DNA from: an uncultured Sulfolobales archaeon | GTDB lineage: Archaea > Thermoproteota > Thermoprotei_A > Sulfolobales > NBVN01 | DNA: 64,000 bases | Reading direction: 5' to 3' | NCBI GenBank assembly: GCA_937949785.1 | Contig: CALEDH010000001.1 | Coordinates: 124,001 to 188,000 of the forward strand | Part shown: positions 1 through 64,000 of the stretch, piece by piece | Numbering within the stretch: the first letter of the stretch is position 1 | Layout: each line of letters starts with the position of its first letter | Notes under the pieces: generated by a model | The model's input: the letters and a program-made list of their open reading frames with translations, nothing else | What the model was told of the DNA's origin: nothing | The model's database searches: none | Position numbers and translations under genes: made by a program

Positions 1-711
1 GAGTTACCGGTAATTTACTTAAGGAGGTATAGGATGGCGTTATTAGCTGATACCCACATAGGTTTTGAGGAGGAGATGGCTGAGAAAGGGGTTTACATAC
101 CACGCTTCCAGAAGAAGAGGTTTATTGGCATTCTTGAAGACCTATTTAACTCAGTTAATGTTGAGGTCCTAACACTAGTCGGTGATTTTAAGCATAAGTT
201 CGACAAGTTAGGCAGAATAGAGAGAATAGAGTTAGATGAGATAATAAGATATGTGTTAAGCAGGGTTGGGAGGTTTATAGTGATTAGAGGTAATCACGAC
301 AACTACCTCTCAATACTTACCCGTAAGTATGACTTTGAATTCGTAGACCAGTTAAACATCGATGACTTCCTAATCGTACACGGACATAGTAAGCTATCAG
401 AGCATGCTAACGTTAAATATGTAGTTATAGGCCATGAACACCCGGTAATTACCTTACGTGATTCTTTAGGAAGTATCGGTAGGTTTCAATGCTTTTTAGT
501 TGGTGAGACTATTTACAACCAGCAACTAATAACGCTACCCGCAGTAGGGGCCTACCAAACAGGCAGTAAGATCACGTTAGATAGGCATACGTACCTATCA
601 CCAATACTTAAGGAGCAGGTAATCATAGAGGGGTTAAGACCTGTGATAATTGATGAGGAAGTAGGGATTTTAGAACTGCCAAGTCTTAAGGACCTATACG
701 ATATGTTTTAA
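1..711 (+). CDS. Metallophosphoesterase, calcineurin-like (5' end outside window)
   Basis: A phosphoesterase of the archaeal YfcE/Lhr-associated type. Metal-binding motifs appear in order: DTHIGFE (residues 6-12 counted from the ATG at 34), GDFKH (50-54), GNHD (86-89), HGH (116-118) and GHEH (133-136). The frame stays open from base 1, and the upstream codons read ELPVIYLRRYR before that ATG. This is the usual beta strand before the first motif in the family, so I infer the true start lies before the window and the ATG at 34 is internal, despite the AAGGAGGT in front of it. The substrate cannot be deduced; relatives are often encoded beside Lhr helicases. Confidence 0.85.
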   Translation, partial: ELPVIYLRRYRMALLADTHIGFEEEMAEKGVYIPRFQKKRFIGILEDLFNSVNVEVLTLVGDFKHKFDKLGRIERIELDEIIRYVLSRVGRFIVIRGNHDNYLSILTRKYDFEFVDQLNIDDFLIVHGHSKLSEHANVKYVVIGHEHPVITLRDSLGSIGRFQCFLVGETIYNQQLITLPAVGAYQTGSKITLDRHTYLSPILKEQVIIEGLRPVIIDEEVGILELPSLKDLYDMF

Positions 712-740
712 TTACTAGTAAGTAAGCATAGTTTAAAAAC

Positions 741-750
741 CCTTTTTAAA
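741..750 (+). promoter_or_regulatory. TATA box of the TBP gene
   Basis: The A/T-rich box CCTTTTTAAA lies about 25 nt before the GTG start at 770. No Shine-Dalgarno motif lies between box and start, so the transcript is probably leaderless or nearly so. A second box-like run (CCTTTTAAAA) follows at 751-760. Confidence 0.5.
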
Positions 751-769
751 CCTTTTAAAAGGGCTTAAT

Positions 770-1330
770 GTGGGGTTAAACCCTTCAATCAGAATTGAGA
801 ACATAGTGGCTACTGTAAGTCTTGAACAGGAATTAGACTTAAATTTGATTGGTAGGAACGTACCTAATATAGAATATGAGCCGGACGAATTTCCAGGCCT
901 TATTATGAGGTTAGAAGGACCTAGGCTTACAGCCCTTATATTCAACTCCGGTAAGATGGTGGTTACAGGGGCTAAGAGCACTCAGGAGTTAATTAAAGGA
1001 TTTAAGAAGATAATTAAAACCTTAACTAAGTATGGCATCATAATCATAGGCAAACCTAAGATTCAGATTCAGAACATAGTGGCTTCAGCCAATCTCAACG
1101 CTGAAGTAAACCTAGAGAAAGCTGCGTACCTACTTAAAAGCACCATGTACGAGCCGGAGCAATTTCCAGGATTAATTCACAGGATGGATAATCCGAGGGT
1201 AGTGCTACTGATATTCAGCAGCGGTAAAATGGTGATAACCGGGGCTAAGAGTGAGGAAGAAGTCTATAGAGCTGTTAGTAATATCTACAATAACTTAAAG
1301 GAAATATCATGTATTAGAGAAATAATGTGA
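770..1330 (+). CDS. tbp: TATA-binding protein (TBP)
   Basis: General transcription factor that binds promoter TATA boxes and recruits TFB and RNA polymerase. The 186 residues form the typical saddle of two imperfect repeats, roughly residues 1-92 and 93-186. Each carries an EP-x2-FPGLI motif and an SGKMV-x-TGAKS motif. The start is GTG: the overlapping ATG at 768 runs into a stop within four codons. There is no acidic C-terminal tail. It stands alone between a phosphoesterase and an sRNA candidate on the opposite strand. Confidence 0.96.
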
Positions 1331-1344
1331 TTTTTAAACATATA

Positions 1345-1402
1345 ACATCAGAGTGAGTTGCGGTCTTCATCGACTTTCTAAGGCTGCCCACCTCATCATC
1401 TA
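1345..1402 (-). ncRNA. Candidate C/D-box guide sRNA
   Basis: On the minus strand a C box ATGATGA (1399-1393) and a D box CTGA (1351-1348) bound a 51-nt unit. A C'-like CGATGAA lies in the middle and a degenerate D' (TTAGA) just before it. This is the spacing of archaeal 2'-O-methylation guides bound by L7Ae, Nop5 and fibrillarin. A TATA-like GCTTTATACGC (about 1425-1435) lies 25-30 nt upstream of the C box. The guide next to D reads GACCGCAACTCACT; its target was not identified. No protein-coding gene fits the 1331-1557 gap. Confidence 0.55.
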
Positions 1403-1557
1403 ATACACTATACGTATTGAAGCGTATAAAGCTTTTGAGATGTAGGTTAACTACTATAATTAATAAGTTAAGCAGCGATGTTAGCCTGCACTACTAAGCA
1501 TATTTGCTGAGAAACCCGTTGACCACAGACTTAAAGCAAACAACGCTCAAGCTGTTT

Positions 1558-2184
1558 CTACCCCTGAACTCTGCGAGCTCCGGCTTCAGCTGTAGAGATG
1601 TTCACCCTATCTAATATATATGGGTTCTTAGTAAGTCCTGACGCTATCACATCAGCTATTCTGAGGGGTTCTGGGTATTGATTAATTTTCTGTAGGCTTA
1701 GTAAGACATTAAACGCGTTAGCGTTACTTATACCTGTGCATGATATTAGTAAGTTACCCTTAGGGGTTGTGACTTCATAGACTTTACGGTAGCTCTTCTC
1801 TATAACTTTATACCTATCTAACCAATCATCGAAGTTCTTCATGAGGGCATCTCTAATTGATTTAAGGTTTAAACTATGTTTAAATATAGCTATTACCGGT
1901 ACTGAGATTTCACTATGAATAACTTCTGGGTCTACGATGTTAAAACCTGCATATGTTACCCCGTCAAGAAATATAGCTGAGTGGGTTATGCCTAAAGACC
2001 TAACACATTTAAGAGTTACCTCTGTTCCATCTAAGCCGTCAACCGATATCGTGCCTAACCTAATAGCTGTTAGGTTTAACCCCTCACACGAAGTCATAAC
2101 TAGTAATGTCTTCCTACCGGATTTCTTATAGGTTAATGGGAAGTAACCATCATCTACTCCTAAAGTTTTTAATAATGCCTTCAA
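1558..2184 (-). CDS. DUF99 / UPF0215 family protein
   Basis: A 208-residue protein of the archaeal DUF99 family, which has an RNase H-like, endonuclease V-related fold and no settled function. Family-typical stretches are the N-terminal GVDDG, an internal SAIFLDGVTYAGFN segment and a C-terminal PEPLRIADVIASGL. The start is TTG, preceded by a strong GGAGGAGG motif. The gene overlaps the 3' end of orc1 by 35 bp and is co-directional, so the two are probably translationally coupled. Confidence 0.85.
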   Translation of the reverse strand: MKALLKTLGVDDGYFPLTYKKSGRKTLLVMTSCEGLNLTAIRLGTISVDGLDGTEVTLKCVRSLGITHSAIFLDGVTYAGFNIVDPEVIHSEISVPVIAIFKHSLNLKSIRDALMKNFDDWLDRYKVIEKSYRKVYEVTTPKGNLLISCTGISNANAFNVLLSLQKINQYPEPLRIADVIASGLTKNPYILDRVNISTAEAGARRVQG

Positions 2185-3367
2185 ACCTTTCCTCCTCCTT
2201 CAATACCCTAATTAATGTGTCTAGGTCGGTGTTAAGTTTTATAAGTCTGGTCTTCCCATACCTACCCCTACTAACCACCTTAGCGTTAATTATCCCAACC
2301 ATATCTAACTCACTGACTATATCGCTAATCCTCCTCTGAGTGACCGGGTCTACGTTTAAATACCTACATAATTCTCTGTAGACGTTGTAAACATCACCTG
2401 TAGTCCTGCTTTCACCACCTATAGTTAGTGATAGGAGTACTAACTTACTATGGAGGGGTAAGGTCTTAATAACCTCAGCAACCCTATCCTTCTCTATCTC
2501 CATTCTAGCACTCAACACATGCTCCTTAGTAACCTTACACACCCCCTCCCTCTCAGCTATCTCACCAGCAACTCTTAACATATCTAAAGCCCTTCTAGCA
2601 TCTCCATGTTCCTTAGCCGCTATTGACGCACATAACGAGATCACACCATCATCAAGTACCCCAGGTTTGAAAGCCCTAATAGCCCTACGTGAGAGTATGT
2701 CTTCAAGCTGTACCGCATCGTATGGCGGGAACACAACCTCCTCCTCACCTAAGCTAGACTTAACCCTAGGGTCTAACCCCTCAATAAAGTTAACATCATT
2801 AGTTATACCAACTATGGTGACTTTCCCCTTCCTAAGTTCTTCGTTAACCCTTGTCAACCTATAAAGCAGTTCATCACCGCATTTCTTAACGAGTGAGTCA
2901 ACCTCATCTAAAATCACAACTAAGGGTACTCCCAAACTATCTAAGGCTGAAATAATCCTCCTGAAAACCTCTGAAGTTGAAAGCCCTGTAAACGGTATTC
3001 TAACCCCTACGGAATCAGCCAACCTAGCTAGAACTCTGTAGGTAGTATCATCATACCTACAATTAATATAGCTATATTTAGAGGACTTCCCAAACCTACT
3101 GGTGTACTCCTCAAACTTTATTAAGACATATTTAACAACGGCTGTCTTCCCAGTCCCTGTTAAACCATAAATGAATACGTTGCTAGGTCTCTCACCCCTA
3201 AAAATAGGGGCTAAAATCGAACTAACCTTACTTATCTGCTCATCCCTATGCGGTAGTTCGTTAGGTATGTAATCAGGTCTTAAAACCTCCCTATCATTAA
3301 AAATGTTAGAGCTTAAACTCCTCTCGGCAATCCTCCTAAAGATATCGTCAACACTCACTTCTAACAT
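2150..3367 (-). CDS. orc1: Orc1/Cdc6 replication initiator
   Basis: Origin-recognition AAA+ ATPase. Walker A GLTGTGKT is at residues 68-75 and Walker B LDEVD at 153-157. A GVRIPFTGLSTSEV segment matches the Orc1 initiator-specific region, and a C-terminal winged helix occupies about residues 305-400. The length of 405 residues is normal. Archaeal orc1 genes often lie beside origins, and the 185-bp divergent gap to L40e (3368-3552) is a candidate. I found no convincing ORB repeats there, so any origin role is unproven. A second Orc1 paralogue lies at 61222. Confidence 0.93.
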   Translation of the reverse strand: MLEVSVDDIFRRIAERSLSSNIFNDREVLRPDYIPNELPHRDEQISKVSSILAPIFRGERPSNVFIYGLTGTGKTAVVKYVLIKFEEYTSRFGKSSKYSYINCRYDDTTYRVLARLADSVGVRIPFTGLSTSEVFRRIISALDSLGVPLVVILDEVDSLVKKCGDELLYRLTRVNEELRKGKVTIVGITNDVNFIEGLDPRVKSSLGEEEVVFPPYDAVQLEDILSRRAIRAFKPGVLDDGVISLCASIAAKEHGDARRALDMLRVAGEIAEREGVCKVTKEHVLSARMEIEKDRVAEVIKTLPLHSKLVLLSLTIGGESRTTGDVYNVYRELCRYLNVDPVTQRRISDIVSELDMVGIINAKVVSRGRYGKTRLIKLNTDLDTLIRVLKEEERFEGIIKNFRSR

Positions 3368-3468
3368 CCCACTAATTAAATTTTAGTTATAGTAATAAGA
3401 TAAGATTAACCTCCTAATCCTCTTAACCTACCTACCGTAGACTTCAAGGTGATATTGAGGAGGTTGAA

Positions 3469-3491
3469 GGCTGGAGCTTAAGGCTTCAGCC
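3469..3491. repeat. Inverted repeat between orc1 and L40e
   Basis: GGCTGGAGC and GCTTCAGCC face each other across a 5-nt loop and pair at 8 of 9 positions. The following GTGAGG resembles the right-end hairpins of archaeal IS200/IS605 or TnpB elements, so this may be an element scar. A role in replication or transcription is equally unproven. Confidence 0.4.
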
Positions 3492-3552
3492 GTGAGGTCA
3501 ATTTTAAGGTATATAAACCACTTATTAATAGGTAAACTAAGGTGTGTAGTAA

Positions 3553-3720
3553 ATGCCTGTTACAGACCCGGTTAAAAGTGAAATAGTTAGGAAGAGGTTG
3601 CTTGATAAGAAAATTTGCAGGAAGTGTGGCGCTACAAACCCTCCGAAAGCTGTTAAGTGCCGTAAATGTAAGAGTAGGAATTTAAGGCTGAAGAAGAAAT
3701 TCGGCGGTAAAAAAGGTTAA
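3553..3720 (+). CDS. rpl40e: Large ribosomal subunit protein eL40 (L40e)
   Basis: A 55-residue basic zinc-binding ribosomal protein. CRKCG (residues 22-26) and CRKCK (36-40) give the four zinc-ligating cysteines, followed by the Arg/Lys-rich tail typical of archaeal L40e. The start is an ATG; AAGGTGTG lies about 8 nt upstream and a TATA-like GTATATAAA near 3508. The gene is divergent from orc1. Confidence 0.93.
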
Positions 3721-3753
3721 CATTCAATATCATTCAATAACGTCTCGCAGTGT

Positions 3754-4347
3754 TTAAACTTTAAACCCAACCGCCTTAAGCCTCCCCAGCAAAAGCTTCT
3801 CTTCATCAGGGAATTCTCTCCTAACCCTCTCCTTAATCATGTTAAAATCTAGTTTTAATTTACCGTTCTTAACTAGGTCAGCCACTACATTTAAATCTTC
3901 TAAGTCGCGGTCCCTACCAGCACGTGCCTTCAGAACTACGTAATCCTCAACACTTATGCACTTAATCTTAATATCAACTAACTTAACCTCCCTAGCCGAC
4001 CTCACCATGCTCTCAGGTATATAGAGGTCTAAAACGTTCTCATGAAGTTCTACGACTACCTCACTATCATCGAAGATACAGTAAAGAGCTGGGGTCCCCC
4101 ACTCGTTCTGCGATAACTCACAACCAAGTCTAACACTAATGCTCCTGACGATGTCCTCATCTACGTAGGGGCTGAAATTAGTAACGAATATATCTACATC
4201 GTCTTCGAATTCATCAACGTTTAAGTATAGTAATAATACGGTACTGCCTATTAAAACGCCGTCAACGCCTAAATCCTTAAGCCTCAGAAGTATATTCCTT
4301 AAAACATCCCTACCATACCCCAAATAATTACCACCAATATCTAGCAT
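3754..4347 (-). CDS. Nucleotidyltransferase-fold protein
   Basis: A 197-residue protein with the polymerase-beta-like signature: Gly34-Ser35 followed by Asp50-x-Asp52, then a beta-rich core and a helical C-terminus. It resembles archaeal relatives of the MNT/AbiEii nucleotidyltransferase group, but there is no adjacent HEPN or antitoxin gene, so I do not call it a toxin. A GGTGG motif lies 7 nt before an in-frame TTG nine codons in, which may be the true start instead of the ATG at 4347. Substrate unknown. Confidence 0.65.
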   Translation of the reverse strand: MLDIGGNYLGYGRDVLRNILLRLKDLGVDGVLIGSTVLLLYLNVDEFEDDVDIFVTNFSPYVDEDIVRSISVRLGCELSQNEWGTPALYCIFDDSEVVVELHENVLDLYIPESMVRSAREVKLVDIKIKCISVEDYVVLKARAGRDRDLEDLNVVADLVKNGKLKLDFNMIKERVRREFPDEEKLLLGRLKAVGFKV

Positions 4348-4420
4348 AATTTTAAGGGAATTATAAGCTGAAATTAAATTTAAGTAAATTTAAAAATCTT
4401 GTTAACTCATACATCTTAGA

Positions 4421-4510
4421 GCCGGGGTGGCCGAGCGGCCTAAGGCGGCGGGCTGCAGTGATTGTTAGAAACCCGTTTATCCGCGGGTTCGAATCCCGCC
4501 CCCGGCTCCA
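4421..4510 (+). tRNA. tRNA-Cys (GCA) with intron
   Basis: The acceptor arms GCCGGGG and CCCCGGC close the cloverleaf. The D arm, a GCGGG/CCCGT anticodon stem and a T arm (GCGGG-TTCGAAT-CCCGC) are all present. The anticodon loop is enlarged to 19 nt. Removing about 12 nt (4459-4470, after position 37) leaves CTGCAGA with anticodon GCA (4455-4457). The acceptor sequence matches archaeal tRNA-Cys, and the absence of a long variable arm excludes Ser and Leu. The variable loop may be 6 nt. TCCA is encoded at the 3' end. A TATA-like AATTTAAAAATC lies about 28 nt upstream. Confidence 0.85.
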
Positions 4511-4759
4511 AGGACCATTAAAGGACTGTGGGCTGACTTCCCACCTAAGTTTTAACGGTTTGTAAATCATCGATCTGATATTTGAAGACCTCTACTTAGC
4601 AGATACTACCTATTTAGTTAATCTTCTGCAGGCTATGATAGGTATTTATAAGGAGTAGGATGTTAATACTTAACACACTGTTTTAAAACATAGCTTAATT
4701 TTATTGTTAGGTCATCAACCACGAAGCATACATCAGCATAAATAACTACGTCGAAGCGT

Positions 4760-5347
4760 TTAACTCTCTAACTTAGTGATTACCTCTTTAAGCCTTCTCA
4801 ACCTATCCTTTCCCTTCATCAGTACTTCATTACAAATGCTTACTAAGTCAGTGGTAGGGTCTACGAATATCCTATCACCGGCCTTAACAACGTATGTAAG
4901 TCCTATACCGCTTCTTAACTCTAACACTATACCGTCTTTTCTAAAGCTTATTACACCGCTGTGCTTTAATCCCGCAACCCTACTGGCCGAGATAAGGGTT
5001 CGTGCTTCCTTTAAAGTAGCTGTGGATATATGAAGTATAGGTCCTGTAACAATTACCCATAATCTACTTAATATCGGTTTATTAAGGAATTCTAGGAATT
5101 CCTCAGATGTTATAGGTTTATGTTTTTTAAAAATTACTGTTGACGTCTTCCTCATCCAGGGCATCTGCGCGTCAACGAATATTATCCTACCGCTACATGA
5201 GCTAATAGTAAATGCATCCTCTCTTTTAAATATCTCTAGTAGTAGGTCTGAGATATCCTCATCTAAGTAACCTATGTGGATGTCCTCCAACAACCTCCTG
5301 AACATCGCTTCCTTCTTCTTAGCCCATAAAGCTCTATCAACCTTCAT
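4760..5347 (-). CDS. taw3: tRNA wybutosine-pathway methyltransferase Taw3 (Tyw3 family)
   Basis: SAM-dependent enzyme methylating a wyosine intermediate at G37 of tRNA-Phe. It shows the family motifs SSCSGRI (residues 49-55), a central GPILHIS, and AGLKHSG near residue 130. I chose the ATG at 5347 because GGTAGGTG lies 7 nt upstream; the GTG three codons earlier falls inside that motif. It overlaps ttuA upstream by 11 bp, so two tRNA-modification genes form an operon. Confidence 0.9.
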   Translation of the reverse strand: MKVDRALWAKKKEAMFRRLLEDIHIGYLDEDISDLLLEIFKREDAFTISSCSGRIIFVDAQMPWMRKTSTVIFKKHKPITSEEFLEFLNKPILSRLWVIVTGPILHISTATLKEARTLISASRVAGLKHSGVISFRKDGIVLELRSGIGLTYVVKAGDRIFVDPTTDLVSICNEVLMKGKDRLRRLKEVITKLES

Positions 5348-6287
5348 CGAGGGCACCTACCTTACTAAGTAATTCACATGTCTTACATATAGTTCTATTA
5401 TGCGCTGTAGGTTCCCCGCAGAACCTACATATGGGTAATGGCGGTATGCCAGCGTTGCTGACATACTTAACTATTAACTCATCTACGAAGTCGAGAAATC
5501 CTAGAAGTGTCCCAGGCTTAACACCTTCAAGCCTATATAGGTACTCCCTTATCTTAGCCCTTAAAGTAGGTCTGCTAAGAATGTATGGACACTCAACTTC
5601 TTGAAATTTAAAGCCTCTTAAGTAAGCGTATACAGCGCATTCCCACTCATAAACCTTTCTAAGAGGTTTTACCCTTCTAACAAATAAATCGCTTAGCCGA
5701 GGTCCTTTAGGATGTGATTGTAGGAGCCTGTTTAAATCACCTCTCAACATGTTTATAAAAGCTGTTTGGACCTCATCATCTAAGTTATGAGCTGTTAATA
5801 CTTTATCGTATCCTAACTCCCTAGCATACCTATTCACTATCCTCCTTCTTATCATACCGCAGAAAGTGCAAGGACTTACGTTTAAATTAGACTTAATAGA
5901 CCTCTCCACTAAGTCCTTAAGATCGTGACCTACTGCCTCCTTAAATGATGTCTTAACGCAGTCCACACCTAGCTCTCTACAACTCTTTAAAACCCATACA
6001 ACATCTTCATCTCTGTTATAACCTTCAATACCTTCAGATACCGTGATAACGCCTAATTTACTTGGTTTATGAATTCTTGAGATAACGTCGAATAGTACGA
6101 AGCTGTCCTTACCACCGGAGACCGCTAGTAACAGCCTATCATTGGGATGGAACATCTCATACCTACGCACCTCATTTACCACACGTAACATCACATCCTC
6201 TATAAAACATCTACTACATAACGTCCTCCCACAGTGTTTCTGTAGTACTATAGCATTGTTAGCGCCGCAGTTACTACATCTTACTAT
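5337..6287 (-). CDS. ttuA: tRNA 2-thiouridine synthase-like protein (TtuA/Ncs6 family), probable AUA start
   Basis: PP-loop enzyme of tRNA thiolation. From the proposed start it has an N-terminal zinc finger (Cys4, Cys7, Cys19, Cys24, Cys27), PP-loop SGGKDS (57-62), likely Fe-S cysteines Cys140, Cys143 and Cys233, an HNLDDEVQT segment near 167 and a C-terminal double CxxC zinc motif. The first ordinary start is the GTG at 6194, which would remove the N-terminal finger. No ATG, GTG or TTG exists in frame between that GTG and the upstream stop. An ATA at 6287-6285 sits 7 nt after GGTGG (6299-6295), so I infer AUA initiation. Confidence 0.8.
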   Translation of the reverse strand: MVRCSNCGANNAIVLQKHCGRTLCSRCFIEDVMLRVVNEVRRYEMFHPNDRLLLAVSGGKDSFVLFDVISRIHKPSKLGVITVSEGIEGYNRDEDVVWVLKSCRELGVDCVKTSFKEAVGHDLKDLVERSIKSNLNVSPCTFCGMIRRRIVNRYARELGYDKVLTAHNLDDEVQTAFINMLRGDLNRLLQSHPKGPRLSDLFVRRVKPLRKVYEWECAVYAYLRGFKFQEVECPYILSRPTLRAKIREYLYRLEGVKPGTLLGFLDFVDELIVKYVSNAGIPPLPICRFCGEPTAHNRTICKTCELLSKVGALDEG

Positions 6288-6570
6288 CTCTAGGCCACCG
6301 TAGTAATCACAGATAAAATGTTTTTAAATTGACATTACCTTCGACAGCGATTTCAGCTAATTCACCGCCTTCAACTCCACCACCCTAAAATCCCTCAAAG
6401 TTCGTCGGGAACGTCATCAAGTTCTAACCAAGGTAAAGCTATGAATACATTTAAGCTTAGTTTTAAGGTTAAGAACGTTGATATCACACCTTAAAGTTTT
6501 AATTAGCTTAATAGTCGATCGTTTTAAAATTTGTCAGTGTGAAGCAAACTTTATTGGTGGGTGGGGGCTT
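6288..6570. other. Intergenic region between ttuA and mazG-like gene
   Basis: It holds the ttuA promoter (ATTTAAAAAC on the minus strand near 6330) and another box, minus-strand AATTTTAAAACG near 6521-6532. About 25 nt after the latter a short minus-strand reading frame begins (GTG at 6487 to a stop at 6395). It would continue plausibly to 6357 only after a frameshift. I see no recognisable gene here. Confidence 0.4.
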
Positions 6571-6819
6571 ACGAGTCTAACCATAAATGAAGTTCAGGAG
6601 ATTATGAGGAAATACTACTACGGGAAAGACAGTGCTAGAGGTTTATACGCTACCTTCACATGGTTTGTAGAGGAGGTAGGTGAGCTGGCAGAGGCCCTAC
6701 TTTCAAGTGATAAAGAGAAGATCGGGGAGGAGATTGCGGACGTACTTGCATGGCTTACCTCAATAGCTAACCTACTAGATGTAGATGTTGAGACGTATTT
6801 TAAAAGGAAATACCTCTAA
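6571..6819 (+). CDS. MazG-like nucleotide pyrophosphohydrolase, short form
   Basis: A small all-alpha NTP pyrophosphohydrolase of the MazG-like house-cleaning group. The metal-binding signature is EEVGE (residues 34-38) with EE-x2-D (53-57), followed by LAWL. The start is uncertain. The upstream TTG at 6478 adds about 30 residues unlike the family; the ATG at 6604 removes the first helix. An in-frame ACG at 6571 lies 6 nt after GGTGGGTGG and yields the expected N-terminal length. I use that start, at low certainty. Confidence 0.7.
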   Translation, partial: TSLTINEVQEIMRKYYYGKDSARGLYATFTWFVEEVGELAEALLSSDKEKIGEEIADVLAWLTSIANLLDVDVETYFKRKYL

Positions 6820-6826
6820 ACATACT

Positions 6827-7897
6827 TCAACACTGAAGATTCCAACTCTTTGAGAATTTAGAGTATTCAGTATAAGGTATGGTAAAACTTACTCTACGAG
6901 ACCTGTCGAGGAGGTAGGTATTATAGTTGACGTTTAGATCCTTTAAGTACTTAAGTAGGTTATTAAGGATCTCAGGATCCATTACTGCAAGGACGTACAT
7001 AACACCTTTAAAAGATATATAAATACCTGCAATGAAGGGTAGTTCGGAGAGCGTGTTAGCCAGCCTACATAACGATCCGTAATCACCTTCAACTCTTATA
7101 AGAGTGTAGAGAGAACTCTCAGGAGGAAGTGGTATGAGCCTTAATTTAAAGCCTTTAACAATCTTACTAATACATACATTATAATGTCTGAGGACCTTCG
7201 AATAACTAATCCCTAACTCCCTACTAATATTAGCGACTTGGTTGAAGGGGTCTTTCTCTAACTCCTTAATAATGAGTAAGTCAAGAAAGCTAAACCTAAC
7301 ATTCCTACGTAGGTTTAAATCGATAACTTTATGAGGAGTGAAGCCTCCGTAGAATAGCTTATATAGCCTATCCCAATTAATTTTATATGTTCTATCCATA
7401 AAATCGAAGTGCTGAGTAAGCTTAGCCTTCGAATATATAGACGTACTACTAATATCATGTGAAACTACGTTCTTAAATTTCGAGATGACATCATTAACGC
7501 TGATAGTACTAGGTAGGTAGTAGGCAAGCATGGTGCCTTGAAATGGTAATATAATGGGTGCGTAGAAAGCTAAAAACCTCCCAGTAACATCATCTCCCTT
7601 TAATACTTCATCTAGCTCTAAAGACTCATTTAATATGATTATTAATCTACTCAACCCAATGGCGTTTAGGTCAACGTTAATGCTGAAGCCCACCCCTAAT
7701 TTCCTAAGAAACCCTAACTTACGAGATAAAGTATATGAAGGTATGCCTAAATCCTTAGCTATTTCCGACTTCATCGGTAAATGCTCATACGAAAGTATAT
7801 GTTCTATAAGACTAGCTAGAGAAAAATCTAAATACTTGTAAAAATTGTTGGAGAGCTTCTTAATCTCATCTACGAAGTTTTTTCTAGCGAAGGTCAT
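6827..7897 (-). CDS. Two-HTH transcription regulator, Lrp/AsnC-like architecture
   Basis: About 356 residues with two similar halves. A winged-helix segment sits near residues 40-75 (SEIAKDLGIPSYTLSRKLGFLRKLG region) and a second near 215-245 (ISRELGISYSKVLRHY region). Each is followed by an alpha/beta region that could be a ligand-binding domain. A tandem regulator of this kind is probably DNA-binding; the ligand and targets are unknown. The ATG at 7897 follows a TTG directly and a TATTTTAAATT box close by, so the transcript is probably leaderless. It is convergent with the mazG-like gene. Confidence 0.6.
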   Translation of the reverse strand: MTFARKNFVDEIKKLSNNFYKYLDFSLASLIEHILSYEHLPMKSEIAKDLGIPSYTLSRKLGFLRKLGVGFSINVDLNAIGLSRLIIILNESLELDEVLKGDDVTGRFLAFYAPIILPFQGTMLAYYLPSTISVNDVISKFKNVVSHDISSTSIYSKAKLTQHFDFMDRTYKINWDRLYKLFYGGFTPHKVIDLNLRRNVRFSFLDLLIIKELEKDPFNQVANISRELGISYSKVLRHYNVCISKIVKGFKLRLIPLPPESSLYTLIRVEGDYGSLCRLANTLSELPFIAGIYISFKGVMYVLAVMDPEILNNLLKYLKDLNVNYNTYLLDRSRRVSFTIPYTEYSKFSKSWNLQC

Positions 7898-7992
7898 CAA
7901 TTTAAAATATCAATACGGATCTTATTAATATTTTTAAATGATGTGACTAGACAATATCAGAAAATTTAAACAGAAATTTTAGTGAAATCCTT

Positions 7993-8142
7993 ATGGTGGT
8001 CGTATTGGATAAGACCAAGTTAAAGTTAGAGTTACTTACATCACCAGCACTCCCGTTAATTGTAAAGATCGTGGTGATAGGCTTAGCTGCTGCTAAGATC
8101 CTCCCGTTAAGAGGAGATCCTTACAACTCCGATTCCTTCTAA
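7993..8142 (+). CDS. Small hydrophobic protein, 49 aa
   Basis: ATG at 7993, TAA at 8140-8142. Residues 14-38 are hydrophobic (LLTSPALPLIVKIVVIGLAA region) and could form one membrane helix flanked by lysines; the C-terminus is short and polar. A TATA-like AAAATTTAAAC lies about 28 nt upstream, fitting a leaderless transcript. I recognise no family. Confidence 0.45.
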   Translation: MVVVLDKTKLKLELLTSPALPLIVKIVVIGLAAAKILPLRGDPYNSDSF

Positions 8143-8171
8143 CCGGTCATTTTTAAACCGACTTCATGTTT

Positions 8172-8585
8172 TCATATTTTAAACTTATACTCTAAGGTCT
8201 TATTCTGAACTTCTAGTTTTAGACAGTAGTTACCGTTTATGAATTCCTCATCAAACTTTAAGTTAATCGTTATTAAGTTTGAATTCACCTCTTTAAACAT
8301 TACCTCACCAATCGTAAGCTTATATGGCATTCCGTTATTGGTTCTATGCAATGTCACGTTTAAATATTCATAAACTTCTTTAGGGGTTCTAATGTTAAGG
8401 ATTAACTTCCGGTTCTCCCTATCATATATTACCGCCTCTATTCTCATCATATTTTGGTTGTTTATGTTGATTTGACTCCCAGCAGTTGTTATTAGCGACC
8501 ACGTAATCATTGAGGTAATAACCGTTAGTATAAGTAATGCCAGACTAGCTGTTACCTTAGTTAAACCTCTACTTAATAGTATCAT
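8172..8585 (-). CDS. Type IV pilin-like or secreted protein with N-terminal hydrophobic segment
   Basis: A 137-residue protein. An N-terminal SRGLTKVTASLALLILTVI stretch looks like an archaeal class III signal (short charged head, then hydrophobic helix). A beta-rich extracellular domain with several N-glycosylation sequons follows. No prepilin-peptidase site can be fixed with confidence. It may supply a subunit for one of the two pilus-like machineries elsewhere in the window, but no pilus gene is adjacent. Confidence 0.5.
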   Translation of the reverse strand: MILLSRGLTKVTASLALLILTVITSMITWSLITTAGSQININNQNMMRIEAVIYDRENRKLILNIRTPKEVYEYLNVTLHRTNNGMPYKLTIGEVMFKEVNSNLITINLKFDEEFINGNYCLKLEVQNKTLEYKFKI

Positions 8586-8674
8586 AATGCTTCAATTTAT
8601 TATTTGCAGGAAATCTCTTAACCTAGCATGTAATTAGGCTTGGATATTAAAGCAGTAAAGTTTATTAAATAGTA

Positions 8675-9427
8675 CTACTTAAACCTCTTCGCAGTTCTTA
8701 TTAGTTCTTCAGCCCTCGATAAGTCATCCTCTATGATATTCCCAGTAACTACGATGTGTGCTCCAGCATTAGCTATCTTAACAATATCTTCCGGCTTCCT
8801 TATACCTCCGCCGATTATTAGGTGTGATTTACTGATAGTTGAGCTTACATATTTAATGTATTGTGGGGTTATTGGCTGCGGGCTCCCAGAACCTGCTTCT
8901 AAGTATATGTACTTCATACCTAAGTATTCTGCAGCTAATGCATATGCAGCACCTATCTCAGGTTTTTCTATTGGTAGTGCCCTCACCTTACCTATGAATC
9001 CTGCAGTGCCCCCGTATCCTACCACTATGTATGCGGTGGGTAACGGCTCTAGGCCGTACTTCTTAACTATAGGTGCCCCAACTATTTGAGCGCCTATGAT
9101 GTAGTATATGTCGTCGGAGTTTAGTAGGCTCATAAAGAGTACTGCATCAGCCATTCGTGAGAGCCCGTTAACGTTCCCCGGGAAAAGTATTACTGGTTTG
9201 TTAGACTCTCTGATAACCGTGACTACGGAATCAACATCAGATTCTGAAACACCTATACTACCACCTACTAAGAAGGCGTCAGTGCCGGCATCAGCTAGTC
9301 TCCTAACCATCTCCGGCAGACTCCTTAGGTCTTGAACCTTAGCAGGGTCTATTAACGATAAATGAATTAACTCCCCTTCATTAATCTTACCCTCTATGTA
9401 TTCGCCCACCCTACTCTTCCACATCAT
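8675..9427 (-). CDS. Geranylgeranylglyceryl phosphate synthase
   Basis: Cytosolic enzyme making the first ether bond of archaeal lipids, from sn-glycerol-1-phosphate and GGPP. It is a TIM barrel with family motifs SLIDPAK near the N-terminus, an FLVGGS loop, FPGN, a YLEAGSG segment and the phosphate-binding LIIGGGIRKPED and VTGNIIE loops. I chose the ATG at 9427, 6 nt after AAAGGTG, over the GTG at 9436. It overlaps the Elf1 gene upstream by 17 bp. Confidence 0.95.
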   Translation of the reverse strand: MMWKSRVGEYIEGKINEGELIHLSLIDPAKVQDLRSLPEMVRRLADAGTDAFLVGGSIGVSESDVDSVVTVIRESNKPVILFPGNVNGLSRMADAVLFMSLLNSDDIYYIIGAQIVGAPIVKKYGLEPLPTAYIVVGYGGTAGFIGKVRALPIEKPEIGAAYALAAEYLGMKYIYLEAGSGSPQPITPQYIKYVSSTISKSHLIIGGGIRKPEDIVKIANAGAHIVVTGNIIEDDLSRAEELIRTAKRFK

Positions 9428-9707
9428 CGCTAACACCTTTATTGTAGGTTACCTCCACGACTCCCTCAGCGAATTTATCAAGAAACTTAGCGTAAACGTC
9501 TACTTCCTGGTAAATCTTAGGTATACCTACCAATGAGGATCTCAGACCGCACTTATAATTACTACATGAAATTAAGGCGCTGCCCTCATCTCTATCAATG
9601 CTGATTGTCAGGGTCATCAAACCGCATGTAGGGCATTGAAACGTGGTAGGAGGTTTTCTCATCTTAAATGATACGCTCTTATACCTCTTCCTACTTCTCC
9701 TCCCCAT
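9411..9707 (-). CDS. elf1: Elf1-family transcription elongation factor (zinc ribbon)
   Basis: A 98-residue protein with a very basic N-terminus (GRRSRKRYKS) and a zinc ribbon formed by Cys25, Cys28, Cys48 and Cys53. The YQEVDVYAKFLDKF segment after the ribbon is typical of Elf1. In archaea it is thought to bind RNA polymerase near the downstream DNA. It is the first gene of a two-gene operon with GGGP synthase. ATG start without Shine-Dalgarno, probably leaderless. Confidence 0.88.
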   Translation of the reverse strand: MGRRSRKRYKSVSFKMRKPPTTFQCPTCGLMTLTISIDRDEGSALISCSNYKCGLRSSLVGIPKIYQEVDVYAKFLDKFAEGVVEVTYNKGVSDDVEE

Positions 9708-9753
9708 TAATACACCGTAATACCTCTGTTTTAGAATTTATATAACTGTTTTC

Positions 9754-10140
9754 TCACCGCATCAATAACCTCCTTAAAGTATTGCTCCTACCAACGTATA
9801 AGACCTCAGCAAGTATGCCTTCAAGTAATTCCCCAGTAACCTGTAGCTCTTTAAACATCCCCCTTAACTCAGCGATACGCTGGGTTATTAGGTGGTAGCA
9901 GTACTTCTTAGAACCCCTCACAATAACGTTTAACTCGAAATCCATACAACCGCAGTAGATTTTAGGAATTATTAGGTAGTCTCTCTCCTTACTATTGAAG
10001 ATCCAGAAGTAAGTATTACCACATACTAATTTTAAAACCCTTCTCTCATGTAGTGATTCCCTAACCCTATCACTTAAATTACCCATATCACCGAATAGCT
10101 CTAGAGATTCCTTAACAACCCTGTAGTTTAAGTCATTCAA
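9754..10140 (-). CDS. SWIM zinc-finger protein
   Basis: A 128-residue protein carrying the SWIM signature CxC-x15-CxH: Cys63, Cys65, Cys81 and His83. In archaea small SWIM proteins have been linked to RadA paralogues and recombination. The TTG start overlaps the end of the PINA gene by 8 bp, so the two are probably coupled. This context supports a role in DNA repair or Holliday-junction metabolism, but that is inference. Confidence 0.65.
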   Translation of the reverse strand: MNDLNYRVVKESLELFGDMGNLSDRVRESLHERRVLKLVCGNTYFWIFNSKERDYLIIPKIYCGCMDFELNVIVRGSKKYCYHLITQRIAELRGMFKELQVTGELLEGILAEVLYVGRSNTLRRLLMR

Positions 10141-11674
10141 TAACCTTAACCTCTACCTTAACATCGTACTCACGTTCTATTCTTTTAAATTTCTTAGTGA
10201 CCTTTCCCAAATGCCTTAACTCATCCTTAGGTACGTATATAGTTACTAACTTACCGTTAATCTTAACATTAGCTGACGGTATGTAGTTCAATATGGAGTC
10301 CTTTAACCTACGTTCAATACCAGCACTTACTAATCCTTTAACAGGTACTACTACGGTTTGCTCGCCAAATGTGTAGATCTCATATTCTAACTCATCTGTT
10401 AGGAAATCCCTAACCTCAACAACGGGGCGGGCTAGGTCAACTTCTTTAAGCCCCGTAGGTAGTTTAACAGTCATGTTTACTACGTAAACCTTACTTACCT
10501 CCCCCCTATCTATGAATATAACTGTGTCTATTATGCTAGGTATCATACCTAAGTCAACCCTCCTGATAAACCTCTGTAACGCGTCTATCGCTGTCGTCGC
10601 GTGGACCACCCCTACCATCCCAATACCTGCAAGGCGTAGATCGACGTACAACTTAAAATCGTCGTCAGTCCTCATCTCATCAAATACCGTGTAATCAGGT
10701 CTGCTGAGTAGTAGTACGTCGTGTAGTTCATCGGGTGATGCGTAGACCTTAGAATACTGAGTTACTTGAGGCGGTAGCCTCATATCCCTAGGTGATTCAA
10801 TAGTCTTCACGATCTTCTTCCTCCTTAAGTAGTATTCAGCTAATGCCTGGGCAAAAGTTGTTTTACCCATACCTGGAGCACCTGCTATGAGGATGCCCTC
10901 AGCCCTCTCATCAAATCTCCTCAACAACTTCTCAGATAGTTTGTAGTCCTCAAGCCTAGGCCTTAGTAGGGGTTTAACCGCTGTAATCTCCCAACCATCG
11001 CTCATCGGCGGCCTAGTTATGATGATTCTATAATCACCTAACTGGATTATGGTTGATCCCAACCTATCAACTTCGATAATACTCTTCGAACTATTTCTAG
11101 CGAGTTCCATAGCCTCATTAGCTATTAATTCTACATCATCCCTAGTCAGCGGGTTATGATTCAACTCAACTAAATACCAATTCCCCGGTCTCCCCTTCTT
11201 AGCCAGCGGTTTAACACCTTCTTTAAGATGTATGCTCATAGTATCCCTATCAAAGAAGCCGTCAAGTGTTAAGCCCGCCTCATATGATGAAGCCATGTAG
11301 TATACCTTAATCCCCAACACATCAGCAGCTAGTGCTTGAACCCTGTCTGAAGTTATTAAGGTACCACCTAAGTCATACGTAAATCCTAATATTGCTGCAT
11401 CAATGTTATCGAACTTTTTATTAATTGCTAGGTAATCAATGTTGACTCCGTACTTACTACTTAACGCCCTTATCATACGTAACTCCTCAAGCCCTATAAA
11501 ACCGAGGCTCCTCCCCTCATTAGCTAAAACTTCAAAGTACTCAATAAGTTCACGGCAGATCACCAACCTACCCAGAAGCTTCCTACCATCTAACAACCTA
11601 CGTAGGGTGCCATTGATAATTACCGTTGAGTCAGGTACGTAAACCTCCTCACCGAATACCTTAACATCACTCAC
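10133..11674 (-). CDS. pina: PINA-type ATPase (PIN domain, RecA-like ATPase, KH domain)
   Basis: A 513-residue protein in three parts. A PIN nuclease-fold domain covers about residues 10-135 with acidic residues such as Asp15 and Asp110. A GspE/PilT-like ATPase has Walker A GAPGMGKT at 265-272 and YTVFDEM in the Walker B region. A C-terminal KH domain covers about 455-513. This matches PINA of Sulfolobus, a hexameric Holliday-junction branch-migration ATPase. GTG start after GGTAG. Co-transcribed with the SWIM gene. Confidence 0.88.
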   Translation of the reverse strand: MSDVKVFGEEVYVPDSTVIINGTLRRLLDGRKLLGRLVICRELIEYFEVLANEGRSLGFIGLEELRMIRALSSKYGVNIDYLAINKKFDNIDAAILGFTYDLGGTLITSDRVQALAADVLGIKVYYMASSYEAGLTLDGFFDRDTMSIHLKEGVKPLAKKGRPGNWYLVELNHNPLTRDDVELIANEAMELARNSSKSIIEVDRLGSTIIQLGDYRIIITRPPMSDGWEITAVKPLLRPRLEDYKLSEKLLRRFDERAEGILIAGAPGMGKTTFAQALAEYYLRRKKIVKTIESPRDMRLPPQVTQYSKVYASPDELHDVLLLSRPDYTVFDEMRTDDDFKLYVDLRLAGIGMVGVVHATTAIDALQRFIRRVDLGMIPSIIDTVIFIDRGEVSKVYVVNMTVKLPTGLKEVDLARPVVEVRDFLTDELEYEIYTFGEQTVVVPVKGLVSAGIERRLKDSILNYIPSANVKINGKLVTIYVPKDELRHLGKVTKKFKRIEREYDVKVEVKVIE

Positions 11675-11828
11675 CTACCACACCACTACCTACATTACAC
11701 CATCATAGCATATATAGTTTTGAATTCCCTCAACGAAGTCTAAGTATGCTGTAAGTTAGCTTCTCCGCAAATCCCCCACTCACTCAAAAAAATTTAAGAG
11801 CTGTACCTAATTATGTAGTGTAGATTGT

Positions 11829-11924
11829 GGCCGCGGTAGCTCAGTCTGGAAGAGCGCGGGACTGTGGGCTCCTGACGGGGTGGAAATCCCGAGGTCCCGG
11901 GTTCAAATCCCGGCCGCGGCCCCA
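11829..11924 (+). tRNA. tRNA-His (GTG) with intron and encoded G-1
   Basis: The acceptor stem GCCGCGG/CCGCGGC is preceded by an encoded G (11829) that can pair with C73 (11921), the His identity pair. The anticodon stem is CGGGA/TCCCG. The 25-nt loop reads CTGTGG, then an 18-nt intron (11868-11885), then A, giving anticodon GTG (11864-11866). The T arm is CCGGG-TTCAAAT-CCCGG, and CCA is encoded. The intron is GC-rich, as needed for a bulge-helix-bulge splice structure. A TATA-like AATTTAAG lies near 11791. Confidence 0.93.
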
Positions 11925-11977
11925 CCTCAGCGAAAAATTTTTACCTTACACTAAGGTTAATTTATGGTGTAGTTGCT

Positions 11978-12172
11978 GTGAGGTTAAGTAAGTATTTGTC
12001 GGAGGCTCGAAAACTAGGTCTTAAAGTAGTAGATGTTTATAGGTATAAGGATAGAGAGGTTTTAAGAGGTATTTATAGAGGTAAGGTGATCTTAATAGAA
12101 TTAACGAGGTATAGAGATGGTATGGACTTAGAGACGTTTAAGAAGGAAATCCAGATAAGGTTATCGGCCTAA
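11978..12172 (+). CDS. Small basic hypothetical protein, 64 aa
   Basis: GTG start with a TGGTG motif a few bases upstream. The protein is charged and basic at the N-terminus, with an amphipathic beta-beta-alpha pattern (GLKVVDVYRY, LRGIYRGKVILIELTRY). I see no membrane segment and recognise no family. It lies 61 bp before the ATPase operon on the same strand and could be co-transcribed, but nothing marks it as an ATPase subunit. Confidence 0.45.
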   Translation: MRLSKYLSEARKLGLKVVDVYRYKDREVLRGIYRGKVILIELTRYRDGMDLETFKKEIQIRLSA

Positions 12173-12233
12173 GTCAATGTACGCTCCTTCAATATTTTAA
12201 ATCCTTACTTAAGAGTAATTGGTTGGTGGTTTG

Positions 12234-12707
12234 ATGGATGCGTTAATAGCTTTAGCACCTTTCGGTGCTACCTTAGGTATTGCTGGCGGTGTACTAGGAT
12301 CTGCTGCAGGTATAAGTAGGGCAGCCCCCGCAGGTCTCTCAGTACTAGCTGAAGAGCCTGAGCAGTTTAAATACGTATTACTACTTTCAACACTGCCTAT
12401 GACTCAAACGTTCTACGGCTTCATATTTACGTTCTATACCTTAATGATAGTCCTTCCATCAATACAGCTAACGCTGTTTAAGGCTCTAGCCATAGTTGGG
12501 GTGGGTTTAATGGTATTCGTAGCTGAGGCTCTTTCAGCATACTTCCAAGGAGTTGTATGTATGCAGGGGATTTTAGAACTTCCTAAAACTAAGGGTAAGA
12601 TATTAACATCAACATTAATACTTGCTGCTTATGAGGAGTTATTCGGAATACTTGGTATGGTGTTTGGGTTAATATTAGTGTTAATGGTTTCAGGCCTCCC
12701 AATTTAG
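12234..12707 (+). CDS. atpK: A/V-type ATPase subunit K (rotor proteolipid, two hairpins)
   Basis: Membrane rotor-ring subunit of 157 residues with four transmembrane helices in two hairpins. Only the second hairpin carries the ion-binding Glu (Glu135 in AAYEELFG); the first has LPMTQ (54-58) instead. With Gln105 in AYFQG, these match all Na+ ligands of Enterococcus NtpK (Leu61, Thr64, Gln65, Gln110, Glu139), so Na+ coupling is likely. I chose the ATG at 12234 because GGTGG (12225-12229) precedes it; an in-frame TTG at 12219 lies before that motif. First gene of the operon. Confidence 0.93.
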   Translation: MDALIALAPFGATLGIAGGVLGSAAGISRAAPAGLSVLAEEPEQFKYVLLLSTLPMTQTFYGFIFTFYTLMIVLPSIQLTLFKALAIVGVGLMVFVAEALSAYFQGVVCMQGILELPKTKGKILTSTLILAAYEELFGILGMVFGLILVLMVSGLPI

Positions 12708-12716
12708 GGGTTTACA

Positions 12717-13328
12717 ATGGGTGTTGAGTCCTTAAGAGATGGTGTGATATTAAAGGCTAGGGAGAAGGCTGATGAGATCGTAAGGAACGCTGAGGTAAAG
12801 GCTAGGGAATTACTAAGTAATAGTTTAAAGGAGTATGAGGAGAGGGTTAAAGAGGAAGTTGAGAGGCAGTATAGAACGTTGAGAAGTAGTTACGAGATGA
12901 TGTATATTAGTGAGTTACTTAAGTTGAGCGCGGAATTAATGACTTTGAAGAACGAGGTCTTAAGAGATGTTAAGGTGGCTGTAATTGAAAGACTAAGTAA
13001 CTTAGACCTTAACACTAGGAAGAGGTCTTTGAAAAACTTACTTAAGGAGTCCTTAAGCTATGAAGTTATAAAAGAGTCTGAAGGGTTCATCATATACGTC
13101 GTTAACGCAGATCGTGAGTTAATTAGGGAGATATTAAGTGAGGAGGGCTTGGAGGAGAAGGTAGTTGAGGTTAGGATTTTAGGTGATGAATGCCTTGGAG
13201 GCATAGTCCTTGAAAGCCGTGACGGCAGTGTACTAATAGATAACACGTACCTAACTAGGGTTGAAAGAGGTTTAAATATAGTTGTGAGTAGGCTTCAAGG
13301 AATTGTTTTTAAGGAGGTACGTAGATGA
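12717..13328 (+). CDS. atpE: A/V-type ATPase subunit E
   Basis: Peripheral stalk subunit linking the catalytic head to the membrane part. The 203 residues have a long charged N-terminal coiled coil (about 5-65, REKADEIVRNAEVKARELL region) and a globular C-terminal domain with the typical GGIVLESRDGSVLIDNTY segment. It begins 9 bp after atpK and overlaps atpC by 4 bp. Confidence 0.93.
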   Translation: MGVESLRDGVILKAREKADEIVRNAEVKARELLSNSLKEYEERVKEEVERQYRTLRSSYEMMYISELLKLSAELMTLKNEVLRDVKVAVIERLSNLDLNTRKRSLKNLLKESLSYEVIKESEGFIIYVVNADRELIREILSEEGLEEKVVEVRILGDECLGGIVLESRDGSVLIDNTYLTRVERGLNIVVSRLQGIVFKEVRR

Positions 13329-14296
13329 ATATAAATGATTTCTCAGCATTATGTGAGTTAAGGATAAGATGTCTTAAGGTGGTTGATGTTAAGGATGTTA
13401 AGAAGATTATTGAGTCAGAGGTAACCAACGTAGGTGACGTACTAACATCTATCAGCAGCTATGATGCAGTTGAATACGTATACAGCAATGTTAAGTTAGA
13501 TAGAGGGCTAGATGTAGAGGCAGTATTTAACGAGTTAAGTAGTTATTGGATTAACGAATTATTTAACGTTCTTAAAATCGCCTCAGCAGATCTAGTGAGG
13601 TTTGTTAAGACCTACTTAACTAGGTACGTAGTACCACAGCTAATTAGAGGTATTAAGTATTTACAGGTTGGTAGTAGTGGGAGACCTAAGCACATATTTA
13701 AGTGCTTAGATTACGGGTTATCAAGCGTTAGTGATGTTAACGACATAATTAAAGTTGTAAGGGGTTGTAGGGAGTTCGATAGCGCGATAGTGACTGAAGT
13801 CCTACGCTCCTACGCTGACCAGGAATTAGATGAAGTAGATGTGAGGAGGTTGGAGAAGGAGCTTGATGAGAACTACTGGAGTCGTTTAATCGTAGAAAGC
13901 TATAATTTGAAGGGTTCTATAAATCTGCATTACGCAGTACGTCTTTTAAGGGATTTCCACAGATTTGATATGATCTTTAAGCAGAAATCAATCCTGGGGG
14001 AGGACGTTAGTGATTTACTTAAGCTTTATGACTACTCAATTTATAGAAAAATAGTTAGGGATTTAAGCATTGATTCATATGACTACGTAAGTAATATGTT
14101 TAAATACCTATATATATCTTCGATCCTTAAGTACAGTCCGCTGAGCTATGACACACTACTATACTACATGTTAGCGAAGGAGTGGGAAGCTATAACCCTA
14201 TCATACATAATCTACGTCTTTACTAATCGCCTAGACCCTACGTACGTAAGGAAGTCTTTGAAAGCCCTAGTTGATGTATATGGCAGCCATCATTAG
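13325..14296 (+). CDS. atpC: A/V-type ATPase subunit C (AC39/d-like)
   Basis: Funnel-shaped subunit joining the central stalk to the proteolipid ring. It has 323 residues, mostly alpha-helical with three-fold internal repetition; family features include DVKDVKKIIES near the N-terminus and a VRRLEKELDENYW segment. The ATG follows AGGAGGTACGTAG. The stop at 14294-14296 lies inside the Shine-Dalgarno motif of atpF, so the next gene is tightly coupled. Confidence 0.9.
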   Translation: MNINDFSALCELRIRCLKVVDVKDVKKIIESEVTNVGDVLTSISSYDAVEYVYSNVKLDRGLDVEAVFNELSSYWINELFNVLKIASADLVRFVKTYLTRYVVPQLIRGIKYLQVGSSGRPKHIFKCLDYGLSSVSDVNDIIKVVRGCREFDSAIVTEVLRSYADQELDEVDVRRLEKELDENYWSRLIVESYNLKGSINLHYAVRLLRDFHRFDMIFKQKSILGEDVSDLLKLYDYSIYRKIVRDLSIDSYDYVSNMFKYLYISSILKYSPLSYDTLLYYMLAKEWEAITLSYIIYVFTNRLDPTYVRKSLKALVDVYGSHH

Positions 14297-14306
14297 GAGG
14301 TCTAGC

Positions 14307-14627
14307 ATAGCAGCCATCGGTGATGAGGTTTATATACGTAGTGTTAGGTTGATGGGTTTAAGTGAGGTATTAGTTGTTGATTTGAGTTTAGATGTTAGTG
14401 AGTTAGGGAAGGTGATCAAAGAATTTTTAGGTAGATTACTTAGTGAAGGTATAAGGTTAGTTATAGTGCAGGACACACTTAAAGAGGTAGTTGATAAAGT
14501 GTTTAACTCATCTGAAGCTTTGAAGGTGGTATACTTACCGGACTTAAGGACTTCAGATAAGTTTAACGTTAAGGATTATTACCTTAAACTGCTTAGGCAG
14601 TATATAGGTGTACATCTGGAGGTGTAA
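14307..14627 (+). CDS. atpF: A/V-type ATPase subunit F, probable AUA start
   Basis: Small regulatory central-stalk subunit. The family begins with a short strand ending in IGD followed by a G/S-x-RL-x-G loop, and here AAIGDEVYIRSVRLMGL provides exactly that. A full AGGAGGT (14295-14301) ends 5 nt before an ATA at 14307, giving M-AAIGDE. Upstream in-frame ATGs (14274, 14280) add MAAIIRRSS, which overlaps the end of atpC and has no Shine-Dalgarno motif. I therefore place the start at the ATA; a conventional call would use 14280. Confidence 0.85.
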   Translation: MAAIGDEVYIRSVRLMGLSEVLVVDLSLDVSELGKVIKEFLGRLLSEGIRLVIVQDTLKEVVDKVFNSSEALKVVYLPDLRTSDKFNVKDYYLKLLRQYIGVHLEV

Positions 14628-14630
14628 TTC

Positions 14631-16400
14631 ATGGTTGTAGGTAGGGTTTGGAGGATTTCAGGGCCTTTAGTAATTGCTGAGAATATGAGTGGTTCGATGA
14701 TTTATGAAATAGTCTACATAGGTAGTGAAGCATTAGTAGGTGAGGTCATAGGTATTCAAGGTGATAAGGCATTCATACAGGTTTATGAGGATACCTCAGG
14801 CCTAAGTGTGGGTGAACCGGTAGAGGGTAGTGGGAGGTTGCTCTCAGCCGAACTAGGTCCTGGATTACTAGGTAAGGTCTTCGACGGTCTTCAAAGACCG
14901 CTATCAGAGTTAGAAGTACTTATAGGTCCTTTCGTTAGGAGAGGTGTTAAGATACCATCACTGCCTAGGGATGTTAAATGGTTCTTCAGAAAGGAGAAGG
15001 CATTAGAGGTAGGCGCTAAGGTAGGACCTAACGATGTCTTAGGGTATGTCGATGAGACCCCAATAGTAACTCATAAGATAATGGTACCACCTAACGTCTC
15101 AGGCTATTTAAAGGAAATAGTAAATGATGGTGATTACAGAGTTAACGATGTAATCGCTAGGGTTGAGAAAGGCGGTGAGGTATTCGATATTAGTATGCGT
15201 CAGCAGTGGCCTATTAGGAAGGCAAGACCCTACGTTAAGAGGTTAGAACCTACTGAACTCTTAGTAACTGGGACTAGGGTTCTCGACGCGTTATTCCCAA
15301 TAGTGATGGGGGGTAAGGCCGCTGTTCCAGGAGGTTTCGGCAGCGGTAAGACCGTGTTACTGCAGACACTGACTAAGTGGAGTAGGACTCAGGTGAATAT
15401 ATACGTCGGCTGTGGTGAGAGGGGTAATGAGATGGCCGACGCGTTACACGGGTTTAAGAAGTTAGTCGACCCAACCTCAGGGAGGCCGCTATATGAGAAA
15501 GCCATCTTCATAGCTAATACGTCTAACATGCCTGTAGCGGCTCGGGAGACAAGCGTTTTCCTAGGCACTACTTTAGGGGAGTACTTCAGAGATATGGGTT
15601 ATGACGTCCTCTTAGTTGCTGACTCAACTTCTAGATGGGCTGAAGCAATGCGTGAGATAAGCGCTAGGATGGAGGAAATGCCTGGTGAGGAAGGCTTCCC
15701 AGCATACTTAGGTTCTAGACTTGCTCAATTTTATGAAAGGTCTGGACGTGTTGAATGTCTAGGAGTTCCAAATAGGTACGGCTCTCTAACCATAGTCGGG
15801 GCTGTCTCACCTCCGGGAGCGGACTTCAGTGAGCCAGTAACTCAGAATACGTTAAGGTATATAGGTACTTTAATATCTTTAGACGTCTCATTAGCTAATA
15901 GAAGGCATTTCCCATCTGTTAGCTGGTTACTAAGTTACTCATTATATGTGGATAACGTCAGTACTTGGTGGTCTAAATACGTAATCCCTTGGAGCGAGTT
16001 GAGGAGGGAGTTCCTTAGGTTACTTCAGAAGGAGGCTGAGCTAATGGAGATAGTACGTCTAGTAGGTCCTGACGCATTGCCTGAGCAAGATAAACTCATC
16101 CTCGAGGTATCTAGGATGATTAGAGAGGACTTCCTACAGCAAAGCGCTTACCACCCAATAGATTCTTACTCACCACCTGAGAAGACATTAATGATGATGG
16201 ATATAATAATTAAATTCTATAGGAAAGCTTATGACGCACTCCTACAAGGCATGTCCTTAAATACTATTAAAGGGTTACCGATTAGGTCTAAGATTGCGAG
16301 GATGAAGGAAGTAGATCCTAGGGAATTTAATAAGTTTTATATCAACGCTATTAACGAGATTGATGAATCATTAAGTAAGTTTGTTAAGGTGGTAAGTTGA
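14631..16400 (+). CDS. atpA: A/V-type ATPase catalytic subunit A
   Basis: ATP-hydrolysing or -synthesising subunit of 589 residues. The P-loop GGFGSGKT is at residues 234-241. A non-homologous insertion covers about 115-200, with GNEM and EEGFPAYL segments downstream as in all A subunits. No intein is present. A GGAGGTG motif lies just before the ATG. It begins 3 bp after atpF and overlaps atpB by 4 bp. Confidence 0.97.
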
Positions 16401-17809
16401 GCTATACGTTATCCGTTAAAGAGCTGAGAAAGGTCTTAAGTGCTAAGGGGTCCTTACTATTTGTAAGGTCCATTCCTGGAATAAGTTACGGTGAAATAGT
16501 TGAGGTGGTGTTAGGCAGCGGTGAGTCGAGGTTAGGACAAGTAATTGATGTGTCTAAAGATGTCACCGTAATTCAGGTATTCGGAGGTGTTAGTGAGGTT
16601 GACGTTAAAGCATCTAAGGTTAGGTTTAAGGGGGAATCCCTCAGAATACCTGTATCCATTGACGTGTTTGGTAGGATTTTAGACGGTTTCGGCAGGCCCA
16701 TAGATAGAGGGCCTGAGATAGTCCCTGAAGACTTCTTAGATATTAACGGGGTGCCTATAAATCCGGCTAGTAGGTTACCTCCCTCAGAATTCATTGAAAC
16801 CGGCATATCATCAATTGATGGCTTACTATCTATAGTGAGAGGTCAGAAGCTACCTATATTCAGCGGTGCGGGGCTACCTCATAATAGGATAGCAATCCAG
16901 ATAGTTAGGCAGGCAAGGGTTAGAGGTTCTGAGGAACGCTTCGCAGTAGTATTCGCAGCTATAGGTGTGACTTACGAAGATGCTTACTACTTCATAAGCT
17001 CGTTAAAGAATACTTCCTCGGTAGAGAATGTTGTCTCATTCATCAATACTGCCTCAGCACCTACTATAGAGAGGATAGCGACTCCCAGAGCAGCATTAAC
17101 TGTTGCTGAATTCCTAGCCTGGAGATATGATACGCATGTATTGGTTCTAATGGTTGACATAACAAATTATTGTGAGGCTTTGCGGGAGTTAAGTGCGGCG
17201 CGTGAGGAAGTTCCTGGGAGGCGTGGGTATCCAGGATATATGTATACAGACCTAGCTACGATGTATGAGAGGGCTGGCAGGATAGGTGGTAAGAAAGGAT
17301 CTATAACTCAGATGCCTATACTAACAATGCCTGACGACGATATAACGCATCCAATACCTGATTTAACGGGATATATAACGGAAGGTCAAATAGTTCTTTC
17401 AAGAGACCTCTTTAGGAAGGGCGTGTACCCCCCTGTAGATGTCCTCCTATCCCTTTCTAGGTTGATGAAGGATGGTGTTGGGCCTGGGAAAACTAGAGAG
17501 GATCATTACCAGCTGTTCATGCAGTTAATATCCGCATATGCTGAAGGTCAGTACTTAAGAGAGCTCACAGCTATAGTAGGTAGTGAGTCGTTAAGTGAGA
17601 GGGATAGGAAATACTTAGACTTCGCAGATCTATTTGAGAGGAAGTTCATAAATCAAGGTGAGTTTGAGAGGAGGTCAATAGATGAAACCCTCAACGTAGG
17701 TTGGAACTTACTTGCCACACTACCTGAGGAGGAGTTAAAGCTCGTAAGCATAGACCACATACGTAAATACTACCCGAAGTACCGCGTCATAAACCCCCAG
17801 GTGGGTTAA
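16397..17809 (+). CDS. atpB: A/V-type ATPase subunit B
   Basis: Non-catalytic nucleotide-binding partner of subunit A, 470 residues. It lacks a normal P-loop, having [11 protein letters not shown] in its place, as the family does, and contains [21 protein letters not shown]. The TTG start overlaps the atpA stop and is preceded by AAGGTGG. The stop overlaps the atpD start codon. Confidence 0.97.
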
Positions 17810-18459
17810 TGTCCCAGCAAACATTTAAGATAGTTAGACCTACTAAAATCGAGTTAATCAGGCTTAGAAGGAGATTAGCTATTGCTAGAAGGTTACATAA
17901 GATATTAAAGGATAGGTTGGTAATCCTATCGCAGGAACTAATACTGTTAGTCAGAGAAGCGATAAGTCTACGTGGAGAGCTTCATAAGAAGCTATGTGAG
18001 TGTCAGGAATTAATTATTAGAAGCTACCTAACATATCCTGCAGACGTCGTTGAATCGTACATCGCTAAGAGAAATGTTATTAAAACAGTAATCATCAGCT
18101 CTAAAATCTTCGCTGGTGTTAAACTACCTTTCTACGAAGTTGAGAGCGGTAAGGAGGAGTTAGGCAGTTATGCTAAAACAGCAATATCAACAGAACTATC
18201 AATAAGGTGTTATGATGAAGCCCTTAAATTAGCTGTAAAGCTAGCGGAGGTTGAAGAGAGTATAAGGTTAGTTGGTAATGAGGTCTCACGTACAAAGAGG
18301 AGGGCTAACGCCCTTGAATATTTCTTAATACCCCGCATCTTAAGCACTATTAAATACCTCCAAATGAAGTTTGAGGAAAGGGAGAGGGAGAATAAAGCTA
18401 GGATGAAGAGGATTAAGGAAGTATTAGAGTTGAGGGCTGCTGGGATTGGTCAATCATAA
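17809..18459 (+). CDS. atpD: A/V-type ATPase subunit D
   Basis: Central rotor-shaft subunit. The 216 residues form a long N- and C-terminal helical hairpin, beginning with the PTKIELIRLRRRLAIARR-type motif and ending with RRANALEYFLIPRI near residue 170, both typical. Last recognised ATPase gene here: the membrane stator subunit I/a and subunit H are not in the window. The next gene, of the UPF0216 family, overlaps by 14 bp. Confidence 0.94.
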   Translation: MSQQTFKIVRPTKIELIRLRRRLAIARRLHKILKDRLVILSQELILLVREAISLRGELHKKLCECQELIIRSYLTYPADVVESYIAKRNVIKTVIISSKIFAGVKLPFYEVESGKEELGSYAKTAISTELSIRCYDEALKLAVKLAEVEESIRLVGNEVSRTKRRANALEYFLIPRILSTIKYLQMKFEERERENKARMKRIKEVLELRAAGIGQS

Positions 18460-18862
18460 CTTCGATGATTACTTAGAGAGGTATTTAAGCCATGAGCTAA
18501 GGACCGTTAATAAGTACCTACCAATGCAGAGGAAGAAGTTATCTGAACTCCTTAAGGAGGAATACCCCCATGTGATATGCTCTGATGGCAGCATCCACAT
18601 GTTTAAGAAAGATGAGTTAGGAAGTATTCTTAAGTTTGTAGGTGATGAAGAACTAAACAGCTTAAGCCTACCTATAATACTTGAGTTAAGGGTTGATATG
18701 GATAAGACAGTAGCTTCGGTTAGGGATAAATACGCTGCTTCACTCATATCTAAAATTCTAGGTATAACTTACATAGGAGGTGAGCTCTACCTCTACCCAT
18801 ACCATCTCTCCGAGTTAAGAAGGAAGATTGGTACGTTAATACAGTACTTCATAACTTTCTAA
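18446..18862 (+). CDS. UPF0216 / DUF61 family protein
   Basis: A 138-residue cytosolic archaeal protein of unknown function. Family traits include the LPMQRKKLSELL segment followed by a DGSIHMF motif and a C-terminal RRKIGTLIQYF helix. The TTG start overlaps the end of atpD by 14 bp, so it belongs to the ATPase transcription unit here. No enzymatic motif is visible. Confidence 0.75.
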   Translation: MVNHNFDDYLERYLSHELRTVNKYLPMQRKKLSELLKEEYPHVICSDGSIHMFKKDELGSILKFVGDEELNSLSLPIILELRVDMDKTVASVRDKYAASLISKILGITYIGGELYLYPYHLSELRRKIGTLIQYFITF

Positions 18863-19015
18863 GAACTCCTACAGGTCGTCAGTAACTCCTATACTAGAAC
18901 TACTCACACAACACATCCAAACGTAATTAGAGGTTCCGGAGGTTGGAGACTTACAATGTTCATCCTACATGTCTCAGAACTGTCCCCCACCCTTACCCAC
19001 TCAGCTGGGAAAAAG

Positions 19016-19249
19016 TTATACACGTTTAATTATTGAGACTACCCTGACATCATCTTTCGGCATTGCAACGGTTAAAAACCCTCTAACCTCTAAAATCATT
19101 AAATATTTAATAAACTCTGAGTATGATATATCGTATTTCCTCCTAAGTATTTCATATAGATCTCTATCCTTCATAGTACCTCCATTATTACTTACAGTAT
19201 CTAGTATCTCCCAAGCTATGAGGGAAAACCACTTATTTCGAATACTCAT
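19016..19249 (-). CDS. Small winged-helix protein, 77 aa
   Basis: A single winged-helix-like domain: a helix (AWEILDTVSN), a LYEILRRKYDISYSEFIKYLMILEVRGFL core typical of a helix-turn-helix with wing, and a short basic end. ATG start preceded by GGTAGGTAGT. It probably binds DNA; target unknown. It is convergent with the UPF0216 gene and downstream of nothing obvious. Confidence 0.55.
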   Translation of the reverse strand: MSIRNKWFSLIAWEILDTVSNNGGTMKDRDLYEILRRKYDISYSEFIKYLMILEVRGFLTVAMPKDDVRVVSIIKRV

Positions 19250-19359
19250 ACTACCTACCCACCTCTAACTAAAATACCAAGTATTAAACAGTACAACATA
19301 CATATAAAACTTAATTAAATGTAAGTATCCTATCCACCTGCAGTTGTTCCTGCCAGGAA

Positions 19360-21594
19360 TTAGAGGAGTGATATGCTATGTTTTGGGAGCCTCTGCCTTA
19401 TCCTACTACCCCATTCATCATAGAATTTAATTATTTGTTGTGATAGTGATGGTTTAACAATACTTAGAGCTGTATTGAAGTGGGCTAAGCTTACCTTATC
19501 TATGTTTACATTCTCTCTTAATGCGGTTAATGCCGCCTCTTTTACTAATGCCTCTAGATCTGCTCCTGAATACCCCTCAGTCAGTTCTGCTAGTCTTTCA
19601 AGACTTACATCATCTGCTAGTGGGACCTTCTTAGTATGTACTTTAAGTATTTCTAATCTAGCGTTTCTATCGGGTGGCGGTACGTATATCATTTTATCAA
19701 ACCTACCAGGTCTTAATAAGGCTGGGTCTATTAGGTCAGGCCTGTTAGTAGCACCTACTACTACAACGTTCCTCAACTTCTCAATACTATCTAACTCTGT
19801 TAGTAGTTGACTTACTATCCTCTCAATCACATGCGTACCTTCGAAGACATCCCTAGTCGGTGTGATAGAGTCTACCTCATCTAGGAATACGATTGTAGGG
19901 GCGTATATCCTAGCCTTCTTAAAGATTTCTCTAACAGCTCTTTCAGACTCACCTACCCACTTACTAAGTATTTCAGGGCCTTTAACCGCTATGAAGTTAG
20001 CCCCAGACTCGGTGGCTACTGCCTTAGCTAGTAACGTCTTACCGCAGCCCGGAGGACCGTAAAGCAAAACACCTTTAGGAGGTTCAATACCTAACCTCTT
20101 AAAGCTTTCCGGGTATTTAAGCGGCCACTCAATAACCACCCTTAACTGATCCTTAACCTCTTCTAAACCCCCTATATCAGACCACTTCACCTCAGGTACC
20201 TCCATGTAGACCTCTCTGAGACCGCTAGGTGTTACCTCATTTAACGCATGTATGAAGTCATCCATGATAACCTCCATAGAATCTAGAAGTTCGATCGGTA
20301 TTTCACTCCTCGAGAGATCTACCTTAGGTAAGTACCTTCTTAGAGAGTTAAGTGCTGCTTCCTTAGCTAAGGAAGCTATATCAGCACCTGTATACCCATG
20401 AGTTATTTCAGCAATCTTAAGTAGATCTACGTCCTTACTGAGCGGCATGCTCCTGGTGTGGATTTGAAGTATTTCAAGACGTCCCTGCTTATCTGGAAGT
20501 GGTATCTCTATTTCCCTATCAAACCTACCAGGCCTCCTTAAAGCAGGGTCTAAAGCATGCGGTCTATTAGTAGCACCTATCACTATGACATCGCCCCTAC
20601 TCTCCAACCCATCCATCAACGCCAGTAACTGAGCTACGACCCTCCTCTCAACTTCTCCAACAACTTCATCCCTCTTAGGGGCTATCGCGTCAATCTCATC
20701 AATAAATATAACTGATGGAGAGTGCTTCTTAGCGTCTTCGAATATCTCCCTCAACCTAGCCTCACTCTCCCCGTAGAACTTACTCATAATCTCAGGTCCG
20801 TTAATCGCTATGAAGTAGGCATCTATCTCGGTGGCTACTGCCTTAGCTAGTAACGTCTTACCGCAGCCCGGAGGACCGTAAAGCAAAACACCTTTAGGAG
20901 GTTCAATACCTAACCTCTTAAAGAGTTCTGGGTATTTTAGTGGAAGTTCAACTAACTCACGCATTCTCTCAATAACATGCTTCATACCACCTATGTCCTC
21001 ATAAGTTATTCTTAGGGTTTTAGCGAACTCAGCCGGCCTCTTAATGATGATTATCTTAGTTGTATCCTTAACCACTACAGGCCCTGCGGGATTAGTCTGA
21101 ATGACGATGAAAGGTACTGACTGCCCCAATACCGGTATTAATATGTTATCGCCTTCGAGGATGGGGTAATCCATCAACCTCCTTAACACATAGCTGGTAA
21201 AGCTTGTGTCCGGAGATATTGAATAGGAGGGAGATGATATAGCTAACTTAACGATAAGTGCTTCCCTAGCATTAACAGCCACTATAGTTACTTTATCCCC
21301 AATACTCACACCGGCGTTCTTCCTTATTATACCGTCCATCCTTATGATTCCCTTACCTTCATCTTCAGGGTAGTTAGGCCATACAACAGCCACTGTAGCC
21401 CTCTTACCGACAATTTTAATAACATCGCCTACCTCAACACCTAACTCCCTCATAACGCTTAAATCTACTCTGACCTTACCTCTGCTCGCGTCTTTCTGCT
21501 TAGCCTCAGCAACCCTTAACACCACCTCCTTCTTAACCCTCTGCTGAGGTGTTATAGGTCTCTCAGGGTCGTCGTTATCAGACTCATCTGTAAT
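19360..21594 (-). CDS. cdc48: Cdc48/VCP/p97-type AAA+ ATPase, probable AUU start
   Basis: Hexameric unfoldase acting with the proteasome. An N domain is followed by two AAA+ modules, each with [17 protein letters not shown] and a FIDEID or FLDEVD Walker B. No ATG lies near the N-terminus. The GTG at 21525 falls next to AAGGAG with no spacer and would cut off the KKEV that normally precedes VLRVAEAK. An ATT at 21594 lies 6 nt after AGGTGA (raw 21601-21606), soon after a GTTTAAAATT box. I place the start there; 21525 is the conventional choice. Confidence 0.9.
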
Positions 21595-21764
21595 AGCGCC
21601 TCACCTCTAACGATAACTACTTACACAATAATTTTAAACTCATAAGATCATTAGAAGAAGGCTTAAATAACATAGCATATCCGTTAAGCGTTAATCCACC
21701 TCCAGTTTAACAAAGTGAAATATGAACGTAAAAACTAATAAACTATCAATCTTAACTTAACCTG

Positions 21765-22178
21765 ATGGTAATATACATCAGGAAGTTTAGAAGTCTCTAC
21801 GAATTTCAATCATCAATAGATGAGGATATCTCTGAGATGAAGAAGCACTTAGGGGAGTTACTGAGGGTTATTGAGAACTTAAGGGCTAGAGCAGATAATG
21901 AGAAAGCATTAAAAGAGTTACTCGTAAAGCTAGGTATGAACCACCCTGAGAAGCGAAGTAACGTAATTAGCTTGAAAAATTTAAAGATAGTTGTTAACCC
22001 CGCTGCCGAGGACGAGTTACAATCCCTGGAGTCCTTAGCTGAGCTCATTAGCCGTAGGATAACGACCCTACAGAACATTAAGAAAGAGTTAGAACTGTTT
22101 TCCAATGTAAACGTTGAGGCTGAGATCGAAGTAGTCTATCTAGATAACATACCTAAGGAAGTGTATATAAGGTATTAA
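21765..22178 (+). CDS. Hypothetical coiled-coil protein, 137 aa
   Basis: Acidic and helix-rich. Heptad-like stretches lie at about residues 15-55 and 88-120 around a short central strand region (LKNLKIVVNPAAED). No cysteines, membrane helices or catalytic motifs are seen, and I recognise no family. The ATG at 21765 has no strong Shine-Dalgarno motif. It is convergent with the giant surface protein, whose stop begins 2 bp downstream. Confidence 0.5.
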   Translation: MVIYIRKFRSLYEFQSSIDEDISEMKKHLGELLRVIENLRARADNEKALKELLVKLGMNHPEKRSNVISLKNLKIVVNPAAEDELQSLESLAELISRRITTLQNIKKELELFSNVNVEAEIEVVYLDNIPKEVYIRY

Positions 22179-22179
22179 T

Positions 22180-25100
22180 TTAAAATACTGCTTCCTCAGC
22201 ACGTAGTAATCTCTCAGTAATTTTACTTCTAAGTTTAAGTATGATGATAATGCTTACAATTATCAATGAAGCTATTATTATTAACGGCGAATACCTTACT
22301 AGTGTTGTCGTAGGCAGTGGAGTTAGGATGACTTTCTCGGTAATTGAGGAAGTTAACTCTATAGAGGACCTATATTCGTGGAAACCACTGTACCTAGCTA
22401 TAACCATGAACGAACCGTAGTAAAGCGATGTTGCAAACCTACCATCACCTCCAGATAAACCCCTACTTACGATATCACCGGATATGGTGTCCAGCAGGAC
22501 TATCTCAGCCCCTATCAACGGTGACTCCCTATCATCTCTAATCATAAGCGTTAACATATAATACTTCCTACTCATTATGATGTCTATGGAGGTATCATTA
22601 AATAACTTAACAACTGCTTCGGAATCACTATATATCGACGTATAAGGTAGCTGAGGTCTAACTCTAATCAAGTACGTGTCGTAGGGTAGTGAGATATTAA
22701 ACTCACGGCTAACTCCCTTCTTTACTACTGTTCCATTAACCTCAACATCTACCAACCCAAGCAATGGGCCTCGAGTGATATCATGCAACGTTACACTTAA
22801 ATTATAATACTTCCTTAACAGTATCAGGTCTACGACGGTATTACGTGTTAAGTTAACTGTAAGCTCTGGTAGATGATGGTATACGTTCTCAAACCCGGTA
22901 TCCGGCATTAAGTTAATTACGTAGATTCCGTAAGGAAGTGATAAGGTATACTCCCGCACACCCTTAGGTATGATATGTAGCTCATCATTTATTAACAGCT
23001 TAAGAGGTGCTATAGGTGTATTAGAAATCTGGTCGTAGAGTCTAATATTCAACGAATACCTAACCCTATCTAAATATATGGTTAGGGATTCATCCTTCTT
23101 TAAGTATAAGGTCAGGTCAACACTTAAATATTTAGAGTCGTAAGGTGGTTTAGGCCTTATACTAATTAGGTTATTGCCGTACGGTAATGTTACGTTAAAC
23201 GAAGTGCTGACATCGGTTAGTGCTTTAGTGTTATTGACGTAAACATCGTATAAGCCTATGGCTAGATCCTTAGTTAATGAGTCAATCAACGTGTAATTTA
23301 CTGTGTATGCCCTCCTAGGAACTTCTATAACGTGTATTGAGTCAGTCATTACGTTAATGGTTGTTGATGTGCTTAGATACACGTCGCTTAGTTCTGGTGG
23401 TATTAATATGTTAACTAGTTGCCTACCTGCCTTTAAGGTAGTTGTTAGCGACCCTCTGACGGACTCTATGAGCGAGTTAATCATTACTAATACGTTACTA
23501 TCTACTACCCCCCTACTAACGGCGTCAACTATGTTCAACGTAACGTTATATGACTTCCTAACTAGTGTTAGGTTGATTTTTAAGTCACCGTCTACGATAA
23601 CCAACATGTTTATAGGTTCGTAGAAGTAGGTGTAGTTGGATTGGGGCTTAACCAGCAGTGAGTAGTTCCCATAAGGTAGTTTAATACTTAATAGTTCATT
23701 GAGGTAGTCACTAACTAGTAAGGTGTTATTTACGTAGATATCTAGAGGTGCTTGAGGGCCTCCTCCGAACTCATCATTCATAAATAGCTTAAGCTCATAT
23801 AACGTGTAGTTAACCACCACCTTATGAGTCATTTCTAACACTCTAGGAACGTAGATAGACGTATTAATCGGGCTTAAATAAGGTACCTGCGGGTAAATAC
23901 TTAATAAGTAGTATCTCTCTGGAAATACGTTGCTGAGGACCGCATTACCGAATTCATCAGTTATTAACTCCTTAGATATGTTGTCATACATCAAAACAAC
24001 CTTAGCATTAGGTAGACCGCTATAATCAGGCCCTAATACATTTATAGTCAGTGATGGTAGTTTAACTTTATTTAAGTCTATAGGTCTAGGTCCGTAGCTC
24101 CTTAGGTAGGTGTTTAAATTCTTAATAAGTAGTAATCTATTACCACCGCCGATAGCTATTAATGAGAGGTCTGATAGTGAGTCAGCATACCTAGCTTCTG
24201 GGATGTTAAACGTGAGTAGATTTTCTAATCTAAGTATCGGTATTTGAGTAGGTTCCAAGGAAATTACTTGGAGACCTCCAGTAGAGTATAACACGTAGTA
24301 AGGCTTACCGTCGATGAGTATTAGATTAAGATTTAAAGGCGTACCAAGAGCTATGTACTCTTGCTCTAATATATGTTGAGGGCTTAAACTACTTACACGT
24401 CTATAAACCTTAACCCTACCATCACTTAACGTTACTATGACGTAGGTACAGTTAGGATCGGTCCCGACATACGTTACGTCCCCACTATGGTACCCTAAGT
24501 AATCATGTAGTAGGAGGTTAGCTAGCGTGTAATTACCATACATATAAGTTAGGTTTAGGTAGTTAAGATGCTTAATTAGAATTAAGTACATTTCCTTTAA
24601 CGTGTATTCCTCCATGATTTTGAAGTTAGTAGGTTTAAACATGTAGAACTGAGTACCTGTGTAATTAGGTATAAAGAGATCTGTAACAATGTCATACCGT
24701 ACAGGGGCTTCACTGAAGTTAAATAACTTAATAAACATCGGCATGCCGATTAAAGCCTTCCTAGTATTAGGTCTATATCTCAACTCAAAATTAAGCGTGA
24801 TTTTAGGAACTACGACCTCAGATAAGTTAAGAGATTTCTTATACGGATTTCCGTAGATATCGTATATTATTACATCAACTAAGTAGCCTAAAGGAACTAA
24901 AACTTCAGCAAATCCTCTATCATCTAGGTTTATCTCATATGAGAACTTAAAATAGTAAGTTGCGTTGTATACTCGTATTTCAACATACGCATTACTAGCA
25001 TTAACTAACGTGCTGTTCTCAACATATGTGGCATTTATCATTAACGTTGCCATCAAACCTGTGTAGACTATAGGTACTTGATAAGCGTTATAGTAGTATC

Positions 25101-25749
25101 CACTACCGTTAACAATCTTAATAGGAGTGATAGCATGCGGTGTAAATCCTTCAAGGGCGTAGCTTAAATTACCTACTAAAGGACCTATCCTTAAAACCCC
25201 CTTCATGTTAATATCGAAGACGTATAAGTACTTCTCAGACGGGAGGTCCTTATTAACACTTAATGTTATTAGCTTAGTTGATGTAGAAGTTCTAAGGAGG
25301 TAGGTACTATTTACTATGAAATTAGCTCCTTGAATATAATGTAGTTTCTCATATAGCCTCCCCCTACTAACAGAAAAAACCACTACCTCACCTAAGTCAG
25401 TACCTACTGCTAAGTAATTTACTGGAAATCCGTCGACAGCGTAGGAGGTTAATTTACCTGTAAGCGGGTATGTGAAGATTATTTGAGGACCTGTAAAGGG
25501 GTCTGACACGTTAATAAATTGGACTACTGACACACCTCCTAAACTACCTAGAACTATTACAAGGTCTTCAGACACCGTGATTATGTAGTCTATAGACGTA
25601 TTTAATTTAAACTCGTATGTATATACCGGTAACTCGCTATCCGAAGCATGTAATACCTCAAGCGATGTAGGGTTAGGTGCTAAGGAGGTAAGAATGATTA
25701 CTAAAATAGTCAATATGAAGGTGTTGCTAAGCCTCAACATCGACACCAA
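22180..25749 (-). CDS. Giant repeat-containing surface protein with signal peptide and C-terminal anchor
   Basis: A 1189-residue protein: N-terminal signal peptide (about residues 5-30), a beta-propeller-like region in the first half, then some seven beta-sandwich-like repeats of 75-90 residues (about 570-1150). The repeats share motifs such as ISLPYGxYxIxVxP and VNGT. One transmembrane helix (IIIASLIIVSIIIILKL region) and a basic tail end the protein. Dozens of N-glycosylation sequons support an outside location. It is directly divergent from a secretion ATPase-TadC pair, so it may be a substrate, scaffold or adhesin of that machine. Function unknown. Confidence 0.7.
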   Translation of the reverse strand: MVSMLRLSNTFILTILVIILTSLAPNPTSLEVLHASDSELPVYTYEFKLNTSIDYIITVSEDLVIVLGSLGGVSVVQFINVSDPFTGPQIIFTYPLTGKLTSYAVDGFPVNYLAVGTDLGEVVVFSVSRGRLYEKLHYIQGANFIVNSTYLLRTSTSTKLITLSVNKDLPSEKYLYVFDINMKGVLRIGPLVGNLSYALEGFTPHAITPIKIVNGSGYYYNAYQVPIVYTGLMATLMINATYVENSTLVNASNAYVEIRVYNATYYFKFSYEINLDDRGFAEVLVPLGYLVDVIIYDIYGNPYKKSLNLSEVVVPKITLNFELRYRPNTRKALIGMPMFIKLFNFSEAPVRYDIVTDLFIPNYTGTQFYMFKPTNFKIMEEYTLKEMYLILIKHLNYLNLTYMYGNYTLANLLLHDYLGYHSGDVTYVGTDPNCTYVIVTLSDGRVKVYRRVSSLSPQHILEQEYIALGTPLNLNLILIDGKPYYVLYSTGGLQVISLEPTQIPILRLENLLTFNIPEARYADSLSDLSLIAIGGGNRLLLIKNLNTYLRSYGPRPIDLNKVKLPSLTINVLGPDYSGLPNAKVVLMYDNISKELITDEFGNAVLSNVFPERYYLLSIYPQVPYLSPINTSIYVPRVLEMTHKVVVNYTLYELKLFMNDEFGGGPQAPLDIYVNNTLLVSDYLNELLSIKLPYGNYSLLVKPQSNYTYFYEPINMLVIVDGDLKINLTLVRKSYNVTLNIVDAVSRGVVDSNVLVMINSLIESVRGSLTTTLKAGRQLVNILIPPELSDVYLSTSTTINVMTDSIHVIEVPRRAYTVNYTLIDSLTKDLAIGLYDVYVNNTKALTDVSTSFNVTLPYGNNLISIRPKPPYDSKYLSVDLTLYLKKDESLTIYLDRVRYSLNIRLYDQISNTPIAPLKLLINDELHIIPKGVREYTLSLPYGIYVINLMPDTGFENVYHHLPELTVNLTRNTVVDLILLRKYYNLSVTLHDITRGPLLGLVDVEVNGTVVKKGVSREFNISLPYDTYLIRVRPQLPYTSIYSDSEAVVKLFNDTSIDIIMSRKYYMLTLMIRDDRESPLIGAEIVLLDTISGDIVSRGLSGGDGRFATSLYYGSFMVIARYSGFHEYRSSIELTSSITEKVILTPLPTTTLVRYSPLIIIASLIIVSIIIILKLRSKITERLLRAEEAVF

Positions 25750-25830
25750 GTGAATTTAAACGCAATAATATTTAAAACACTTACTAAATGCTTTAAAATA
25801 ATTTCAAAACTAATAGTTAGTAGGTGTGCT

Positions 25831-27432
25831 TTGAACTTTATTATTAAGCTGTTTAAGAAGAGACGTAAGGAGGATGTAGAAGAGAGTGGGGATGAGGTTA
25901 TTGAAGAAGTTAATGTTACCTCAATAGTATTAAGGTCTAGGAAGTACTTAAGGCCTGAGCATAGGATTTTAGAGACGTATCCGCTGACGGAGCCGTGGGC
26001 ATACGCGATAATTACTGAGAACGTAGGTAGTGGTGAGATAACCTACAATGTTGAGGAGATAGGGCTTAACGAATACGAACTTAACGTGTTTAAGAAGGTA
26101 ATAGAATACCTAGTCTGGGAGTTAGAACCGCCTAAGGGTAATGTAAATATCTACGACTACTTTCAGAAACATGCCAGAAGGGCTATTAAATTATTTCAAA
26201 TTAAGTTAGGTAGGACGCCGGCTCTTTCATGGTCTAAAATAACCTACTATGTTGAGAGGGAGATACTTGGCTACGGTTTTTTAGACCCCCTCTTCAGGGA
26301 CCCGAATATTGAGGACATATCATGTAATGGTGCTAGTAAGCCTATATACGTATGGCATAGGAAGTATGAGTCAATACCTACAAACCTCTCATTTCCTAAC
26401 GAGGAGGAGTTAAGTAGTTATATACTTAAGCTAGCCCATAAGAGTGGTAAGCATATCTCAATAGCCTACCCGGTTCTAGATGCTATGTTGCCTGAAGGTC
26501 ATAGAGTAGCAGCTACGTTTCAAAAGGAGGTATCCACTAAGGGCTCCACATTTGCTGTTAGGAAGTTCAGGGAAGACCCTATAACTATTGTGGATATGAT
26601 TGACTTCGGAACTATATCGCCTGAAGTAGCAGCTTATCTATGGTTACTTATGGACTATAAGATGACGACTTTGATATTAGGGACTACAGGTGCTGGTAAG
26701 ACAAGCACTTTAAACGCTTTAGCATGTCTTCTAAGACCTACGTATAAGATAGTAACCGTTGAGGACACACCTGAGATTAGACTTCCCCACGATAATTGGG
26801 TTCAACTGGTTTCAAGGTCTTCATATATCTCCACTACCGGAGGTCCTGGAGAGATAAGCCTATTCCAACTAGTTAAGGTAGCGCTTAGATACAGACCTGA
26901 TGTTTTAATAGTTGGTGAGGTTAGGGGTGAGGAGGCCTACGTGTTATTCCAAGCAATAGCTACAGGACATAGCGGTCTAACAACACTACATGCTGAGGAC
27001 GTAGACGCTGCGGTTAAGAGGTTAACCTCACCACCTATGAACATACCGAAGTCGTACACATCGTTGGTTAATGCGGCATTAGTTATTAAGAGGGTTACTA
27101 AGATCGATGAATACGGTAGGCCTAGACCTATTAGGAGGATAACTAACATTTGGGAGGTCAATGGCTACGATAATTACCTAGATATATGTAGGTGGAACCC
27201 GATAAAGGACACCTTTGAGTTAGACCTAGCTGACTCACTAATACTTAAGAGAATTTCTGAGATTAGTGGTAAGACGGTGGATGAACTGATAAGCGATTTG
27301 AACTTAAGGAAATCGATCCTCGGGTGGTTAACCTCTAATAGGATAAGGTCGTACCGCGATATGTCTAAGTACATACATAAGTATTACCTAAGTCCTAAGG
27401 AATTGCTAAGCGATATTAGGGTTAGAGAGTGA
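25831..27432 (+). CDS. Type II/IV secretion-pilus ATPase (GspE/TadA family)
   Basis: Hexameric cytoplasmic motor for pilus or secretion assembly. Walker A LGTTGAGKTS lies in the C-terminal half, followed by an Asp box (VTVEDTPEIRL), a VGEVRGEEA Walker B region and a GHSGLTTLHAED His box. The frame is open from 25750, but that region contains a likely TATA box (ATATTTAAAAC, about 25768-25778). A TTG at 25831 with TAGGTG 5 nt upstream is the better start. The stop overlaps the TadC gene. Confidence 0.88.
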   Translation: MNFIIKLFKKRRKEDVEESGDEVIEEVNVTSIVLRSRKYLRPEHRILETYPLTEPWAYAIITENVGSGEITYNVEEIGLNEYELNVFKKVIEYLVWELEPPKGNVNIYDYFQKHARRAIKLFQIKLGRTPALSWSKITYYVEREILGYGFLDPLFRDPNIEDISCNGASKPIYVWHRKYESIPTNLSFPNEEELSSYILKLAHKSGKHISIAYPVLDAMLPEGHRVAATFQKEVSTKGSTFAVRKFREDPITIVDMIDFGTISPEVAAYLWLLMDYKMTTLILGTTGAGKTSTLNALACLLRPTYKIVTVEDTPEIRLPHDNWVQLVSRSSYISTTGGPGEISLFQLVKVALRYRPDVLIVGEVRGEEAYVLFQAIATGHSGLTTLHAEDVDAAVKRLTSPPMNIPKSYTSLVNAALVIKRVTKIDEYGRPRPIRRITNIWEVNGYDNYLDICRWNPIKDTFELDLADSLILKRISEISGKTVDELISDLNLRKSILGWLTSNRIRSYRDMSKYIHKYYLSPKELLSDIRVRE

Positions 27433-29183
27433 TGAGTGAGGTAGTATCGTTTAGCACATACTTAGATGCCGTGTCGTTGGCCTTATTTGAGAGGTTAGGC
27501 GGGTTGTTAGTCAAGGTATTCGAACTGGATAGAAGTTTAAGAAGTGCAGGGGTTTACATACATCCAACCTTATACGCCTGTAGGGTATTACTGTACACGT
27601 TGGCATCAGCTTTTACATCGGTAATTATCTTCGTAACTTTATTAACTTTAAGCAGTCCACCATTAATAATAGCCATCATTTACCTACTATCTATGATCTT
27701 CGTACCAATCGTAGTCTTCGCTCTAGGCGTTACATATCCCTCAATACTTACATCTCTTAGAAAACTCTTCGTCGATTCTGAATTACCATTCTTCCTCGCA
27801 TACCTAGCGACGATGACTAAAGGTGGTGTTAGCGTTGAGGTATCTATAGCTAAGATCTCAGAGTTAAGGGTGTTTAAGTACATAGGTGCTGAAGCTGGTA
27901 GGATTATCAGGCAGATCAAGGTATTCGGCTATGACCCTATAACAGCTATTGAGAGGGTAGTCCGCGAACATCCGAGCAATAAATTTAGGGACATAATGTT
28001 AGGTTACGTAGCTACTTTAAGGGCTGGCGGTGATTTAGTTCACTACTTAGAGACTAGGACTAGGGAAACGTTAGCTAATAGGGTTTCAGAGGTTAAGTCA
28101 TTAGTTGATAGATTAGCAATATATTTAGAGCTTTACATCGTATTAGGTGTTATAGTATCGTTGACAGTGTTTACATTCTTTGCAGTAAGTGGTAGTGTAG
28201 CAGCTATTGGCGGACCTAGGATGAGGGGCTTAGGTATAGACCCGATAATACCGCTAATATATAACACTGTTATACTTCCTGCGTTAGGTATTACTACCTT
28301 AACATTAATCCATTTGTCCCACCCTAGAACGTCCCTACCTCACAGATTACCTTACATATTCTCATTAGCTTCACTGCCTATCTCAATACTTTCATCCCTC
28401 TTTATAATTATAGTAGGTGAGTCTTGGAACATATTTGAAGGTGTTGTAACACCTAAGGGTGTACCCATATCAATTATCTCAGTAACTATAGGTTTACTTA
28501 TACCGTCAGTGGTTGGGTGGGTTACATACTCAGGTGAGATGAGGGGGACTAAGGGGTTAACCCAGTCATTAGCTTATTTCCTAAGGGATTTAAGCGAGGT
28601 TAGGAAGTCCGGCCTAAGCCCTGAGAAGTGTTTCATAGTGCTTTCAGAAAGATATTATGGGAATTTAACGAAAATTATTAGGAAAGCTACTACAGCTCTA
28701 GCTATTGGTATTAGCTTAGATAAAGCGTTAGCTAGGGCTATGAGAGCTGTTAAGGATTGGTTCCTAGCAGTGATATTTAGATTCCTAGTAGACTCTGTTT
28801 TAGTTGGTGGAGGGTCTCCTGAGGTGATGGACTCGCTAGCTAATTTCGCGCAAGGACTTGCTGAATCTGAGGTAGAGTTAAGGAGTAGGTTAAAGGCGTA
28901 TGTAATACTCCCATATTTCGGTGCGATTATGGTTTCCTCATCACCTATAATAGTTATATGGCAATTAACATCTACGTCAGTCGAGCAGCCGGCATCTAAT
29001 GTGATGGCATCGCTAGCCTTAACGCTTTCGCTCGGGGCTATAGTCAACTCTTATTTGATGGGGTTAATAGCTGGTAAGGTAAGTAACTTAACGATAGCGG
29101 CAGGATTTAAGCACTCAACAATAATGGTTACTATATCAGCAGTAGTTATACTACTAATGCTAAACGTCCTTAAGATAGTTTAG
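27432..29183 (+). CDS. TadC/ArlJ-type membrane platform protein, double T2SSF domain
   Basis: Inner-membrane partner of the preceding ATPase. About 583 residues with two T2SSF modules (about 100-260 and 390-560) and multiple transmembrane helices between and after them. The cytoplasmic loops carry conserved RxG-like segments. It overlaps the ATPase gene by one base. In the second cluster of this window (36880-38594) the equivalent halves are two separate genes, so the two machines are distinct. Confidence 0.85.
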   Translation: MSEVVSFSTYLDAVSLALFERLGGLLVKVFELDRSLRSAGVYIHPTLYACRVLLYTLASAFTSVIIFVTLLTLSSPPLIIAIIYLLSMIFVPIVVFALGVTYPSILTSLRKLFVDSELPFFLAYLATMTKGGVSVEVSIAKISELRVFKYIGAEAGRIIRQIKVFGYDPITAIERVVREHPSNKFRDIMLGYVATLRAGGDLVHYLETRTRETLANRVSEVKSLVDRLAIYLELYIVLGVIVSLTVFTFFAVSGSVAAIGGPRMRGLGIDPIIPLIYNTVILPALGITTLTLIHLSHPRTSLPHRLPYIFSLASLPISILSSLFIIIVGESWNIFEGVVTPKGVPISIISVTIGLLIPSVVGWVTYSGEMRGTKGLTQSLAYFLRDLSEVRKSGLSPEKCFIVLSERYYGNLTKIIRKATTALAIGISLDKALARAMRAVKDWFLAVIFRFLVDSVLVGGGSPEVMDSLANFAQGLAESEVELRSRLKAYVILPYFGAIMVSSSPIIVIWQLTSTSVEQPASNVMASLALTLSLGAIVNSYLMGLIAGKVSNLTIAAGFKHSTIMVTISAVVILLMLNVLKIV

Positions 29184-29322
29184 CAAACCTAATAGCAATT
29201 ATAATCTCAAAGTGTGGTAACGTAGTAGGTACTATTAGTTTAAGTCTCTCAATTAAGAGTTCAAAGAAGCTTGTGGTTAGGTAGGTCTTAACTTTTTAAA
29301 TTTATTACCCTCATATACATCA

Positions 29323-30630
29323 ATGTTACGGTGGTTTAACATCATCTTACCTGTAGAGTTAAACGATGTGGTTGAAGTCGTGAAAACTCATAATAGGTGG
29401 AGAGGTTCTGAGTGTATTAACTTAATCGCCTCTGAAAACGTTATGTCTCCGCTTGCTAAGGCGGTGTATATGAGTGATATGATGCATAGATATGCTGAGG
29501 GGAGGCCTGGTAGAAGGTATTACCAAGGGGTTAAATACGTTGATGTTATTGAGGAGGTTGTCTCTAAGCTGTTCAGCGAGTTACTTAAGGTTAAACACGT
29601 AGAGCCCAGAGCTGTGAGTGGGACCATAGCTAATGCTACCGTGTTTAGGGTTTTAGGGGGTCCGCAAGATAGAGCTTTAATAGCCCCCGTCCAAGCTGGT
29701 GCTCATGTATCACATACTAAGTTCGGCACTTTAGGTGCTTTAGGAATAGAGCACGTAGAGATGCCGTTTAATAGCGAGTTATGGAACATAGATGTTGATA
29801 AAGCAGTTAAGATGATTAGAGACTTAAAACCTAAGTTCGTAACTTTAGGTGCTAGTGTCTATCTATTCCCGCACCCGACTAAGGAAATTGCAGATGTAGC
29901 CCATGAAGTTAACGCGTATGTAGTCCATGACGTAGCCCACGTATTGGGGTTAATAGTGGGTAGGAAGTGGCCTAACCCAATACATGAAGGTGCTGACATA
30001 GCCACGTCATCTACGCATAAGACCTTCCCAGGACCTCAGGGAGGTGTGATATTCACGAATAACGATGAGTTATATAAAGCAGTGTCTAAGGTCATATTTC
30101 CATGGTTTGTAAGTAATCATCACCTACATAGGCTGCCAGCCACAGCCATAACAGCTGCTGAGATGAAGTACTTTGGTGAGTCATATGCTGAGCAGGTAGT
30201 TAGGAATGCTAAGGCCTTTGCAGAAGCTTTAAGTTCAGAAGGCTTTAAATTACTTGCAGAAAATCTAGGGTTTACTAAATCACATATGTTAGTAGTTGAT
30301 GTCTCGGAATTAGGTGGTGGTTCTAAAGTAGCTCAGGAGCTTGAGTCAGCTAATATAATAGTTAATAAGAACTTACTTCCGTGGGACCGTCCTGAAGCCG
30401 TTAAGGATCCAAGCGGTATAAGATTAGGGACTCAGGAAATGACCAGGTATGGGGCTGTGGAATCAGATTTTAAAGAGGTTGCAAGATTTATGAGGGAATT
30501 ACTTATTGAGCGTAGAGACCACGCTGAGATTAGGAGGAAGGTTGTAGAGTTTAGGAAGTCATTCACAGAAGTTAAGTATACCTTTAAAGTGGGCGTTGAT
30601 GTATTAGAGAGTGTTTTGGGTAAGACCTAA
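29323..30630 (+). CDS. glyA: Serine hydroxymethyltransferase
   Basis: PLP enzyme interconverting serine and glycine with a pterin one-carbon carrier. The 435 residues include [11 protein letters not shown], a YYQGVKYVD segment, DVAHVLGL, and the lysine motif [14 protein letters not shown]. The coordinates keep the ATG at 29323, which fits a leaderless mRNA (TTTTTAAA box at 29292-29299). A GGTGG at 29330-29334, 6 nt before ATC at 29341, suggests a later non-standard start that removes MLRWFN. A one-carbon partner, the MetV-MetF fusion, lies at 48780. Confidence 0.94.
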
Positions 30631-30644
30631 GCTCGGCTGGTCTG

Positions 30645-31418
30645 ATGCCCTTCTGGGACTTAATTACCTGGGTTGAATTTAAGGAGGTAGTCGACGAACA
30701 CACAGTAGCTGTACTACCAGTTGGTAGTGTTGAGCAGCACGGCCCACACCTACCGTTAGGTCTTGATTACTTAATAGTTGATGAGTTAGCTAGGAGGTTA
30801 GTGGAGAGGGCTAGTACTTTAGGTATTAAGGTAATTAAACTACCGTCGATACCCTACGGGTTAAGTGGTATGTGGTCCGGTAATCCAGGTACGTTAGAGG
30901 TCAGCGATAACTCGTTTATGAACTATTTATACGACCTAATCATCTCTGCTATGAGGTGCGGTATTAGAAAGATCTTATTGCTTAACGGACATGCCGGTAA
31001 CTCCGAAGCGTTAAGGATTGTTGCTAGGAGGGCTGTTAACGACGTAGGCATAGATTCTGTCATCGCAGTCGCTTCTTGGTGGGATTTAGTGGGTGATTTA
31101 ATTAATGAGATATTTGAGAGTAAGTTCTTCCACGCAGACGAGGTTGAGACCAGCATCGCAATGGCCTTAGGTATTAGAGTGGTGGTTGAGAGAATTACTG
31201 GTTCTAGGATTGATAGGAAGTATGATGATTTTTGGCATAGTTTAGACCTAACTAGGAGACCTAAGGCATATGTTTACAGGTTTGAAAGGGTTGAGAGGTC
31301 TCCAGGAAGTTATGGGAGCCCGGAGAAAGCTAGCTATGATAAAGGTATTAGGCTTGTTAATCCGCTTATAGAGAGGTTAGTTAAGTTTATTCAAGACTTA
31401 CTTGTGGGAAAGGTCTAA
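30645..31418 (+). CDS. Creatininase-family amidohydrolase (ArfB/FAPy deformylase-like)
   Basis: Metal-dependent hydrolase of 257 residues. Typical motifs: LPVGSVEQHGPHLPLGLD near residues 24-41 (metal ligands), a GNPGTLEVS segment, LLLNGHAGN, and HADEVETS. In archaea members include the deformylase of riboflavin/F420 biosynthesis (ArfB) and creatininases; the sequence alone does not decide the substrate. It begins 14 bp after glyA on the same strand and is probably co-transcribed. Confidence 0.85.
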   Translation: MPFWDLITWVEFKEVVDEHTVAVLPVGSVEQHGPHLPLGLDYLIVDELARRLVERASTLGIKVIKLPSIPYGLSGMWSGNPGTLEVSDNSFMNYLYDLIISAMRCGIRKILLLNGHAGNSEALRIVARRAVNDVGIDSVIAVASWWDLVGDLINEIFESKFFHADEVETSIAMALGIRVVVERITGSRIDRKYDDFWHSLDLTRRPKAYVYRFERVERSPGSYGSPEKASYDKGIRLVNPLIERLVKFIQDLLVGKV

Positions 31419-32071
31419 TCTAAGACCCTGTACTCAATACCTGAGAATAGGTATGCGCGGTTAGTCTTAATCAACGCTTCTAATAGTTTTACCTCCTCAC
31501 TACTTAAGCTATTAGTACTTGATACCTTAATAGGGAACTTAGACTTAAATGCTTTAAGGAAGTCAGGATGTACCACTAAGTCCCCTACAATGACGACTTT
31601 CTTATTATTTACGTAATCATCTAGTGGTTTACTAATTAATTCCTTAATTTCATCAACGCTCATAACACCTCTCAACTTCAGCGCTGAGAGAAGCAAATCT
31701 ACATCACCACTAGTAGAAGGTCTTACAGGTATCCTTGGTAAGGACTTCTTAACAAGCTTAACTTCATCTTCTAACCTCCTAACCCTACTCTCTAAATCAC
31801 TTACCTTACTGACTAACTCATTAATAGTCTTCAATAAATCATCGTTAGCGATATGCAACGCAGAACTACGTATGTAGTCATAAGCAGTTGCAACGTCTTG
31901 AGAAACTCTAATCACATAGCCACCTTTACTACTTCTAATAACCTGCCCTAACTCCCTAAGCCTATTAATAGCTATCCTAACCGATGCCAGACTCACACCC
32001 AACGCGTCAGCTACTTCCCTAGGCGTAGCCCCTGGATTAACCCTCAAATAACTTAAAACCCTATCTTCAAT
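31415..32071 (-). CDS. Winged-helix regulator with coiled coil, probable AUU start
   Basis: N-terminal winged helix (about residues 3-55, PREVADALGVSLASVRIAINRLRELG region), a coiled coil (about 80-115) and a C-terminal domain of unknown type. It is probably a DNA-binding regulator. The TTG at 32077 directly abuts AGGAG (raw 32078-32082), leaving no spacer. An ATT two codons on (32071) has a 6-nt spacer and gives M-EDRVLSYL, so I place the start there. It is convergent with the creatininase gene, overlapping its end by 4 bp. Confidence 0.6.
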   Translation of the reverse strand: MEDRVLSYLRVNPGATPREVADALGVSLASVRIAINRLRELGQVIRSSKGGYVIRVSQDVATAYDYIRSSALHIANDDLLKTINELVSKVSDLESRVRRLEDEVKLVKKSLPRIPVRPSTSGDVDLLLSALKLRGVMSVDEIKELISKPLDDYVNNKKVVIVGDLVVHPDFLKAFKSKFPIKVSSTNSLSSEEVKLLEALIKTNRAYLFSGIEYRVLD

Positions 32072-32224
32072 ACTCAACTCCTATCAAAGTATTAAATCGC
32101 TAAAAAACTAATAAACATCATGATATTTAAAAATAACTAACTACAGCTCCGTAATCAACGTCTCATACTACTACTTACTGCTACAATGATCAGCACCAAC
32201 CCACACATCATGTAGTTAAAGAGT

Positions 32225-32694
32225 TAAAAACGTTCTTAGGGAGGCTGGAAGCGCGTAATTTAAGAAGATGTGTAGGATGTAGAGACCCCAAACACAAACC
32301 GAATTAGTTAAAGAGATTGATATCTGAGTACTCCAAGCGTGAGAAGGGTAGAGTTAAAAAGACCTACGCCACAAGACCTCCGAAGATGTTACGGAATTTG
32401 CTAGACAACAAGGCTTTGAAATGGTTTAGAGGATTTGAAGCTGGTGAGGGAACGTGTACGATATGCTGGAGGAATGAGTAGGAAGGTTCAACCCTACATC
32501 AACTATAAGGTAGGCTGAGTGGTATTCCAGTCAAATACGTTGATGTCAAACACTCCTCAAACCCATGCCTCAAATGCTGTGGGAAGCTAACACCGAAAGG
32601 GGTAGGCTTATGAGTTGGGGGGGAGTCAAGATGTGGGGAACTCCTATCACCTCCGAAAGCCATCAACGAAGTCCTAAAAGCTGGGGTGGGGTAA
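32225..32694 (+). pseudogene. Decayed TnpB (IS200/IS605 family) remnant
   Basis: Translation in shifting frames gives fragments YSKREKGRVKK, HKTSEDVTEF, ARQQGFEMV, and then GIPVKYVDVKHSSNPC LKCCGKLTPKG near 32518-32610. The last is the TnpB RuvC/zinc-ribbon region in which the second CxxC pair is lost. A KAINEVLKAG tail ends at 32694. Stops and frameshifts interrupt all frames, so the gene is dead. It fills most of the 32078-32781 gap; no intact transposase or clear element ends were found. Confidence 0.75.
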
Positions 32695-32781
32695 ACGACC
32701 GTAAAAAGTTAATTACCCGATAACAGATCCTTCTAAGTGTTAAGTTTAGGATAAAAAAGTGGTTACTTACCTCTAAATAGG

Positions 32782-33009
32782 TTAACTTGCGGATATGGAG
32801 AAGGTGGGGCAGGAGTTCTTAGCGGTCTCTACACAATCCTTCAACGATTCATCTACTTCTCCTTCAAATACCTTATCTCCTGTCCTATACTGTGGGACTA
32901 TTTGACTCTTACCATCAGCTCCAGCCTCGAAGACTTGCGGGCATAGTGAATAGCAAACACCGCATGCTATACATGAATCCTGATTTACGCTAACTTTTAT
33001 TGAGGCCAT
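32782..33009 (-). CDS. Ferredoxin, single [4Fe-4S] cluster type
   Basis: A 75-residue electron carrier. CIACGVCYSLCP near residues 11-22 gives three cluster ligands and a distal Cys before Pro (NSCP) gives the fourth; the second cluster motif is absent and a further Cys (DCVE) may form a disulfide. GAGGT lies 7 nt before the ATG. It could serve the 2-oxoacid oxidoreductase at 51-54 kb, but it stands alone here. Confidence 0.9.
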   Translation of the reverse strand: MASIKVSVNQDSCIACGVCYSLCPQVFEAGADGKSQIVPQYRTGDKVFEGEVDESLKDCVETAKNSCPTFSISAS

Positions 33010-33116
33010 GTCTGCTACCTCACACTATTATAGTAGGGGCGGTAAAATAAATTTTTATTCTCTCTTTAGTTAAAACCCTTAAAACTTAAAAAGCGTAAAT
33101 GCTAACTACTTACTTA

Positions 33117-33190
33117 GGGCCCGTAGCTCAGCCAGGTAGAGCGCCGGGCTCATAACCCGGTGGTCCGGGGTTCGAATCCCCGCGGGCCCA
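33117..33190 (+). tRNA. tRNA with CAT anticodon (Ile2 or elongator Met)
   Basis: The acceptor is GGGCCCG/CGGGCCC with A73, the anticodon stem CCGGG/CCCGG with loop CTCATAA, and the T arm CGGGG-TTCGAAT-CCCCG. CCA is not encoded and there is no intron. The acceptor and D-arm sequence are like archaeal tRNA-Ile2, whose C34 is modified to agmatidine by TiaS, and TiaS is encoded at 55464. Elongator Met is not excluded. It is not the initiator, which has an AGCGGGG-type acceptor. TATA-like ACTTAAAAAG lies near 33083. Confidence 0.92.
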
Positions 33191-33196
33191 CTAGCC

Positions 33197-34111
33197 TTAA
33201 ATCATAGATAAGATTAACCTAAGTCTCTCAAGTAGTTTAATGGAGTCTTCAGCGAATACGTAAATGAGGTGTTCAAATCCAGGTGGTCCTAAATCTATAA
33301 TCGCATCTGGGTAGGTCTTAATCTTCTTTAACTTATTTGAAATCAGCGTAACTACGGTCTCAACGGATCTATTTTTGTAAGACCCTATACTCACAACGTT
33401 TAACTTAAGTTTTCTGAGTATATCTTCAGTTTCCTTCGAGTATTTTATGTTTACCGCACTTCTAATGTTAGGGAAGTACTTCATAACCTCTAAGAGTACT
33501 GACGCCATGAACCTACTACTACCGTATGTGGGCTCTGAAACAGCCTTAACCGTATTAAATACCTTAACAATACGTCCGGGAATCCCAACCACCTCTGAGA
33601 CGGACTTCGCATTATATCTGGCCTCAACTATGTTCATCCCAACCTCAGGAACTAATGCCTGCATGTTCTGCATGATCTCTAAATTCTCTAAAACGTATTT
33701 AACCCTCTGAACTACTTCATCCCTAACCCCTGGAGTTAGGTAGTAGCATATGTTACAGTTAGAAAGTCCGCGGACTAAAATTTTATGCGCCCTACATAAC
33801 CTCCCATCTCTAAGCTTGCTTAGCATGAATATAGTTAAATATGATGTAGCGTCGTCTAACCTCCTCCCTACCGTGTAGTTAGCCACAACCTCAACTACAT
33901 TGCTTACCTCATCTTCATCAAAACCTAACCCCTTAAGCTTACCTACGTAGTATTGCGGTGTTTTGGAGAGGTATTTAGATATTAAAGCTTGTGAGACGTA
34001 TAAAACCTTAGCTATCTGTCTTTGACTTAATCCTCTACTATTTAGACTCCAAGCTACTAACGCCCTAATATAGGGCAGTATAGTACTTACGACGTCGAAA
34101 GGTGTTGACAT
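33197..34111 (-). CDS. thiR: ThiR-like regulator: HTH fused to ThiN domain
   Basis: N-terminal HTH (about residues 18-50, LSQRQIAKVLYVSQALISKYL region), a linker with a cysteine cluster (CRAHK...CNICY), then a ThiN-type domain (about 150-300). ThiN marks include EVVGIPGRIV, YGSSRFMASVLLEVM, VNIKYSKE and DLGPPGFEH. Such fusions are archaeal repressors of thiamine biosynthesis genes that sense thiamine phosphates. No thi gene is adjacent. GGTG lies 5 nt before the ATG. Confidence 0.82.
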   Translation of the reverse strand: MSTPFDVVSTILPYIRALVAWSLNSRGLSQRQIAKVLYVSQALISKYLSKTPQYYVGKLKGLGFDEDEVSNVVEVVANYTVGRRLDDATSYLTIFMLSKLRDGRLCRAHKILVRGLSNCNICYYLTPGVRDEVVQRVKYVLENLEIMQNMQALVPEVGMNIVEARYNAKSVSEVVGIPGRIVKVFNTVKAVSEPTYGSSRFMASVLLEVMKYFPNIRSAVNIKYSKETEDILRKLKLNVVSIGSYKNRSVETVVTLISNKLKKIKTYPDAIIDLGPPGFEHLIYVFAEDSIKLLERLRLILSMI

Positions 34112-34136
34112 TAAAGCACCGGAAAAACATTAAGTA

Positions 34137-35048
34137 CTACTGAGGTACATCTATCTTCAGATACGTAGTCAGTTCTTTATATCTATTCCTGACAGTCACT
34201 TCGGTAATCCCAGCTACCTGCGCTACATCCTTCTGAGTCCGCCTCTCATCAAGCATTTGAGCAGCTATATATACCGCAGCAGCTGCTAGTCCGGCAGGGT
34301 CTTTACCAGCTGTTAGGCCTGCTTCCTTCGCATCTTCTATTAAGTCTATTGCCTTCTTAACAACACTACCGCTTAATCCTAGAGCTGATGCTATTCTAGG
34401 TACGAAGTCAGATGGGTCGGATATAGGTACCTTAATACTTAACTCCCTAACTAATAATCTGTAACATCTGGCGACTTCCTTCTTACTCGTCTTAGTGAAC
34501 TGTGATATCTCATCTAAAGTTCTAGGTATTTTATAAACTCTGCAGGCAACATATAACGCGGCGGCGACTATGGATTCTATAGCCCTACCCCTCACAGCAC
34601 CTCTCTCAACAGCCTTCCTATAAATAGATGCTGCATGTTCCTTAACAGCCCTAGGCAAACCTAATTGATCAGCTATTCTTTCAAGCTCAGCAGCTGCCTG
34701 AGTTATATTCCTATCAATACTGTCTTGAATCCTAGTTCTTATTTGCCACTTCCTCCACCTCATGACCTCTAACTTCCTCTTAAGCTCTAACCTCTTACCC
34801 ATAGCATCTCTATCTCTCCAATCAATAACTGTTGACAGCCCACCATCATGAATAGTAGGTGATAGAGGTGAGCCAGTCCTACTCCTCTTATCCCTCTCCT
34901 CAGGTGTAAAAGCCCTCCACTCAGGCCCTTGATCTATGACTCTCTCCTCAATAACTTCCCCAGTATTTAAGCAGATATATTCACCCCTACTCTCATCGTA
35001 AATTATTTTATCAGGTGGACATGGAGAGCTCACAACCTTTTCAGACAT
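34137..35048 (-). CDS. tfb: Transcription factor B (TFB)
   Basis: Recruits RNA polymerase to TBP-bound promoters. It has an N-terminal ribbon (CPPDK and CLNTGE), a B-reader segment ([11 protein letters not shown]), and two cyclin folds (about residues 100-200 and 205-300), with the BRE-binding HTH near the C-terminus ([17 protein letters not shown]). The ribbon keeps two of four zinc cysteines, as in the Sulfolobales-type TFB, so this is a lineage trait and not damage. ATG at 35048 follows GAGGT by 7 nt; the GTG at 35057 overlaps that motif. Confidence 0.95.
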
Positions 35049-35185
35049 GGAGGTCACCTCACTATAAGTAATGTTTTTAAACTTTACTACTTACCTTTTT
35101 AAACCTTACGTTCAACCACTTATAAATCTTAATGAAAGTAATAAACACTTAAAAACATCTAACGTAGAAAATTAGGGGAGTGAAG

Positions 35186-35262
35186 GCCGCCGTAGCTCAG
35201 CCTGGTAGAGCGCCGGCCTTGTAAGCCGGAAGTCGCGGGTTCGAATCCCGCCGGCGGCTCCA
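35186..35262 (+). tRNA. tRNA-Thr (TGT)
   Basis: The acceptor is GCCGCCG/CGGCGGC with T73 and encoded CCA. The anticodon stem CCGGC/GCCGG encloses loop CTTGTAA, with anticodon TGT at 35220-35222. The T arm is GCGGG-TTCGAAT-CCCGC. There is no intron. TATA-like CACTTAAAAACA lies near 35147-35156. Confidence 0.95.
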
Positions 35263-35334
35263 CCCTCACCTTAATGAGGAATCCCTACGTATTACGGTTT
35301 ACTCGCATACGGGTCTGTTAGGCTGCTAATAACG

Positions 35335-36174
35335 TTAAAGATTTTGACGAAGTGTTAAATAGATGTTTAATAATGTCTCAACACGTAGTTGGTAAACCCT
35401 CCTACCTTCAATTAAGTCAATTATTTTCGAAGCACCTAAATTATTTATACTTCCTTTCAAACAACTCCGCAGCACCTTCCTAGCTAACTTCCTCCTCTGA
35501 TTAAATAAACATCTTATTAAGTCCTCATATGTCCTCCACTCATCGCTCCAAGCCCTAGATCTCTTCAAGACCACTACTCTAGAATATACCTTAGGGTGTG
35601 GGGTAAACGATGTTGGTGGGTAGATGTTTCCTAACTCAACATCCATGAATGTGTTAACCATAACCGTCAGCCTGCTATACTCCCTACTACCAGGCAGTGC
35701 TATGAGGCGCTCAGCAACCTCGTTCTGAAGTGTTAGTATAGCAGCTTTGCAGGTAGATTTAATTATAGAATTAATCAGCGGTCCGGTAATGCTATACGGT
35801 ACGTTAGATACTACAACATCAAACCCTCTTAGGCCGGAGCGAAGTAGGAACACACCATCCCCTACCAATACATCAACCACACCATTACCTACTTCCCTAC
35901 TTAAGAAGTCCCTAGCAATACCAGCTAACCTACTATCTAATTCTACCGTTACTACGTACCTAACCAAATTACTTAAGCTAGCGGTAAGCACTCCTAAGCC
36001 AGTGCCAATCTCCACTACCCTAGAAGGTTTTAACTTAGTAACATGTTCTAAGATCTCGTCTAATAATCTATTGTCAACTATGAAGTGTTGGCTTAACCTC
36101 TTCTTCACCTTAACCCCGTATAAATATAGGAGGTGTTTTGTAACCTCCTTCAAATCTTGATGGCGTATCTGCAT
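35335..36174 (-). CDS. rsmA: 16S rRNA adenine dimethyltransferase (KsgA/Dim1)
   Basis: Dimethylates the two adenines near the 3' end of 16S rRNA. Motifs: SQHFIVD near residue 28, the SAM loop VVEIGTGLGVLT, VELDSRLA, and the catalytic NVPYSIT, followed by PHPKVYSRVV and FNQRRKLARK. The 279 residues are normal length. The ATG start has no Shine-Dalgarno motif and probably gives a leaderless mRNA. Confidence 0.94.
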   Translation of the reverse strand: MQIRHQDLKEVTKHLLYLYGVKVKKRLSQHFIVDNRLLDEILEHVTKLKPSRVVEIGTGLGVLTASLSNLVRYVVTVELDSRLAGIARDFLSREVGNGVVDVLVGDGVFLLRSGLRGFDVVVSNVPYSITGPLINSIIKSTCKAAILTLQNEVAERLIALPGSREYSRLTVMVNTFMDVELGNIYPPTSFTPHPKVYSRVVVLKRSRAWSDEWRTYEDLIRCLFNQRRKLARKVLRSCLKGSINNLGASKIIDLIEGRRVYQLRVETLLNIYLTLRQNL

Positions 36175-36300
36175 ATTAATTAACCTTCAACCAACTCACT
36201 ATACGTTTATGTAAAATTAAACCACTTAGAAATTAATTAAATAGTAAGGAGTAGAAAGTTTAATTATTAAAGGATTAAAGTAAGGATGTCCTAATATTTA

Positions 36301-36873
36301 TTGGATGAGCCGTTTATGTCAGACTCGGTTAAAGATATGAAGGAGTTCCTTAGTAAGATAGTAACTACCGGATCTCTAATCCCGGATTTTAAGGTTATAG
36401 CAACCTTAAAGTACTTAAGTATAGATGAGGTTGATGAGTCTGTATTAGAAGCTCTTACGAGGGAGGGTTTATTAGTTAGAAGAATTACTGATGTAGCTAT
36501 AGCATGCAGTAAATGTGGTTCCCTATCAATATCAACTAAATACGTATGTCCTGCATGCTCCAGCGTAAGTATTGTTAAGTCTAGGCTGATTCAACATATT
36601 GACTGCGGGTACGTAGGTAGTGAGGTTAGCTTCCTGAGAAGTAACAGCGGTGCTTTAAAATGCCCGAAATGTGGTAGGGAGGTAGCTGAGGAGAGGTTAA
36701 TTGTCTACGCTACGTTCTTCGAATGCCTTTCATGTCACTTCAGAACCTCATCACCAAACGTCATACATAAATGCCATAACTGTGAGAACATATTCAAACC
36801 TGCCGACGCTTCCCTAAGACCTATATACTTGTATGAGTTAAGCGATAAAGGTCGGGAACTACTTAAACAGTAG
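36301..36873 (+). CDS. Multi-zinc-ribbon protein, TackOD1-like
   Basis: A 190-residue protein with a winged-helix-like N-terminus (about 10-60) and at least three zinc-binding CxxC pairs (CSKCG, CPACS, CPKCG, CLSCH, CHNCE). The pattern of liganding cysteines with the HIDCGYVGSEVSF segment resembles the TackOD1 output domain of archaeal signalling proteins. TTG start, weak. It is convergent with the second pilus cluster, ending 6 bp from it. The assignment is by pattern only. Confidence 0.5.
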   Translation: MDEPFMSDSVKDMKEFLSKIVTTGSLIPDFKVIATLKYLSIDEVDESVLEALTREGLLVRRITDVAIACSKCGSLSISTKYVCPACSSVSIVKSRLIQHIDCGYVGSEVSFLRSNSGALKCPKCGREVAEERLIVYATFFECLSCHFRTSSPNVIHKCHNCENIFKPADASLRPIYLYELSDKGRELLKQ

Positions 36874-36879
36874 GTACGA

Positions 36880-37749
36880 TTAACCCCCGAGAAATGTGGT
36901 GATGAGTGCTGGCAGTGTATGTATTAACATAAAATTTAAGGTTGAAACCATTAAAACGTATGGTAAAGCCCTGATAACACTGCCTTCAATGCATTTACCG
37001 TATGAGATTCCAGACATTAAGGAGACAACTATAGACGTGTAGTATAGTAGTGTGTACATTAACTCTACGTCTGGTTTGATGAATAACAAAGCTTCGATAG
37101 CTGTTAAACGATTTAATATTATAGTCATAAACGCTACAGTAAAGTCATATACCACTACGATCATTATTAAAAGGATTAAGTACTGTTTAAACACCTTCTT
37201 TCTGTAGTCTCTATACCTGTAGAAGTAGTTTAATAGGTTAGAAGCTTTCTCCACAACGTCTACGGACTTACCACCGCTCTTCATAGCCACTGAGAACGTT
37301 CTTAAAACGTATGAGTACTCATAACCTACGCCCTTCAATACCATATCTATTGCGTCGTCAAAACTCATTCCTAAGTTAATCATGACATCCAACCTCTCAA
37401 TTAACTCTCTAAAATACCCTCTCATATCATGCTTAGCTAATACTATTGCTTGATATAACGTGCTGCCCGATTTGAGGTAAGCCGCAACGCTACTAACGAA
37501 ACCACTTATTTGAGTTTCGACAGACTTAAACTTCCTCAAATCAGGTAGGGTTATCATAGTTAGTAAGGAGTATAGTAATAGTAAGGATGTTGATAGCAGA
37601 ATAGTAAATGAGTAACCGTACGGGACTACAAGGAAAGAAATAACGTAGAACTTAACGTACCTTACCACTAAATAGCAGGTTAAGATGTAGAGTAGGGTTA
37701 AGTATATGGAAGCCGTTAACAATACCTTAATATTTGTGGGTAGTCTCAT
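36880..37749 (-). CDS. TadC/ArlJ-type membrane protein, C-terminal half (second cluster)
   Basis: A 289-residue polytopic membrane protein with one T2SSF module (about residues 95-205, containing GSTLYQAIVLAKHD and a GMSFDDAID segment) flanked by paired transmembrane helices. It overlaps the preceding half-gene by 4 bp. The two together equal one double-module platform protein, such as the fused one at 27432. It is the last gene of the cluster. Confidence 0.8.
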   Translation of the reverse strand: MRLPTNIKVLLTASIYLTLLYILTCYLVVRYVKFYVISFLVVPYGYSFTILLSTSLLLLYSLLTMITLPDLRKFKSVETQISGFVSSVAAYLKSGSTLYQAIVLAKHDMRGYFRELIERLDVMINLGMSFDDAIDMVLKGVGYEYSYVLRTFSVAMKSGGKSVDVVEKASNLLNYFYRYRDYRKKVFKQYLILLIMIVVVYDFTVAFMTIILNRLTAIEALLFIKPDVELMYTLLYYTSIVVSLMSGISYGKCIEGSVIRALPYVLMVSTLNFMLIHTLPALITTFLGG

Positions 37750-38594
37750 ATATAAACACTACTCATAATATAATCTACTAATATGTAATATGTTAGGGAG
37801 GCTGCCGGCACGATTACTAGCGTTGTTACTATCATGAGCATGTAAGGATTTATAATGCCTAGAGGCATTAACGATGTAGTTGAAGCTATTACTGAAACAA
37901 TTAATGGGAAAATAAGTACTACAGCAACGAAAGCCTCAGACAGTATACCGATGAAACTAATCGCTTCTTCAATCCTCGTACGGACCTCTATAAAGTAACT
38001 ATCTATTAAGTGGTTAATCACTGGTAGGGGGTCGTAGCCCCCCCTTGCAATACTTCCTATAACCATTAGTAGTGAGGCTAAAGACTTAGATGGAGTTATC
38101 ATAGTTAAATAATTTATGATGTCATCTAAGCTCTTACCTAGGTGAAGTTGGTTAGTAATTTGCTCTAACTCTAATTTAAACTCCTCCAATTCTTTAAAGT
38201 TACTGAGTTCAAGTAATGCTTTAGTCGGACCTAGACCTGACACTATTAGCGATGAGAAGATGTAGAGAAGTGAGGGGTACTTAGCCTCTAATCTATAACC
38301 CCTATTTACATGTAATATCTTGGGGAGGGTTACCACCACTAACATGGATATGAACGTTATGAGTGCTGCCGTAGTTAGGATTACAGTGAGTTTACTTAGG
38401 AAGCCTAAGTCGTACTGAACGGTAACCACTACGGAAATTATCGGTAATAACGTTGAGGTAGTTAGGATGAAAAGTTTAATTGAAGTCTCAAAATACTCGC
38501 TTAGTGAGGAAGTCAACCCAGAACCTACGACATACCTTTCTAACGAGCTGAGGCGCTGAGCTAGTTTAAGAGCTAACCCGCTAAGGTACTGCAT
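37746..38594 (-). CDS. TadC/ArlJ-type membrane protein, N-terminal half (second cluster)
   Basis: A 282-residue membrane protein with two N-terminal transmembrane helices (about 30-90), a T2SSF cytoplasmic module (about 110-215, SGLGPTKALLELSN and HLGKSLDDIINYL) and two C-terminal helices. It overlaps the ATPase gene by 14 bp and the second half by 4 bp, so the platform is encoded as two polypeptides. Confidence 0.8.
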   Translation of the reverse strand: MQYLSGLALKLAQRLSSLERYVVGSGLTSSLSEYFETSIKLFILTTSTLLPIISVVVTVQYDLGFLSKLTVILTTAALITFISMLVVVTLPKILHVNRGYRLEAKYPSLLYIFSSLIVSGLGPTKALLELSNFKELEEFKLELEQITNQLHLGKSLDDIINYLTMITPSKSLASLLMVIGSIARGGYDPLPVINHLIDSYFIEVRTRIEEAISFIGILSEAFVAVVLIFPLIVSVIASTTSLMPLGIINPYMLMIVTTLVIVPAASLTYYILVDYIMSSVYI

Positions 38595-40152
38595 AGGTAC
38601 CTACCTCAGACTCAGCGATTGAGTAGATAACAGACCAATTCCTTCTATATTCGCTAACAATATTCTGCAGGTCCCTAACCCCTACCTTACGCTTAGCAGC
38701 CCACTTCATTATAACAGCCCTCCTCAGTAAATCATTGAACACTTCGTTATAACCAACCTGTTTTCTATCAGATATTAATTTAATGATATAGCTATAGCCA
38801 GAGAATTTTATGGAGTCCCTATCACGACTCCACTTAAAAGGTGTGCTTAAAATTAACTCACCAGTTCTGGGATCTAGTTCTTCAACCTCCTTCACCTCTA
38901 AAACCCTCCTACCGACCACCTCGCTATCCACTTGAACCCTCCCTAAACAAACATACGTCCTAACTAATTGTAGGAGGGCTTTAGGTATGTTAAAAGGTTC
39001 TGCTAGGAGTCTTCGTATGCCTGACTCCACGTTTTCCGCGTGTAGTGTTGCTAGACCGCCGTGGCCTAAGCTAACAGCTTGAAAGAACGTATATGCTTCC
39101 TCACCCCTAATCTCACCAACTATTAAAACATCAGGTCTCTGCCTTAAGGCACTTTTCAGTAATTCGTAGAGAGTTATATTTACGACTCCGGTCTCAGTGC
39201 TTAACCTAGTGGTTAGTGAGACCCAATTCTCACGCATCACTAGGTTTAACTCCGGGCTCTCCTCTACAGTAACTACCTTAACCTCCGGAGGTATTAAGAG
39301 GGCCATAGCATTAAGGAGGGTGGTTTTACCTGAAGCCGTCGGACCTACTATAAGAACGCTTTGGAGGTTTTCTACTACTATCCAAAGATATGCTGCGAGC
39401 AATGGGTCTAAAGTACCTAGATTAACGAGTTGAGGCAGTGTAAACGGTTCAGATTTAAATTTCCTTATCGTAAACGTAGAACCTCTCCTAGAAACAACAT
39501 CGATAACTATATGTACTCTATAACCCTCAGGCACTAACACGCCTTCGACTATAGGTTTAGCTATGCTGACCTCTAACCCTGCTTTAAACACTAACCGATT
39601 TACGATAAGTTCTAAATCTCTAGGGTTGTCAATGACTACGTTGGTCTTCAACCACTCATATACATTGTGAAATACGTATATGGGTAGGTTAACACCACTG
39701 CAAACTATGTCCTCTAGCTTAGCATCTCTTATCAGCGGCTCTAATATAGAGTAACCTATTAAATCCCTAGCTACGTAATATGAGGTCTTATCCGCTACTA
39801 CCTCATCACTCATTCTAATGCCTAGAGAGCCGTCCATGATGAGCTTTCTAATAATGTTTATACCATCCCCAATATCGGTTAACCCGATTAAGCTCCTACC
39901 AATAGACCCTTTCTCAAATACTTTCCTCTTAACTAAATCAACTAAGGACGACTCACGTGGAGTTAAGATAGGTTCTATCACATCATATACCTTTCGACCG
40001 GACGTGTCGAAGTATATTAAGGCATATGAGTAGTTCTTAATTAACGGGTAAAAATCGATGATGTTAGATACCGAAGGCTTACTAACCATGTTTCGTAGGC
40101 CACTACTGGTAGACTCGGCAACCTCCTTAGACTTCTTAAATAGTTTAAACAA
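38581..40152 (-). CDS. Pilus/secretion ATPase (GspE/TadA family, second cluster)
   Basis: A 523-residue hexameric motor ATPase with Walker A VGPTASGKTT, an Asp box (VTVEESPELNL), VGEIRGEEA and the His box GHGGLATLHAEN. An N-terminal domain of about 170 residues precedes the ATPase core. The TTG start is preceded by AGGTGG with a 7-nt spacer. Its relation to the first-cluster ATPase (25831) is paralogy, not duplication of the whole locus, because the companions differ. Confidence 0.88.
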   Translation of the reverse strand: MFKLFKKSKEVAESTSSGLRNMVSKPSVSNIIDFYPLIKNYSYALIYFDTSGRKVYDVIEPILTPRESSLVDLVKRKVFEKGSIGRSLIGLTDIGDGINIIRKLIMDGSLGIRMSDEVVADKTSYYVARDLIGYSILEPLIRDAKLEDIVCSGVNLPIYVFHNVYEWLKTNVVIDNPRDLELIVNRLVFKAGLEVSIAKPIVEGVLVPEGYRVHIVIDVVSRRGSTFTIRKFKSEPFTLPQLVNLGTLDPLLAAYLWIVVENLQSVLIVGPTASGKTTLLNAMALLIPPEVKVVTVEESPELNLVMRENWVSLTTRLSTETGVVNITLYELLKSALRQRPDVLIVGEIRGEEAYTFFQAVSLGHGGLATLHAENVESGIRRLLAEPFNIPKALLQLVRTYVCLGRVQVDSEVVGRRVLEVKEVEELDPRTGELILSTPFKWSRDRDSIKFSGYSYIIKLISDRKQVGYNEVFNDLLRRAVIMKWAAKRKVGVRDLQNIVSEYRRNWSVIYSIAESEVGTYAVP

Positions 40153-40163
40153 GGTAAACCCAC

Positions 40164-40580
40164 CTAGGTGATTGCGAAGACGTACGATGCCTCATACCCC
40201 CTAATAGTAGTTACTTTAGCTATGTAAACACCTTTAGGAAGAACGGTCTTCAACTCAACGGTTATCTTAACAACATCACCACTATCGATTTTAAAGCTAC
40301 TTAAGTTTTGAGCTATTGTTAACCCTGAACTACCGTTGATAACGTAGGACGAACCTATCCTAACTTCATTATTCATTAAATTCCTAACGAAAATTTCTAC
40401 GGTATTCACGTTGACATTTACAGCTTCTATCTTCACTCTCTCACTTATGAACGGTATTTCAGGCGGTGTCTGCGAGACCATCGATGAAACCCAAACCCAT
40501 AGGATCGCTGAAGTAGCTACCGATATTAATATTAGTAAAACAGTTGCTATCAGGGGTGATACACCCTTCACCAACCACAC
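40164..40580 (-). CDS. Type IV pilin-like protein
   Basis: A 138-residue prepilin-like protein. The N-terminal VKGVSPLIATVLLILISVATSAILW pattern contains a short basic head, a likely class III cleavage site (after KG) and the hydrophobic assembly helix. An Ig-like beta domain follows. Its position between the ATPase and a RecA-like protein supports its being the pilin of this machine. The start may be the GTG at 40580 or the GTG three codons on. Confidence 0.78.
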   Translation of the reverse strand: MWLVKGVSPLIATVLLILISVATSAILWVWVSSMVSQTPPEIPFISERVKIEAVNVNVNTVEIFVRNLMNNEVRIGSSYVINGSSGLTIAQNLSSFKIDSGDVVKITVELKTVLPKGVYIAKVTTIRGYEASYVFAIT

Positions 40581-40616
40581 CCTGAAATTAACGTTATCAG
40601 GTATTTTAATCTTTAA

Positions 40617-41198
40617 CTAGATTCTAGTAGATTCTCTGAAAACTATCTCGTTTGGAAGTACGTCATAGCCTAACAACGTCTCTACGACGTTCCCCCTCAT
40701 TAAAACTAGCTTCATCGTCCTAGAAATAGTTTTAAGCGAATGCGGGTCTTCTACTAATCCTAACCTAATTATCAAATCCGCGATATACGCTATAGGTTTG
40801 TAGAACTCTTCATCAACCTGAATAATAGCCACAGATCCTACCGACGGATCTCTCCTCATTAAGACTTTACAGTAATCGTTGATATACGATGAGTTGTTAT
40901 TGATGACTACATAAGCTAAATTACCGCCGCTCCTTAATACGTCCTCTAAGACGTGTACCCCACTACCTAATTCATTTAAAAACGCTATATCGTCTTTAAC
41001 CACCCCATACTGTCTTAAAGTGTCTTTATATCTTTGAATCACATCGCTGACTACTATATGCCAGCTGTAATTCAGGTAAAACCTCCTAAGGATCTCAACA
41101 CCTACATGAAATGTGTACGTATATGGGTTACCTATCACTACGATTAAAGCTGCCTTCGGAAGCTGCCCTAACACACCAGTTAACGGATCTACTGCCAC
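40617..41198 (-). CDS. RecA/ArlH-like protein with degenerate P-loop
   Basis: About 193 residues with an alternating beta-alpha pattern. The N-terminal LIVVIGNPYTYTFHVG sits where ArlH/KaiC proteins have a GxxGxGKS/T P-loop, but lacks the Lys-Ser/Thr pair. AYVVINNNSSYI and VAIIQVDEE look like later core strands. Next to a pilin and ATPase it could be a non-hydrolysing regulator of pilus assembly. I chose the GTG at 41198 (GAGGT 8 nt upstream); an earlier GTG lies at 41213. The family call is tentative. Confidence 0.45.
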   Translation of the reverse strand: MAVDPLTGVLGQLPKAALIVVIGNPYTYTFHVGVEILRRFYLNYSWHIVVSDVIQRYKDTLRQYGVVKDDIAFLNELGSGVHVLEDVLRSGGNLAYVVINNNSSYINDYCKVLMRRDPSVGSVAIIQVDEEFYKPIAYIADLIIRLGLVEDPHSLKTISRTMKLVLMRGNVVETLLGYDVLPNEIVFRESTRI

Positions 41199-41214
41199 AT
41201 TAGAATACCTCACT

Positions 41215-41475
41215 TTAAAGCGGTCTTACACTCTTTAAAGCTTTTAGTAAATTTACTGAGATGTTATAACACCCAATACCTCTTTCCACTAAACCTTTAT
41301 ACACTAACTTACTGATAATTTTTGAGGGTTCTTGAATACCGTATAAGGCCTTCAACTCCCTTAACGCTATTAACTCACCAACAGATCTATACCTCACGAA
41401 GTAATTAAGAACTATTGATTCCTCCTTCGTAAGCGTGTTAAGGATCTCTTTAAGCTTTGAATGATCAGCGCTCAT
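41215..41475 (-). CDS. Winged-helix DNA-binding protein
   Basis: About 86 residues with a winged-helix core (TKEESIVLNYFVRYRSVGELIALRELKALYG, then a short wing). First gene of the minus-strand pilus cluster, so it may autoregulate it. The ATG at 41475 is chosen; an upstream in-frame TTG at 41502 adds 9 residues. The stop lies a few bases before the next gene. Confidence 0.55.
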   Translation of the reverse strand: MSADHSKLKEILNTLTKEESIVLNYFVRYRSVGELIALRELKALYGIQEPSKIISKLVYKGLVERGIGCYNISVNLLKALKSVRPL

Positions 41476-41584
41476 ACTACTATTCCTTAAATTGATGTTC
41501 AACCCTTAAAATAAGTGTTTGTAAGGATTCTAATCCGGGTTAAAGTTTAATACCTTAATTCCTACGTAGTTAATGGTAATAGTA

Positions 41585-42058
41585 ATGAGTCAGCAGCAGA
41601 AACAATCTAAGGAGTTAAAGATAGTTACAAGGCCTGTCGTTACGGTAGATAATGTTAAAGGTGATACTAATAAACTAAAACTCCTGCATATCATTAAACA
41701 CCTAGGTAGTGTGTCTGAGAAGGCACTCACATACCTCATTCACTTACTACAAGATGAAGCTAAAATACAACTAAGGTATAACTACATAAACGTTGGTGGG
41801 ATGCCCTGCAGCAAACAGTTAAGGGATGACATAAATATGCTACTTTACCTAGGCCTAGTAGAGACTGACGCAGTTAGTAGGAGGTTAAAATTAACTAGCA
41901 GTGGAGTAGAATTCCTAGGGATGTATGGGTTAAGTGAGGATGAGTTAAAAATGTTGTTAAGCAGTGTTGATGAGTTGAAGGGGAAGATCAGCTCTATAGA
42001 TGTTGAAGCTGACTTAAGTGCTAGGAAGATGAGGTCATTAAAGCTTTCTCGTAGATGA
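41585..42058 (+). CDS. Winged-helix domain protein
   Basis: About 157 residues: an unstructured Gln/Lys-rich head, then a winged-helix region (about 45-115) ending in RRLKLTSSGVEFL, then a charged helical tail. It is divergent from the pilus cluster and a candidate regulator of it. The start codon is uncertain: a further upstream ATG exists at 41573. Confidence 0.5.
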   Translation: MSQQQKQSKELKIVTRPVVTVDNVKGDTNKLKLLHIIKHLGSVSEKALTYLIHLLQDEAKIQLRYNYINVGGMPCSKQLRDDINMLLYLGLVETDAVSRRLKLTSSGVEFLGMYGLSEDELKMLLSSVDELKGKISSIDVEADLSARKMRSLKLSRR

Positions 42059-42238
42059 TCATTAGAACATCACACTTTCTAACTAAATAGTTAATTTACA
42101 TTTTAATCCCACCTTCGGTGGTGAAAGTCGTTGATAAGTTGATGTGGGACGGTAGTGAATGCTAACCATTGATAACGGATGTGTTTAGGCTACGCTCTTT
42201 TAAATATATGAAAATTAGACAGAAGTTGGTGTTGGTAA

Positions 42239-42481
42239 ATGGGAGTTGAAGTAGTGTCAAAGATTGTTGGATTATTTAGTTGGGTTACAGCTATTAAAGG
42301 TAGTTCTGAACTCCTAGCTATAATAGGGCTTCTACTAGTTGGGTTAGTAGCATCTATATATATTGGTAAGGGTGTCTTCATGTTAGGTAAGTGGTTAGTG
42401 AATTTGAAGATTAAGGAATTCACCATAACATTAGCAGTAATAGGTATAGCACTAATAGTTATAGCTGTTTTAATACCATGA
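42239..42481 (+). CDS. Small membrane protein, 80 aa
   Basis: Two predicted transmembrane helices (about residues 24-45 and 57-79) joined by a short basic loop (GKWLVNLKIKEFT). ATG preceded by GGTGTTGGTAA. A TATA-like TTTTAAATATATG lies about 40 nt upstream. I recognise no family. The conserved-looking topology with no catalytic residue suggests a scaffold or membrane regulator, which is speculation. Confidence 0.5.
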   Translation: MGVEVVSKIVGLFSWVTAIKGSSELLAIIGLLLVGLVASIYIGKGVFMLGKWLVNLKIKEFTITLAVIGIALIVIAVLIP

Positions 42482-42954
42482 ATTAAAATCCGTAGGTAAC
42501 CCTGGTTATGAGCCCGTTTACCCAATCAAAGTAACGCTATGAGATAATTAGTTTAAGATTCTTAAGTTCGGGGAGGGAAAGGTGATTACCCGCTTAAAGC
42601 CTATCTAGAGATATGAGTTTGCAGTTATCCGTGCCTAACATCTTAATCTTAAGTGTTTCTACTATAACACTTCTTTTATTTTCACGGTCTTAGACTTTGG
42701 CTTCCCTCAAGACCTACCAGTAGCTCACGGGTTCATCAGGAGTTCCATCAACGGATATCGCTGGGGCCGCCTTACGGCGTCGTAGTGAGATACATGTATA
42801 GCACCTCATCCCACCTCTGACGGCTACGCCGCCATAGAGGTAGGTATCCTAGTATATTACTAATAATCTTCTAATTAATGATAATTCAGTAGTTTTTCAC
42901 TTTATCCCTAAATAGCTCTAACATTAACTTTAATTGATGTGAGGTTAAAACCGA
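42482..42954. other. 473-bp region with structured repeats, no gene
   Basis: No credible reading frame. Near 42765-42835 there are GC-rich inverted repeats: GGCGTCGTAG and CTACGCCGCC can pair with one mismatch, and ACCTCT/AGAGGT encloses CGGC-TAC-GCCG. These contrast with the AT-rich surroundings and could be an RNA gene or the hairpin ends of an IS200/IS605-like element. I cannot decide which. Confidence 0.4.
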
Positions 42955-44772
42955 TCATTCCTCAGCTTCTTCTACGGGGGATTCGTAGAAGTATTCACCG
43001 ATTGATTTTTGATACCTATCTAAATAGCTGTAAGGCTTATTTATTCTTGGCCTTCCCGTCCTACGATCCCTTCTGAACGTTATATCTAAGTCTTTAAGGA
43101 ATACGTTCATGCCGTGTTTAAGGTTTGCCGGACTCAGCGCATTACCGAAGACCCCGGGAACGCCGTTGAATACGATAACCCTATCAGCTATGTTGTCTAT
43201 TACAGTTAAGTCGTGGTCGACGACGAAGGCTACTGCCTTCCTAACCTCTACCACCTTCTTTATAGCCTTACACACCGTTAACCTCTCATCAACATCTATG
43301 AAGGCTGAAGGTTCATCCAGTAGGTAGATATCAGCATCGCTAGCTAAGGCGACCGCTATGGCGAATTTCTGCAACTCCCCACCACTTAGTTCATTAATAC
43401 CTCTTAAGAAGAGTTTGTGGAGGTTTAACCTCTTAATGACGTCGTTCTGAAACCAATCACTGCATGCTAGTTGGGAAGATCTGCAGAGCTCCTTAAAAGC
43501 TTCTTCAACGCTTACCCATTTAAACAACTCGGTTTTAACGTATTGAGGTTTATGGCTAACCCTAAGCATATTAGTCGTTAAGTAACCTTCATCAGGTTCT
43601 AACTCACCTGCTAATAACTTTATGAAGGTTGTTTTACCTATAGCGTTAGGCCCTACTATACCTAAAACCTCACCCTTCCTAACCTCACCTGCTTTAACAC
43701 TTAATTCGAAACCATCTAAGACCTTCCTCAGATTAGGCCATGATAGGAACTCCCCCTCAGATTTTCCTACAACCTCCCTGCCAAACCTATCAAATACTAT
43801 CGGCTCAGCCCGAATCCTCATGTTCTCAGAGGGTAGATATCCGATTAAGAAGTTATTCACACCGGAACCAACAGAGTAGACCTTAGAGAATATGCCGAAA
43901 ACGCCTGGATCACCGTAAACTACTGATACGTAATCAGATATATAGTCAAGAATTGTTAAGTCGTGTTCGACAATTATAACGTATTTATTCTTAGTGAATT
44001 CCCTAATAGCTCTTGAAACCATTAGTCTTTCGTAGACATCGAGATAACTTGAAGGCTCATCGAATAGGAAGGTATCAGCATCTCTTAACAGTGCAGCAGC
44101 TATGGCGAATTTCTGCAACTCCCCACCACTTAAAGTCGCTACGCTGCTATCCCAACAACTATCTAGGTTTACATACTTACGTACCTCGTTAGCTATACCT
44201 TTCTCATCAACCCTAACTATTATATCCTTAACAAACCCCTTTACATACTTCCTAATTAGGTCTACGTGTTGAATTTTATGCACTACCCGTAACTTCTTAT
44301 TAACTAACTTACTTAAGTACTGAAGCATCTCACTCCCCCTGTAAAACTTTAAGACAGGTTCCCATGACGGTGTAACATCTAAGTTACCTAAATTAGGTAT
44401 GAGTTCCCCGGAGAGTATCTTAACTGCTGTGGTCTTACCGATACCGTTCTTACCGACTATGCCTAAGACCCTACCGCTGATCGGTGTTGGAAGTCCGTAG
44501 AGCTTAAATGAGTTCACACCATATCTGTGGATTAATCTCCTCTCGATTTCGTCTGGCAGGTTAGTAACCGTGATCGCTTTGTATGGACACTTCTTAACAC
44601 ATATACCACAACCAACGCATACTAATTCATAGATAATCGGCTTACCGTCTTTAGACTTAGATAGCTCAATAGCTTTAGAACCTGACCTGTTAATAGGGCA
44701 AAACTTAATGCATTCTAAATTACATTTATCTGGTCTGCATAAATCGTAATCTATTACTGCAATCCTAACCAT
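42955..44772 (-). CDS. abce1: ABCE1/Rli1 ribosome-recycling ATPase
   Basis: Splits ribosomes after termination. The N-terminal Fe-S domain has two clusters of cysteines (CRPDKCNLECIKFC and CVGCGICVKKCP). Two ABC domains follow, with Walker A GKNGIGKT and GPNAIGKT, each with LSGGELQKFAIA and FDEPS or LDEPS. Two ATGs are in tandem; I chose 44772 because GGTGG lies 5 nt before it. A divergent C/D-box sRNA candidate begins at about 44820, and the acidic microprotein lies upstream. Confidence 0.96.
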   Translation of the reverse strand: MVRIAVIDYDLCRPDKCNLECIKFCPINRSGSKAIELSKSKDGKPIIYELVCVGCGICVKKCPYKAITVTNLPDEIERRLIHRYGVNSFKLYGLPTPISGRVLGIVGKNGIGKTTAVKILSGELIPNLGNLDVTPSWEPVLKFYRGSEMLQYLSKLVNKKLRVVHKIQHVDLIRKYVKGFVKDIIVRVDEKGIANEVRKYVNLDSCWDSSVATLSGGELQKFAIAAALLRDADTFLFDEPSSYLDVYERLMVSRAIREFTKNKYVIIVEHDLTILDYISDYVSVVYGDPGVFGIFSKVYSVGSGVNNFLIGYLPSENMRIRAEPIVFDRFGREVVGKSEGEFLSWPNLRKVLDGFELSVKAGEVRKGEVLGIVGPNAIGKTTFIKLLAGELEPDEGYLTTNMLRVSHKPQYVKTELFKWVSVEEAFKELCRSSQLACSDWFQNDVIKRLNLHKLFLRGINELSGGELQKFAIAVALASDADIYLLDEPSAFIDVDERLTVCKAIKKVVEVRKAVAFVVDHDLTVIDNIADRVIVFNGVPGVFGNALSPANLKHGMNVFLKDLDITFRRDRRTGRPRINKPYSYLDRYQKSIGEYFYESPVEEAEE

Positions 44773-44817
44773 CATTACCACCGTAACAACTTATAAGTAA
44801 CCCTAAAATATAATTAG

Positions 44818-44876
44818 TAGATGATGAGTGGTGACGGCTTGGACATAAGATGGCAGTAACTTAATCACCCTGACCA
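44818..44876 (+). ncRNA. Candidate C/D-box guide sRNA
   Basis: C box ATGATGA at 44821-44827 and D box CTGA at 44870-44873 enclose 42 nt. A C'-like AGATGG lies in the middle and D' is degenerate. A TATA-like CTTATAAG (44790-44797) is 26 nt upstream of the C box, so the transcript would start just at it. A short peptide frame starting with the same ATG ends after 12 codons and is not credible. The target was not identified. Confidence 0.42.
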
Positions 44877-44948
44877 ACTTATAATCAAGTAAATTTATGA
44901 GGTGGTTAATGATAAATTATATTAAAAAGACCTTAAGATTCACTTAAC

Positions 44949-45050
44949 CTACCATTCCTCTTCTTCCCACTCTTCTTCTTCCTCCTCCCACCACTCCTCT
45001 TCTTCCTCTTCTTCCCACCACTCCTCATCAAATTCTTCTACTTCAAACAT
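44949..45050 (-). CDS. Ultra-acidic Glu/Trp microprotein, 33 aa
   Basis: MFEVEEFDEEWW, then E7-WW-E6-W-E4-W: in all about 22 Glu and 6 Trp, no positive residue. It has its own signals: a TATA-like ACTTATATATC near 45085-45095 and AGGTG about 12 nt before the ATG. Stop TAG at 44951-44949. No family is recognised. Glu/Trp repeats of this kind could mimic nucleic acid or bind basic protein surfaces, but nothing here proves it. It lies 177 bp upstream of abce1 on the same strand. Absence of synonymous drift could not be tested. Confidence 0.6.
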   Translation of the reverse strand: MFEVEEFDEEWWEEEEEEEWWEEEEEEWEEEEW

Positions 45051-45062
45051 TTAAATCACTCA

Positions 45063-45168
45063 CACCTATACACCCTCAGCTTAGATATATAAGTTTTTAC
45101 TATGCCGGGACTATCTGTGAATACGGATACCTGGGAAGTCCAAAATTTCACTCCTGGGTGTATAGGTG
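45063..45168. repeat. 13-bp inverted repeat upstream of the microprotein
   Basis: CACCTATACACCC (45063-45075) and its exact complement GGGTGTATAGGTG (45156-45168) flank 80 bp containing the microprotein's TATA box. A palindrome AAGTCCT-G-AGGACTT follows near 45185-45200. The flanking sequence has no gene. It could be the footprint of a small mobile element or an RNA structure. Confidence 0.5.
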
Positions 45169-45257
45169 GGGGAGGAGTTCAGTAAGTCCTGAGGACTTCA
45201 TAGCCATTCAAAACCATAAGCTCATCTGCCTTGGAACTACTGAGGTAGCTCTAACAT

Positions 45258-46589
45258 TCATTGATTGTTGATTTTATATCTCCCAATTACTGCTTTAATG
45301 ATTGCTAATACTTCGTAGTTAAATCTGTAATAATTGATATTTCCGTCATCATCAACTTTAAATTTAAGTATTCCATCTCTTATAGTAGGTAGGATGACTT
45401 CAGGTATGTCCTTAGATGGGTAGAGCCTTCTTAGTGTAGGGAGGATTACGCAGAGGTTCCCGACGTTAATACCTAACTCACTTAACTTTCTGTCTAACTC
45501 TTCCCGCATCCTAAAGCCCTCAAGGATGTAGATGCTGCGCGCTAAACCAGCTAAATCACCTAAGGTGATCTTCTTATAGTTACCTGTAGAATATTTTAGC
45601 ATGACGGAGTCGTAGAAAATGTTGTAAATCCACGGCTCTTTAAATTCGTTAACATCGGGATGTTGTAATCCCAGTATATGACCTACCTCATGAATAATTA
45701 TATCAGCCCTCCTTAAGCTTAAGAATACGTAGTTCCCATAGGTAAAGGCTATTAAGATATCTTCATTGAATTTAATTGGCTTAGGTACCTCGATAATTAC
45801 TATTAGGTCCTCACTGAATAATCCCTTTAAAACACTCAAAAAGCTGTGGAGTTCTTTAAATCCGATCTTATCATTACTAGAGATGAAGAACTCGTAGTTA
45901 AATCTCTGATCATCTATAAATGCTAGTGATGTATTATAATTAAACACTAATTTAAAGATGGATAACCACACATCAAATGCTTCCTCGTAGACATCAGGTA
46001 GTAGCTCTTTAGGTACTACGCGGTAAGAATACGTACACCCACCTAAACCACAACTTAAGATGTCGTAAGTAAGAACGACGACCCTTAATTCGACAACACC
46101 GCTTGATACATATCTTATTGAAGGTTTGATGGTACCATCATAATGATCTATAAGACAGAACTCGTTATAGGTGAATTCCCCTAAATCCCACTCCTGACTT
46201 AAGGTCTGAACCCCTACGTTACGGGTGACTATATTGACTGTGACCCCCCTCTTAATCCTATTACTCGTTAAATCTACTTCATCTAATATAAAGCCTTCGA
46301 AAAACCTACTACCTAATATTATGTCAGGAGGTTCAGAATAATCGTCATAGATGAGTTTTGAAACACTTATCAAACCACTGCAGTTCCTCACGATTTTTGA
46401 GTTACCTATTAAGTAACTACAGTTTGCATCCGATATAAATGGTTGATTCTCAGATATCTTAAAACCTGCAACCCTCTTATCATGCCTGTCTAATAGCTTA
46501 GTAGTTAGCACCCCACCTGAAAGGATATGTATGAGTAGTAGGATGACTATGGACATCACCATCAACGTCGTTGATGAAGTCTTATCTAT
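45258..46589 (-). CDS. Membrane-anchored metzincin-like metalloprotease, probable AUA start
   Basis: About 443 residues with an N-terminal membrane helix (about 9-28). The zinc motif HEVGHILGLQH is at about 300-310, followed by a Met-turn SVMLKY near 328, as in metzincins. Cys pairs suggest an extracellular location. The ATGs nearest the helix have no Shine-Dalgarno motif. A GGGGAGGT (raw 46597-46604) lies 7 nt before an in-frame ATA at 46589, adding MDKTSSTTL in front of the helix, which supplies the normal basic head. A conventional start is 46562 or 46565. Confidence 0.7.
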   Translation of the reverse strand: MDKTSSTTLMVMSIVILLLIHILSGGVLTTKLLDRHDKRVAGFKISENQPFISDANCSYLIGNSKIVRNCSGLISVSKLIYDDYSEPPDIILGSRFFEGFILDEVDLTSNRIKRGVTVNIVTRNVGVQTLSQEWDLGEFTYNEFCLIDHYDGTIKPSIRYVSSGVVELRVVVLTYDILSCGLGGCTYSYRVVPKELLPDVYEEAFDVWLSIFKLVFNYNTSLAFIDDQRFNYEFFISSNDKIGFKELHSFLSVLKGLFSEDLIVIIEVPKPIKFNEDILIAFTYGNYVFLSLRRADIIIHEVGHILGLQHPDVNEFKEPWIYNIFYDSVMLKYSTGNYKKITLGDLAGLARSIYILEGFRMREELDRKLSELGINVGNLCVILPTLRRLYPSKDIPEVILPTIRDGILKFKVDDDGNINYYRFNYEVLAIIKAVIGRYKINNQ

Positions 46590-46661
46590 CGTGAATACCT
46601 CCCCAATTATAATTTCGGAAATTACCTTTTATACTGTTAAAATTAAATCAATTTTAAATCT

Positions 46662-48062
46662 TTAAAAATGTATGACGGAGATCAATGAAGTAGCGATTAC
46701 GAAGTAAGTAGATGTTGTTATAATATCACCTACAGTAGTTATCAGCGGTGCGGAGATCGTCACTGGGTCAATTCTTAAACGTGGGAGAAGTAGTGGGAGT
46801 AGAACACCAGTAATATCTGTTACTAAGGTTGATGCGATTAACGCTACTGCTACTATTAAACCAACAACAACTGCCTGTGTTACTGACATATAGGCAGTAA
46901 ATGTTATGAGAGCGCCTATTAGAAAAGAAATAGGTGATAGTAAAGCAATTAATGTTAATGAAATTATCATCTCCTTCTTTAACACCCTAATAATATCTTG
47001 CGGTCCTATCTCACCTACTGCTAGACTCCTTATTATGAATGTAGATGCCTGAGCACCTACATTACCTGAGTTATCTGAAAGCATAGGAAGGAAGGCGGCT
47101 AGGACCGCTATCCTTTCAATAACCCCGATGAATGAAGCTATTACCCAACCCGTAACAACATTCATTATATATAGATAGACTAAAGGTGCGAGCCTACTCC
47201 TAACTATTGATATAGGATTTGCAGTTAAGTACCTACCCTTAATAACCCGTATAAAACCTCCGAATCTTAGTAGGTCTTCACTATATTCATTTATAGCTAC
47301 GTCGAGTACATCGTCTATGGTCACAGCCCCTAACAACCTGCCATCCTCATCGAGGACCGGGATCTCAATTAAGTCGTATTTAACGAAGGTCTTAGCAACT
47401 TCCTCACGGTGTGATCTAACGTAAGCCGTCGCCGGCGGTTTTGATATAACATCCTTAAGGAGTTTCTCCCTGCTTAGAGAGATAAATGACTTAACATCAA
47501 CCCAGCCGAGGAACTTCCGATTCTCATCTACAACGTAAACATATGAGTGCTTATCATACATTCCTAACTCATTCTTAGCTGTGTACTCCTTAATAGCTTC
47601 ACCAACAGTTGATTTGTAGATGAATATAGGTACCTGCGGAGTCATTATACCACCCGCACTTTCACTAGGATATTTGAGGAGTGACATAACTTCAATCATT
47701 TTCCAATGAGGTAGTAAGTTAGCTAATTTAGTCCTAATCTTATGGGGGATTTTAAGTAGGAGATCTGCTACTTCATCAGAAGGCATTTCCACGAGAACTT
47801 TAGCCATATTATCAATACCTTGTACCCTTAATAATTCAAGTATTAAGTCCTCAGATAACTTGTTGAGGATGGGCTTTAAATTACTTAAAGGTATACATGA
47901 CACCACCCTACTCCTCTTACCCACATCTAAACGTTCTAACACCTCAACGTATTCATAGGGAGAAAGCCTAGATAAAAACATTGTTAGCTCATTAAGATTT
48001 CCACCCTCTAAAACGCTCTCTAAATCAGCCATTAACGCTTCTAAATTTTCAGCAGCCACCAC
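46662..48062 (-). CDS. mgtE: MgtE-type magnesium transporter
   Basis: A 466-residue Mg2+ channel. N-terminal MgtE helical domain (about 1-130), a CBS pair (about 135-265, with PATAYVRSHREEVAKTFVKYD), a connecting helix, and a C-terminal five-helix membrane domain (about 300-466) with FLPMLSDNSGNVGAQAST and conserved acidic residues. The GTG start follows GGTAGGTGG. Complete. Confidence 0.92.
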   Translation of the reverse strand: MVAAENLEALMADLESVLEGGNLNELTMFLSRLSPYEYVEVLERLDVGKRSRVVSCIPLSNLKPILNKLSEDLILELLRVQGIDNMAKVLVEMPSDEVADLLLKIPHKIRTKLANLLPHWKMIEVMSLLKYPSESAGGIMTPQVPIFIYKSTVGEAIKEYTAKNELGMYDKHSYVYVVDENRKFLGWVDVKSFISLSREKLLKDVISKPPATAYVRSHREEVAKTFVKYDLIEIPVLDEDGRLLGAVTIDDVLDVAINEYSEDLLRFGGFIRVIKGRYLTANPISIVRSRLAPLVYLYIMNVVTGWVIASFIGVIERIAVLAAFLPMLSDNSGNVGAQASTFIIRSLAVGEIGPQDIIRVLKKEMIISLTLIALLSPISFLIGALITFTAYMSVTQAVVVGLIVAVALIASTLVTDITGVLLPLLLPRLRIDPVTISAPLITTVGDIITTSTYFVIATSLISVIHF

Positions 48063-48221
48063 CGAACCACCTACCTTAAACTAAGTACTAATTGAGAGTA
48101 TTAAACTAATTATACTTAATGGGAGTATCTCTATGTCGGTTTCAGATATACGGTTATTGCAACAGGGGTTAAATTTAAAAGGTTTAAGTCCTTCATAAGT
48201 AGGTGGGGGTTGGGGGGCATA

Positions 48222-48605
48222 ATGGAGGCATATACTCTACTTGATAAGGTGCAGGCTACCTATAAGGTTATTGGCAAACATGTCTACGGTAATTTATATG
48301 ATTGCGACCCGAAAATTTTATCTGATGTTGAATATCTGACTGAAGTCATTGTTAATGCAGCTAAAGAAGGTAATATGACCCTACTAGATGTTAAGAGTTG
48401 GAAGATAGAGCCAGGTGTGAGTATCATCGCTATAATACTAGAGTCTCACATAACCATACATACGTGGCCTGAATATGGCTTCGCAACCGTTGATGTTTAT
48501 TCCTGCGGTCTACATACAAACCCTGAAAACTCGTTCAAATACATAGTGAGTGCGTTGAAGGCAGGGAGGTATGAGTGTAAAGTTATTGATAGATCTTTCT
48601 ACTAA
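48222..48605 (+). CDS. speD: Pyruvoyl-dependent decarboxylase, SpeD family (AdoMet or arginine decarboxylase)
   Basis: A 127-residue self-cleaving enzyme of polyamine synthesis. Glu74-Ser75 in [13 protein letters not shown] is the cleavage site forming the pyruvoyl group; His80 and Cys95 match the processing and catalytic residues. Crenarchaeal arginine decarboxylase evolved from this family and looks alike, so either substrate is possible. I chose the ATG at 48222, 4 nt after a G-run; an in-frame TTG at 48210 falls within that run. Confidence 0.85.
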
Positions 48606-48689
48606 TCGTAAAATATTTTTAAAAGTTATTTAGCATTTTTAAAAATAAATATGAGGTAATTGATGTTGAAATTTATTAACCTCAAAAAC

Positions 48690-48780
48690 AATTCCTAGCT
48701 AGGAGGGTCAGTAAGAGAGTAGAAGCCCTCCAACCCCGCGGTGGTTGGGGTTGACCTGAATTAAAGTTCCCCAACACCGC
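48690..48780 (+). pseudogene. Possible TnpB 3'-end remnant with hairpin
   Basis: The frame RVSKRVEALQPRGGWG-stop, followed by CAACCCC-loop-GGGGTTG, looks like the C-terminal tail and right end of an IS200/IS605 TnpB gene. There is no transposase upstream. This is a weak, pattern-only call; the hairpin could instead be a transcription terminator for the converging genes. Confidence 0.3.
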
Positions 48781-49871
48781 TACAAGTTCTTCATACAGCC
48801 TCTAATCCTACTCAGAAGTTCTAAGGCCAGTTCCCTCTTACCATATGTGGAGATATAGAAACTACTACTTAAATCTTTAACATCCTCTAAAGTTTTCATA
48901 AACAGAAATTCGTTCGCTGTAATCACATCATTAGCTCTTAGGAGGTGTGTTATACGTTCTCTCTCTGAGCTGTTTAAGTTAATCCCTAAGGTAGTGAGGG
49001 TTTCTAATCTTCTAACGCTGTCGATTACCGCATACGCAGCTACTACATGAACGTCCTGGCTGTAGGACTTTAAGGATGTTACGAACTGCCTAAACCTACT
49101 GGTATTATATATAGGTTGTGTCACCACAAATTCTGCACCAGCTCTTAACTTCCTCACACACCTCAACACCTCTAACTCTAAGTAGTTGCTGTATTGGTTT
49201 GCCGTCACGCCTATGTGGGCCGGTCTACTGCCTAAATTAACTTGCCTACCGCTGTAATCAAAACCTAAATCGCTTATTAACCTACATAAGTATGTAAGCT
49301 GTGTTGAATCTAATTCGAAATATGTTCCAGCAGTGTTTCTAGGCCAATCACCTGTTACGATTAAGAGATTACGTATATCGCAGTTTAGAGATGTAATTAA
49401 GTACTTAGTTAGTTCTTCTACTGATTTATTACGTGACGCTATGTTGATCATCACATCACTATCTCCTAAGGTCTTAGTAAGTAATCCCAGAGTTAGTTGG
49501 TCGTAGGTCTTCAGACCCATAGGTGAGTCAACTATAGCGAAAACATCTACGTACGCTGATAACCTACTCAATGTGTTGAGTATGTTAGGTAAGTCCTGAT
49601 TGGTTGGCTGGCTAAAGACTTCGTAGATAAGCACGTTACCCTTATTAAGTAACCTCATAAACTTTGAGAGAGCTCTCCTACTAGGTGGGTAGTAATCCTT
49701 TAATTTAAAGTACGGCCTTAAATTTACCTTAGTGAAGACTTCGTAACGCTTAATGTGGTCATGTAAGCTGGCGTAGAGTTTAACCCATACACACTCACCT
49801 GAAACCTCGCACTGCGTATCTCTATACCCACCGCAAGGACCGTTCAACATGTTCTTTGGACAGCTACCCAC
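48780..49871 (-). CDS. MetV-MetF fusion: methylenetetrahydrofolate reductase-like protein
   Basis: A 363-residue protein. The first 30 residues (CPKNMLNGPCGGYRD, then CEVSGECVW) match the cysteine motif of the MetV/MTHFR_C accessory domain. The remainder (about 70-360) resembles the MetF TIM barrel, with LLIVTGDWP and ADFVVTQPIYN-like segments (here AEFVVTQPIYN). In acetogens MetV is a separate subunit; here it sits in front of MetF in one chain. It is likely to process a one-carbon carrier with SHMT at 29323. GTG start after AGGA. Confidence 0.75.
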   Translation of the reverse strand: MGSCPKNMLNGPCGGYRDTQCEVSGECVWVKLYASLHDHIKRYEVFTKVNLRPYFKLKDYYPPSRRALSKFMRLLNKGNVLIYEVFSQPTNQDLPNILNTLSRLSAYVDVFAIVDSPMGLKTYDQLTLGLLTKTLGDSDVMINIASRNKSVEELTKYLITSLNCDIRNLLIVTGDWPRNTAGTYFELDSTQLTYLCRLISDLGFDYSGRQVNLGSRPAHIGVTANQYSNYLELEVLRCVRKLRAGAEFVVTQPIYNTSRFRQFVTSLKSYSQDVHVVAAYAVIDSVRRLETLTTLGINLNSSERERITHLLRANDVITANEFLFMKTLEDVKDLSSSFYISTYGKRELALELLSRIRGCMKNL

Positions 49872-49941
49872 TCATCATTCCTGAATTATGATAAATGTTT
49901 AAAGTATTAAAGATTTAGTAAGCTATAACTACTTGATTTAG

Positions 49942-51060
49942 ATGAGAGTAGGTATTATAGGTGGTGGGGTTGGAGGACTCCTCACCGGTGTTAAGGCCGT
50001 TGATAACGTAGGTAAAGTAGATTTATATGAGGAACACACCTTAGTTGGTTATCCTAGACACTGCACAGGCTTAGTAAGTGATAGAGTTCTTAACTGCCTA
50101 GGTAGCGGGGTTAAAAACCACGTATTAAACACCTTCAAAAGCTATACATTAATTCATTCACTAAGGCCTAATAAGCGATTAGAACTTAGGTTTAGAAACA
50201 CTATCTACTTAATTGACAGGCCTAGTGTTGAGAGGTATTTAAGTGAGGAGTTCCAAAAACGCGGGGGCTCACTCTATCTAGGCTTAAAGATCGCGTGGGT
50301 GGATCCTAATAACACTTCATTAGGCATAGGTAATACCTCCTTAAGGAAATACGATATCATAGTCATTGCTGAGGGTGCTAGAGCCGTACTTACGAGGGCC
50401 TCTGGGATGTGTGGGGATCCTAACTACCTTGTAGGGTTGCAGACAATTATTAAGTGTAAGAACGATTTGGAAAATCCTTACGTCATCTTCGGCGATGACG
50501 TCAGTAAGGAATTTTTCGGATGGGTTATACCGGTTAGTGAAAGACGGTTAATATTCGGACTGGCAGATAGTTACGTAAGCTACGCTAAGCTAAACCGCTT
50601 AGTAAAGACCTACTTAATGAGGAAGTTCGGAATTAATAACCTAGTAGTTGAAGAAGTTTTCGGTGGGTTAATACCTACTTCAAGTCCGTGTAGACAGACG
50701 TTTAAAAATGTTATAGGTATTGGAGACGCTGTATCAGTTGTAAAGCCTTTAAGTGGTGGCGGTATTTACGGCATATCAAGACAGGTAATGGTGTTAGAAG
50801 AATTGTTAAGGAGGTCTGACACACCTGAGGAAGTCCTAAAAGGGTATGAGGGTAGGTTATCAAGTTTAATAACAGTTCTGAAGATTCAACACGTGCTGAG
50901 GAAATGTGTGGTTAGGAGGTTTAATAGTTTAAGTAATTTCGTCATGAAACTTATTGATTTAGGAATTAATGATATCCACATATTAGACTACGATATATAC
51001 ATGGCTGACCTATTAGATGTTAAGGATTTAAGTAAGGCCTTCACAGCGTTTCTTATATAG
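49942..51060 (+). CDS. FAD-dependent oxidoreductase, geranylgeranyl reductase family
   Basis: A 372-residue flavoprotein. The N-terminal GIIGGGVGGLLTG binds the ADP part of FAD. A YPRHCTGLVS motif, the FGWVIP motif and GIGDAVSVVKPLSGGGIYG near residue 255-275 are typical of the family that saturates isoprenoid chains of archaeal lipids. ATG start, leaderless. Divergent from the MetV-MetF gene. The substrate may be lipid precursors or a quinone tail. Confidence 0.82.
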   Translation: MRVGIIGGGVGGLLTGVKAVDNVGKVDLYEEHTLVGYPRHCTGLVSDRVLNCLGSGVKNHVLNTFKSYTLIHSLRPNKRLELRFRNTIYLIDRPSVERYLSEEFQKRGGSLYLGLKIAWVDPNNTSLGIGNTSLRKYDIIVIAEGARAVLTRASGMCGDPNYLVGLQTIIKCKNDLENPYVIFGDDVSKEFFGWVIPVSERRLIFGLADSYVSYAKLNRLVKTYLMRKFGINNLVVEEVFGGLIPTSSPCRQTFKNVIGIGDAVSVVKPLSGGGIYGISRQVMVLEELLRRSDTPEEVLKGYEGRLSSLITVLKIQHVLRKCVVRRFNSLSNFVMKLIDLGINDIHILDYDIYMADLLDVKDLSKAFTAFLI

Positions 51061-51301
51061 AACTTCAGAAGACTGCATGATTGTACTAACATGCCCACCT
51101 AAATTTAATTGCAATACTTGCCAGTAATTACTTAGGGTTGGACTAGGTAGTGATCTCACATATCAGCGCCTCTTTCTAACTAGTACTTCATGATGGATAT
51201 TACTCTTAGTTTTGTTACGATGTAATTTATATCGAATCACCGTAGTTTGAAGGATGTGAAATAGTTTTAAATGGTTTAGAGTAGTAGTTATAGGTGTTGG
51301 A

Positions 51302-51466
51302 GTGTCTAGTAGGAAGAAGAGGGCCTCAGGGCCTCAGTCGGCAGCAGGTCTGGTCAGGTTTTTCGAGGATGTTGAGTCTAAGTTTATAATATCACCTACG
51401 GTTTTACTGGTCATAGCGACTGTATTTATATCGATGGTAGTTGCTATGAATATGTTACTTAGGTAA
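51302..51466 (+). CDS. secG: Sec61-beta / SecG preprotein translocase subunit
   Basis: A 54-residue single-span membrane protein missed by length-limited gene calls. It has a basic SSRKKRASGPQSAAGLVRFF head, a conserved FEDVESKFIISP segment and a C-terminal transmembrane helix (TVLLVIATVFISMVVAM). GTG start 6 nt after AGGTG. A TATA-like AGTTTTAAATGG lies near 51262. Its stop overlaps the 3' end of the convergent porB by 8 bp. Confidence 0.92.
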   Translation: MSSRKKRASGPQSAAGLVRFFEDVESKFIISPTVLLVIATVFISMVVAMNMLLR

Positions 51467-52346
51467 ATTTAAGTAGTAGTTCCCAAGTGTTGTTGATGAA
51501 GTCTTCAAAACGTCTTAAATCATCTTCACTGAGGTCTTTAAACCGGCCTTGAACGCTTATGTAATCTTTAATATGCTTTCTCTTATGTTTATCTAAGTAT
51601 ATGTTGCTTGGTGGGGTTAACCTTAGCTTATGTTGTTCAGCCTCAAAGAGTATCCAAGCACCTACCTCAACAGCTAGTTTAGCAACCTCAACTGTCTTAG
51701 ATGGGTCGAAGCGCCAGCCGGTAGGGCATGGTGCGTGTAGATGTATGTACTTAAACCCCCTAATCGTAGCTGCTTTCCTCAACTTACTTATGAAGTCTAG
51801 TGGGAAGGCTATACTTGCAGTAGCTGTGTAAGGTATTTTATGTAGTAGCATTATTAGGGGTACTTCCTTCCTATCCTCCCTCTTACCTGTTACCGTAGTT
51901 GATGTCCAAGCACCGTATGGGGTTAGCGAGCTTCGCTGGATTCCAGTATTCATATATGCTTCATTATCCACACAAATATATATTAAGTCGTCATTTCTTT
52001 CAGCACTACCTGATAGCGATGCGAAACCTATATCTGCTGTTGCACCATCACCAGCCCAAACTACCGGTATTCCGCCAATCTTTAAAATTTCCTTAACGTT
52101 CGCTATCCCTGAGGCCACAGATGCTGATGATGCGAACGGTACGTTGATCACCCTCATAGCTATACTGCTTTTAGGTAGTGTGCCCTGAATTATTGTTGAG
52201 CAGCCGGCAGGTACTACTATTATTGAGTCTTTACCTAACGCCATACCAACATATCTTAACCCAAGCGTTTCCGGGCAGCCGGGACATGCCGTATGCCCTG
52301 GGAGTACGTAGTTATCCCTGCTTAGTCCTTGGATTTTAATAGACAT
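51459..52346 (-). CDS. porB: 2-oxoacid (pyruvate):ferredoxin oxidoreductase beta subunit
   Basis: TPP-binding subunit of 295 residues. GHTACPGCPETLGLRY and the later AGCST give cluster-ligating cysteines; WAGDGATADIGFASLSG is the TPP-binding GDG motif, with DNEAYMNTG following. It closes the porG-D-A-B operon, 4 bp after porA. GGTAGGTG precedes the ATG. Confidence 0.95.
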   Translation of the reverse strand: MSIKIQGLSRDNYVLPGHTACPGCPETLGLRYVGMALGKDSIIVVPAGCSTIIQGTLPKSSIAMRVINVPFASSASVASGIANVKEILKIGGIPVVWAGDGATADIGFASLSGSAERNDDLIYICVDNEAYMNTGIQRSSLTPYGAWTSTTVTGKREDRKEVPLIMLLHKIPYTATASIAFPLDFISKLRKAATIRGFKYIHLHAPCPTGWRFDPSKTVEVAKLAVEVGAWILFEAEQHKLRLTPPSNIYLDKHKRKHIKDYISVQGRFKDLSEDDLRRFEDFINNTWELLLKFT

Positions 52347-52350
52347 AAGG

Positions 52351-53526
52351 TCACCTACCTAAGAACCATTCTGAGGTATTCCCAATATAGCCTCCTTCCT
52401 CAACATCGCCGATGAATTTTAAGATTATCCCCCTGATGTCGTTGGGGTTTACATCAACACCTGCTAGGCCGGCTATCACACCTCTAACTACGACTTTATT
52501 ACTTAACCCATATGTCCTGGCTAATACCTCACTATGTATATGTCCTAACGAGCCTAGAGAGACTGATTTATCGAATACTAGGACTCCTTTAACACTACTC
52601 ATAGCTTTTGTTAAGTCTTCTTCGGGGAAGGGTCTGAAGAACCTTACCTTAAGTACACCTACATCATAGCCATTACTTCTTAACTCATCACATACGTCCT
52701 TCATAGTGCCTACCCAACCACCCATAGCTACTATTAAGTACTTACTATCATCACATCTATAACATTCTGTTAAACCACCGTAACTCCGCCCAGTTAATTT
52801 CTCATACTCTCTATCAACTTCTTTAATGACTTCCTTAGCGTTCTCCATAGATTTATGTATATCATATCTCATAGTAGCTACGTCCTCAGCGTTAGATAGG
52901 TTACCCATAGTTAGGATGTTATCCGAACACATGTTATATGGTTGTGACCTAGGTTTGAGGAAGGACTTAATTACGTCTTCATCTGGTATGTCTACGGGTT
53001 CTGATGTGTGGCTTAGTAGGAAGCCGTCAAAACCTAACATACCTGGTAGGTAGACCTCCTCATCTTCAGTAATCCTATATAATTGTATCGTAGTATCTAA
53101 GATTTCCTGGTTATTCTCAGCTAGCGCCATTAACCAACCGCAATCTCTTTGACCCATGAAGTCTGTATGCTCACTCCATATATTCCAAGGAGGTCCTACG
53201 GTCCTAGTAACTACTGCTAAGACCATAGGTACCCTACTACCAGCAACCCACCAAAGCATTTCATGTGCGAAGAGTAGTCCGTGTGATGATGTAGCTGTGA
53301 ATGCTCTAGCCCCGCATAACGCTGCTCCGTAAGCAGCTGCCAGCGCTGCAAACTCTGATTCAACCCTCATTAACCTAGCCTTAATTAACTTCATATCTAC
53401 GAACTCGCTTAACCTCTCAACAATAGTTGTTTGAGGTGTTATCGGGTAAGCTGTTATTAGGTCAACGTTAGATAGTCTAACAGCTTCCGCAACCGCGTAA
53501 TTACCTGTTAAAACCTTGGTAACCAT
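52351..53526 (-). CDS. porA: 2-oxoacid (pyruvate):ferredoxin oxidoreductase alpha subunit
   Basis: A 391-residue subunit with YPITPQT near residue 42, the TSSHGLLFAHEMLWW segment and a C-terminal domain with LGSLGHIHSEV. It catalyses CoA-dependent oxidative decarboxylation with reduction of ferredoxin, together with beta, gamma and delta. GAGGTAG lies before the ATG, in the end of porD. Confidence 0.95.
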   Translation of the reverse strand: MVTKVLTGNYAVAEAVRLSNVDLITAYPITPQTTIVERLSEFVDMKLIKARLMRVESEFAALAAAYGAALCGARAFTATSSHGLLFAHEMLWWVAGSRVPMVLAVVTRTVGPPWNIWSEHTDFMGQRDCGWLMALAENNQEILDTTIQLYRITEDEEVYLPGMLGFDGFLLSHTSEPVDIPDEDVIKSFLKPRSQPYNMCSDNILTMGNLSNAEDVATMRYDIHKSMENAKEVIKEVDREYEKLTGRSYGGLTECYRCDDSKYLIVAMGGWVGTMKDVCDELRSNGYDVGVLKVRFFRPFPEEDLTKAMSSVKGVLVFDKSVSLGSLGHIHSEVLARTYGLSNKVVVRGVIAGLAGVDVNPNDIRGIILKFIGDVEEGGYIGNTSEWFLGR

Positions 53527-53537
53527 GATGGACTACC

Positions 53538-53801
53538 TCACTCTTCGACCATTGTGATCGCCTTAGCCGGGCATATGTTGGAGCATATACCGCAGCCCTT
53601 ACAGTAGTCATAGTTGATCTCTACGTATTCGTTAGGGCTGTCTAATATGTTAATAGATGAGTCTGGGCAGTACAGCCAACATAACCCACACCTAATACAC
53701 TTACTGTGGTTTACTTCTGGTTTCTTAAATCTCCAATAACCAGTCCTACCTGCAACACCTATAGCAGGCCTTGAGATAGGTAGTTTACATGTTTTACTCA
53801 G
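53538..53801 (-). CDS. porD: 2-oxoacid:ferredoxin oxidoreductase delta subunit (2x[4Fe-4S]), CUG start
   Basis: An 87-residue ferredoxin-like subunit with SKTCKLPISRPAIGVAG at the N-terminus and two clusters: CIRCGLCWLYCP (35-46) and CKGCGICSNICP (67-78). Between the upstream stop and these motifs there is no in-frame ATG, GTG or TTG; the first sits at residue 84. A CTG at 53801-53799 lies 7 nt after GAGGTG (raw 53809-53814) and yields the normal PorD N-terminus. I therefore call a CUG start. It overlaps porG by 8 bp and is followed by porA. Confidence 0.88.
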   Translation of the reverse strand: MSKTCKLPISRPAIGVAGRTGYWRFKKPEVNHSKCIRCGLCWLYCPDSSINILDSPNEYVEINYDYCKGCGICSNICPAKAITMVEE

Positions 53802-54387
53802 CTTCGCTCACCTCATCGTAAGCTATTTTAATAGCCTTTACGTTAAGCTCTAATAAATCACCATGTAGGTACTCCCTAACACTCCTAATCAAATCATCTA
53901 CATTAACCAAACCTGTAACCTTTGAAAAAGCACCTAACATCGGCATGTTAACTAATGACCAACCGGTGAAGAAGAGCCCTAACTTCCTCACTATATCATT
54001 AGCGTTTATGTAGAAAATCCTATACCTATCTGATGTTCTGATCTTAAATTGAGTATTAATAATTAGAGTGCCGCCGTCCCTAACATCCTGACTAATGTTA
54101 AGGATCTCGTATAACTTGTGGTCGAAGATGATAGCTATGTCTGGTTTTACGTTAGTATATCTAGACCTTACCCTCTCCCTAGAAATTCTAACGGATGCTG
54201 TGACTGGTGCACCCCTCCGTTCAGCACTGAAAAAAGGGTATGCCTGACCCCATAGCCCAGCTATACATACGGCTCTGACTAACACGTTAGCCGCGGTTAC
54301 GACTCCTTGACCACCCCTACCGTACAACTTTACATTTACTTCCTTATTATTACCAATTAATATAAAACACCATTTATAACATATCAA
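53794..54387 (-). CDS. porG: 2-oxoacid:ferredoxin oxidoreductase gamma subunit
   Basis: A 197-residue subunit with the family YGRGGQGVVTAAN near residue 22 and a SAERRGAPVTASVRIS segment. First gene of the operon. The in-frame TTG at 54387 adds a cysteine-rich head unlike PorG, which normally begins a few residues before the GRGGQG motif. The real start is likely downstream, near the GTA/AAT codons that follow a second TATA-like box, and may also be a non-standard codon. Confidence 0.9.
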   Translation of the reverse strand: MICYKWCFILIGNNKEVNVKLYGRGGQGVVTAANVLVRAVCIAGLWGQAYPFFSAERRGAPVTASVRISRERVRSRYTNVKPDIAIIFDHKLYEILNISQDVRDGGTLIINTQFKIRTSDRYRIFYINANDIVRKLGLFFTGWSLVNMPMLGAFSKVTGLVNVDDLIRSVREYLHGDLLELNVKAIKIAYDEVSEAE

Positions 54388-54492
54388 TCTTAAGTAATAA
54401 ATAATAACCTACTTTAAAATTAATTATAAAATTAAACATGTTTAAATCTGTTTAAAAAATAAAGTTATTAAACAACATATGAGAAAATTAAA

Positions 54493-55065
54493 ATGATGTC
54501 CGTGATACCATCCTCAGATGAGATTAAGAGGTTGAGATTAACTGCTGGGCTAACGCAGAAAGAACTGGCTAAGTTAGCTGGTGTAAGCCAATCATTAATA
54601 GCTAGGATTGAGAAAGGTAACGTCAACCCCCGAATGAATACCTTAAAGAAGATCTTAGATGTAATTAATAAAGCATCAAAAAATGATGAGATTGTAGAGA
54701 AAATTATGACAACCCCCGTAATATCGGTCTACGTTGACACATCGCTATCGCAAATCATAGACATCATGGACTCTAAAGGTATTTCACAAGTCCCAGTACT
54801 TAATAAAAATAATAGAGTTGTAGGTATGATATATGAATCAACACTAGTAAAAACGTTAAAAACGAGGAAGGACCTAAAAAAATTAACGGCATTAGACGTT
54901 ATTGAAGCACCACCGCCGCAAGTACCTAAAGAAACACCTATACCATCTATTGAATCACTACTACTCATCTACCCAGCAGTACTAGTCATCGATAAAAATG
55001 GGATAAACGGAATAGTAACAAAGATAGACCTAATAAGGTATTATATAAGGACCTCAAACACATAG
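54493..55065 (+). CDS. XRE-type HTH regulator with CBS domains
   Basis: A 190-residue protein. An N-terminal cro/XRE HTH (about 9-60, TQKELAKLAGVSQSLIARIEKG) precedes two CBS motifs (about 70-125 and 135-187, MTTPVISVYVDTSLSQIIDIM). CBS pairs bind adenine nucleotides, so this may link transcription to energy state. Adjacent and divergent to the por operon, which is a likely target but not proven. ATG start, leaderless. Confidence 0.8.
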   Translation: MMSVIPSSDEIKRLRLTAGLTQKELAKLAGVSQSLIARIEKGNVNPRMNTLKKILDVINKASKNDEIVEKIMTTPVISVYVDTSLSQIIDIMDSKGISQVPVLNKNNRVVGMIYESTLVKTLKTRKDLKKLTALDVIEAPPPQVPKETPIPSIESLLLIYPAVLVIDKNGINGIVTKIDLIRYYIRTSNT

Positions 55066-55071
55066 TACTAA

Positions 55072-55461
55072 GTGGGACTTAAAACCCACTCCACCAGAAA
55101 TAGAGGGGTCAAATAAAATATATAGGAAAGTAAAAACATCGTTAAATACAATAGCTAACCAAGACCCCTGAAGTTCATGTGGAACAAGTAGAAATTAAAA
55201 TGTAAGATATAGTTATACTACGTAGTAAGTAGGTTAGGACTGTTTGTATAATTATCTCTAAATCAATATTAAACCATTATTAAGTAGGTTTAATTATTCC
55301 TAAGGAACTATCTACTTATCTACTATCATATCATTCTCCATAAGAACTTAAGGGGTGTCTATCATGTTTACAGCTGTAGTTAGGGTAACACTACATCATC
55401 ACTCTCTATTGTTATGTTGATATGTGGGATTTAAGTGGGTTGTAAATGAAATAGAGGGGTC
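55072..55461. repeat. Direct repeat pair in the 398-bp gap before tiaS
   Basis: Unit A (55072-55110) and unit B (55424-55461) share GTGGGA[C/T]TTAA at one end and GAAATAGAGGGGTC at the other, same orientation, with a variable middle and 313 bp between. No gene is seen in the gap. The repeat could be a regulatory site, a leftover of an insertion or a solitary CRISPR-like relic. There are no regular spacers, so I do not call CRISPR. Confidence 0.5.
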
Positions 55462-55463
55462 TT

Positions 55464-56795
55464 TTATACGCTGTAAATCCAATGATTTATTGGCTTCACA
55501 AAATTACATCTTCTCTCTCTACCATATCTACGTGGAGGTTTTGTTAGATGTTTCATAGCCCTTATATTTGTTATATATGATTTCCCCACATCTTCAACTA
55601 CCTTAATAACCTCCTTACTCAGGTCTTTTGTTCTAAAGCCACATCTCTTACATTTAAATCCTTTGTTAGTGCCTGCAGATGTCATACGTTTGCCGCAGTG
55701 AGGGCATATCGGGTTACGTTCGTATATACGGATTCTCTCTTTTACGAAGATCTTCTCGACGTTAATAACATTAGTTAAATCACTCCACTGCTTCACCGAG
55801 CCACATATTATTACTTCATCACCAATATTTAGTTTTCTCACTTCTCTTGGTAGTGACGTCTCCTTGTAGAATATTGAGTATAGAGGGGGGTTATCATTAA
55901 TTTTCACAATGATATCACCACCTCTTAGAATTGTAGGTTTTGATTTTAATGACACCTCCACACATAACGTCCTATATGTCCGTACCTCATCTAGGTCCCT
56001 TTTAATTAGGTGTGAGTCCGTACCCTGATTACTTCTGAAAACCATATAACCGCTAAGGTCTTCACATATCTTCAACTCCTTGAAATACTTTATAAGTACT
56101 TCAGGGTCTTCCCCTCTAATACCGAGTAATACTGGGTCGTATCCATGCGGTGTTATGAGCATTACATCACCTTCATAATCGTAGTTATTAAATACGTAAT
56201 CCCCATACTTTAGATCTACTTCCTTCACAGACTCTTTATCCACACATCTACTACTCCCATTAATCAAGCCACGGTAAGCTATTAACTCATAAGTACAGTC
56301 CGAGTTTTGGGTCCATCCAATAGCTGCGAGGGCCCCTATAACACCTCTGGAAATTCCTATGGGGAGTATTAAATTACGTACCTCGTTCATAACGTTCCTC
56401 ACATAATCTATATGTACGTAGTCTGTTAACGCCTTTACATATAATTTATTAAGTATTTCCGGTACGTCACCTACTATAACGGCTAGACCCGGCTCACAGC
56501 CACCACCATCTTCATAACTCGATACATAACTTTCTAACATATTTCTTATTAGTTTGATTATAAGTTCTTCACAATCTTTTGGAACCGAAATCCTTAACGC
56601 TACTGCACCATTCCCTCTAGTTTTAAACGGTATTGATGGGTTTAACCTAACTAGGTTCGGGTAGTCTATGAATTCTACATCCACAGATTTCAACAATTCC
56701 CTAACTACGTTATATGTGAAATGTGTTGTACATCCATTAAACTGAGAGTCTATATCGTCAAACCCTATATGAAGCGTTACTCTCCAATCATTCAT
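55464..56795 (-). CDS. tiaS: TiaS, tRNA-Ile2 agmatidine synthetase
   Basis: A 443-residue ATP-dependent enzyme that attaches agmatine to C34 of tRNA-Ile2 (CAT anticodon). Motifs: HIGFDDIDS near residue 9 (NTP-binding region), RTRGNGAVAL-like segment, GGCEPGLAVI near residue 98, an OB-fold and a C-terminal zinc ribbon (CPHCG and CKRCG). A fitting substrate is the CAT tRNA at 33117. ATG start, with the AsnC-like gene upstream. Confidence 0.93.
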   Translation of the reverse strand: MNDWRVTLHIGFDDIDSQFNGCTTHFTYNVVRELLKSVDVEFIDYPNLVRLNPSIPFKTRGNGAVALRISVPKDCEELIIKLIRNMLESYVSSYEDGGGCEPGLAVIVGDVPEILNKLYVKALTDYVHIDYVRNVMNEVRNLILPIGISRGVIGALAAIGWTQNSDCTYELIAYRGLINGSSRCVDKESVKEVDLKYGDYVFNNYDYEGDVMLITPHGYDPVLLGIRGEDPEVLIKYFKELKICEDLSGYMVFRSNQGTDSHLIKRDLDEVRTYRTLCVEVSLKSKPTILRGGDIIVKINDNPPLYSIFYKETSLPREVRKLNIGDEVIICGSVKQWSDLTNVINVEKIFVKERIRIYERNPICPHCGKRMTSAGTNKGFKCKRCGFRTKDLSKEVIKVVEDVGKSYITNIRAMKHLTKPPRRYGRERRCNFVKPINHWIYSV

Positions 56796-56811
56796 TTAAT
56801 ATCATCGTAAA

Positions 56812-57057
56812 CTACTTACGGACCTTACCCTCAACGACGATCATGGTGAGCGTTGACCTAACTTTAGATATCTTCCTTATCCTATTTGATATTATGTCCT
56901 TAAGTTCCTCAGTCGTAGGAGCGTTTATCTTGATGACTAGGTCGTAAACACCGTAGACAACATATGCTTCGGATACACCCTCTATATTTGACAGTAGGTT
57001 AAGGACTTCCTCCTCAGAACCTATATCTGTATTTATGAGAACTATGGCTTCAGGCAT
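56812..57057 (-). CDS. Stand-alone AsnC/Lrp ligand-binding (RAM) domain protein
   Basis: An 81-residue protein equal to the C-terminal effector-binding domain of Lrp/AsnC regulators, without HTH: beta-alpha-beta-beta-alpha-beta with a GVYDLVIKINA segment. Such proteins may assemble with full-length regulators. ATG preceded by GGGGA. It precedes tiaS by 16 bp and could be co-transcribed. Confidence 0.8.
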   Translation of the reverse strand: MPEAIVLINTDIGSEEEVLNLLSNIEGVSEAYVVYGVYDLVIKINAPTTEELKDIISNRIRKISKVRSTLTMIVVEGKVRK

Positions 57058-57116
57058 TAAATCCCCATATAGACTTACATTATATATTTATAAGTTTTTT
57101 AATAATTTAAGGTTGG

Positions 57117-57641
57117 ATGGTTAAGGTATTCATCGTTAGTTATAGGCATGATGACCCTAAGAAATGCTCGGCTCTTAAGATGGTTAAACTAGGTTACGCT
57201 GTTAAGGTAAGTAATTTAAACCACCTACCTAAGAATTGCTTGATCTTAAATCCTTTTTCCAACACAATACTCACACCCTTAGATAGGGAACTTATAGGTA
57301 GGTACGGTCTTACAGTCATAGATGTTTCGTGGGAAGAAGGATTAGAAATACTTAAGAGGTTGAGCAAGACTAAGAGACCTCAGAGGATACTCCCATTACT
57401 ATTAGCTGGTAATCCAATAAACTATGCGGTTCCAACTAAGTTAAGTAGTTTGGAGGCAGTGACCGCTGCATTATATATAACCGGGTTTAAAGACCTCTCA
57501 CTTAAGATCTTATCATCAATTAAATGGGGGCACACGTTCTACGAATTAAATAAGAACCTATTAGAACTATACTCACAATGCACATCAATCCATGAAGTAA
57601 TTAAGATTCAAGAAGAAGTGATTAGGAAGATAAATCGTTGA
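57117..57641 (+). CDS. tsr3: Tsr3-type rRNA aminocarboxypropyltransferase (DUF367)
   Basis: Transfers the 3-amino-3-carboxypropyl group of SAM to a pseudouridine-derived nucleotide of 16S rRNA. A 174-residue protein with the DVSWEEG motif, RILPLLLAGNPINYAVPTKLSSLEA-type core near 98-122, and WGHTFYELNKNLLELY toward the end. ATG start. Followed 30 bp later by the RNase P RNA gene, whose TATA box lies in its 3' end. Confidence 0.9.
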   Translation: MVKVFIVSYRHDDPKKCSALKMVKLGYAVKVSNLNHLPKNCLILNPFSNTILTPLDRELIGRYGLTVIDVSWEEGLEILKRLSKTKRPQRILPLLLAGNPINYAVPTKLSSLEAVTAALYITGFKDLSLKILSSIKWGHTFYELNKNLLELYSQCTSIHEVIKIQEEVIRKINR

Positions 57642-57671
57642 AAACTTATCAACTCCGATACAGTTAAGAAC

Positions 57672-58002
57672 ATGCGGTCCGGAGCTGGCTGGTGGTTACG
57701 GGGCCCCCTGAGGAAACTCCGTCCTCCGCACAGCACCGGAACCTCGTAAGAGGTGTGGGGAGACCTACGGCAACGGCACAGAAACGACACGTCCCACATC
57801 GAATGTCTATGATGCGGTGAGGGTTAGGTAGTAATACCTAACCAGTAACCCGCTGAGTATGATGTGGGGTGCGTTGAAACGGCCGACCTCCGGGGAGTAA
57901 GGCCAAGCAGTACCGATGAATGCTGTGTGAGGTACGGGTAGGCCGCTAAGCCTAATACCACCGCAGTACAGAAGACGGGTTATAGCCAGCACCGGACCGC
58001 AT
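57672..58002 (+). ncRNA. rnpB: RNase P RNA
   Basis: Catalytic RNA that matures tRNA 5' ends. Its P1 stem is formed by ATGCGGTCCGGAGCTGGC (57672-57689) and its complement at 57985-58002, with one mismatch in 18. A CR-I-like GAGGAAACTCC is at 57710-57720 and a CR-V-like ACAGAAGACGGGTTATA at 57968-57984. Length 331 nt is normal for an archaeal type A RNA. A TATA-like AACTTATC lies about 25 nt upstream, inside the end of tsr3. Confidence 0.93.
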
Positions 58003-58027
58003 GTTAGGAATGTTGGCAAACCCCGCA

Positions 58028-58074
58028 GATTGTTAATCATGTAGAGCCAGCTCTGCTGGGATGGTTTAACAATC
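58028..58074. other. Hairpin element downstream of RNase P RNA
   Basis: GATTGTTAA (58028-58036) pairs perfectly with TTAACAATC (58066-58074). Inside, CCAGC-TCT-GCTGG (58047-58059) forms a second stem, and asymmetric loops separate the two. It looks like a small structured RNA (H/ACA-like shape) or a processing/termination site. A strong TATA (ATATATATAAG, about 58079-58090) for the next unit follows directly. Confidence 0.4.
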
Positions 58075-58156
58075 AATAATATATATAAGCTCGCTACTAA
58101 TTTAATCTCGGTGTATTGAAAATAGGATATGTATTCGTAGGTTATGGGTGTATGTA

Positions 58157-58216
58157 ATGGTTAGTCAAACACAGGTAGTTTTAGTTAAATCATGTGATTG
58201 TACGGTGATATGTTGA
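58157..58216 (+). CDS. Tiny ORF, 19 aa, upstream of TRAM gene
   Basis: ATG at 58157 lies 6 nt after GGGTG and overlaps the stop of a still smaller frame (58116-58157) as TAATG. Its TGA overlaps an ATG-TTG of the next frame. The peptide is hydrophobic with three Cys in its last seven residues (SCDCTVIC). It may be a translated leader or the result of a frame error; I see no relative. Low certainty. Confidence 0.25.
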   Translation: MVSQTQVVLVKSCDCTVIC

Positions 58217-58287
58217 CTAAGTACAGGAGTTATAAAAACATATATAACGTTGATGTAAAGAGGTTCAGTATCTACAATAATAACAAC

Positions 58288-58497
58288 ATGGATAGGAATA
58301 AAGTAAGTGTAGGTGATGAGATAGACGTCTTAGTAAGGGAAATAGATGATAACGGTAGGGGTGTGGGATTCTATAAAGGTTATAGGGTTTTAGTGCCTAA
58401 GGGGTTCGTAAACGAGAAGGTTAGGGTTAGAATTATAAAGATCTTTGATGAGGGTTTGCAAGGTGTCATAGTTCATAGGTATAATTCCTCAGATTAA
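58288..58497 (+). CDS. TRAM-domain RNA-binding protein
   Basis: A 69-residue single TRAM (OB-fold) domain: VSVGDEIDVLVREIDDNGRG, VLVPKGFVNEKVRVRI and a final GVIVHRYN. In archaea such proteins act as RNA chaperones. I chose the ATG at 58288 because a TATA (TTATAAAAACATATATAA, about 58232-58247) lies upstream within the longer frame starting at 58198. The longer form is possible. Confidence 0.8.
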   Translation: MDRNKVSVGDEIDVLVREIDDNGRGVGFYKGYRVLVPKGFVNEKVRVRIIKIFDEGLQGVIVHRYNSSD

Positions 58498-58558
58498 TGT
58501 AATGCCTATATTTATTTAAAAATAAGTCTTAAAGAACAATTTAAACTAGGTAGGGTGG

Positions 58559-59557
58559 ATGTCGTCCCAAACGCTTACTGAATTATTATGGGTTGAGAAG
58601 TACAGGCCGAGAACGCTTCCTGAAATCGTAAACCAGGAGGATGTTATTAAGAGGTTGCAGCAATTTATTAAGGAAAAGAACATACCTCACCTACTCTTCG
58701 CAGGGCCTCCGGGGACGGGGAAAACCACAGCTGCACACGCGCTTGCCCACGACCTCTACGGATCTGATTATAGGATGTATATGTTAGAGCTTAACGCGTC
58801 TGATGAACGAGGTATTGACGTTATCAGGGGTAAGGTTAAGGAGTTTTCTAGGAGTAGGTTACCGGTTAACATTCCCTTCAAGATAATATTACTTGATGAG
58901 TCTGATAATATGACTGCAGACGCTCAACAAGCGCTTAGAAGGCTTATGGAGATGTATGTTGACGTCACACGTTTCATTTTAATAGCGAACTACCCAAGTA
59001 AGATCATAGAGCCAATACAGTCTAGATGCGCCGTATTTAGGTTCATACCGCTTAGGAAGGATGATGTTATTAGGAGGTTAAGATGGATCTGTATGAATGA
59101 AGGTATTAGATGTGATGAGGAGGCTTTAGAACTCATATACGAAATCTCCGAAGGTGATATGAGGAAATCTATAAACGTATTGCAAGCATCAGCAAGTCTA
59201 GGTGATGTTAACGTATCAAACGTCTTTAAAGTCGTTGGGTTAGCTCATCCAAAGGAGGTTAGGGAAATGATACGGTTAGCTCTTGAAGGTAAATTCATGG
59301 AGGCCAGAGATAGGCTACGTGAGCTTATGATAACTTACGGTCTTTCAGGGACGGATATAATTAAGCAGGTTCATAAGGAGATATTCGGGACGGAGTTAAC
59401 GATACCTGAGCCATTAAGGGTTGAAATAGCTGATTACTTAGGTGAGATACAGTTTAGGTTAGTTGAAGGAGCTGATGAGGAAATACAGTTAAGCGCTTTA
59501 ATATCTAAGTTAGCATTGCTTGGAAGAGCTGCTAAGACGGTGAAGACTACGAAGTGA
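58559..59557 (+). CDS. rfcS: Replication factor C small subunit
   Basis: Clamp-loader AAA+ subunit of 332 residues. WVEKYRPRTLPEIVNQE near the N-terminus, Walker A GPPGTGKTT near 49-57, a LDESDNMTADAQQALRR segment and SRCAVFRF (arginine finger) are typical. A TAGGTAGGGTGG run precedes the ATG. It forms an operon with rfcL, 13 bp downstream. No intein. Confidence 0.97.
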   Translation: MSSQTLTELLWVEKYRPRTLPEIVNQEDVIKRLQQFIKEKNIPHLLFAGPPGTGKTTAAHALAHDLYGSDYRMYMLELNASDERGIDVIRGKVKEFSRSRLPVNIPFKIILLDESDNMTADAQQALRRLMEMYVDVTRFILIANYPSKIIEPIQSRCAVFRFIPLRKDDVIRRLRWICMNEGIRCDEEALELIYEISEGDMRKSINVLQASASLGDVNVSNVFKVVGLAHPKEVREMIRLALEGKFMEARDRLRELMITYGLSGTDIIKQVHKEIFGTELTIPEPLRVEIADYLGEIQFRLVEGADEEIQLSALISKLALLGRAAKTVKTTK

Positions 59558-59570
59558 TGGGGCTAGTATT

Positions 59571-60956
59571 TTGAGGAAATTACCTTGGATAATAAAGTAT
59601 AGGCCTAAGAAGTTAGATGATGTGGTTAACCAGGAGAAGGCTAAGGAAAAACTAACTAAGTGGGTAGAGCTATGGCTTAAAGGAATACCTGAGGAGAAGG
59701 CGGTACTACTTTATGGACCGCCTGGATGTGGGAAGACAAGTTTAACAGAGGCATTAGCAAATGAGTATAGGTTAGAGTTTATTGAGATGAATGCAAGTGA
59801 TTATAGGAGGAAGGTTGACTTAGATAGGATAGTTAGGACAGCAGCACTTCAAAGGAGCTTTACTGGGAAGGTTAAGTTAATACTGTTAGACGAGGTTGAC
59901 GGCATATCTGGAACAGCTGATATCGGTGCTTTAGAGGCTATTTTAGATATAATTAACGTTGCGAAGAACCCCATAGTGATGACAGCAAACGACCCATGGG
60001 ATCCTAAGTTAAGACCTCTGAGGGATGTTGTGGTGATGGTTGAGTTCCGGAGGCTTACAAAAACAGATGTTAGGAAGGTACTTAATAGGATATGCGGTGA
60101 TGAGAAGTTAGTATGTGAAGAAGATGCTGTAGACCTCATAGCTGAGAGGTGTGAAGGTGATTTAAGGTCAGCTATCAACGATTTAGAAGCGGTGTCTGAA
60201 GGTTACGGTAAGGTCACATTAGAATTAGTTAAGAATATGCTGAGGCAGAGGGATAGGGATTACCCACCATTCGATGTTGTTAGGAAGATCTTCATATCTA
60301 AGTATGCATGGCAAGCTAAGCAGGCCGTGCAACAAACAGATCTGACACCGGACGAACTCATCCAATGGATTAACGAGAACCTACCTAGGCAAATCTCAGA
60401 CCCTGAAGACCTATGGCGTGCTTATGACTATCTCTCTAAGGCGGACTTATATATGGGTAGGATCGTTAAAACCGGTAATTGGGATTTGCTTCCTTACGCC
60501 ATAGAATTGATGTCTGCAGGTGTTTCGCTGTCAGTAATTAACGATGTTAAAGGTAAGTATAGGTGGGTTAAGTACAATTTCCCTCAGAAGGTATTAATAG
60601 CAGCTAAAACTAAGGAGAGTAGGCAATTAAGAGACAGCTTAGCTGAGGTATTGGCCAAGCATTTAAACATATCTAAAGCTGTCTCTAAGTCTGACGTCAT
60701 CCCATTCATTAAAGTGATTTTCGACTCAAACCCTGAAATCGCGGCTAAGCTTGCATTAGGTTTAAACATATCGGAAAGCATGGTTAGGTATCTATCACCG
60801 CAGAATTCATCTAAGATCATAGAGCTAGTAAATAAGTTTAAAGTCGAGGCTGGTAAGAAGGCAGAGAGGTTAAAGCGTGAGAAAATTAGTGAAAGGAAGT
60901 TAGGTGTTAAAAGTAGGTCAGGGACTTTGGATAACTACTTCACAGGTAACCCTTAA
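59571..60956 (+). CDS. rfcL: Replication factor C large subunit
   Basis: The 461-residue partner of RfcS in loading PCNA. It has WIIKYRPKKLDDVVNQEKA, Walker [10 protein letters not shown] near residue 48-56, LDEVDGIS, and a C-terminal extension that ends in a PIP-box-like GTLDNYF, the PCNA-binding signal. TTG start. It converges with the HTH gene. Confidence 0.96.
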   Translation: MRKLPWIIKYRPKKLDDVVNQEKAKEKLTKWVELWLKGIPEEKAVLLYGPPGCGKTSLTEALANEYRLEFIEMNASDYRRKVDLDRIVRTAALQRSFTGKVKLILLDEVDGISGTADIGALEAILDIINVAKNPIVMTANDPWDPKLRPLRDVVVMVEFRRLTKTDVRKVLNRICGDEKLVCEEDAVDLIAERCEGDLRSAINDLEAVSEGYGKVTLELVKNMLRQRDRDYPPFDVVRKIFISKYAWQAKQAVQQTDLTPDELIQWINENLPRQISDPEDLWRAYDYLSKADLYMGRIVKTGNWDLLPYAIELMSAGVSLSVINDVKGKYRWVKYNFPQKVLIAAKTKESRQLRDSLAEVLAKHLNISKAVSKSDVIPFIKVIFDSNPEIAAKLALGLNISESMVRYLSPQNSSKIIELVNKFKVEAGKKAERLKREKISERKLGVKSRSGTLDNYFTGNP

Positions 60957-60961
60957 CCCAC

Positions 60962-61222
60962 CTACTCATTTAAAACTCTTAACATCTCCTCTATGTACCT
61001 AACACGTGGGTCAACCCAATTAGGTCTGTAGATCTTAACCCTACCCAATTTTATCTCCTCAATAATGTTACATGATTTTAAGTAGTCAATATGCTTACTG
61101 ACTAATACGTAGTTTAACCCTGTTTCCTTAATTATTGATGTTAGGTTTATCTCTCCACGGAGTAAAATAACCTTAAGCACCTTAACCCTACCCTTACTAG
61201 AGAATATGTCCTCAAAACTCAT
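60962..61222 (-). CDS. ArsR-like winged-helix protein
   Basis: An 86-residue single winged-helix domain: RGEINLTSIIKETGLNYVLVSKHIDYLKSCNII with a basic wing (EIKLGRVKIYRPN). A probable DNA-binding regulator. Its ATG touches the orc1 paralogue's stop, so the two are translated from the same mRNA; a role in replication control is possible but unproven. Confidence 0.68.
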   Translation of the reverse strand: MSFEDIFSSKGRVKVLKVILLRGEINLTSIIKETGLNYVLVSKHIDYLKSCNIIEEIKLGRVKIYRPNWVDPRVRYIEEMLRVLNE

Positions 61223-62478
61223 TAGCTATCACTACCCTCATATACCATCTTAACTTTAAGCAACTCATCAATCTTAGACTTAACAACGCCTAAAGGCGCT
61301 AAACTTATTGATATATACGTACTTCTCCCCTTTCTACCTTTCACTGCTGTTGAAGAGATTAGAATTCCCAACTTCCTTAAACTTACTATATACTCATAAA
61401 GTTTTGTATGCTTTCTAGGCTCAACACCGCACTCCTCACACAGCCGGTGATATATCTCTTCAACCACACCGGTGTTTACGTAGGGTTCCCCACTCTTCAT
61501 TAACGCGATCACTATAGCCTTCAACGTAAGGAGTTCATGGAAGCTTAGGTATGGTAGCGTATCATTTAACATCACAGCGGATGGCTCAACTATTGAGCAG
61601 GCTTTTCTAACATGGTCTAATGAAATATTCATAACACCTTCTCTTTCAGCAGTCTCACCAGCTATTAAAAGTATCTCAAGTGCGGCTCTAGCGCTTCCAG
61701 GACCACCTTTATCAATACCGACAACATCAGATATGTATTGTAGGATGTCATCGGAAACCGCGCCCTCAAATATGGCTTCATCAGCTCTAAGCTTAAGTAT
61801 GTCATATAGTTCATATGAACTATAGGGGTTGAACATCACTAGGTTCTTCATCAGGTAGGACTCCGTGGTTGGGTCTAGCATTGATAGTGAGGTGGCGGAC
61901 TTACTTATGAATATAAAGTTTAACCTCTTAACCTTGTCTGGGAATTCATCATACACTCTAACTAGGAAGTATACGGCGTCGCTTCCTGCGACACTGATGA
62001 AGTAGTCAAACTCATCTAAGGTTGCTATTACGTACATGTTCTCACTATCTACTAACTCTAACATGTAGTTGAGGACTTCCCTCACCGATAAACCCCTCTG
62101 AGGTATTGGAAGTCTTAACTGCTTTACAACCTCGTTTACAACTTCAAACAGCGTACGGTCTCTATGGCAGTTTACGTGGACATAATTTACATTTAACCCC
62201 CTCTTCCTAGCTATCTGCGTAAATTCCTTACCGAATATTCTAGCGGTAGCGGTCTTACCAGTACCAATACCGCCGATTACTAAGGCCTTATGGCTTATGG
62301 CCCCAGGCGTTAGAAGTATGGGTTTAAAGATACTTGTTAGCGTTTTTAATTCGTTCTCCCTATGGGGGAGTGAACTAGGTAAGTATTCTGGGTATAGTTT
62401 CTCCTTGCTCTTAAATAAAGTTATTTTATTTAATTCACTTTCAATTATGTTACGAATATCACTCAATAGTTTCACCAA
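61222..62478 (-). CDS. Orc1/Cdc6 paralogue
   Basis: A 418-residue AAA+ protein with Walker A GGIGTGKT near residues 67-74, a TLDEFDYF Walker B-like motif, and a C-terminal winged helix. Compared with the Orc1 at 2150 the Walker B is variant (DEFD for DEVD). The ISR region reads RLPIPQRGLSVREV. The start may be the TTG at 62478 or the TTG at 62466, the latter 5 nt after GGTGA. A candidate origin is the 132-bp upstream gap, which repeats GTAAGGT three times. Confidence 0.9.
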   Translation of the reverse strand: MVKLLSDIRNIIESELNKITLFKSKEKLYPEYLPSSLPHRENELKTLTSIFKPILLTPGAISHKALVIGGIGTGKTATARIFGKEFTQIARKRGLNVNYVHVNCHRDRTLFEVVNEVVKQLRLPIPQRGLSVREVLNYMLELVDSENMYVIATLDEFDYFISVAGSDAVYFLVRVYDEFPDKVKRLNFIFISKSATSLSMLDPTTESYLMKNLVMFNPYSSYELYDILKLRADEAIFEGAVSDDILQYISDVVGIDKGGPGSARAALEILLIAGETAEREGVMNISLDHVRKACSIVEPSAVMLNDTLPYLSFHELLTLKAIVIALMKSGEPYVNTGVVEEIYHRLCEECGVEPRKHTKLYEYIVSLRKLGILISSTAVKGRKGRSTYISISLAPLGVVKSKIDELLKVKMVYEGSDS

Positions 62479-62610
62479 ACTTAACTACTACGTTATTCTC
62501 TATGGTAATACTATATTAGTTTTAATCCTACCTGGATACGGTCTCATATTGTAAGGTAGAGGGGATTGTAAGGTGGTGTTTAGGATAAAATTTGAAATAA
62601 CGTAAGGTAT

Positions 62611-63813
62611 TTACTTTCTCCTAGGCTTCCGACCTTTAACTTTCTCAACCTTTACCGGTGGTTTGGCGTACAATGTTTTAATTTCATTAATTCTTTCCTC
62701 GAGGTCTGTCCTTAACCTATCTGCTATGAACCTACCTGTGAAGTAGTCAGCCTTAATAGCTATGGCTAACTTAGTAGATAAGGACCTAGCTATCTTTCCT
62801 CTCTGCCACCTAGGTGCTTTATGGATTTCAGGGTATTGAAAGATAACTCCATGTTTAGGTGGTTTACCACCAGTTCTTAAAGCTCTAAATAAAGCTTTTT
62901 CAGCACCTAATACCTGTATGGTACTAGCAGGTAGTTTGGCTAGGGTTTCTAAGCTTCCTGCTAAGCTTAACAGTCTGGCACCTAATAAGGGCCCTACAAG
63001 CTCTGTAGTGTTAGGTGCTACTTCCTTCATAACGGAGCTTAGGTATGAGGTTAACTCATCACGTAGTCTATCAAGCTCTAACATGATGTTAGCTAAGGTC
63101 TGTATGGGTTCTACGTCATGGCCTGAGAGTTCGGCTCCCATACTCTTCCCTGAGATGTTTATGATTTTATTTATCTTTCCTTCACTAAACCCCAATCTCT
63201 TCAATCCCTTCTCGTTTATGTAATCCCTACTACCTAACTCAGCTACTATCCTAGCGTAATCTATATGCTCCTTAACTAAATCATCTAGTTCGGGGAAGTG
63301 GATGCTATACCACTCCCTAAGCCTTGAGGCGAATAGGTTAAACACCTTATCTATATCATCTATAGCTCTGATAGCTTGAACTGCTAGTAAATCCCTCTTC
63401 TGAGCCACCCTCCTTAACTTACTTCTAGTTATGGTTAGCGATATGGTGTGTAAGAACTCGTAGTACTCTCCCTCAGACTTTATAAATCCTAATTCGACGA
63501 AATGTTTAGGCAGTTCTTCTCTAAACCTCAGTAAGACCTCACTACCATGTTCTAATACTGCCTTCAACCCTACATCACTTAAGTACTTGACGTAGTTCTC
63601 GTTATCTACGACTACTTCTAAGTCCTTACCGTAATTACTTACTAGCTCATCCAATAGCCTTAAGAACTCATCAGTCGGTTGATCATCTTCAATCTTTAAA
63701 ACCCTCTCAACCAGTTTATTGATATCGTTAGGCGCTACAACCTTATGGATGACGTTACCGTTTAAGTCTATAGCAAACGCGCCTACTATAACATCGGTTA
63801 GGAATACCTTCAT
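62611..63813 (-). CDS. nop5: Nop5 (Nop56/58 family) C/D sRNP core protein
   Basis: Scaffold joining fibrillarin and L7Ae on C/D-box sRNAs. About 400 residues: an N-terminal fibrillarin-binding domain, a coiled coil (about 120-250), then the NOP domain with APNTTELVGPLLGARLLSLAG and ALFRALRTGGKPPKHGVIFQ. A lysine-rich tail ends it. I chose the ATG at 63813, 8 nt after AGGTG. The fibrillarin gene usually follows, but here orc1 does. The sRNA candidates at 1345 and 44818 would be its clients. Confidence 0.94.
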   Translation of the reverse strand: MKVFLTDVIVGAFAIDLNGNVIHKVVAPNDINKLVERVLKIEDDQPTDEFLRLLDELVSNYGKDLEVVVDNENYVKYLSDVGLKAVLEHGSEVLLRFREELPKHFVELGFIKSEGEYYEFLHTISLTITRSKLRRVAQKRDLLAVQAIRAIDDIDKVFNLFASRLREWYSIHFPELDDLVKEHIDYARIVAELGSRDYINEKGLKRLGFSEGKINKIINISGKSMGAELSGHDVEPIQTLANIMLELDRLRDELTSYLSSVMKEVAPNTTELVGPLLGARLLSLAGSLETLAKLPASTIQVLGAEKALFRALRTGGKPPKHGVIFQYPEIHKAPRWQRGKIARSLSTKLAIAIKADYFTGRFIADRLRTDLEERINEIKTLYAKPPVKVEKVKGRKPRRK

Positions 63814-63879
63814 CACTGTTAACACCTTTGATTAACTACGTTAGTAAATTTAAAAACATATTTATATCGCATATGTTTA

Positions 63880-63894
63880 AATGGAAATTCCATT
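63880..63894. promoter_or_regulatory. Palindrome between nop5 and S30e
   Basis: AATGGAAATTCCATT is a perfect 7+1+7 inverted repeat midway between the divergent promoters of nop5 (TTTTTAAATTT near 63848-63858, minus) and S30e (CTTATATATTC near 63899-63908). It may be an operator for a dimeric regulator. Seen by eye only. Confidence 0.35.
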
Positions 63895-63939
63895 AAATCT
63901 TATATATTCTCATAAATTACTCATTATGTAGGTGTGTAG

Positions 63940-64000
63940 ATGCCAACACACGGTTCGATGACTAAGGCCGGTAAGGTGAGAAGTGCAACCCCTAAGATAC
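63940..64000 (+). CDS. rps30e: Small ribosomal subunit protein eS30 (S30e), 3' end outside window
   Basis: The first 20 residues read MPTHGSMTKAGKVRSATPKI, the standard archaeal S30e start, continuing past the window edge. ATG with TAGGTG a few bases upstream. Divergent from nop5. Confidence 0.85.
   Translation, partial: MPTHGSMTKAGKVRSATPKI

What the first reader, a model, noticed from the sequence alone, without database searches (positions are those of the whole stretch)
53538..53814. porD can only be expressed from a CUG start
The delta subunit is intact with both 4Fe-4S motifs and the normal N-terminus, yet between the upstream TGA and residue 84 there is no in-frame ATG, GTG or TTG. 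CTG at 53801-53799 lies 7 nt after GAGGTG. Standard gene finders would miss the gene and report an oxidoreductase without its delta subunit.
Basis: partly seen in the sequence, partly recalled or inferred. Interest (0 to 1): 0.7.

Follow-up and report, generated by a model that had tools for sequence, protein, structure and literature searches.

The report
CUG-started porD among near-AUG starts
In this uncultured archaeon the gene for a small iron-sulphur subunit of pyruvate:ferredoxin oxidoreductase very probably starts with CUG, and it is one of a sizeable set of genes in this lineage that start with codons (CUG, ACG, AUU, AUA) which standard gene finders never consider.

Summary
On the minus strand porD (53801..53538, 87 aa, two 4Fe-4S motifs) has no in-frame ATG/GTG/TTG before residue 84, and CTG lies 7 nt after GAGGTG. 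In three genera the start region aligns without gaps: CTG here, ATG in congener G001, TTG in G004. dN/dS against G001 is 0.075. CUG initiation at the ancestral start site is the best reading (about 0.85). A one-base assembly error cannot be excluded for this codon alone.

porD is not isolated. In 404 orthologue pairs with G001, roughly 10 genes per genome (2.5-3%) lack a canonical start but carry a near-cognate suited to initiation. Where the Shine-Dalgarno match is strong, the codon at the right spacing is CTG, ACG, ATA or ATT in 9 of 12 cases (P about 2e-8 against codon usage; 1 of 22 in the other frames). A second POR gamma gene keeps an ATT start in four genera, ruling out assembly error there. 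aIF1 and aIF1A genes are present. The lineage thus appears to tolerate near-cognate starts when a Shine-Dalgarno sequence positions them. All of this is sequence inference; no protein data were available.

The parts
53808..53814 (-). Shine-Dalgarno GAGGTGA, shared with the 3' end of porC
   Evidence: sequence; conserved as ATGAGGT(G) in G001 and G004
53799..53801 (-). proposed CUG start codon of porD
   Evidence: aligns with ATG in G001 and TTG in G004, G011 and others; SD spacing is the genome's mode
53538..53801 (-). porD, delta subunit of the pyruvate/2-ketoisovalerate:ferredoxin oxidoreductase family, 87 aa plus stop
   Evidence: TIGR02179 104.6 bits; PDB 9bt4 chain G, POR subunit delta, E 3.5e-21
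53667..53699 (-). first 4Fe-4S motif CIRCGLCWLYC
   Evidence: translation; Pfam Fer4 families
53571..53603 (-). second 4Fe-4S motif CKGCGICSNIC
   Evidence: translation; Pfam Fer4 families
53794..54387 (-). porC, gamma subunit; stop TAA (53796-53794) overlaps codons 2-3 of porD; true start unsettled (TTG 54387, or a near-cognate about 14 codons downstream)
   Evidence: TIGR02175 166 bits, the profile beginning at residue 18 of the TTG-started protein; alignment with G001
52351..53526 (-). porA, alpha subunit, ATG start
   Evidence: best NCBIfam match PorA_Arch, 402.9 bits
51459..52346 (-). porB, beta subunit, ATG start
   Evidence: NF008818 434.8 bits, over its cut-off; PorB NF008819 375.7 bits
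5337..6287 (-). ncsA/ttuA-like tRNA thiolation gene, proposed AUA start (6287-6285) behind GGTGG; same ATA in G001; first canonical codon lies 43 codons into the open frame, after the CxxC zinc finger
   Evidence: NcsA model matched from its position 2
19360..21594 (-). CDC48-family ATPase with a conserved 23-residue N-terminal extension, proposed AUU start (21594-21592) behind GAGGTGA; GTG 21525 remains possible
   Evidence: extension matched in G004 and G006 from residue 5; TIGR01243 begins at residue 24

Best explanation
porD is translated from the CUG at 53801. The start site is inherited: relatives use UUG, GUG or AUG there, and in this species the codon's first base is C. A good Shine-Dalgarno sequence (GAGGTGA) inside the end of porC, at the usual spacing, places initiator Met-tRNA over the CUG, probably helped by translational coupling because the porC stop overlaps porD codons 2-3. 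The product starts with Met, is complete, and joins alpha, beta and gamma as the ferredoxin-like subunit. This is one case of a wider tolerance in the lineage for start codons one base away from AUG (CUG, ACG, AUU, AUA) when an SD is present. Shown: conserved site, conserved SD, purifying selection, absence of canonical codons, and the set of other genes with the same pattern. Inferred: actual initiation at CUG, Met as first residue, coupling, and the cause of the tolerance.
For: Ungapped start-region alignment in three genera with CTG/ATG/TTG at one site and TTG, GTG or ATG at or near it in most family orthologues. SD spacing equals the mode of 260 canonical starts. dN/dS 0.075-0.116. Same genome: CTG at C1:61532 of a ThermoDBP-related gene, where G001 has ATG; ACG at C8:165907 in methionine synthase, G001 ATG; ATT at C8:228572, G001 GTG. 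In the congener: ACG for GTG twice (C11:104667, C33:145790), ATT for GTG (C44:165254), ATA for ATG (C33:121301). With SD of 6 nt or more, 9 of 12 codons at spacing 3-5 are CTG/ACG/ATA/ATT against 7.9% expected, P 2e-8; other frames 1 of 22. porC-2 (G000 C7:17332) starts ATT GAG ATT directly after or behind GGTGG in G000, G001, G004 and G006, without any canonical codon upstream.
Against: No reads, transcript or peptide data. G000 is a 29-contig assembly, 87% complete, and no second assembly of the species was found. CUG is expected to be a weak start. The 12 strong-SD cases were drawn from genes already selected for lacking canonical starts, some loci may be indel errors, and several such genes (threonine synthase-like C8:225787, C7:61656, C8:117785) show no near-cognate at the expected place.
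Confidence: 0.83

Rival explanations
1. Assembly or sequencing error: the real codon is TTG (or ATG/GTG) and was called CTG.
For: The nearest other genus has TTG in almost the same context. G000 is a draft assembly.
Against: Other genes of the same assembly show CTG, ACG, ATA or ATT at aligned start sites, and porC-2 shows ATT in four independent assemblies, so near-cognate starts exist here anyway. The rest of porD is free of errors.
Confidence: 0.08
2. PorD is made as a gamma-delta fusion by a +1 frameshift near the end of porC (GAA GCT GAG TAA), so no start codon is needed.
For: porC stop overlaps the porD start, and the delta frame is open back to the TGA 2 codons upstream of the CTG.
Against: Relatives have a separate delta gene with its own canonical start and SD at the same place. 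The delta frame is closed by TGA only 2 codons upstream, so slippage would have to fall in a window of about three codons. No slippery sequence is conserved in the three-genus alignment.
Confidence: 0.03
3. This copy is not expressed; a paralogous delta subunit serves the complex.
For: Two further delta-like genes exist in the genome, with ATG starts.
Against: They are 54-55% identical, and each lies beside its own gamma gene. The window copy has dN/dS 0.075 against the congener and sits between intact porC and porA.
Confidence: 0.03
4. mRNA is edited C to U (CUG to UUG, ACG to AUG), as at some plant organelle starts, so initiation is canonical.
For: Both CTG starts and the ACG starts would become canonical by one C-to-U change.
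Against: ATA and ATT starts, including the four-genus ATT of porC-2, are not explained. I know of no archaeal mRNA editing of this kind (own knowledge).
Confidence: 0.02

Closest known systems
PorD_KorD delta subunits (TIGR02179) of archaeal 2-oxoacid:ferredoxin oxidoreductases
   Same: Length, two 4Fe-4S motifs, porC-porD-porA-porB order, conserved N-terminal block
   Different: Start codon CTG instead of ATG/GTG/TTG
Rare non-AUG/GUG/UUG starts in prokaryotes, such as E. coli infC and pcnB with AUU (own knowledge); CTG, ATT, ATA and ATC are listed as possible starts in NCBI table 11
   Same: Near-cognate codon behind a Shine-Dalgarno sequence
   Different: There a handful of often regulatory cases. 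In 61,358 reconstructed AUG starts of 36 genome triplets only 2 changed to CUG and 1 to AUU, and 1 of 2,468 UUG starts to CUG (PMC5622118; built on annotated starts, hence biased low). Here about 8 of some 270 aligned start sites differ this way between two species, and ACG, not in table 11, occurs three times at clean sites
CTG-started small ORFs in Methanosarcina mazei found by Ribo-seq (5% of unannotated sORFs; PMC11456600)
   Same: CUG initiation in an archaeon
   Different: Small unannotated ORFs in a distant archaeon; here conserved housekeeping enzymes
TTG-dominated starts of Aeropyrum pernix (52% TTG by N-terminal proteomics; Yamazaki 2006 as cited in PMC5911459)
   Same: Relaxed first-base requirement with SD in a crenarchaeon
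   Different: A. pernix report covers only ATG, GTG and TTG

Membership tests
PorD_KorD delta subunit (TIGR02179) | Score above the curated model cut-off | tested here: met
   104.6 bits against 60.05, residues 10-87 on model 2-77 of 78
PorD_KorD delta subunit (TIGR02179) | Two CxxCxxCxxxCP 4Fe-4S motifs | tested here: met
   CIRCGLCWLYCP and CKGCGICSNICP; Fer4 models over cut-off
PorD_KorD delta subunit (TIGR02179) | Gene cluster with gamma, alpha and beta subunits | tested here: met
   porC, porA, porB flank it
Near-cognate (non-ATG/GTG/TTG) translation start | No canonical codon between the upstream stop and conserved protein sequence | tested here: met
   None before residue 84; 84 aligned codons upstream of it, 64 identical to G001
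Near-cognate (non-ATG/GTG/TTG) translation start | Codon one base from AUG at SD-proper spacing and at the orthologous start site | tested here: met
   CTG; spacing 5; aligned with ATG and TTG
Near-cognate (non-ATG/GTG/TTG) translation start | Initiation at that codon with Met shown by peptide or ribosome data | not testable with these tools
   No proteome or Ribo-seq data for this organism in reach
Loss of start-codon discrimination through loss of aIF1 or aIF1A | Missing aIF1 or aIF1A gene | tested here: not met
   SUI1 80.7 bits and eIF-1a 77.7 bits, one each in G000, over cut-off; G001 aIF1 looks normal

The most novel reading that the evidence does not exclude
A clade of Sulfolobales-order archaea (at least genera g1, g4 and g6 here, perhaps also the complete genome G031) has a relaxed start-codon requirement: with a Shine-Dalgarno sequence in place, any of CUG, ACG, AUU and AUA serves as start in about 2.5-3% of genes, including conserved enzymes, so that these genes are truncated or missing in all automatic annotations.
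Probability: 0.6. Interest if true: 0.75.

Novelty: new variant of a known kind. Interest (0 to 1): 0.58.

Why it matters
If right, several percent of genes in an archaeal lineage begin with codons that Prodigal and similar programs exclude by design, so proteins are lost (PorD, an ATT-started POR gamma) or lose N-terminal domains (the zinc finger of the NcsA-like enzyme). It also gives a natural system for asking how archaeal ribosomes and aIF1 check the start codon. An aIF1 that discriminates against non-canonical starts was reported from Sulfolobus (Hasenohrl, cited in PMC8211752), yet here aIF1 is present and near-cognates, even ACG, are kept by selection in conserved genes.

Tried and rejected
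Loss of aIF1 or aIF1A as the cause: both genes are present. Altered initiator tRNA: the one Met-anticodon tRNA in the window (33117-33191) begins with G1 and looks like an elongator or Ile2 tRNA; the initiator tRNA was not in the sequence sampled, so this is open. Controls actually run: pairs of G000/G001 with G002, G004, G007, G031 and G057 gave few but non-zero canonical-start failures in those genomes too (for example aIF1A of G031, ATA behind AAGGTGA), so the trait is probably not confined to one genus; several other flagged rows there were antisense shadows or tRNA-type conservation and were discarded. Some flagged genes of G000 turned out to have ordinary starts (C8:214182, C8:176405, C8:241017). 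Candidates left unresolved: LeuRS C1:85649 (TTT against TTG, or ATT), threonine synthase-like C8:225787, C7:61656, dph6-like C1:56743, HerA-like C1:66697, C8:117785 (possible one-base indel). I first typed a partly guessed gamma sequence as a query; the later search used the exact reference. Literature searches for archaeal AUU/ACG/CUG starts found no report of this pattern in Sulfolobales; the library holds open-licence papers only.

Full report
Observation. The minus-strand frame downstream of porC reads TGA (53810-53808) GCG AAG CTG AGT AAA ACA and then runs open to TGA 53540-53538. No ATG, GTG or TTG occurs before residue 84 counted from CTG, and GAGGTG ends 7 nt before the CTG. The ORF tool with the three usual start codons does not list the gene. 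The protein is a full delta subunit: TIGR02179 104.6 bits over a cut-off of 60.05, both 4Fe-4S motifs, and a match to the delta chain of a solved POR (9bt4). porC, porA and porB are intact around it.

Is CTG the start? In 30 family and order relatives the delta gene was read back to its upstream stop. TTG, GTG or ATG stands at or within a few codons of the same place in nearly all. In G004 (public contig JAJHRE010000094.1 by equal length) and G001 (JANXEN010000001.1) the nucleotide sequences around the start align without a gap: GATGAGGTGAGCGAAG-CTG here, AATGAGGTATATGAAG-ATG in G001, GATGAGGTGAGGGAGG-TTG in G004. So the site, the SD and the spacing are inherited and only the codon differs. 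The spacing to the SD core GGAGGTGAT is 5, the mode of 260 confident canonical starts in this genome (156 ATG, 57 GTG, 47 TTG). dN/dS is 0.075 and 0.116, so the protein is used. porD is thus a normal gene with an odd start codon.

Is it an error? G000 is a draft of 29 contigs and 87% completeness, and the only evidence for C at this base is that assembly. I therefore asked whether the genome has other such starts. About 657 kb of G000 were compared with about 1.03 Mb of G001, giving 404 orthologue pairs. In 25 G000 genes and 20 G001 genes at least 10 conserved codons precede the first canonical codon. Some of these are ordinary or unresolved, but many are clear. Where one species has a canonical start and the other has none, the aligned codons are CTG (porD), CTG (C1:61532), ACG (C8:165907), ATT (C8:228572) in G000, and ACG (C11:104667), ACG (C33:145790), ATT (C44:165254), ATA (C33:121301) in G001. 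All eight are one base from AUG; at internal positions aligned with ATG, GTG or TTG only 14-40% of non-canonical codons are of that kind, and ACG is 0.3-3%.

A second test used only genes with no canonical start and an SD match of at least 6 nt, taking the single in-frame codon at spacing 3-5. Nine of 12 are CTG, ACG, ATA or ATT, against a summed codon frequency of 7.9% (binomial P 2e-8). In the other two frames it is 1 of 22. The genes were chosen for lacking canonical codons, but nothing in that choice favours near-cognates at SD spacing. The P value treats the genes as independent and was not corrected for my choice of the four codons after seeing the data; the looser test with all seven near-cognates gives 1e-5.

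A case that cannot be an assembly error is the second POR gamma gene (G000 C7:17332). In G000, G001, G004 and G006, four assemblies of three genera other than each other at species level, the reading frame has ATT GAG ATT AGR TGG CAT GGT with GGTGG upstream and no ATG, GTG or TTG in front; about 24 other relatives have a canonical codon just upstream of EIRWHGRG. The same clade shows ATA at the NcsA-like gene of this window (6287, both g1 species), where the canonical alternative would remove the zinc finger, and the NcsA model begins at position 2 there. CDC48 in the window (ATT 21594) has a conserved extension in four genera, but a GTG at 21525 is a possible start and the CDC48 model begins there, so I rate it lower. 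In G031, a single-contig genome of 1,875,953 bases (from memory the size of Ignisphaera aggregans; not verified), aIF1A begins with ATA behind AAGGTGA, though an internal ATG exists. In G004 a further CTG aligns with a TTG of G001.

How it works. The likely mechanism is ordinary SD-directed initiation by Met-tRNAi on a near-cognate codon. For porD the SD lies in the last codons of porC, whose stop overlaps porD codons 2-3, so re-initiation by the terminating ribosome is probable (inferred). Why the lineage tolerates such codons is unknown: aIF1 and aIF1A are present, and the initiator tRNA was not sampled.

Comparison with what is known. Non-AUG/GUG/UUG starts are known but rare: in 36 prokaryote groups only a few switches to CUG or AUU were seen among tens of thousands of starts (PMC5622118), though annotation bias lowers that number. 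Prodigal excludes ATA, ATT and CTG by design (PMC2848648). Ribo-seq in M. mazei gave CTG for 5% of unannotated small ORFs (PMC11456600). A. pernix uses TTG for 52% of starts (PMC5911459). A current review of archaeal initiation speaks only of AUG, GUG and UUG (PMC7531240). What is new here is the frequency, the conserved housekeeping genes, and ACG.

Limits. The rate of 2.5-3% per genome is my count of convincing cases; the upper bound from the same scan is about 5-6%. Nothing here shows protein.

Noticed in passing
window 54345-54387 (-): porC, the first gene of the operon, has no canonical codon at the family's usual start; TTG 54387 adds about 15 residues without counterpart, and AAG GAA GTA at the expected place is shared with G001. 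Start unresolved.
   Followed up: partly
window 6287 (-): NcsA/TtuA-like gene has ATA at its proposed start in both g1 species; the first canonical codon would delete the CxxC zinc finger.
   Followed up: yes
window 21594 (-): CDC48-family ATPase carries a conserved N-terminal extension (ITD...TPQQRVKKE) that begins at ATT behind GAGGTGA; GTG 21525 is the annotated-type alternative.
   Followed up: partly
L132:5907 (-), G000 C8:165907: Archaeal methionine synthase with ACG (ATA one codon earlier) where G001 has ATG, behind GGAGGTG.
   Followed up: yes
L204 (G031 C1 near 1041317, -): Initiation factor aIF1A itself appears to start with ATA behind AAGGTGA in a complete genome.
   Followed up: partly
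G000 C8:225787 (-) and C7:61656 (+): A threonine synthase-like gene and another gene have strongly conserved N-termini with neither canonical nor near-cognate codons at the expected place.
   Followed up: no
window 4421-4510 and 11830-11924 (+): ARAGORN reports two tRNA genes with four-base anticodon loops (gcag, gtgg), probably tRNAs with an unrecognised intron or unusual loop.
   Followed up: no
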